From the NCBI GenBank assembly GCA_034687125.1, contig JAQGBZ010000507.1:1-38004 (forward strand): a DNA stretch of 38,004 nt, given 5' to 3'. This DNA is from Neelides folsomi. Taxonomy: Eukaryota; Arthropoda; Collembola; Neelipleona; Neelidae. The number at the start of each line of letters is the position of its first letter. Position 1 is the first letter of the stretch. The notes under the pieces are model-generated. The model had not been told where the DNA came from, did not search any database, and saw only the letters and a program-made list of their open reading frames with translations. Position numbers and translations under genes: made by a program. This document shows positions 1-38,004 of this stretch, piece after piece.

Positions 1-2
1 AA

Positions 3-356
3 CTTAAACTGTGGTTTATCAAAAATAGTATTACGCACAAAGCGTTTAGAGATTTATTAAAAATTTTTAATTCTATTTCCCAATTTAATTTCAATTTGCC
101 CAAGGATCCTAGGACACTTTTAAAAACCCCTAGAATTAACAAAATAGCCACTTTGTGTGATGGTCATTATTATCATTTCGGAATTAAAGATAATATTTTG
201 TATAGACTAAATTCAGGCTATAAACACTGTAATTATTCAATTTTATGCAATTACAAAGAAACCAATTTATTGACACTAACTTTGGGAATTGATGGTTTAC
301 CCATTAGTAAAAGTACTAATGCACAATTTTGGCCTATTTTAGCACAATTGGATTAA
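3..356 (+). pseudogene. Fragment of transposon-type ORF (transposase-domain family)
   Basis: An open frame enters from the left edge and ends at a TAA at 354-356. The peptide carries a pattern I know from a large family of transposon-derived proteins in invertebrates: a helical stretch ending FRDLLKIF, then LPKDPRTLLKTPR, then HYYHFGI, then IDGLPISKSTNAQFWPIL. In those proteins the FWPIL motif is followed by several hundred more residues. Here a stop follows three residues later, so this copy is cut short and is most likely a fossil. No start is visible because the frame is already open at the edge. The family match is from memory of the motif order, not from a search. It is not a host gene with a known role. 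Confidence 0.6.
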
Positions 357-2158
357 TCTGTTAATAAGCAGCCATTTTTATTTGAGAGTATTATTATTGG
401 AGTAATGTTGTAAAATATGGTAAGTCGTATATCAGTCATATTTGAGTAAGCTGAGTCAAATTTATGTTTTGAGAAGTACATCATATAGATGTTTTTAGAG
501 CGGACAAACCCCACCTCATATAATCATTCCAGTACTAGAATATGACTGTTTTAAAACAATTCTGGTTGCTTGGGTAGTATCCAATTTTGAGAAATGCATT
601 CAATATATTTATCCTGACAAATATATTATAAAACAAATATATTTTGAGAGCAAATATTTTATAAAACAAGATTTTTATTTTTTTTAAAATTCCTTTTTAA
701 TTCCCAAATTTAAAGAAGTTTATATAAGAATTTTTGAAAGTGGAATTTATAATATATAGGAAGAAGGATTTCTTAACAAGCTCACAATTTTGAAATACCT
801 TAGCAATGAAGAAAATTTGAAATTTAATAAAATAAATACTTTTAAAAGCCTCAACAAACCTAAATTTATATACAATCCAAAGCAACTCAATGTTAAAAAA
901 TATATTCTTTTTTAATAATTACCTTATATTTATTATTATTTTCAAGTTTCATTTTATCCCTGGAAGTTTTTTATTAAAAATATTTTCCCAACAAATTATT
1001 TTCCAATATTGGTTTTAATAATATTTTTTAAACAAGGCCATTTTTTGTATCAAAAATACCTTTATAAATTTTAAAAATTATTATTTTAAGTATAAATTCA
1101 ATTTTAATGGGTTTTGCATTGAGATTTTCTTAAAAGGAAAAATTATTTTTGTTAATAGCTTTACATCCTTAAAATCTTTAATACATTGGAAAAATTAATT
1201 AAGATTCGAGAAGTGTAATATGAAAATCCAAGCCGTAACATTAACTAAGTCCATTTCACAAACTTATGAAGCCAAGTTATAATTAGCAACACATGTAATT
1301 CCGGACAAACTCAGCTTTATTAGTTTGTGAAATGGACTTTAATACTAGTATGGTATATGTATCCATGTAATGTAGTTTCGCTCGTGATAAATCTAAAAGT
1401 TTCGCTTTGAATATCAATCTAATTTATCATGGGGTTTAGTGATGATGTCGGAAATAAGAATAGAAAGATCAATAACTGAATAACTGAATAATTCAATGTA
1501 ATACTATATAAGATTATAACATAGAATCAAGTAATAAACATGCAATAGTAAATGTGAGCGGTAATAACCGCTCATTATTAGCATTATTTTATGATGGCTT
1601 TCATCTTGAGCTTGAGTTCGCTTTCCAATCTGAACTCATTCAATCCACCATTCATTCTCATTTCCGTGGACTCAAAAATCTCACCACAATCACCTGCATT
1701 TATTTGAAGTTAATTTATTTCATTTTTCTTTTAAATATTATCCCTAAACATTGTGATGTATAATAGTTATTTATCATTATTTTTTATTTAACTTTTACTA
1801 ACTCGATTCCCTTTATGAGTTATTATCATCATAATAAGCAAAATCTATTTTAGAATTTTACGTTGACCTGCCTAATTTTTAAAAAAATTTACAATTTTTA
1901 TAGTTAGGACAAATAAAATATTAATTTAAAATATTATAACAATTACCAAAAATCATTCTATACAATTGTTCAACTATAATTATTAGGGTATATTCCAGTA
2001 TACTTAAGTTGTAAAATAAATTATATTTTTGCAAATAATGTCGTTATTTTATTGTAAAACAAAACAAAAGCAGTATTTAATAAATGTATATTCTACTATT
2101 ATAAACTACGCGTGTAATTTATGTGCAATATGCAATTCCATTTTTATTTTATTTACAG
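357..2158. other. Intergenic stretch, no gene seen
   Basis: AT-rich, with many stops in all frames. The only clear structure is the inverted repeat at 1247-1339, listed separately. Short ORFs at 1554-1763 and 2029-2235 have biased composition and no recognisable motif. The last part, up to 2158, ends in a good splice acceptor (TTTATTTACAG), so the 5' untranslated exon and first intron of the next gene probably lie here. Confidence 0.6.
1247..1339. repeat. Small inverted-repeat element (MITE-like)
   Basis: The arm AAGTCCATTTCACAAACT at 1247-1264 is matched in reverse complement at 1322-1339, giving an 18-base perfect stem around a 57-base loop. The size and shape fit a MITE or a solo hairpin. 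I could not fix a target-site duplication. Confidence 0.6.
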
Positions 2159-3181
2159 ATGAGCAAATTTTTGTATTTGCTCTTTTTTATTCAAATAATA
2201 AAAGGACAAAATTGCAATATTCCGTTCCAATATGAATCACAAATTCCCGGGGAATGTTTAAATGAAACACAAGAAATTGCCCAACAAGGATTTTCATATA
2301 TTCCAAATCACCATAGTAACGGGACTGTTTATATAATCGGGGACGTAAATACAGTTTTACAAGGAAAAGTCCTGCAAGAAACAGTGAAAAATTATTGGAA
2401 GGCTGAAGACTTAATTGGATTTGGTGCCAGTGCAATTGGATCTTTAAATGGATTAGGAGAAGGATTTTATTCAAATGGATTCGCCTATGTTCGAACAACT
2501 GACAACGGAACAGTAAAATATTTCCAAACAATTAAATCACCAAAATTTCGATCTCCGTTTTCCGTCTTTGTTAAACAAAATATGATCCCAGATGGAAGTG
2601 CCCAATTTGAAGAAAGAAGAACCAAAAACATAACGCTTTTTGATTTTTACACAAATGTTTATAAATCTGTGGGAAAAGTTCCATTTTGTTATTATGGATG
2701 CGCAGAATTTAGGCAGATGGACGCCATCGCAGTTTCTAAGGCGCCGATTTACGGAGAACCTTTGTTTGGGAATGTGACTGAAGGATATTACACAAAACCA
2801 AATTTTCAAATACAAAATATTTTTGCTAATGTTTTTGGCTGTGTCGCGAATTTTAGTCGCGTGAGTGATCCAAAATTGTTAGCCAAATTGAGTAAGGCGC
2901 TTTATGTAAATCCTTTGGATTTGGGTTCTGCAAGTCAATTGCAAGTTCACAGCCACAGCTTAAGTGTTAGACATTGCGACAATGAAAATGAACAAAATCC
3001 AGGAGATGTTTACCATCTTTTGTCAAATGCGACAATAAAATTTATTAAAGCGCGGATATTCAAAATTGATTCATCTGAAAAACTCGTTGAATATTCAAAT
3101 AACGGTTCGCAGAGTAATTCCAAAATTTTAACTTCTTTTTGCATTTTTATTTTATTCGTTATTATAAATGTAAATGTGTAA
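2159..3181 (+). CDS. Secreted, GPI-anchor-type protein resembling alpha-acetolactate decarboxylase
   Basis: 340 aa, single coding exon. The start at 2159 is chosen because the ATG directly follows a strong splice acceptor (TTTATTTACAG) and opens a good signal peptide (residues 1-16, hydrophobic FLYLLFFIQII). The body follows the order of the bacterial/fungal alpha-acetolactate decarboxylase fold: a strand VYIIGDVNTVLQGK (57-70), then GFGASAIGSLNGLGEGFY (87-104) like the family's GDFGLGTFN-LDGE segment, then SPFSVF (132-137) like its TPFAVV, then FCYYGCAEFRQM (176-187), then an HxH pair (H264, H266) where the family binds zinc. E101 would be the conserved Glu. The third zinc His and the active-site Arg have no clear counterpart, and about 30 residues are inserted before HxH, so activity is doubtful. 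The C-terminus has a small-residue linker (NNGSQSNS) and a hydrophobic tail ending at the last residue, typical of GPI attachment. AATAAA lies at 3220-3225. The fold call is by eye; role unknown. Confidence 0.55.
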   Translation: MSKFLYLLFFIQIIKGQNCNIPFQYESQIPGECLNETQEIAQQGFSYIPNHHSNGTVYIIGDVNTVLQGKVLQETVKNYWKAEDLIGFGASAIGSLNGLGEGFYSNGFAYVRTTDNGTVKYFQTIKSPKFRSPFSVFVKQNMIPDGSAQFEERRTKNITLFDFYTNVYKSVGKVPFCYYGCAEFRQMDAIAVSKAPIYGEPLFGNVTEGYYTKPNFQIQNIFANVFGCVANFSRVSDPKLLAKLSKALYVNPLDLGSASQLQVHSHSLSVRHCDNENEQNPGDVYHLLSNATIKFIKARIFKIDSSEKLVEYSNNGSQSNSKILTSFCIFILFVIINVNV

Positions 3182-3334
3182 AGTTAAATACAGTAATTAA
3201 CTTTTACCTGTTAAATCTTAATAAAACTGATTATTATAATTAATGTATAAAAATGATAAAATAGTGTATTTATACATATAATATTACAATACAACTTTAA
3301 TGATAATTAATGATACTTTGTTTCATATTTTTAA

Positions 3335-6300
3335 TTAGCATAAATTGGGTTTATTAAGAACTTCAGTTTTGTATTCTTTGATTAAATATTCATTAATTTG
3401 GAATTTTAACATATCAAAAGACGGACGATCCTCAGGAGCAATATTCCAACATTCAACAATGATTTGAAATCTAAATATTAAAAATGTTTATTTAATGATT
3501 GCTATTATTATTTTATCACATAATTTGATTAATTTTTTCAATTTACAATTCTTTCGATGCATGTTTTGGTTTTGTAAGCGTAAGGCCATTTTCAAGTTCT
3601 TCCACAAACTCCATGTTCCATGTATATCCAGGATAAGGAATATCCCCAAGGGAAAATATTTCCCAAAGTGTGATTCCAAATGACCAAACATCAGATGCAG
3701 TGGAAAATGAAAGATATTTGAGAGATTCGAAAGCCATCCAACGCCAAGGCAAAGGTTCCTATTGAAATAATGTCGAATAAATAACAAAAAATACAAGTTA
3801 ATTAAGAATTAAGAATTTAAAACACCAACCTGTTGTGTTTTAACATAATTTGAATATTCGTAAAGCTGTCTTGATAATCCAAAATCTGTAATTCGGATAG
3901 TTAGATCAAAATCTACAAGGATATTCCGAGTCGCTAAATCTCCATGTATAACCTTTGTAAAATATATTAAAATCTGAATTAAAAATTTATATCATATATT
4001 TTAATTATTAACTTTAAATTTTAAATATATTTTACTTTTTTACTACTGAGATAAGCCATTCCATTGGCGAACTGTTTTGCCCAAATCAACAATTGTTTTA
4101 TCCCAAAATATTTGGAAATGTTTTCCTCAGCAACAATGCTCATATAGTCTCTAAAGAAAAATAATAACACATATTTTATCATAAAATATTCAAATAATAA
4201 TTATTTAATTTAAATATTGATATTATGTTTTTTTTAAATTTTAATGAACCAACGTTGAATCAAGAAAGTAGTTTTTATTATTTCTCAAATAACTCTCCAA
4301 AGATCCATGCGGTAAGTATTTGACAAAAACATAGACAATTCCTGTATAGTGAATAATTAGTAATTTTTCTAATTATGATCTAATTACGATTTCTAATCTC
4401 TTACTTTTAGTAATTTTTCTACTCTCGTATAAAAAATGCACAGCTTTATTTTTATATGATTTTTTTAAATAAAACCTTTTGATAATTCTTTTGTGTAGGC
4501 TCCAACAATTTCAATTAAATTTGGATGATTTCCCAAATATATCATAATTTTAAGTTCGGAGAGAAGAGCTTTAAGATATTGTTTTTCAGAGTTTCTCTTT
4601 AACGTTTTGACAGCAACTACTTCATTATCGACACAACCTTTAAGAACTAATCCAAAAGCTCCAGAACCAAGAACTGATGTAAAATCTATATTTTATTAAT
4701 AAAATGTAATTATGAATTATATACGAGGTAATTTTGTAATATAAACAGGTGAACAAATATCCAAACAATTCTTATTAAATTATTTAAAGTACCAATTTTA
4801 AATCTTCGTTGAGAAATTTCATATTCGCCAGTATATTTGCAAAGTTGAGCAAAATCATGCGCATATTCATAATTACTTCCACCAACGTCTTGTTTTAATC
4901 CTTTTATAAATTCTTCAATTTCTTGTTTTGTGAGTCCACTCTATAAAATTTAATTAATTTTGCAAATAAACATATTACATATTTACTATTATATTACAAT
5001 ACATTTTATTTATATGTAAATGTAAACCTTTTCTGTGCGGAAAAATTTAATGTAAACATAAGCTCCGATGAATGTCAAAAGAAAAACAACAACAGGTATG
5101 GTAATGATTGAAGCTAAATCTGTTTTCGATTCTATGCATAATAAAACATTGTAAATCAAATCATCTGTTTAAATAAATTTCTAAACTCCATGGATATTTT
5201 GAATTACTGTCAATTGTAACAATAAATTCTTTTTCGTCAGTTCCAAACTGGCTCATGGCAACACATTTATAACTTCCCGCTGAAGATTTTATCAAATCAA
5301 ATGCCAGAATTAAAGTTTTTCCGTCAGGTGAATCAGAAGCGCCAGTTCCAAGTTTCTATAGAAAAATATTAGTAATGTTCAATATTTCTTTATTTTAAAA
5401 CCGTCTACATAATATATACTAATATGGTATATACAGAGTATTTACTTTGAAGTGTCCTTTTCTAGATTATTTTGAATTTAAAAAAGCACACTACAAAGTA
5501 AACAGGCTGTATATGCCATATGTATATACAGGTTGTATTTCTTAAAATTCCACTGTATATACAGTACATATTGCAAATATTATCTAACAATTTCATCTTT
5601 TATAAAATATATTTCAAGTGGTGGAGATCCAACAGATGTGCATGTGATGCTTCCTTTCCCTAAACCTTCAACGAAACTGTGTTTTAAATTTGTAGAAGTT
5701 ATACTTGGTGGAATTCCCTCTAAAATAAAAGATTTATTGTTTTATCTTATAAACATAAACATTAATAATTAGCATATAAATCTTGTTTATTATATCTCTA
5801 AATTACTTGAAAGTGACACAGGCATTGAAATATTTCTCCAATCTTTAGAATACCAATAAGAGGCTGAGCAATAGATTCGATCAATGTCAATTGCAAATAC
5901 TTTAGAAAAATTTGAAAAATCGCGGTCCAAATTATAGTCAATGAATTCTAAATTAATTCATTTGTTATATTGTTAAATATGAAATTTAACTTGTTCAGTT
6001 TTAGTATTTTTTTGTACCTTTTATTATGGATCCATTTTTCCTTCTTGTATACCAAACAACAGGTCTCGACACAACCGGAATGTTCACTTTACAAGAATAA
6101 CTTATCATTGTGTCAGCAAAAAGTTCGTTTGTTGTTAGTAAATTTAATTCAAAATGGACACTAATTTTCGAACTTGTTCTGTCAAATTCTGACCAATCTT
6201 TAAATTCATAAAAAGTATAATTTATACTCAAATTATTAAATTATGGAAAATTTGTAAAATGATTAAAAGACAAACTTTTTCCATATCCAAACAACTTTGC

Positions 6301-8212
6301 ATTCTTAACATCAACTGAGCATCCAAATTCTGTAAGTTTGTTATAGTGGCCATTTCCACAATACACCGTGGCCATTCTTAAAATTGTTCCACTTACAATT
6401 TTCATTTTAGATATCAATGAATCCCAATCCATTGTCTTTCGAGCTGTGTAACTTCGGTTATAATAAATCTATATTAATTTAAAATTCAGCAATTTTTATC
6501 CCATTCATATAAATAATTTCATAATAATAATCTTAGGCATTCTATTTAATATTTTAATATAGAATTTATAGATATAGTTTAATTTTAAGAAACTGTTAAA
6601 TATATACAGGTAAAGCAAATTGTTGTCGAAGTCGCATAAATCCAAAGTTTCCCGCCGGAACGTAAATCAATTGTTTCTCTAAAGTTTTATTGTCTGTTTC
6701 AATAATGCACGTTGGGTTGACGACTGTGTTAACTTTTTTGTCTTCTCTCTCGGAATCAATCGTAAAATAGTTATCAACATCAGAAAAACTTGTGTCTTCA
6801 AACCCATACAAACCTGATAAATAAGCATTAAATTAATTAAATTAAATTAAAATTTAGATTATTAATACAAAAGATTAAACTAATTTAATTTATTAATGAT
6901 AATGTAATAAAAAATAATTGAACGTTTTAATTTCTTCTGATGTGTAATTGTGAGAGAATCGACTTCCACATTGTTCAAATATAAGCTGCATATAAAATCC
7001 CCATAATAATTTTTTCCATTAACAATTTCAATATAAAATCCTTCTATGGCATTATGCGTGATATTTTCGTCATTTATTAAATTGCTTGAAATATTCACAA
7101 TTGTTCCTAAATGACTCGAAACGCAAGGAATTAATAAATTGTTATCAACAATTTTAGCAACAGTTCTATTGTTTCGTAAAAATTCTGGTTTCGTATTTTC
7201 TATAAAAACGTTAATTAAAAATGTTTTATTTTTATTAAGATTTTTTATAACATTAACATTTTTGTTAGTTTTTTAATGTGGTTTAAATGTGAATTAATAA
7301 AAATATATATGGAATAATAAAAGAAATTAACCTTCTTCAAGAACTAAATAAAAAGATGTCCCAATTGAATGATCAAATATCCCTGGAAACGTGTAATTTC
7401 CTGTTCGAGGGTAATCATGTTTAATTTGATATGGAATTCCATCATTTGGATCGTCATAGAGATTATTGTTCGGATTATTATAATATTGATAAAGAGCATT
7501 GACACTGTAAACTTTTACTTCAACAACATATTGGTCATTTGATTCATTTGTGTGATTTGATTCTTTTTCCACTTCCTTCCACCATTCAACAAAAATTGCT
7601 TCATTGGGCTAAAATAAAGTTTAATTAATTATACACTAATTAGCTAATTTGAAGTCAAAAGTCAATAATATCATTTCTCAAACCTTCCTTTATAAATTAT
7701 TAAATTAGAAAAACTTTTAATTGCTCAATTGGAAAATTGTGGATTTTCATTATGGGTATAATATTTATATTATAAGTTTATTGTACTTATTATAAGTATT
7801 ATTACTTATAGTATTACAATTGAATATATAATTATGTATGTGCAAAATATTATCTTTATTATCTTGTCACTTTATTTTTAATCATTTAATAACTTACTTG
7901 AATTCCATAATATATAAAGTCAATGGGATAAGTTGCGGAGCACGTAATTTTGAACACATCAAAATCTCCATTAAGTCTTAAGATTTTAACACCTTGATTT
8001 TCCAAACATCTTGGTGTTATTTTATCAGCGGATGAGATCTTTATTTCAAATTCGCAATTTGGTTCAGATATTAAATTAAAGCACGAATTTGCTTCTAAAA
8101 ATGGTTTAAACTCCTTATCGGGAACTATTTGATCAACAACAACGTTGGAAGCCTTAGCGATTTTAATGTGAAATAGAAAATAAAATAAAATGATTTTAAA
8201 TAAAATTATCAT
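3335..8212 (-). CDS. Receptor tyrosine kinase with Ig-like ectodomain (PDGF/VEGF-receptor / VER type)
   Basis: Complete 17-exon model, 989 aa, phase-consistent throughout. Exons: 8212-7898, 7608-7332, 7199-6924, 6813-6608, 6435-6276, 6197-6018, 5947-5807, 5719-5589, 5355-5208, 5131-5028, 4940-4793, 4685-4476, 4341-4254, 4150-4036, 3952-3830, 3758-3547, 3470-3335. Residues 1-20 are a signal peptide. Residues 21-610 hold several Cys-paired Ig-like domains (e.g. SYSCKV, GSITCTS, SYKCVA). One TM helix lies near 617-640. The kinase spans about 697-975: loop GSGAFG (702-707), VAVK Lys722, Glu739, HGDLATRN (Asp838, Asn843), DFG (856-858), C-lobe [10 protein letters not shown]. Oddities: HRD is HGD, APE is AFE, and the kinase insert of class III receptors is missing. 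Acceptors of exons 5 and 6 (GAAAG, TTTAAAG) are weak but are the only ones that keep frame; reading through the 78-nt intron 5 would hit TAA at 6241-6243. Expected role: growth-factor signalling at the plasma membrane. The exact subfamily is inference. Confidence 0.85.
5423..5520. repeat. Hairpin element inside RTK intron
   Basis: Arms of about 39 bases (5423-5461 and 5481-5520) are imperfect reverse complements. They share TATGG.ATATACAG and TTTACTTTG with only a few mismatches, around a 19-base loop. It sits in the intron 5356-5588 and does not disturb the splice sites. Probably a short MITE. Confidence 0.55.
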
Positions 8213-8797
8213 TTCAGGACAGAAAATTGCATATCTTTGACTAGCCGTCCACAAAACTGAACTAAAATTAATAGAAATCATCAACATCAGATATCAATAA
8301 TGCCATTGCTACATTTTTATCAACACCTTCCTCATTTTCCCTAAATATTTATGTTTATTTTGTGAATAATATTATAATTTGATCCTTTAGAACTCACAAT
8401 TTCCTGATTATATGATTAGGTGATTGCTCAATAATTAAGCCTTTAAATATAATGACTTTATATTCAATTATTGAAAAATATGTTCTGGCACATAATTTGA
8501 CTCATTGATATATTGACACATAAAATACACATTAATGATTAATGTATATTTATCATTATTATAACTGCTATATTACCACGGCGGTATTACATAGTGTTTA
8601 ATTATTAAATTATTAAGTGTACAAAATATACACTTTTATTGTTAAATGCATTGGATTGGTTGCATGAATGAAATAAAAGTGTGGAATTGATTTATATTTG
8701 GGGTTAACTGAAACATCTGCTATTGTGTGGATGAGCATTGCGAAGGACCCGGATAAATTTGCAATTCTCCTCCGCGTCTCAAAGAATTTAATTGGAG
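8213..8797. promoter_or_regulatory. Shared upstream region between divergent RTK and SARNP genes
   Basis: 585 bases separate the start codons of two genes read in opposite directions, so both promoters, or one two-way promoter, must lie here. I see no TATA box placed well enough to name. The RTK reading frame stays open upstream to 8287, so an upstream start in the 8281-8287 region is possible, but the ATG at 8212 gives the clean signal peptide. Confidence 0.45.
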
Positions 8798-10135
8798 ATG
8801 GAGTCAATTTCTAATTTAAAGGTTATTTAACTTTTTCTAGCGCTTTTAATCATTTCCAGCTTCCATCTGTTTCTTGAGGTTTGTGGGTTGTCGCTCCGCT
8901 AACGCTTAAACTCCATTAGCAACAAATGTTAGGTAAATGTGAATTCTTTTGTCTCAATTGTCATTTGTTCAGGTGCCGGATTTGAAGCGGGAGTGCAAGA
9001 CACGTGGGCTGTCAACAGCAGGATCGAAATCGGACTTGGTCCAACGGCTCACTGCTGCAATGGCTGCTGGCAATCACAATTAAAATTAGAATCAAAAAAT
9101 ATCATATTTTAATAATTATATTATAAGCCAATCAAATCCCAATCTTTCAACTGGATAATTCAAATATTGATTTTACATTTTACCGAATTACTTAATTCAT
9201 ATTTATTTTTTAACTTTAGAGAAACAAGTTGACGAGGCCGTCATTGATGATCCGGATGCCATAATCGATGAATCCATATTGGTAAATAATTTAAATAACC
9301 ATCTAATTAATTAACTTAAATAACTTAAATAATTTTATGACTTTGGAGTTTTTAATTTTAAACTTCTTCAAGTAGTCTTTTTGCATGACCATTGTCACTG
9401 TCATATTATTTTTACCGGTCATTAATAATATATTTAATTCAGGACGAAGACGAAGAGAACGGAGACGACGAAATTCTCGAATCTCCTCTGGCCCTCACTT
9501 CACCTTCTAAAACTGCCAAGCGTCCGTTGGAGGACTCGGAGGTTGAAGACAAGAAGAAGATCACAATTAAAAGACAGGCCGTGTCAGTGAGCGAGGATAT
9601 CGAGGAGACGACGACGAAGAACGGGGAAGAGAAAACTTTGACGGTCAAATTACCGATTCGACAGATCACCTCAAATGTGGACGAGAAGTTGGAAAAGCGG
9701 AAGGAGAAGTTTGGAGATGTCAAAGGAGACGACGCGTTGAAGAAGCGAGCCGAAAGATTTGGAGTTTCTCCAACAGCTCCGGAAGGAAAAGTCAAGGTCA
9801 ATATTTTAAATATACATAATTACCATTTTAAAATTATTAATTTCACAAGTATTAATTTATTAAGTAATCTTATTTTCCATTTGTTAATTAAATTAAATTA
9901 AATTTTGTCTATTGTAAAATTTTAGCTCACAAGTGATGAAGAGAGCAAACTAAACAAAAGGAAACTCCGATTCGGCGAAATTGCCGACGACTCTAAGCTG
10001 AGCAAGCGAGCGGCCAAGTTTGGGATCGAGCAGATCACAGCATCGGTCACGGCATCGGTCCCCAAACCTAACAACCCCTTCAATGTCATCAGTGACGAGA
10101 AGAAGAAACTCCGTGCGGCCCGTTTTGGAAATTGA
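8798..10135 (+). CDS. SARNP: SAP domain-containing ribonucleoprotein (SARNP / Tho1 / CIP29)
   Basis: Five exons: 8798-8821, 8973-9069, 9220-9281, 9443-9796, 9926-10135; 248 aa. The first exon codes only MESISNLK and joins in phase 0 to VPDLKRECKTRGL. The N-terminus (about 5-40) is a SAP helix-extension-helix (LKVPDLKRECKTRGLST, then KSDLVQRL). An acidic linker follows (DEDEENGDDE), then repeated basic motifs of the KR-x-x-RFG kind (KRKEKFG, KRAERFG, KRKLRFG, KRAAKFG, RAARFGN at the very end). These repeats are the RNA-binding signature of Tho1/SARNP. In other eukaryotes this protein works with the TREX complex and the UAP56 helicase in nuclear mRNA export. Intron 2 begins with GC rather than GT (9070-9071); this is the only junction that keeps the frame, because the unspliced exon hits a stop after MAAGNHN. 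The base composition of exons 4-5 is distinctly richer in GC than the surroundings. Confidence 0.88.
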
Positions 10136-11460
10136 ATAATTGAACAACGCTTCTGCTAATATTTAACAAGTTCTTTTTCAACTCATTTGAAATAATTAAA
10201 TTTATAATCCCAATTTCTCTATATTATTCACTAGGTACAACTTTTACATCACTTATGATAAATGACAAGTTACTATTTTTAATGTTAATGATTTCGGCGT
10301 TTTGGCCTTCCCAATTTATTGTTAATTTACTGAACCAACTTTCATTATCTTTTGATTCCCTTAATTGTTTAAGTGTTTTATTTAATGTTATTTAACTAAT
10401 TTGGTTCATTGTCCAATGCAGTTGGTCATTTTGTACTTATTAACATTTAGCATTTAAGTAAATAATATACATTTGATGAGTTCTAGTTCTTTATGAAAAT
10501 TATAAACGTTAATTAAATACAATTTGCAATTTATTTAACATCTTTAGAGTTTAAACCTTCATTACAAATTTCATCAAAAGGTTAATCAATTAAGATTCAT
10601 TTCATACGATAAAGTTTTTAACTTATAGATAATGATAGCTAAGTAGATAATTTTTTGTATTAAATGTATTTTGTATATCAGTATACCTAATCTAATACAT
10701 AATATAGTACAGTACGCTTAGGTATGGAATATAAAGCAATTGAAGTACTTGACATACGATTATAGGAATAGCCAATAGGGATTCACACTAACAACATTTT
10801 ACTCACTTTGCTCATATTTACAAAATAACGAATAATTGAATAAATTATGTAATCAAGAGTATTGTTACATGGCCTATGGCATATACAAATATTTATATGA
10901 ATGGGTAATTCCACCATTCAATGGCATTGAAATAAATCTCCAGGGGATTTCCTCTATCGATGACAAATTACCAATTTCATTTTTCATCTTATCTTTGCAT
11001 TTTTGATGAAGGGCATATAAAATTTTGTAATTGAGTATGTTATATACAGCAATAATTTCCAACGCATGATATCTATACCTATACTCTACATCAGGGGTGT
11101 CCAACTGCGGGCCGGATACGGCCAGCCGGGTCATTTTGTCCGGCCCGCGGAGGGTTTGCGATAAAATCATTATATACGGCCCTCGCTCCACCATGAGAAA
11201 TTCTTATTAAAAACCTATATTCTGAATTGTCAAGTAAAAAGGTCAACACCAACGTTTTATGTAAAAACACGAACATTCATGTTTATATTGTAGGTATACC
11301 ATGTCTATTTACCTTGGGTATATCAATATATAAAACAATTTTATATATTCATATATTATACATATCATAGTATCACATACAATAGTACTTGTATATAAGA
11401 TATATTTTGTTAAATAGTTAAAGATTTAAAATTTTAAAATAATGGAATCAAACTGGTTAT
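10136..11460. other. Intergenic stretch with a hAT-like transposon end
   Basis: AT-rich spacer between the 3' ends of SARNP (+) and the four-TM gene (-). The GC-rich patch at 11092-11182 is listed separately. An open frame on the minus strand (10874-11194) runs straight through that patch and shows no motif I recognise; I do not call it a gene. Confidence 0.5.
11092..11182. mobile_element. Terminal fragment of a hAT-type DNA transposon
   Basis: The block starts CAGGGGTGTCCAACTGCGG and continues with GGCCGG, CGGCCCGCGG and GCGATAAAATC. CAGGGGTG-CCAAC-TGCGG-GGCC is the familiar end of hAT elements (Charlie-like/ZBED-related) in many animals, and the GC content contrasts sharply with the region. 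No matching inverted CACCCCTG end is present in the window, so this is a solo or truncated end. The right boundary is approximate. Confidence 0.6.
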
Positions 11461-12009
11461 TTATTTGCTATTATTTTTGAAAGCACAAGCAAAAACACAC
11501 ATGCAAATACCAATGACGGAAGAGAGCAAAATCAATGAATAAAGAATAATCAAAAAAATGAAGAAAAACATGTAAAGTGTTTGATTGCAATAATCTTCAT
11601 TTCCTTCATTGTAATTAACTCGTGAATAAACTGAAAACACGGCCCAAGATGAAATCACAAACCATACAAAATCAGCGAGTTTAAGTGAGCTAACAATTGA
11701 TTTAAAGAACAAACCCGGGTGATCAAGTTTACGAACAAAACCTTCAACCAATGATTGGAAAATTGTCAAAATACCTCCAACAATGAGGAGGATTTGGAAG
11801 ATGCGATTTCGAACAGTGCAGTTTTCGTCTCCAAAGTAGACGCTTCCGATTATGATCATCGTGATTGGGATGATGTTCAAAAGTGCAAGCGAAACGACGA
11901 GGAAAATTGTTCCCGTCATAAATTTAAAACAAAAATTCCCTTCAGCTCCTTCCTGAATCTTTCCGCTGTTTTTGTTGTTGGGATCTTCCAAATCGAAATG
12001 AAGCTCCAT
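11461..12009 (-). CDS. Four-transmembrane protein, TMEM272-like
   Basis: 182 aa, single coding exon. The start MELHFDLEDP at 12009 is preferred because a splice acceptor (TTTTATTTTCCAG) lies five bases upstream, so the more upstream in-frame ATG would fall inside an intron. Four hydrophobic segments lie near residues 32-58, 72-92, 112-128 and 145-176. The first hairpin reads IIIGSVYFGDENCTVRNRI, then LIVGGIL, a spacing of Cys and GG seen in arthropod TMEM272-like membrane proteins. The second loop holds W, VYSRVNY and a further Cys. The N-terminus is acidic and soluble; the C-terminus is short with two Cys. Function of the family is not established. The assignment rests on topology and the C-x(9-15)-GG pattern, so a different tetraspan family is possible. 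Confidence 0.6.
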   Translation of the reverse strand: MELHFDLEDPNNKNSGKIQEGAEGNFCFKFMTGTIFLVVSLALLNIIPITMIIIGSVYFGDENCTVRNRIFQILLIVGGILTIFQSLVEGFVRKLDHPGLFFKSIVSSLKLADFVWFVISSWAVFSVYSRVNYNEGNEDYCNQTLYMFFFIFLIILYSLILLSSVIGICMCVFACAFKNNSK

Positions 12010-12708
12010 TGTTCTGGAAAATAAAAACATTGTTTAAATTGACTATACAATACTTTTAGTCTACTATATGAAGGTAATAGCCGTAATTGTTTTTATATTC
12101 TAAAAGTTAATTAAGATGCAATGGAATTTAATTATTACACTGAATTTAAAAATCTTTATAAAATATAATATCATTTATTTTATTTGGAATTTAAAACGGT
12201 GTTTTGAATTACTTTTATTGGTTTTTAGAATTTCCTTAAAGTTTCTTTGAAAAAAAACAGGTTAAAAAATTTTGATCTTTGGAGATAATAATGCACGTTT
12301 TATCTGTAATTCTGGCTGAACAGTACTCGACACAATGGAAAATAAGCTCTCCTGTCCTGGAAATCAGTTTATCTAATTAGGCTTATCTTTAAACTTTAAT
12401 GTAATTAAAGGATTAAATGACCAATCAATACATGCATTCCATTTCTAAAGATCTATACATTTGTAGATTACCTATCCTTATTTATATGACACATATTATG
12501 TATTTGTATATATGCTTTTTCAAAGTAAATTTTAATACTCTGTATTTTAATAAATGTAATAATTATTGAACTAATTTGGCAATCTGTTTATTAATTTATA
12601 GAAACTTCTTCCATATTTATATCAAATATGTGGTATATGAATATGAATAAGCTTTATAATATCAAAATTCATTAAATTTTTAATTAAGATATAAATTAAG
12701 TCAATATA
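12010..12708. other. Intergenic spacer, nothing recognised
   Basis: About 700 AT-rich bases between the start of the four-TM gene and the 3' end of NOL9, both on the minus strand. It should contain the promoter and the 5' exon of the four-TM gene, but no element can be named. Confidence 0.5.
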
Positions 12709-15439
12709 TTAAATGTGAGCTTTAGTCGGGATATAAGTTCTTGTAGTGGCCGTGTGTAACTTTGATCCGCTTTGTCTGAAATCGTGCACATATGGAATTT
12801 CTCTGTTTGGCTGTGACCCTTGAATGAGGAACTGAATAGGGAGACCGATCCTTCCCGCTGTCACCAATCCATTAACTTCCTCAGCCAACACTTGTTGAGA
12901 AAGAGGAGTAAGGAGATAAAGCGTTTTCTCTTCCAAATCCACATTCCGAACGATGCCAAAACCAATAAAACGCTGAGTTGAATCGTTGAGGAACTTGAAT
13001 TTCAAACAATCCAGGAAATTTTCATTGGAATCTTGTGAATTTGGTGACAAAGCGTCGGTTGGGACGTTGAAAAGACCGACGAGATTTCCATCAATGGCTT
13101 GGAGAATTCCTTTGTAGCTCGGTCCCTCACTCAATGAAGAAATTCCAACAAATTTGAGTGAAATGCTAAATTAAGAAATCCAATTATTAATTATAATCGG
13201 CAATAATTAGTTAAATTGAATTAATTGAACAGTTACATTAATGATTAAAGATAGTTATATTAATGATTATAGATTGTCATTTAACGAGATTAAATTTTAA
13301 TAAAGCTAATTATAATAGCATTGACAATTGTTTTGCTTACTAGAAAGGAATTACTGAATATAAAATTCCAAGTTGAGTTGAGGAAATGATTGGAGCAAAA
13401 TAAGAAGTGAAGAGCAAATCTCTCGAATCTTTAGGATTCATTCCGCTATTTTACAAAATAAAATTAAAGTTACAATTAAATTAAATTTTTATATTTTTTA
13501 TAGTTCACTTATTTTATACATGTCATATAAATAATATAAATGGTAATAGTGGCTTACGAATTAGCTTTTCCATATGAACCACTCTCAAGCGTATCGACCT
13601 TGGTGAAGGAATATTTATGGCAGCTGAGAGAACTTCCAAGGAATCGCGAATTATTCTTCACTACATTGGTAAACGAAAGATTAAAAGGGAAATTATTCTT
13701 TGGATCTTGAGAGTTTAATTGAACGACGTCGGTCAGTTCCATGATTTTAATGATTTCACAGGCAAAGTGGACACCAAGTCCTACAAATAACAATTTTTAC
13801 ATTAAATTCAAAAGTTAATAAAATCCTAAATTTAATGATTTAAATAACAGGAAGTTTAATAATTATGAGCTTTAATTAATTAATTTATTTCTAATTAAGA
13901 ATTAATTTAATTACTATCCACCTTGGCAAAATCCCATCGTATTGAAGATCCAAGGAATATCATGGAATTCTTTTGCATTCATCAGATAGTCTTTCAAATT
14001 CTTTATCGCATCGAGGTAAGTTTGGGGAATTTCGTTGACTGCAATCACCCCCAAGAACTCCGAGCTAAATAATTAAATAAAATACATAAAACATTAACAG
14101 CACAATTAACTTAAATACAATTAACATTTAGGTTCATTTAATGTGTAACTTTTACTAACTGTAAAGGTGTGGTTATATGTGTGAAGCTTGGTCCAAGAAG
14201 AGGTTTTGTACACAACGTGATTGAAACAATCCCCGGTGGAGTAAACTCAGGTTGGCCGAGATCCAGGTCAATGAAAAGAACTCGAGGAACGAGATGTCTG
14301 GACAAATATCGGTTGACAATCCAACGATTCATTGTAGATTTACCGATTCGTTTCCCTCCAAATAAAGCCAATCTCACGCCTATAATAATCAAAAGAATAA
14401 CAAGTTGATAAAAGTTAATATTATCAATATTGTTATTATAAAAAGTTCAAATGGTTAATTTAATTATTAACTATTAGTTTAATATTATATAATTAATTTC
14501 AGATTTGATTTATGTTGTAAAATATTTTGAAGGGTTTTACCATTTTCGTGTAAATTGTCAAAAATGGAATCCCATTTTTGATCAATTTCAATTTTCTTAT
14601 ATTTCTCTCTGAATTTGGTCCCATTTTCTTTGAAGAATTTAAATCCGAGAGTTCCCATTAAATACATTGGTTTAACTGTAACCGAAGGTCCAATCCCTGT
14701 TGTCCGCTTCCCGATCAAACTCCCTGAATATTTCCTTACAGTGTCGGTCCATCCGTCGTCGAATCCTTCCATGATGAACGAAGCTCCTTCTTCTCCCTCC
14801 ACTTCTTCTTTGCTAATCAATGAGCTCAATTCTTCCAAATCTGACGATTTACAAGGAGGTCTCAATGCGATGCATCGAATCGGAATTAAACTTTGGCCCG
14901 TTGGGCTAAACATTTTCTCCTTTGGGTCGTCATTGGTCATTCGGTAGCCGCAGATGTCCACAGTTCCCTTTAAGACTTTGATCCAGCAGCGGCCGGTTAA
15001 GGTCAACGAGGAATTGAGGGCCAGATGGACCAAGATACTTCTTTTGTCAAACTTCCGATATTTGATGGATCCTTTTTCGAAGATTGTCAATGGAGGGACG
15101 AGAGGTTCGAATTCAGGAACTTCGAATAAATCTTCGCCAAAATTAAAAGCGTCTTCGGTCTCTTCATCAACTTCGGGCAAAATTGAAGAATTTCCTAACA
15201 ATAAGATCGATTTATTTTATTAATAAATTAATTCAACAATATGTTTAATATTAGTATTCGTTAATTAATTATATAATTAAAGATTAAAACCCAAAGAATT
15301 ATCTTTGTATTTTACCGGCAGGAAGATTCTTTGATTCTTTTGAAATCGACAATTTTGCCATTTTAGATGATGATGGTGAAGTTTTTGAGTTGAGAGCCTT
15401 TGATTTATTCTTTCGCTTTTTATTCTTTTTACTGTCCAT
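12709..15439 (-). CDS. NOL9: Polynucleotide 5'-hydroxyl-kinase NOL9 / Grc3
   Basis: Seven exons: 15439-15316, 15194-14541, 14379-14160, 14064-13922, 13780-13558, 13445-13341, 13165-12709; 641 aa, all junctions in phase, size close to the animal family. The N-terminus is a Lys-rich tract (KKNKKRKNKSK), suiting a nucleolar protein. Residues about 43-255 hold the beta-rich N-terminal domain (SLTLTGRCWIKVLKGTVDICGY). The Walker A loop GGKRIGKST lies at 267-275, and FIDLDLGQPEFTPPG is the downstream Walker B/clasp region with D-x-D and GQPE. Then come IFNTMGFCQGLG and the C-terminal domain ending ARGRIGLPIQF-like (TAGRIGLPIQF). The family phosphorylates the 5'-OH left by Las1 cleavage of ITS2 during large-subunit rRNA maturation. 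Exon 6 uses the second of two possible donors (GTAAGC at 13340-13339); the first would break the frame. Confidence 0.92.
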
Positions 15440-17148
15440 CTTGTAATTAAATATGAATTAGTGGGGATAAATATTTAAAAGAAGCTTTAAAGTTGACCAC
15501 GACAAGACGATAGAAAGAATAAGCGAGAAAATTGCAAAATAGCAAAATTGCATGCAACTTGCCGAGTTCCCGCAAGGAATTTAAATTTCTTTCTTTCTTT
15601 AGCTATTTAGTAAATTGAGTTTAATATGAGAAATTATGCGATTGCAGTAATTTATCATTTGATGCAGATAACCCTTGCGTTCGAAACGCGGTTATTGACT
15701 CAAAGTTTACAATATTTTATTACGTGACTTTATCCAAGTAACAAGTTACAAGATGATAACAATTTGGATTAAATCTTTCCTTAATTACAATTAAGTGATT
15801 TTATAAACTTCAAAAGCCCATTTTAAGACATTTAGTATTTAAATAGGAATTTGGGGTTCTCACCAAGTGACATTTGTTACTTTGTTAAAATTTTTATTTT
15901 AAAATCTTGTCAATTTATGCATTTATTTCTGAAATAACAATTGAGTGAATTTAAATATTTACGAAAGTTTATGTTTTCTATTATGAGATCAAGAAAGTTC
16001 GGAAAACTGAGGAGATTCATTTTACTGTAAGTAAACATTTCTAACTATTTATTAATATTTTTACATATAGCATAAAAAACTATTATAGAATTTAGTTCAA
16101 ATCGATTTAAAATTTTCACTTTCGAGTTTCCACTCTCTTCGATAAGCTAATTGCCATTGTTTAATGCACTGTTATTTAAATACTACTTTAATTAACTTTT
16201 CATTTGTTGTATAACACACAGCTATGTATTAGGTATATTTACTATTTAATAAATCCTAGTAGTCTAATGTTATATTATATATACTTGGTTTCAATATTTA
16301 CATTTAATTATTAAATGAAGTAAAACCATTAGCCGTATGTTTAAACATTTATTATCGAAATTATTCAATATTGACAAATATCAACTCCTATTTTTCATTA
16401 TATGCTTTTCATCACTGCGTTAATTACATTTTACACACAACCGATCTGCCTTTATATTATTTATATCAGCTAGTAATATGTACCTAATAATTACATATAT
16501 GTATTATATCTAGATTTAAAGACCTTTAAATTAGATTTCTTATTTTCATTTTCTTTATATATACCTAGATTGAGGAAAACAATAGGAAATTCCTCATTTA
16601 AACACCTTTTGATATTTACACAAGACAGTGTGTAATTGGTGATGGTGAATAAACTTTATTTTATATAATAAACCAAATGACAATGACTATATTTGTACGT
16701 TACATTTAAAGTCTAAGGAAAGAATAGAGGAAAGAATAGCGTTAAGACATAAGATGCGAATATGCGAAAAACATAAATAGAGAACGAGTTTGCAAATCTA
16801 CAAAGATTTGTCTTCGTAAGTAAAAAGTGAGTGGGCGACTGAAAGAAGCGAATCGCAGATGTTGACTGACTTCGTATATGACATTCCCCTTCACGTTGAT
16901 CAAAAGTCATATTTTAAAGTGGGAGTTTAACTCTTCAAATTTAGTTAATAGACAATTACGCAGAGGAAAGTTCCTATGTTATCAATTATAATTCCATAAC
17001 CACCTTCGTAATGAGGAGGCGTGTGAGCGTGATTAGTTTGTAAAAAAAACCTCTTGTACGCATTTGTCAAACCTCAAATATTCTAATTCTAATGTAATTG
17101 AGGTTTAAAAGTGTCAATCAGTTTTAATTCCATTTTAAATCTTGAAAA
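15440..17148. other. Intergenic region between divergent NOL9 and MFSD11
   Basis: 1.7 kb, AT-rich, no gene assigned. A short ATG-led stretch at 15971-16026 ends at a strong donor consensus (GTAAGT) and could be a 5' exon of an MFSD11 transcript, but no partner can be fixed. Regulatory sequence for both flanking genes presumably lies here. Confidence 0.4.
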
Positions 17149-19536
17149 ATGTGTAGTTGCTTTCAAGGCGATCGTCAGCTGCAAAATGTCATTCTGCTCT
17201 CAATCTCATTTATGTTCATCTTTACGGCCTTTCAGACGATGGGGAACATTGAGGTAAATTAAAATTTGATCATTTTAATAATTCATTGTTTTCGTTTTAA
17301 TCGTGGATTAAATGATCACTAGAAATAAGTAGATAAGCTTATAAACTAATAAATTATTGTATATTACCGTATATTAGCATATTCAAACTAGGCTATATTT
17401 GTAAAATCGATGTTTTAGTTGGGCTAATTTGTGCCTTATTTATTTTTACTTTAATATTACTAATTTAATTGTAACTCCTATGTATACCATTTATAATAAA
17501 AATAAACTATTATTATCATTACTATTGCTAATTTTAGATTTTATAATCATTGGTATAAAATTTTAATTCATAATTATTTTGTTAATTATTAGGAGACGAT
17601 TTTATCGAGTATAAGAAAAGACGATCCAAATTTCAAAGGTAATTTACTATTTACAAATTAATTCACATTAGAATCATTTAATTTAACATAATTTTAACTG
17701 TTTATTATTTATTTAAATAGCAGAATAGTTAAGTTATGTACAAATTTTGAATTTAGTTTAGTTTTAAGAATGATAATATTTAAAATACTAATATTAAAAT
17801 AATTTAGTATTTGAAATTTTGAAATGCCTAACTTAATTGATTATACCTTACGCATTTTTATTTAATTATTTAAATGTTACTTAATTAGGTGATGGTTACA
17901 CTTCTCTTGCTGTGATTTATTCCGTCTTCGCTGCTGCCACATGGCTCTCACCCTCCGTCGTGATTCTTCTCAATGCCAAGCTGACGATGATTATCGGCGG
18001 GGTCATTTACAGTCTTTTCATCGCCAGCTTCCTCTACCCCCACACCTGGATGTTGTACGGGATCTCAGGTGTGTTGGGATTCGGAGCGGCAATTCTCTGG
18101 ACAGCTCAGGGGAATTATTTAACTCAATCATCCAATCAGCAGACAATCAGCAGAAATTCGGGAATTTTCTGGGCAATTCTTCAATGCAGGTAATTTTTAA
18201 TTATAATTAAGCTTATTAGAAAACTTTATTTTCGATATCTCAATTTAAAACTTTGTAATTTGATTAAATTGATTTAATATTTATTTTCAGCATGTTCCTC
18301 GGAAATTCTTTCGTATTTTGGCAATTTGAAGGAAAGAGTGAAATTGACTCTGATACACGAACACTTGTGTTTTCCGTTTTAACTGCACTTTCTGTAGTTG
18401 GAATTTTCTGCTTACTTTTACTTCGAAAACCAATAGAGTAACTAATTACAAAAACTAATAAAATCATATTTAACTACAATGAAAATAAATATTACTTATG
18501 ATTATTTTTTCTTTCAACTTCAATGTTTTTTTAAATTATTAGATTGTATTTTAATATTTTATTTTAATAATTTATTTATTGTTTCAGAGAAAATGAAGGA
18601 GACACCGAGAATTTGATTTCCGTTCCTTCGAATCGCCTCGGTGATGCGACATCGATCTTCTCGAGTTCCGTCGCTCTTTTTAAAAAGAAAGAGATGTTGC
18701 TTCTCTCCTTCACCTTCTTTTACACGGGGATGGAACTGAGCTTCTTCAGCGGTGTTTATTCAGCCACCATCGGCTTCACTGATGGATTGGGAAAAGAAGC
18801 CAAGCGACTTGTGGGACTTTGTGGAATCCTCGTTGGGGCTGGAGAAGTTTTGGGTGGAGCGTTGTTCGGGATTTTGGGATCGAGGACAGTGAAACAAGGG
18901 AGAGATCCAATTGTGCTTCTTGGATTCCTTTCACACATCATCACCTTCTTTCTCATTTATCTCAATATTCCAAATGCGGCTCCATTGGGGAAAACGACCG
19001 ACCATGCTTTTATTAATCCACCGTCGGCTACAATTGCAATGATTTGTGCTTTCTTTCTAGGTAATTATTTAATTATGCAATTTATAAATAAATTTATTTT
19101 ATTTTAATAATATTGTAAATATTAATTTAATTTTTTTGTAAATAACTAAAATTTTTAATAATTATTGCATGTATTGTTTATTTATTATTTATTGTTTTAT
19201 TTATTGTAAATTAATGTTTTTTATATTTTTAATTGTCTTAAAGGTTTTGGCGATTCATGTTACAACACACAGCTTTATTCAATAATTGGTGGGATTTTCT
19301 CTGAAGTTTCCGTCTCGGCCTTTGCACTTTTCAAATTCACTCAATCGCTGGCAGCTGCCGCGTCTTTCTTCTACAGTTCTCAATTTGATCTTCACATTCA
19401 ACTTCTGCTTTTATCATCGTTTTGTTTCATTGGGACACTGACGTTTGTCTATGTGGAGTGGAAGTATGGAAAAGTTCAAAATAATTCCATTGAGGATCGG
19501 AGTGAAAATGAAGTAATTAATGAAGTCATTAACTAA
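17149..19536 (+). CDS. MFSD11: UNC93-like protein MFSD11
   Basis: Six exons: 17149-17253, 17593-17638, 17889-18189, 18291-18437, 18588-19060, 19244-19536; 454 aa, against about 450 in vertebrates. The sequence runs colinear with MFSD11: FMFIFTAFQTMGNIE in TM1, GDGYTSLAVIYSVF, ILWTAQGNYLTQSS (residues about 118-131), ISRNSGIFWAILQ, then KKKEMLLLSFTFFYTGMEL, GVYSATIGFTDGLG, GEVLGGALFGILG and GFGDSCYNTQL in the second half. This is a 12-helix major-facilitator protein of the UNC93 subgroup, an orphan membrane protein with no proven substrate. Splice phases are consistent throughout. AATAAA lies at 19583-19588. A decayed copy of the last exon and 3' end lies about 700 bases downstream. Confidence 0.93.
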
Positions 19537-20086
19537 AATTAATTAAATGTTTTTAATCTCATAAATAATGGATCTTTATTTCAATAAAGAAATTTTAACC
19601 TTATATAATATTCACTTTAATTAATTGATTCATTCTTTAAGTATTTTGATTAACTTTTTCAGTTACTTCAGATTCTAACAATATTACCTTTTCTAAATAT
19701 AATAATATCTTTAAACATTTAATCATAATTACTCATACTATTAATTTTTTATAGTTTTATTCAATTTTAACAGAATGCCATTTTATTATTCACGTTAGTA
19801 TTTTTGTATCCCAATGAAAGTAATCCGTCGACTTTTATCCCTTACTGAAACAGTGTGTGCTGAATTAATAATACTAACCTGTAATTCTTTCCGTGATTTA
19901 AGTACCGGGAGGGTTTTTTAAAAAATTAAATTAATCGAACGACACTTTTTAAAATAATGGCTATGGCCTAGAGCTCGGCATTTGCTACCAGATCATGAAC
20001 GTCCTAACGGTCCTCTCCGCGTTCCGATCGCTATCCGATTTCTCTCGTTTCTGTCCGGTCTGGTTCCGCGGTTCCATGCTTTGAAA
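19537..20086. other. Spacer with a local GC-rich patch
   Basis: AT-rich except for 19968-20080, which is much richer in GC and holds repeated TCCGCG/CCGATC-like words. No RNA or protein motif was recognised. The patch lies directly next to the duplicated MFSD11 end, so it may be part of whatever inserted between the two copies. Confidence 0.4.
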
Positions 20087-20266
20087 TATCATCGTCATTT
20101 TGTTTCACTGGGACGCTGACGTTTGTTTATGCTGATTGGAAGTATGGGAAAGTTCAAAATAATTCCATTGAGGATCAGAGTGAAAACGAAAATAAGATTT
20201 TTAACTAAAATTAATTCAATGTTTTTAATCTCACTAACAATGAATCTTTATTTCATTAAAGAAATA
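20087..20266 (+). pseudogene. Duplicated 3' end of MFSD11 (truncated copy)
   Basis: This stretch repeats 19412-19593 with high identity: the coding end (GTLTFVYADWKYGKVQNNSIEDQSENE), a stop at 20206-20208, and the 3' untranslated part. Differences include a 3-base insertion near 20095, replacement of the VINEVIN end by NKIFN, and an AATAAA signal changed to ATTAAA (20255-20260). There is no acceptor in front and no upstream exons, so it cannot be a gene alone. It looks like the remnant of a tandem duplication, or, less likely, a diverged alternative 3' end. Confidence 0.8.
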
Positions 20267-20509
20267 ATATAATCATATTTATTATATGTACAATATGTAC
20301 CATGATCCAAAGTATATCTATTTACCCATTTAAATTGATCTAATTGTATATGTACCCATTTTTGTAATTAAATATTTTTAATACACCATCTAAAAGTAAC
20401 TAACAATTCATCATGGAATTTTAATGATCTTAACATTTGGTAACATTCTTTACATTAATATAGACTGTAAATATCAATATTAAAGTAAATAAATGTAATA
20501 ATATAAATC

Positions 20510-21577
20510 TTAATTCAAATTCAATTGGATTTGAATGAGAAAAAATTCCATTTCTTTCTGATTCTCGTCGTAATTTTCTTCTGGAATTTGATTCAATTTG
20601 GCCAAAGCAGCTGAATAAATATATTTTTTGAGCTTCGTACGATATTCTTTCCCCATTGCCAATAGTAAGTTGTAATTGTACATGTATCTCTTGGTGTAAT
20701 AAACCATCATCAAATCAAGAATTTTTTCCAGAGTCTTTTTATTTTCCCATTTCCACAACTTCATTTCCCATTTTCCTTCAACATTTTTCGCCCCGAGAAC
20801 CTTAAAATAATTTTTCCACATTTCCACTTGACTTTCCACAGAATTCCGCAATTTGAAAATTGGACTTCCGCATGGATCTGGCCATAGCAATTCCTCTGGC
20901 ATTGACCTTGCAATGTCTTTGCTGTAAATGATGTTTAAATGGCATTTGCTTTCTGGCTTGAGCAGTTTGTAAATGTTATTTACTGCGACAGCCCTCTTTT
21001 CGTCTTCCACCCAATGAAGGACGAAATTTGAAAAAACGAAATCGGCCTTTCCTTCCAAATCTTTCAAGGTTGAATTCAAATCATCCCAAGAAACAGAAAT
21101 GTCTTGAACAGAATAAATAATCGATTCCGTTTTGTTGTTCACATTTGCATAGTCGATCATTGATTGATCAATGTCAAAGGCATAAAGTTTATTATGCTTG
21201 ATAGATTCTGATAAAATCTTGGTAATGGTTCCAGTTCCACAACCAATGTCGACAATAATGTCAATGCTATTCAATTAATATTAAAATGTTAAGTTAATTA
21301 CAATTTCTAAATAACATTTATGATTTTGGCATTAAAATTAAAATTATATGTAATTAATACATGTATTTATTATATTAATAACACATGAATGTATACATGT
21401 ATATCCATATATCTAATATTGTGTGATATTAATATTTATAAAAAATCTTAATTCGTGTTTTTATAATTAGAATAATTACCCTTTTGGAGAACGAGCTAAA
21501 TAGTTTTTTAATGAACTTTTAGCTATTTCAATTTGCATATTATTAATTACTTCGTAAGATTCTGAACTAATATCCAT
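20510..21577 (-). CDS. SAM-dependent methyltransferase, juvenile hormone acid methyltransferase-like
   Basis: Two exons, 21577-21480 and 21266-20510; 284 aa, the usual size of arthropod JHAMT proteins. The junction reads SPKG-IDIIVDIGCGTG. Motif I, VDIGCGTG, is at 38-45; YAFDIDQSMIDYA holds the acidic residue that would bind the ribose of SAM; DFVFSNFVLHWVEDEKRA is the class I motif followed by the LHWV segment typical of this group. It is a soluble Rossmann-fold enzyme. Insect JHAMT methylates the acid of juvenile hormone or farnesoic acid, but arthropods carry many paralogues with unknown acceptors, so the substrate is not settled here. The start at 21577 gives a short N-terminal helix before motif I as in the family. 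Nearby genes give no functional hint. Confidence 0.8.
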
Positions 21578-23558
21578 TTTTAATGTTCTATTTATATTTG
21601 GTTTATAATTTTTTTTAATTTCGTTGATATTTAACGATTAATAAGGAATGATATTTTAATTGATGCTGATGAATTATAAGAGGCTAAACACTTTTTATCA
21701 TTCACAATATAATGACAATGACCCATTTTCAAAATTCCACAATTGCGAAATTCGGCCCAAATATATGGTATATACATAGGTAGGTCTTAGGTCATAAAAA
21801 CAAAGTTTTGGAAGTTGTAGCTTATAGCATGATTTACCTTTTAGTTAGTAACGAGTCTTATGAGTAATGAATGAAAAACATTATGTTAACTATACAACAT
21901 TCATTTATATTCAATGATATATTATTCATATATCATATATCTAGTTATGTCATTCATTCTTAAACTTGTTTGGATAAAAGCTCATACTCAATATCAACAT
22001 ATATATGTAATATATATCAAAGTTTCACAATTGCTGAATAAACAAACTTACGAATTTGGTTGCGAAGTTGGAATATTTGGTCCTTAATACAATCTTATCA
22101 TTGGTTTAAAAACAATTATATGGCTGTCCTACTTGTATTTAAAATTGTTATATATAAAAATTCCTTAGTTTTAAGAATATTAAAAAAATTCTTTTAGAAA
22201 AACTATACTTGAAATAAATTCAAAAACTATCTTATTAATGTAAAATAAAGCTTTCGATAAAAATTCTCCCATTCAGGTTCTAATTTGAAACACCATTAAA
22301 GAAAAATAGGCTTATTTCAATTAACGGATATTTATAAAGTCTGTCTAATGTACCTAAGACTTTTTTTTCTTAATGTTTCCTATAAGAGGTCGCAATTCTC
22401 ATTCCCTTTTTATTATATTTTTTATTTACATTTCGCTTTTATCCTTTGGCAGTGACGAAGATTGTATTATTATTTAGCAATCATTTAAATCTGTTGTCTG
22501 AATTTTGCCACTTGTGTTATTACTGAAAACATCGGAAAATAATGCTCATTGAAGTATAAACCAATTTCTTATTAAGGTTTTTAGTTGAAAATTATTTAAA
22601 TCAATACTTAATAATATTGTTAAATGAGACCTACGATGGTCTATAAAAATGTTTGAGAATGAAGGATTCTCACTAGCATTAAAGAAAAGAATTTCAAATT
22701 TATTACGAAAATATGATATATGAGATAAAATGAAACGGAAGATTTTGCCCCAAATTATTTATTAAGACTTTTCACCACTACCCATAGGTGCTTGTTGTTA
22801 ACGAGCTATCCTTAATGGATGGCTAGAGTCTTCTCCCAAAAAAATATAAGGACCGAATGATCCTGAATACAATTTCTCTTGGGCTTTTATAGGGCCCGTA
22901 ATCATACGTTAGAGTTCAATAATAGCTTATATAAATATTGTTATTATTACAATGAGTCACTTAGGGTTAACAAAGATTAAATTATTTGTAAATATATAAT
23001 ATTGTATGTATGTACCTATGTACTATTATGTGGGTAAATTTAAAGATAATGAATAAGAAAGTTCAAAGTAGAAAGATACAATTTGTGTAAAGGAAGAAAA
23101 TAGAAAAGAAATGGATAGCTTTTGATAACGATTAAAATTAGCTGTAATTTAAGCACTTGAGGTCGACGTTAATCTCTAAAGGTCTAAAGGGTTCTGATGA
23201 TTCACCACAATGACTAATCCTAAATATTCAAATAATTATAGCTATATCTATATACCATAGCAAGTATAATAGGATTAATTTTAGAACTTATAAATACGTG
23301 CTTATGTACGTAGGTATAATAAAACTAATTAACTTAAATTGAATCGATTTAAATAAATTTTTAAATTACAAGTATTTGGCTATATACCGTGTGGGTATGA
23401 TAACTTTTTATAATAAATATTCAATATTTTTTGATATTTTAACGCAATTTGATTGAAAAATGCATAAGTTCTTATTGAATTAAAATACCGGACTAACTCT
23501 GATATACCCTATATTTTACATACAAGTAAAACTTTTTAAAATCCCAAAACTAATTTAG
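21578..23558. other. Gene-poor AT-rich region
   Basis: About 2 kb without a supported ORF on either strand. It contains many short ATATA-type runs. The stretch around 22740-22920 is less AT-rich and, in minus-strand reading, gives short pieces without stops, but nothing recognisable. It should include the promoter of the JHAMT-like gene at its left end. Confidence 0.45.
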
Positions 23559-23803
23559 AGCGTAAAAAGTTGGGCCATTAATTAAAAATAATAAATCACA
23601 ATTAAAAGAATTAACATGTATATATCAAAATGTAATGAATGCTCAATTAGGTTAGGTTAACATAACCTAACCTAACCTGTGATTTATTATTTTTAATTAA
23701 TAACCCACGCCGTTCCCGCCGCCCAAAACTTTCCAACCTCAATTCCACCTTTATTTGAGCTCGGATCGACGCCTCCATACGTATAGGGGCAACTTTTTAC
23801 GCT
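23559..23803. mobile_element. MITE-like element with terminal AGCGTAAAAAGTTG inverted repeats
   Basis: AGCGTAAAAAGTTG at 23559-23572 is exactly inverted at 23790-23803, giving a 245-base unit. Nested inside is a second inverted pair, 23577-23599 and 23679-23701 (23 bases, perfect, ATTAATT...AATCAC). At its centre lie short runs of TTAGG facing TTAGG in opposite directions (23647-23678). The part 23703-23793 is also related to 31357-31449 inside the large foldback element. No convincing target-site duplication was found. Confidence 0.65.
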
Positions 23804-23855
23804 GAGTATACAGATTATGTCGAGTGCAATTGTCGGGTCTGGAGTATGTCGGGTC

Positions 23856-23924
23856 GTCGGGAGTAGAGTATGTTAGATAGGTTTTTTAATGTAAATGTCG
23901 GGTGTCGGGTCTGGTGTACGCACC
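23856..23924 (+). repeat. 69-bp direct repeat, copy 1
   Basis: Begins GTCGGGAGTAGA and ends GGTCTGGTGTACGCACC. It matches 24418-24486 at all but two positions (G/A at base 13, T/C at base 29). GTCGGG is reiterated here and just upstream (23831-23860), like a short minisatellite. Confidence 0.85.
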
Positions 23925-24137
23925 ATTAGCGCTTATACATTTTATATGAAATAATAAATATTAAAATTAAATGTGATAATTTTATGAGCGAACTTTATTC
24001 CTCATTGCATTTTAACAAGTTTAATTGAAGTTAATTAGAATTAATGTTGCATGCTTTATACACAACGAACAAGCTTTAATTAAATTAAACTTTATGTTTA
24101 TATGTACCCTAAAAGCTGAAATCTGACGTTTTTGAAC

Positions 24138-24371
24138 TCACCATGGTGAAAAATGGTGAGATCCATGGTGAGCTGGTGCACCATGAAGCCAAAATGGTGC
24201 ACCATGGGCGTCTTCACCATGGACATGGCAAAACCTCACCATGGTGAGAGCCAAGAAATGAAAACTGGGAATCGGAAGATTAACACTAAACTCACCATGG
24301 TGAAGAGGAATTTTGCGTGGTGCACCATGAAAAACCATGGATTTTCCATGGTGCACCATGGTGTGCAGCAT
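24138..24371. repeat. CACCATGG-rich palindromic tract, copy A
   Basis: Nine CCATGG sites and many GGTGA/TCACC words fall in about 235 bases, in a region otherwise over 70% AT. The core word CACCATGGTG is its own reverse complement, so the tract can fold on itself; the clearest hairpin is near 24319-24360 (GGTGCACCATG ... CCATGGTGCACC). The same word family recurs at 33421-33777. Overlapping Met-rich ORFs on both strands (24153-24428 and 24138-24371) are a by-product of the ATG-bearing palindrome, and I do not call them genes. Confidence 0.75.
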
Positions 24372-24417
24372 ATCCGTAGATCAGCCCAATATACCATACT
24401 TGATATCTATCTGATTT

Positions 24418-24486
24418 GTCGGGAGTAGAATATGTTAGATAGGTCTTTTAATGTAAATGTCGGGTGTCGGGTCTGGTGTACGCACC
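24418..24486 (+). repeat. 69-bp direct repeat, copy 2
   Basis: Second copy of 23856-23924. The two copies bracket a 493-base segment that contains the CACCATGG-rich tract, as expected if the block moved or expanded as a unit or if two elements of one family sit side by side. Confidence 0.85.
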
Positions 24487-24816
24487 GTACTTCACGTACT
24501 ACTACTAAACATCTCTTCAAATATTGACAATTAACGAGTAATTGTTAAAAATGTATTTGAAATATACAAAATTTATAATCAAAATATTTTGAAATTGTAT
24601 AAATTGAAAATCATTCGCAAATACATGAATATAAATAATTGTCAAAAATGTATTCTTTAATCCATCATTTTCCCCAGCAATGTAAATATTGCGAAACTAT
24701 GTACTACATTAAGTAGAATTTCATGTTTCACATACTCAGTTGTAATTTCAAAATTTGCATTGGGATAAATTATAATTATTCATTTCATTTTATTTTGTTA
24801 TAATTTTCTATTTAAA
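24487..24816. other. Upstream region of the lipase gene
   Basis: 330 AT-rich bases in front of the lipase start codon. No repeat and no named promoter element was recognised. Confidence 0.4.
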
Positions 24817-27657
24817 ATGTTATTTTTTTCATTTTATTCCTTTTTAGGTTTAATTATTTTAATTGATTTAGTCTTAAGTAATGAAAATTTTGAACTTCCA
24901 CCATCCCCTGTTTATATTCCAACAGGTCAAGAATTAGCTTCTTGTTTAAATCTTCCTCCAGTAGATAAATGCTCAACTGGGATTCAATTAACCAGTCCAT
25001 TAATTACAATGACCACTGTAAATATATTATTAGCTCATTTAGATATCTTTAATAATATTCATAAGGATTTATTCAGTAAAGCAATTACAAGATTTTTATA
25101 TTAAATTAATAATAAAATTATCTTGAAGCGTTGAATTAAAAATTTTCATAAAATAATTAATTGAATATTTTGTACTGCTGATTAGTAAAAAATTTGTATA
25201 ATATCTATATCACTATTGATAAATTTAATATACGAGGAATGATGCAATCACCATCTGGAACCCCAATTTTATTTTCTTTCCTCCTTGAATTAAAAATATA
25301 CTCAATTAATATTATCATAACATATAAATCAAAAAAAATCCACAAAAATTTTGGTGATCCTAAATATCACCAAACCTAAATGACTGACGAATTTGTCCAA
25401 AAAAAGCACCCACTGCAACGAGTTTTGCATTTTCCGCGTGAATTTCATTTCCAAACACAGCGCTGTTAAGGGAAAGCAGATAGGGCAACCATATGGGATA
25501 TCCTTGGTTTGGTAAGGGACAAAATGCAAGGAAATCTCTCACCCAACCAAAAACAATATTCACCGAAAAAACTTTAATTCTTTAAATGTCCTCAATTGAT
25601 GTTATTTTTACATATTTAATATATCTTTTAAAATATATTTTTATCCCCATATGAATCTTTTTTGGACAAATTCGTGTCATTTTGATGATACTTAGGATCA
25701 CCAAAATTTTTGTGATTTTTCTTTGATTTATATGTTATGATAATATTAAGTGACAATATTTTTAATTCAAGGAGGAAAGGAAATAAAATTTGGGTTCTTA
25801 ATGATTGCATCATTCCTCGTATTTTTTTCTAGCCAGAAATTATTAAATATCATGGATATCCCATTGAAACCCATTATGTAATCTCGCAAGGAGGCTATAT
25901 TCTTACACTATTTCGAATTCCTCATGGAAAAAACAACAATGAGACGAATCCATCTTTAAATAAATCTGTGGTAGTTTTGATGCATGGATTCGTTTGCTCT
26001 TCATCTGACTGGTTTATGCAAAAAGAATCGAATACTTTTCGTATGTATCAACATATAACAAAAAATTCATGAAATATAATTATTAAATATTGATAGCTAT
26101 AAATATTGAATATATTTATCTAAAATTAATTATTAATTACTTTTGACAGCATATCTTCTAGCTGATGCTGGTTACGATGTTTGGCTTGGGAATGCTCGAG
26201 GTTGCAAATATTCTCTTGGCCATTTATATTGGAGATCATATGAATCGAATTCACCATATTGGGATTTTAGGTTAATTAAACAATTTGAAAGATTATTGAA
26301 TTAATGATTTAAAGTAATTATTTATGTATTTAGTATTTTCATTCTAGTTAGCATGAAATGGGGGTTTACGATGTTCCAGCCCTTATAGACTATATATTGA
26401 TTAAGACTGGTCAGCCGAATTTATATTGGGTTGGTCATTCGAATGGAAATATAATGGTTCATGTAACACTGTCAAATCTTCCCGAATATAACAAAAAGAT
26501 TCGGACTTTCTTTGCTTTGGCACCAGTAGCAAATATAAAAAATGGGAATAATATTCTTAATTACTTTTTTGGAACTCCTGAGATTTATCAAGTTTGATTT
26601 TTATAAAATTAAAAATATCTTTTAATCAATATTTGAAATTATAAATAATATATTCTCCGTTATTATCACTTAATGTTTATGCATCACCGATTTTGCGCTA
26701 TTATACGCAAGAAATATTTCGTATTAATCAATCAAAATGTTACCAACTATTTCTTGCGAATAAAACCGCTAAATCCTCAGCAAATTTGTAACGGAGATAT
26801 ATTATTAAATTTTGCTATTTCAATATTTACCAAATACCTATAGTTACCTTATATAATCTAGAGGTTTTACGAAACGTTTGGGTTAAAAGAGTTTATTCCT
26901 AAGTTCGTTGAAGATTATGCATATAATTTGGGTCTTTTGTGTCAACCATTTGCCCAGCAGTGGTGCATTCCTCTAGGATACTGCAATCATTTAATTTTCA
27001 TCCTTTTTGGATACGATTGTCCACAGGTTGACTCGGTAAAGATTGATTACCAAATACAGAACCCAAATTACTAATTTATTTTTAAATTAGCAAATGATTC
27101 CAGTCATCTTGGGTCACGTACCGTCGAACGAATCAGCACGAGCTTTGGCCCATTCAATGCAAGTTCATTGGAATGATCGATTCGCCCATTTTGATTATTC
27201 CTTTACTCCGGGAAAAAGCAACATGGAAGTTTATGGGATGGAAATTCCTCCTATGTATAACTTAAAAAATATTGTAGCGCCTGTTATATATTTGTCAGCT
27301 TATGCTGATAATGTCGCGACACCCACAGTAAATTAATATTTTAATATTGCATATTTTATTACATTTGAATCGACTATTATCTGTACAATTTTTCAAATCC
27401 CACATCTTTTATAAATAAAATTAATCAAAATTCAATTTTATTTTATTTCCAAGGATGTTTGCAACTTGTCTAAGCAGATTCCAGGACTAAAAGAATTCAT
27501 TCAAAACGTTGGTCAACCAAATTACAAATTCAATCATATTGATTTTCTCTACGCGAAAGATGCTAGAACATTCGTTTACGAACCGTTAATCGCGAGAATG
27601 AAGACAGCACCTTCTGGAAACAATGAAGTTATAGAAATTCAAGATTTGACATGCTGA
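24817..27657 (+). CDS. Acid lipase (lysosomal/gastric lipase family), with an in-frame TAG; possible pseudogene
   Basis: Seven exons: 24817-25017, 25833-26040, 26150-26270, 26348-26591, 26862-27026, 27091-27327, 27454-27657; 460 codons including the stop. N-terminal signal peptide (LGLIILIDLVLS). The order of motifs follows the AB-hydrolase lipase family: PEIIKYHGYPIETHYV, GGYILTLFRIPHG, LMHGF oxyanion strand, ADAGYDVWLGNARG, nucleophile GHSNG (Ser208), FALAPVA, cap-region GLKEFIP, Asp386 in AYADN, and His420 in NHIDF. All three catalytic residues are present. Codon 178 (26349-26351) is TAG where the family has a Trp in FS-W-HEMG; TGG to TAG is one base. No alternative acceptor keeps the frame. 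The protein would stop before the catalytic Ser. Either this allele is dead, the base is an assembly error, or readthrough occurs. Expected role if intact: release of fatty acids from triglycerides or sterol esters. Confidence 0.82.
25230..25822. mobile_element. Foldback element in lipase intron 1
   Basis: Arms 25230-25406 and 25657-25822 are imperfect inverted repeats of about 170 bases. They start ATACGAGGAATGATGCAATCA-like on the left, mirrored by TGATTGCATCATTCCTCGTAT on the right. The inner ends share GACGAATTTGTCCAAAAAAAG-like sequence. The 250-base spacer has no coding signal. The right end stops ten bases before exon 2 (25833), so the element abuts the pyrimidine tract and AG of that acceptor. 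Confidence 0.75.
26654..26797. repeat. Hairpin element in lipase intron 4
   Basis: TCTCCGTTA (26654-26662) is inverted at 26789-26797 as TAACGGAGA. Inner segments CGCAAGAAATA and TATTTCTTGCG pair as well, so the 144-base unit folds almost fully with internal mismatches. Probably a small MITE. It lies inside the intron 26592-26861 without touching splice sites. Confidence 0.6.
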
Positions 27658-27750
27658 AAAAACTTGTTCAATTAAATTTTCAATTTTTGTAAATAATATA
27701 TTTATTTCTTGTAGGGTAAAACAATCATTTTTAATAAAATGAAATTTTGT

Positions 27751-28010
27751 GGTTAAATGGGTCAGGGTGTAGATAATGGTCCAAAACGGGTAACCAACAC
27801 GAAAATTTTCTAAGTTTTTTTTTACTTTTTTTCTAAAGTTGTTTAGAATGTCGAGAAAAACATTTTCCGACATATTTTGGGAAAAATTGGGTCAGTGAAA
27901 AACTTAGAAAAATTTCCTGGTTGCCTGAATTCGGGTAACCTCAAAGGAAATTTTTCTAAGTTTTTCTCGGACCCAATTTTTTCCATATCTACACCCTGAC
28001 CGGTTAAATG
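27751..28010. mobile_element. MITE with 9-bp target-site duplication (Mutator-like)
   Basis: The element is 27760-28001 (242 bases). Its ends are GGTCAGGGTGTAGATA and the exact inverse. It is flanked on both sides by GGTTAAATG (27751-27759 and 28002-28010), a perfect 9-base duplication. Inner parts also pair (TTGGGTC with GACCCAA; CTTAGAAAAATTTCC with GGAAATTTTTCTAAG). A 9-base duplication is characteristic of Mutator-like elements. It has no coding capacity and lies between the converging 3' ends of the lipase and acyltransferase genes. Confidence 0.85.
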
Positions 28011-28128
28011 TATTAAAATAAAAATAAAATTTTAATTAAAATAATAGCCATTTAAGTTTATTTAAGTTTAATGTATTCAACATACATCATATAATTATTA
28101 AATTCATATTATATAACACTCGAATCTA

Positions 28129-29969
28129 TTAATAGCTTGATAAAATAGATTTGAGCGAGATTAATTCATTGACAAAATAATGATTAATCACTTGGTCAGC
28201 AATTGTATCGGTGGAAAGAAGTTCAGCATTTGCATTTAAATTCACGCTCATAAAGCCGTTATAAGAAAACGAATTAACACAAATTCCTAAAAAATAAACA
28301 ACCTTTAAATAAACCATTTTATTTTATTATTTTATTTTATTATTTTTTAAATCAGAAATTTATATTGGTTATTCTTAAATGTTTTCAAAATACTAAACTA
28401 AAACATTACAATTCTATAGATAATAATATATTTTCATACCTAAATGATCCATGAAATGACTACATAAACCAGTAAAGGAAATTACTTTACATCCTTGTAA
28501 AAATATAGTTTCTGTTGGGCCCATTATATTATTTAAAAATATTGGGACTCCGCATTTGTTAATCACCTTTTCAACAATCGAATAAGGCAAGAATATATTA
28601 TTTTGAGTTATTTTATCAAAATTATTAGGGCAATTAAAATTAATAATCCTATTATATTCCAACACTGTATTTTCAAACGACATTAATAGGTTTTCATTGT
28701 TAAGATCGATTTTGAAGTATCCAAATGTACTGAAAATAAAAAGATTTATAATGTATAAAAATATAATATATTATATATTAGCAAACAAAATAATTATATA
28801 TTTTATTTACAATTGGTTGTCAATCTTTGTAGTTTGAAGGCTTTTTGGAGGCATTGAATACATTATATAAAAATCATTTAAATTCAACAATGTTTGATCA
28901 TGTTTTCATTAATAAATTTCCTTAAGGATTGTTCCAAAGCACACATTATTATTGCAGCAATTGGAACATTTATAATAGAAATGTTATTTTTTTGTAAATA
29001 ACTTAATCCAGAAGTTTGTATAGCTTTTAAATCTTTCAATTTAATTTTCCCCAATCCAATTGATGTTTCACTTGATTTCATATTTAATTTTGAAGAAAAC
29101 GCAACTTTAAGAAATTCCTTTAAAGTTAATGGAATCCAAAATAGGTGATTATATCTAGGCAGGTTAAATGATTTGATTTTATCTGCTTTAATTGTATTTA
29201 ATTTTATGAATTTATTTTTATCTATTGGATCTATCATTGTGTTTAAAAAATTTAAAAATGATTTCCCGTCTCCAATTACATGATGCATTCTCAATGCAAA
29301 AATAGTTTTTGGATTTATTTCTGTTTTTGAATTATCTGATTTTAATATTAATATATCCCATAAATTTTGTCTGAATTCTTCTTTGAACCAAACTTTTATG
29401 ATTTTTACAATTTTATTGTATTTACAATTTTCAATTAGTCTGTCTCGAGGGTTATTTATAAAGTAATCTTCTTTTGTATTTTTATTAATAAAGTCAATAA
29501 AAATATCCGATTCAACATTTTCTTCCTTTATGTGATCATTAATATTAAACTTGTCATTTTTCTTCCAAAATAGATATCCAAACCAAAAACTCGGGTAGAA
29601 AAATAATTTAGAAAAATCATAATCATTTTTGAAATTTTGTTTATCGACCGTTGAATTAAATGTCTTTAATAAACAATTTTTAATTTTGTCAATGTCAATG
29701 GTTCCTTCGACTATTATTACACAACCTATAGCTCCACGTGTATTTTTAGAATTTGAATCCAGTTTAGAGTTCATGAAATACTTATCAATAGAGAATATTG
29801 AATCGGGAAATTTAATTGGGCTTATTAAATCTTTTCTCAATATTTTTGCTAACAAATGAACTATTAGTCCTCCTATTGCAAATATTAATAAAATTGCTAA
29901 ATATATTGGAGACAATATTATAAGAAAGATCCAGTATACAATACATTCAGATATGAATATAATGCCCAT
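28129..29969 (-). CDS. Wax ester synthase / diacylglycerol acyltransferase (WSD type), with a 1-base frame break
   Basis: Three exons: 29969-28811, 28729-28440, 28286-28129; about 535 aa once one missing base is allowed for. The N-terminus has a long hydrophobic stretch (about residues 5-40), probably a membrane anchor. The catalytic HHxxxDG motif reads HHVIGDG (H229, H230, D234). NVPIAAIIMCAL, then MPPKSLQTTKIDN and TFGYFKIDL, and the C-terminal segments NNIMGPTE and GICVNSFSYNGFMSVNLNA match the second half of the WS/DGAT (WES acyltransferase) family, which joins fatty acyl-CoA to alcohols or diacylglycerol. Near 28903-28906 the frame must shift by one: a run of four T (four A on the gene strand) would need five for NEN to continue as NEKHDQTLLNLNDFYIMY. 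Everything before and after is open and in phase, so this is a recent lesion or an assembly error. The gene converges on the lipase. Confidence 0.8.
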
Positions 29970-30838
29970 TTTATTTTAATATATTATCAATTCCTAAATG
30001 AATCCTTGAAACTAAAGTTTGTCCTATGGAATAAATAAATCAACTATTTTCGAAAACAAGCCTTATATGACATTTACTCTTACTTTATTTTCCTAAAGTA
30101 GCTTTAAATAATGTACAACCTTATCAAATGACTAAGTGATATTCAATGTTACAAATGTCTAGAAAACAAGACAACTACATCTAAATTAATTAAACTTATG
30201 CATACTGCTATATACCATATATTGAATACCAGTCTTTAATCCTTACAAATATCGTGTAGTGCATACTTAGGATGCATAACATGGATAGTTAATAGATACA
30301 TTCAAGCATTGTAAATTATAAGTAATATTTAATGGATTAGATAATATAACTAGTTTCAAAGTAAACGAATGTAACAATTTGGTGGCTTAAGTTAAATTTA
30401 CGTCATTAATTTTAAAGTGGTTTTTATAATTTAAACAACTTTGGAATATTAATGGGAAATTGTAATCTTAATATATTGAGACATTAATTTAATGCTTTAA
30501 AAATATACATTAGAAACATAGATTAAAAATTTATTATTTTAAATTTGTCATTGCATTACCTACTATACTATATTTTCATTTCATGTGTTCAAGTTCAAGT
30601 TCCCGTAAAAAATTTCCATAGGAAATGCATGTAAATTTTCTAGTAACTTTGAACACAGCACATTTGTTAAAAAATAAAGTTAACAATAAGTAAGTTCTGT
30701 TGCTATAATGGTATAATTAATTTAATCTTGAAATTAGAAATTAAGTGGATAAAGTAAATATTTAAAGCAGTTATCAATTGTTACATTTCAGTAATTATCT
30801 ACCTTGTATTGTCATGTATTCTTAAAAGATAAATACAA
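29970..30838. other. Intergenic spacer, nothing recognised
   Basis: 870 AT-rich bases between the acyltransferase start and the left end of the large foldback element. No ORF or repeat of note was seen; the acyltransferase promoter should lie in its left part. Confidence 0.45.
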
Positions 30839-32292
30839 CCTTCAAGGGGCAACTACAAGTTACCACACAGCACACACCAAATTAGCACACAATTACACAT
30901 ACAAGCTAGCACACAACCACACACAACACACATCCATGCATTATATATCCTATCTCGACTACAAGTTACCACACAATCACACATACAAACTGCCACACAA
31001 CCACACACCACACATTCAATCTACCACACATCGAGTACCACACACATACAAGCTGCCACACAACCCCGCACCACACATATAAGCTATCACACATAAAGTA
31101 CTACACATCGAAAATCTACCACACAACCACTCGCATCACATATAAAGCTAATACTGATAAAGCACCACACATAATATAGCTCACTCAGCATGTTTATTTT
31201 CAACAATAAAATATTCAAATAGGCAAGATTGCCAAAAATTTTCATAGTTAATTCATCAAATTATAAATGAATAGTGTCAATCGAATGGTGTCCCATTCCT
31301 GACGAGACTACAAAGGTCAAAACCCGTAAAACCCTTTATTTAATCATTTAAAAATGGCCCCCGCCGTTTCCGTCGTCCAAAACTTTCCAACCCTAACTTC
31401 TTCTTTAATTGATCTCCAATCGACGAATGGGAACGTATAGGGGCAACTCGATGCTCTCTACATTTTGGTGTTATTGCTGATTTTTTAAAAAATTTTTATA
31501 AAATTTTAAATTTCAAAAATTTAAAATGACGGTATTTTTTAATAAAATGATACTGATTAATTTATTATATTTATAAGTGTTTCAAAATAACATTTAAATA
31601 TATTATTTATTTATTTGAATTATTTGTATGTGAGAAAATTGGCAACCTTTTAAATCCAATAAATCTTTATAGGCAAGTTACGCAGTACAATTCCTCCCAT
31701 TTTCAATTATCCATTATTCATAACTTTTTATGGGAACAATTTTGCAATAAGATATACCGGCGGAATTCTTCGGAGTAACGAGATAGGGGCAATCGGGGCA
31801 ATATAGACGGGAAAAAAGGTCATTTTCTGGGGGGTGGTTCTTCCCACAATTTCGCAGTTGGCTTGGGTAGGGTGATATTAAAACTATTCAAATTTTTGGC
31901 AATCTTGCCTATTTGAATATTTTATTGTTGAAAATAAACATGCTGAGTGAGCTATATTATGTGTGGTGCTTTATGAGTATTAGCTTTATATGTGACGCGA
32001 GTGGTTGTGTGGTAGATTTTCGATGTGTGGTACTTTATGTGTGATAGCTTGTATGTGTGGTGCGTGGTTGTGTGGCAGCTTGTATGTGTGTGGTACTCGA
32101 TGTGTGGTAGATTGAATGTGTGGTGTGTGGTTGTGTGGTAGTTTGTATGTGTGATTGTGTGGTAACTTGTAGTCGAGATAGGATATATAATGCATGGGTG
32201 TGTGTTGTGTGTGGTTGTGTGCTAGCTTGTATGTGTGATTGTGTGCTAATTTGGTGTGTGCTGTGTAGTAACTTGTAGTTGCCCCTTCAAGG
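30839..32292. mobile_element. Large foldback transposon with ~396-bp terminal inverted repeats
   Basis: Arms 30845-31240 and 31891-32287 are inverted copies, nearly identical over about 396 bases. Each arm is built of reiterated CACACAACCACACA / ACATACAAGCT-type units. The element is bounded by CCTTCAAGG on both sides (30839-30847 and 32284-32292). Because that word blends with the GGGGCAAC ends, the duplication may be 5, 7 or 9 bases. The 650-base spacer (31241-31890) has no transposase frame, but it includes 31357-31449, related to the MITE at 23703-23793. Long inverted repeats with a 9-base duplication suggest a non-autonomous Mutator-like or foldback element. The CACACA ORFs on both strands (30804-31082, 31986-32195) are only translations of the repeat. 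Confidence 0.85.
31357..31449 (+). repeat. Dispersed repeat shared with 23703-23793
   Basis: Both copies run from a CCGCCGTT-CCG-CG-CCAAAACTTTCCAACC block through ATCGACG to ACGTATAGGGGCAACT, with scattered differences. This one lies in the spacer of the large foldback element and the other in a separate MITE, so the two elements share an ancestor or one was inserted into the other. Confidence 0.7.
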
Positions 32293-32845
32293 CAACTTTA
32301 AAAAGAATCTGTTATTCTTTTAGGAAATCCCAACTAATTGGATTGTTTTTATTGAAATAAGGAACCACTTTTATACATAGAATTTCGATTGTCCAGTATG
32401 TAAATTTTCTACTTTAAAGAATTGAATAAATTTAAAAACGTTATATAAATTGGTTTTAAATAAAATTTTCTCGAAATTTTTTGACATGATACTTAATCAA
32501 TCAATATTATAAATTCATTACAGAATTTCGCTATTAAAATTAAGATTTACTTACTAAATTGTGTGGTAATAAATGTTGTACGTGTTAAAGTTTAAGTTTA
32601 GGTTAATATATTTACAGTTTAAGTTATACAAATTTAAGTTATACAATTTTTATTACGTTTCGTTTTTGTAAATATATATTGATTTCTTCATAAAATCAAA
32701 CAGAATTTAATTTAAACTAATGTAAATAAGAACTCGACAAACATTTATTTGAAAATATAGTACATAACTAAAAAACAATTGTATTGGTAAATAATTTTAC
32801 GTAAGATACCGATTTATTATTTAGTTTATCTACAAAAAATTTAAA
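32293..32845. promoter_or_regulatory. FASN: Upstream region of fatty acid synthase
   Basis: 553 AT-rich bases between the foldback element and the FAS start codon, containing the presumed promoter. Several near repeats of GTTTAAGTT(A)TACA (32600-32650) are visible. No specific site can be named. Confidence 0.35.
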
Positions 32846-35800
32846 ATGGACACGATAAAAAATTCAGAAATATCGACTTATGTTGAAAATAAAGAAAAAA
32901 TTGTGATTTCTGGCATTTCTGGCCGATTTCCTGAATCTGACAATATGGACGAATTTAAAGACAATCTTTTGAAAAACATTGATATGGTTACTGAAGATGG
33001 GAGACGTTGGAGTCCTGGAATTTTCGATATCCCCAAAAGATGTGGAAAATTGAATGAATTGGACAAATTTGACGCAGAATTTTTTGGAATTCATGCAAAG
33101 CAGACAAATCGAATGGATCCACAATTAAGAATTCTTTTGGAAACAACTTATGAAGCAATCTTGGACTCTGGTATTTTAGTCAAATTTTGTAATATATAAT
33201 TAAAATATGATTTTGGTAAAGTCTGGCAACTACAACCTACAACACTACAAGTTAAGGCTCAAATTGACGCAAAAGTATACATATATACACTTAATATACT
33301 GCCCAAAAAGTCCATTCATCTATGTATATTGTATATGAAAATGCTAATTGATGAGATACGATAATTTTATAATTAGTTTATCTTTAAGACGCATTTGTTT
33401 TTTTCATTTTGTTTTTTTCACCAAGGTGAGGGTGGTGAATGCTCCATGGTGAAGGTGGTGAGTTCTCTGGTGAATCCTGCACTCACCAAGATTTTCCTGT
33501 TTTATATAGAGCTCAACATGGTGAAGAACTCACCATGGAGGGCCTGGTGAAAACTGGTGCACCATGGAGTCTCCATGTATAACATGGAGCTCAACATGGT
33601 GAGTTTTCATGGAGTTCACCATGTAAAATTGTCTCCATGGTGAAAGATATATTTAAATGGAGCAACAGTCTATCAATATGGATAATGTTTAGCTGGAGAT
33701 ATGAAAATATACATTACTTCACCATGGTTAAAGCTAATATTCCATGGAAAATCCATGGTTCACCATGGTGAGCCGAGCTCGTAAATTCTCGCCCATTTTT
33801 TAATTAATATATTGAGAATAAAATTGATAACATATTATAAATATAATTTTAGTGGTATTTTTTATATTTATAAAATTATGATAAAATTTAAAATTAATAC
33901 GTTGGCATTTTTATTTTGTAGGGATTAACCCTTCAACAATTAGAGGAAAGAAAATTGGAGTTTTTATAGGAGCGTCTATTAGCAACACTGATGAAGCTTG
34001 GAGTTATGAAAATATTTCTGATAATGGATATGGAATGACTGGATGCAACACCTCCATGTTTTCAAATAGGGTATCCTTTTCTTTTGATTTCAAGGGTCCA
34101 AGTTTAACTCTTAACACGGCCTGCTCTTCGGGTCATTTCGCTCTTGACCAAGCTGTGACATCAATAAGAATGGGGAAATGCGAAGCCGCCATTGTTGGAG
34201 GCGTCAATTTAGTAATTTTACCTGAGACATCACTACAGTTCAAAAATCTTAATATGCTAGCAAACGATGGAAAATGTAAATCTTTTGATGCTAAAGGTAA
34301 ATTTGTAATTATTTAATTTAATAATTTCAATTTTTTATTTGAATTATCTAAATACATTTTTTGATTTCCCAATAACACAACTTAATGTCCAAGACGCGGA
34401 TCTTGGCAGACGTTTTTTTAAATTACCTTCCCTTTAATTTATTAAAAAGCCGAGAAAATGAGTAATTTGGGAAAATATAGTAACAAAGTCATTAAACATG
34501 TAAGATACTTTTTAGTGAATTGCCATGTAATTTTAGTAAACAGTTTTTTAATTCCAATTTAGGGTAAAAACGTCTGCCAAGATCCGCGGCTTAAAATACA
34601 ATTCCGAAAACAATCTAACCTTTCACTTCGTTTTTATAAAAAATTATTTATTTATCATTAATTTATTTCGCTAGTTTAGCTTCGTATTAGATTTGAATTT
34701 CTCATACTGACCGAAGCTGATAAAATAATGTAACTTACATGACATCAAAAGTCTACTTATTTACTTCGTTCAAAAGAAAATTATAGAGACAATTGTTCAA
34801 ACGGAATTAATGGAAATAAGAGAAATTTAATATTTGATATGACGCTAAACATATCAAGTTAACTGCTAGGTTCTTTTCAGTTCATTATAGAAATATTTAT
34901 ATAACAAAGTTAGAATATTTGTAAATAACTGTGTAAATAATTAAATAATATAATGTCTATTAGATATGTACTATACTCGGTATATGCATATATGTTAAAT
35001 ATTAAAAATTGTATACATCTGTAGGAAATGGATATGTGAGAAGTGAAGCTGTGGTTGCGATTTATATTCAAAAAGCACAAAATGCCAAACGGATCTATGC
35101 AACAATTATTAACACTAAAACTAATTGCGATGGGTTCAAAAAGGAAGGAATCACTTACCCTGGGCGAGAATCCCAAAAATTACTTTGCGAAGAAATTTAC
35201 TCTGAAGTGGGAATTAATCCAAGATTAGTATCATATGTTGAAGCTCATGGAACTGGAACTGAAGTAGGAGACAACGAAGAGGCAAATTCAATTTTACAAG
35301 TCTTTTGTAAAGATCGAAATGAAAAAAATCCACTTTTAATTGGATCTGTTAAAAGCAACATGGGGCATTCAGAACCAACATCAGGACTTTGTGGAATTGC
35401 TAAAATGATTGTTGCGATGCAAACTGGAATTATTCCAGCTAATTTATGGTATGAAAACCCAATTTCTGCAATTGAGAACAGTAATAAAATTAAGGTAATT
35501 TAAAAATTAGTTAATTAATATAAAATTTGTAAAATACAAATATCAAATTAATGACCAATAAACACAAATATGTATTAAAATGATTTAATAAGGTTGTAAA
35601 TAAAAACATGAAATGGGATGGCGAAATTTTTGGAGTGAATTCATTTGGATTTGGAGGAACAAACTCACACGTGATACTTCAAACTTATCCAAAAAATGAA
35701 AAAGAGAATATAATAAATACATCTATTCCGGTTATAATTCCACTATCTGGGAGAACTAAAGAATCAGTAAACCATCTAGTTCGTTCACTGACCTTACAAA

Positions 35801-37823
35801 ACAAATGTTTTAATGGACTTTTGCATGAAATATTTCTCCAAGATATTCCTGGTCATCTATTCAGAGGATATTTAATCCAAAATGATGAAATAACTGAAAC
35901 ATTAATAGAAAAAGTGGAAGATTTCAAAAGACCTATTTGGTTTATTTGTAATGGAATGGGAAGTCAATGGAGTGGAATGGGAAAAGAACTTTTTATTTTT
36001 GAAGCATTTGAATATTCTATGAAAAAATCAGCAAAAATTCTTGAAAAATTTAATTTTGACCTTCTTGGATTAATTGAAAATGGAAAGGAAATTGATCAAT
36101 CCAACATTTTGAATTCTACAATTTCCATAATTGCAATTCAGATTGCACTTGTTGATCTTTTAACTTCTCTTGAAATTGTTCCTCATGGGTTTATTGGACA
36201 TTCAGCAGGTGAATTTATTTGCGCTTATATTGATGGATGTTTCACTGTAGAACAAATTCTTTATTTGGCTTATGCAAGATCTTTGTTACTTCTTGAGGCA
36301 AAACTCCCATTGGGTGGAATGGCTGCTGTTGGATTAACCTGGGAAGAAGCTCAAACCATGTGCCCAATTGACATTACTGTTGCTTGTCACAATTCTCAAG
36401 ACTCTGTAACTCTTTCAGGCCCCGTTGAATCAATTAAAAAAATTGTTCAATTTCTCACAAATCAAGGAATTTTTGCAAAAGAAATTAATTCCTCAGGAAT
36501 TGCTTTTCATAGCAAATACATTGCCGAAATTATTCCAAAATTTCGTGAAATTGCAGAGGGAATAATTAAAAAGCCACTTGAAAGGTCTTCAAAATGGATT
36601 TCATCGTCATTCACAAAATCACTTTGGAATTCATGTGGAAAATATGCATCAACAGATTATTGCATAAACAATGCTCTTTCTCCAGTTTTATTTTATGAGG
36701 TAATTTTTCTTATAATTTTGAAATTTAAATAAATATATAATTTTAAAACATTAGATTGTAGAGATAAAATACGTCTTTAATAATATATTTATTAATTTAT
36801 ATAATCTTTCCACATACAATTAGTGTACTTGGTGGGCTATAATTTTTTATACAATTGTTTATTTAAAAAAAGTATGCATGTTATGGACCGTATGTAACAT
36901 AAAAACAACAAAAAATTTATATGGATACCATAACATTATTACAGTGATAACTCTTTTTGTAGAAAAATTGTATACCTTTCTTTTGTTTATTTAGCGACAC
37001 ATGTTCTTATGGCATTTTTTAATTTTTTTTTTATTAAAGGCACTAAAGGAAGTCCCAGGAAATGCAATTGTTATAGAAATTGGGCCACATTGTATTTTTC
37101 AATCAATTCTAAAGAGAACTCTCGGAGTAAATACAATCAACATAGGGCTAATGAATCGTTTTAAAGAAAATGCAAAAAATATTTTGAATGCAATTGGCAG
37201 AATTTATACTTCTGGAAAAAATCCAAATATTTTAAAATTATACAAACATTTTGAATTTCCGGTTCCCATTGACACACCTTCAATCAGTTCACTTGTAAAA
37301 TGGGATCATTCAACTTCATGGGATGTGGCATCATTTTACAATGGAAAGCATTCTCCGCGTGACAATTCAATAGAAATTTCCTTGTCAGACGAAAATTACA
37401 GTTTTTTAAAAGATCATGTAATTGATGGGAGGATTCTATTTCCTGCTACAGCATACATTTATTTAATTTGGAAAATGTTTGCTAAACTCCATTCAACAAC
37501 AATTGATAAAATGCCAGTGGTTTTTGAAGACATTTTCATCAAAAGAATTACAATTATGAAAATTGATGAACCAACAAAAGTTTTCATCAATTTTATCGAA
37601 GGGTCGGATGAATTTAAAATATTAATTGATGGATTATTAACTGTGAATGGCAAAATTCGAGTGCATGAAAAGTTATTAAATGAATTTACGAATGTTACAA
37701 ATTGCGACATGAACGAAAATAATTCATTCACTCTGGACGCTTCTGATTTTTACAAGAAGATTAGATTAAGTGGACTAGAACATTGTGGGAAATTCAGAGC
37801 CGTAAAATCAATGAGCAGTGACG
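32846..37823 (+). CDS. FASN: Animal type I fatty acid synthase, N-terminal KS-MAT-DH part (continues past window)
   Basis: Five exons visible: 32846-33170, 33922-34296, 35025-35494, 35593-36699, 37040-37823; 1,020 codons, all in phase, open at the last donor (GTAAGA at 37824). Ketosynthase: residues about 18-415, with SGRFPESDNM, active-site Cys176 in NTACSSG, His in EAHGTGT and in SNMGHSE, and GFGGTNSHVIL. Acyltransferase: GMGSQWSGMG, nucleophile Ser594 in GHSAGE, AFHSKY, IEIGPH. Dehydratase: starts near 860, His885 in KDHVIDGRILFPATAY. This order is that of the cytosolic animal FAS, which makes palmitate from acetyl- and malonyl-CoA. The residue before TAC in the KS motif is Asn, where most FAS have Asp, and Gly-His follow the Ser pair. 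Intron 1 carries the CACCATGG-rich tract and intron 2 a MITE. The remaining domains lie to the right. Insect-style genomes hold several FAS paralogues; which one this is cannot be told. Confidence 0.93.
33421..33777. repeat. CACCATGG-rich palindromic tract, copy B (FAS intron 1)
   Basis: Eight CCATGG sites plus many CAACATGGTGA, CTCCATGGTGA and GGTGAA words fall in about 360 bases, ending in CACCATGGTGAGCCGAGCTCG. The word family matches 24138-24371, but the order differs, so this is a related, diverged array rather than a plain copy. It lies fully inside FAS intron 1 (33171-33921). Unlike copy A it is not flanked by the 69-bp repeats. Confidence 0.75.
34395..34588. mobile_element. MITE in FAS intron 2
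   Basis: CGCGGATCTTGGCAGACG with trailing Ts (34395-34417) is inverted at 34566-34588. The repeats are 23 bases and perfect, around a 148-base AT-rich middle. CTTAA occurs just outside both ends (34381-34385 and right after 34588), so a TTAA-type duplication is possible but not clean. No coding content. Confidence 0.7.
36700..37039. other. FAS intron 4
   Basis: 340-base intron between the acyltransferase exon and the next. AT-rich, with no repeat or ORF recognised; donor GTAATT, acceptor TTTATTAAAG. Confidence 0.6.
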
Positions 37824-38004
37824 GTAAGATTCTTTTTTATAAATTAATAATTTTAAGTAGTGTTATTTTATTGTATAATTAATTTAATTTTATTATATAT
37901 TAATTATATTTAAAAATTAGTTAACATATAATGTGTTTCTTAGGTGCTTAATTGGTTTATGCAGTGGTATGGATGTGTAAATGGGTGTTGAATGGCTGAG
38001 TGTA
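37824..38004. other. Right edge: FAS intron and unresolved sequence
   Basis: Begins with the donor of FAS exon 5. An AG at 37942-37943 could be an acceptor, but the sequence behind it hits a stop in the required phase (GAC G-GT GCT TAA). I therefore cannot place the next exon, and it may lie beyond the edge. Confidence 0.4.

Follow-up and report, generated by a model that had tools for sequence, protein, structure and literature searches.

A duplicated gene of Neelides folsomi from an unnamed sister family of acetolactate decarboxylase, probably acquired by horizontal transfer

Results and Discussion

The gene and its product

The window analyzed here is the 38,004-nucleotide stretch of contig JAQGBZ010000507.1 of the collembolan Neelides folsomi. 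Near its start lies a gene whose product, P0001, resembles acetolactate decarboxylase (ALDC). The features discussed below are as follows.

2156..2158, + strand: "cag" abutting the ATG, candidate acceptor (3') splice site for an intron in the 5' UTR (read from the sequence)
2159..3181, + strand: ALDC-like coding sequence of P0001, single exon, 340 codons (340 aa plus stop)
2159..2209, + strand: hydrophobic leader that may be a signal peptide, roughly residues 1–17 (hydropathy)
2459..2461, + strand: E101, opposite the invariant Glu of the ALDC motif LDGE (family conservation and profile alignments)
2738..2740, + strand: K194 in VSKAPIYGE (all 35 rows have a basic residue, Lys or Arg, at one of positions 193 and 194)
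2846..2908, + strand: stretch ahead of HxH that ALDC lacks, approximately residues 230–250 (alignment gap)
2948..2956, + strand: H264-S-H266, two candidate zinc ligands (family conservation and profile alignments)
3014..3016, + strand: H286 (VYHLL), candidate third zinc ligand (family conservation and profile alignments)
3125..3178, + strand: C-terminal hydrophobic tail, residues 323–340, GPI-signal-like or membrane anchor (hydropathy)
2291..8151, no strand assigned: duplicated block with the ALDC-like gene and, converging on it from the – strand, a kinase gene (blastn pieces of 74–86% identity)

A sequence-only reading of this DNA had described a 340-residue product with an intron-free coding part, special N- and C-termini, and an insert before HxH. 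All of these were recovered: the frame is intact in one exon, leader and tail both emerge from hydropathy, and the insert appears as a gap in profile alignments with ALDC. The best 11-residue hydropathy mean reaches 2.59 at the N-terminus and 3.28 in the tail, with zero charged residues following the latter. Predicted helices fall at residues 327–338 of the tail (low confidence) and at 238–247 within the extra stretch. These termini are consistent with a protein that would be secreted and anchored. The "cag" immediately 5' of the ATG recurs in the paralog (L002 1498–1500), and its presence in both copies is as would be expected of a splice acceptor.

Duplication and host genome

A whole-genome match located a second copy, 69% identical to P0001, on contig C792. 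Over 336 codons, the two copies gave a dN of 0.20, a dS of 1.20, and a dN/dS of 0.17; given this ratio, both appear to be kept under selection as proteins. Window positions 2291–8151 matched C792 3161–10909 piecewise by blastn, and a kinase domain was found in one piece of each block copy. The tyrosine-kinase-type gene converges with the ALDC-like gene, and the pair was duplicated together and is adjacent in both copies. Third-position GC is 0.26 in window 2159–3181 and 0.44 in the paralog (L002 1501–2526), a gap that perhaps reflects different regional composition.

The genome comprises 840 contigs totaling 75.1 Mb. On the mitochondrial contig of 15,157 bases, 22 tRNAs were called, of which one lacked a clear anticodon, and 12 mitochondrial protein genes were recognized by eye among the frames, with the order COX1, tRNA-Leu(UUR), COX2. 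A tRNA-Leu(UUR) between COX1 and COX2 is the pancrustacean ancestral order. PF00379, the arthropod cuticle domain, matched 39 times in this genome and 0 times in 14 control genomes. Mitochondrial gene order and cuticle matches together back the earlier assignment of this DNA to an animal genome.

Contamination or an assembly artifact, with no arthropod gene at all, would agree with the intron-free coding part, with a bacterial protein as the nearest named relative, and with a paralog less AT-rich than the window (GC 0.42 versus 0.29). However, the gene itself is AT-rich (GC 0.34), and its neighbors in the window are eukaryotic, comprising NOL9, UNC-93, ketoacyl-synthase and acyltransferase pieces, a methyltransferase, and the kinase gene. 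Because of these neighbors, and because the ALDC-like/kinase pair recurs as a block on another contig, we consider contamination extremely improbable. The ketoacyl-synthase and acyltransferase pieces, at window 32825–37882 with the contig end nearby, resemble an intron-split animal fatty-acid synthase.

Sequence relatives

In a single-sequence search with P0001, no Pfam or NCBIfam model matched, PF03306 included. Four PDB sequence matches at E 0.04–2 (a small cyanobacterial protein, two sortases, and factor XII) look like chance. A protein search returned 8 relatives at 37–51% identity, and a profile search brought the total to 15, the 7 new ones at 26–45% identity. The 69% identical paralog at dN/dS 0.17 and these public homologs at 26–51% identity argue that the frame is not a chance one. 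The closest relatives are metagenome proteins without names, and one relative, P0014, is a eukaryote transcript (GEZU01038761). The nearest named relative is P0015 from Candidatus Sumerlaeia, which has a lipobox-like leader and 36% identity over 255 columns; we take it as a true bacterial gene because its contig carries PBP2-like and GmhA-like genes (open reading frames read by eye). An anchor-like tail is present in 8 of the 14 window-like rows, both arthropod copies included.

Family members occurred in 3 of 40 Sumerlaeota genomes: one with P0015, one with P0018, a 300-codon frame of the secreted type, and one with P0019 (L017 982–2307), in which a STAS domain precedes the ALDC-like domain. 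A search with the Sumerlaeota members gave 240 relatives at E ≤ 0.1 among 7,997 scored candidates; of the 120 relatives listed from these 240, 108 carried PF01740 (STAS). The few STAS-fused relatives that bear names come from Verrucomicrobia, Kiritimatiellae, Omnitrophota, Chitinophagales, and others. The STAS set comprised 101 of 118 ids, taken by an anchor motif; of these, 60 entered the STAS profile set and 25 the merged alignment. A large bacterial family combines STAS at the N-terminus with a C-terminal domain that is ALDC-like, unannotated, and retains the three histidines. Its C-terminal domain was alignable over 259 columns (E 2e-8), with the histidine triad kept in the rows of the A6 alignment; unlike P0001, these proteins have the STAS domain in place of the leader, a layout that is regulatory, and they are annotated only as STAS protein or anti-anti-sigma factor.

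The secreted Sumerlaeota-type proteins P0015, P0021, P0064, P0077, P0081, P0108, P0119, and P0139 (P0015, P0021, and P0139 being so named by their sources) share the three histidines, the Glu, and hydrophobic leaders with P0001. Their function is unannotated, and they, in the four rows measured (P0015, P0021, P0064, and P0119), differ from it in having no C-terminal anchor. Scans for further members gave 0 confirmed relatives among 28 stretches of viral contigs and 1 among 11 genome-contig stretches matching the single pattern used. PF03306 had no match at E 1 in the 35 family rows scanned. The membership of P0001 in an unnamed sister family of ALDC is real and well-supported.

Fold and common descent with ALDC

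The predicted model of P0001 adopts the ALDC fold (PF03306; AlsD/BudA; PDB 6j92, 5yho, 4bt2, and 5xne) over nearly the whole domain, with the structural alignment ending near residue 315, and a further predicted model likewise gave the ALDC fold. The C-terminal segment of ALDC bears a further active-site Glu. Against an ALDC profile, the window-like rows alone were borderline (E 0.0003, or 0.0086 without context), and the signal rose upon adding bacterial relatives. The merged family reached E 8.2e-7 with a score of 53.7, compared with at most 18.9 in 60 column shuffles, and the family without window-like rows gave E 7.4e-5 and 9.9e-5. Twelve rows made up the first ALDC set, with B. subtilis AlsD, 7 ALDCs from plasmids, and 4 of the 8 Sumerlaeota ALDC loci. 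Adding 3 loci found without the HxH motif and omitting the partial L025 gave a 15-row set with the same result (E 6.9e-7). The A2 profile searched against PDB sequences found no ALDC.

The ALDC likeness proposed earlier is therefore borne out by the predicted fold and the profile comparison. Of the two refuting outcomes named with it, a missing PF03306 match did occur for the single sequence, but the predicted fold points the opposite way. Placement inside PF03306 as a transferred ALDC does not stand, with P0001 and the 35 family rows below Pfam detection. That P0001 and its family have the ALDC fold and descend from a common ancestor with ALDC is, in our judgment, nearly certain.

PF03306 itself matched in 8 of the 40 Sumerlaeota genomes. 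These true ALDCs (L018–L024) have lipobox-like leaders by eye in 7 of the 8 loci, the partial L025 being unjudged, and extracytoplasmic ALDC may be usual in Sumerlaeota.

Putative zinc site

Key residues were mapped in 30 alignments (3 family sets by 2 ALDC sets by 5 settings). E101 fell on E62 of ALDC (B. subtilis numbering) in all 30, and it is kept in 33 of the 34 family rows reaching it, with Asp in P0005. The Glu of LDGE is the ALDC active-site Glu, E65 in Brevibacillus numbering. H264 and H266 fell on ALDC H191 and H193 in 28 alignments, lying outside the other 2, and both are conserved in 34 of 34 family rows reaching them. The zinc ligands of ALDC are the histidines of HxH and the third His of GGH. 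All three are invariant in the 12 ALDC rows, though the HxH of the 4 Sumerlaeota loci, which were chosen by an HxH-containing motif, is conserved by construction.

H286 is invariant in 16 of 16 rows of the A3 alignment, P0001 included, and in 34 of 34 A6 rows reaching it. Of the 30 alignments, 14 put it on ALDC H204 and 10 put it elsewhere, the latter being 2 global ones and the full 8 extended ones that used window-like rows alone; in 6 default alignments it lies outside. The sequence-only reading had seen no clear third zinc histidine. This was not confirmed, since H286, conserved throughout and on H204 in 14 of 24 extended alignments, is a candidate for the third ligand. Nor is a lost zinc site supported, three histidines and a Glu being conserved. 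A zinc site at H264, H266, and H286 is quite probable, our estimate being tempered by the dependence of the H286 placement on the alignment.

The catalytic Arg of ALDC, R145 in Brevibacillus numbering, may or may not have a counterpart in P0001. The Arg column (R142 in B. subtilis, 0.92 conserved among ALDC rows) fell on I190, or on 188 with window-like rows alone, and the Lys/Arg of 193/194 lies three to six columns away. Other departures of P0001 from ALDC are its leader, its C-terminal tail, and the extra stretch before HxH.

Origin of the arthropod gene

A tree of 48 rows and 318 columns, from which the fragment P0008 was excluded, grouped the window-like rows with P0014 and P0015 at 94/92, just under the starred level. 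The STAS rows and the secreted rows of Sumerlaeota type fell outside this group. P0015 sits on a long branch; a P0015-free grouping of the window-like rows with P0014 was not rejected (p 0.35), nor was a grouping of P0015 with P0017 and the remaining Sumerlaeota-type rows (p 0.11). By sequence, the wider family is bacterial where its sources name it, and the arthropod copies are kin to it. We consider it likely that the arthropod gene was gained by horizontal transfer. Acquisition from bacteria is plausible, since P0015 is the nearest named relative and those members of the wider family that bear names are bacterial. The donor and the direction may nonetheless differ from this, given that the closest relatives are nameless proteins from metagenomes and that a eukaryote transcript is among the relatives.

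Alternatively, the gene may be an old eukaryotic one lost in many lineages, in which case P0015 would mark a transfer from a eukaryote to a bacterium. The eukaryotic transcript P0014, the anchor-like tails in window-like rows of which the two arthropod copies are part, and the position of P0015 among these rows in the tree all fit such a history. Against it, the secreted Sumerlaeota forms and STAS fusions are bacterial where named, and among rows with a traced host only P0014, besides this genome, is marked as eukaryotic. We judge this history unlikely, though worth keeping in view. Far less probable is descent from the animal C11orf54/PTD012 family (DUF1907, PF08925; PDB 1xcr), which has the same fold and would require no transfer. 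It gave no clear sequence signal with the P0001 family, the curated PF08925 model had no match among A6 members, and the search of the N. folsomi genome itself found only another gene. That C11orf54/DUF1907 gene (C527 27589–28990, five pieces) belongs to this fold class as a separate member. Horizontal transfer remains our preferred reading.

No paper on such a gene appeared in a literature search joining ALDC with Collembola or arthropod (titles and abstract starts), and none in one joining ALDC with the STAS domain. Joining ALDC with metazoa or horizontal gene transfer gave no animal-gene title among the matches listed.

Proposed function

Following transfer into the arthropod lineage, directly from bacteria or via another eukaryote, the gene would have been duplicated and kept under selection. 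The leader would route the protein into the secretory path, and the C-terminal tail would anchor it on the outer cell face. Judging from conservation and fold, H264, H266, and H286 would hold zinc within an ALDC-type barrel, with E101 adjacent. More speculatively, the substrate could be a small hydroxy- or keto-acid of microbial or dietary origin, undergoing metal-assisted decarboxylation or a related step. An acetoin pathway would not be expected in an animal, and acetolactate itself is an improbable substrate.

Whether the domain catalyzes or only binds is a matter of balance. A noncatalytic domain would bind a small molecule, acting in the bacterial fusions as a sensor that feeds a STAS output and as a surface or extracellular carrier, scavenger, or co-receptor in the arthropod. 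The STAS fusions keep such a binding or sensing role alive. However, the three histidines and the Glu, with its one Asp exception, are common to STAS-fused and secreted forms, and the conserved residues seemingly exceed the needs of a plain binding site. Since the putative metal site is conserved across forms of very different layout, we lean toward an active enzyme and hold pure binding to be the less likely, if serious, possibility.

Conclusions

Herein, we favor, with some reserve, a reading in which P0001 is a zinc protein of ALDC fold, secreted and probably anchored at the cell surface, from an unnamed sister family of ALDC, whose gene was most likely horizontally transferred and then duplicated. 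A broader picture, which we put forward only tentatively, is a new branch of the ALDC superfamily with secreted and STAS-sensor forms in bacteria and, after uptake by arthropods, a surface-anchored zinc enzyme acting on extracellular microbial metabolites. Our results place an ALDC-type domain in an arthropod and link proteins without names in the family libraries searched, namely STAS fusions from multiple phyla, secreted Sumerlaeota proteins, and eukaryotic, probably surface-located proteins. Pure binding by the domain would make the STAS fusions small-molecule sensors of a new class. An active domain would instead mean that an animal cell surface carries an enzyme of the decarboxylase type that faces microbes.
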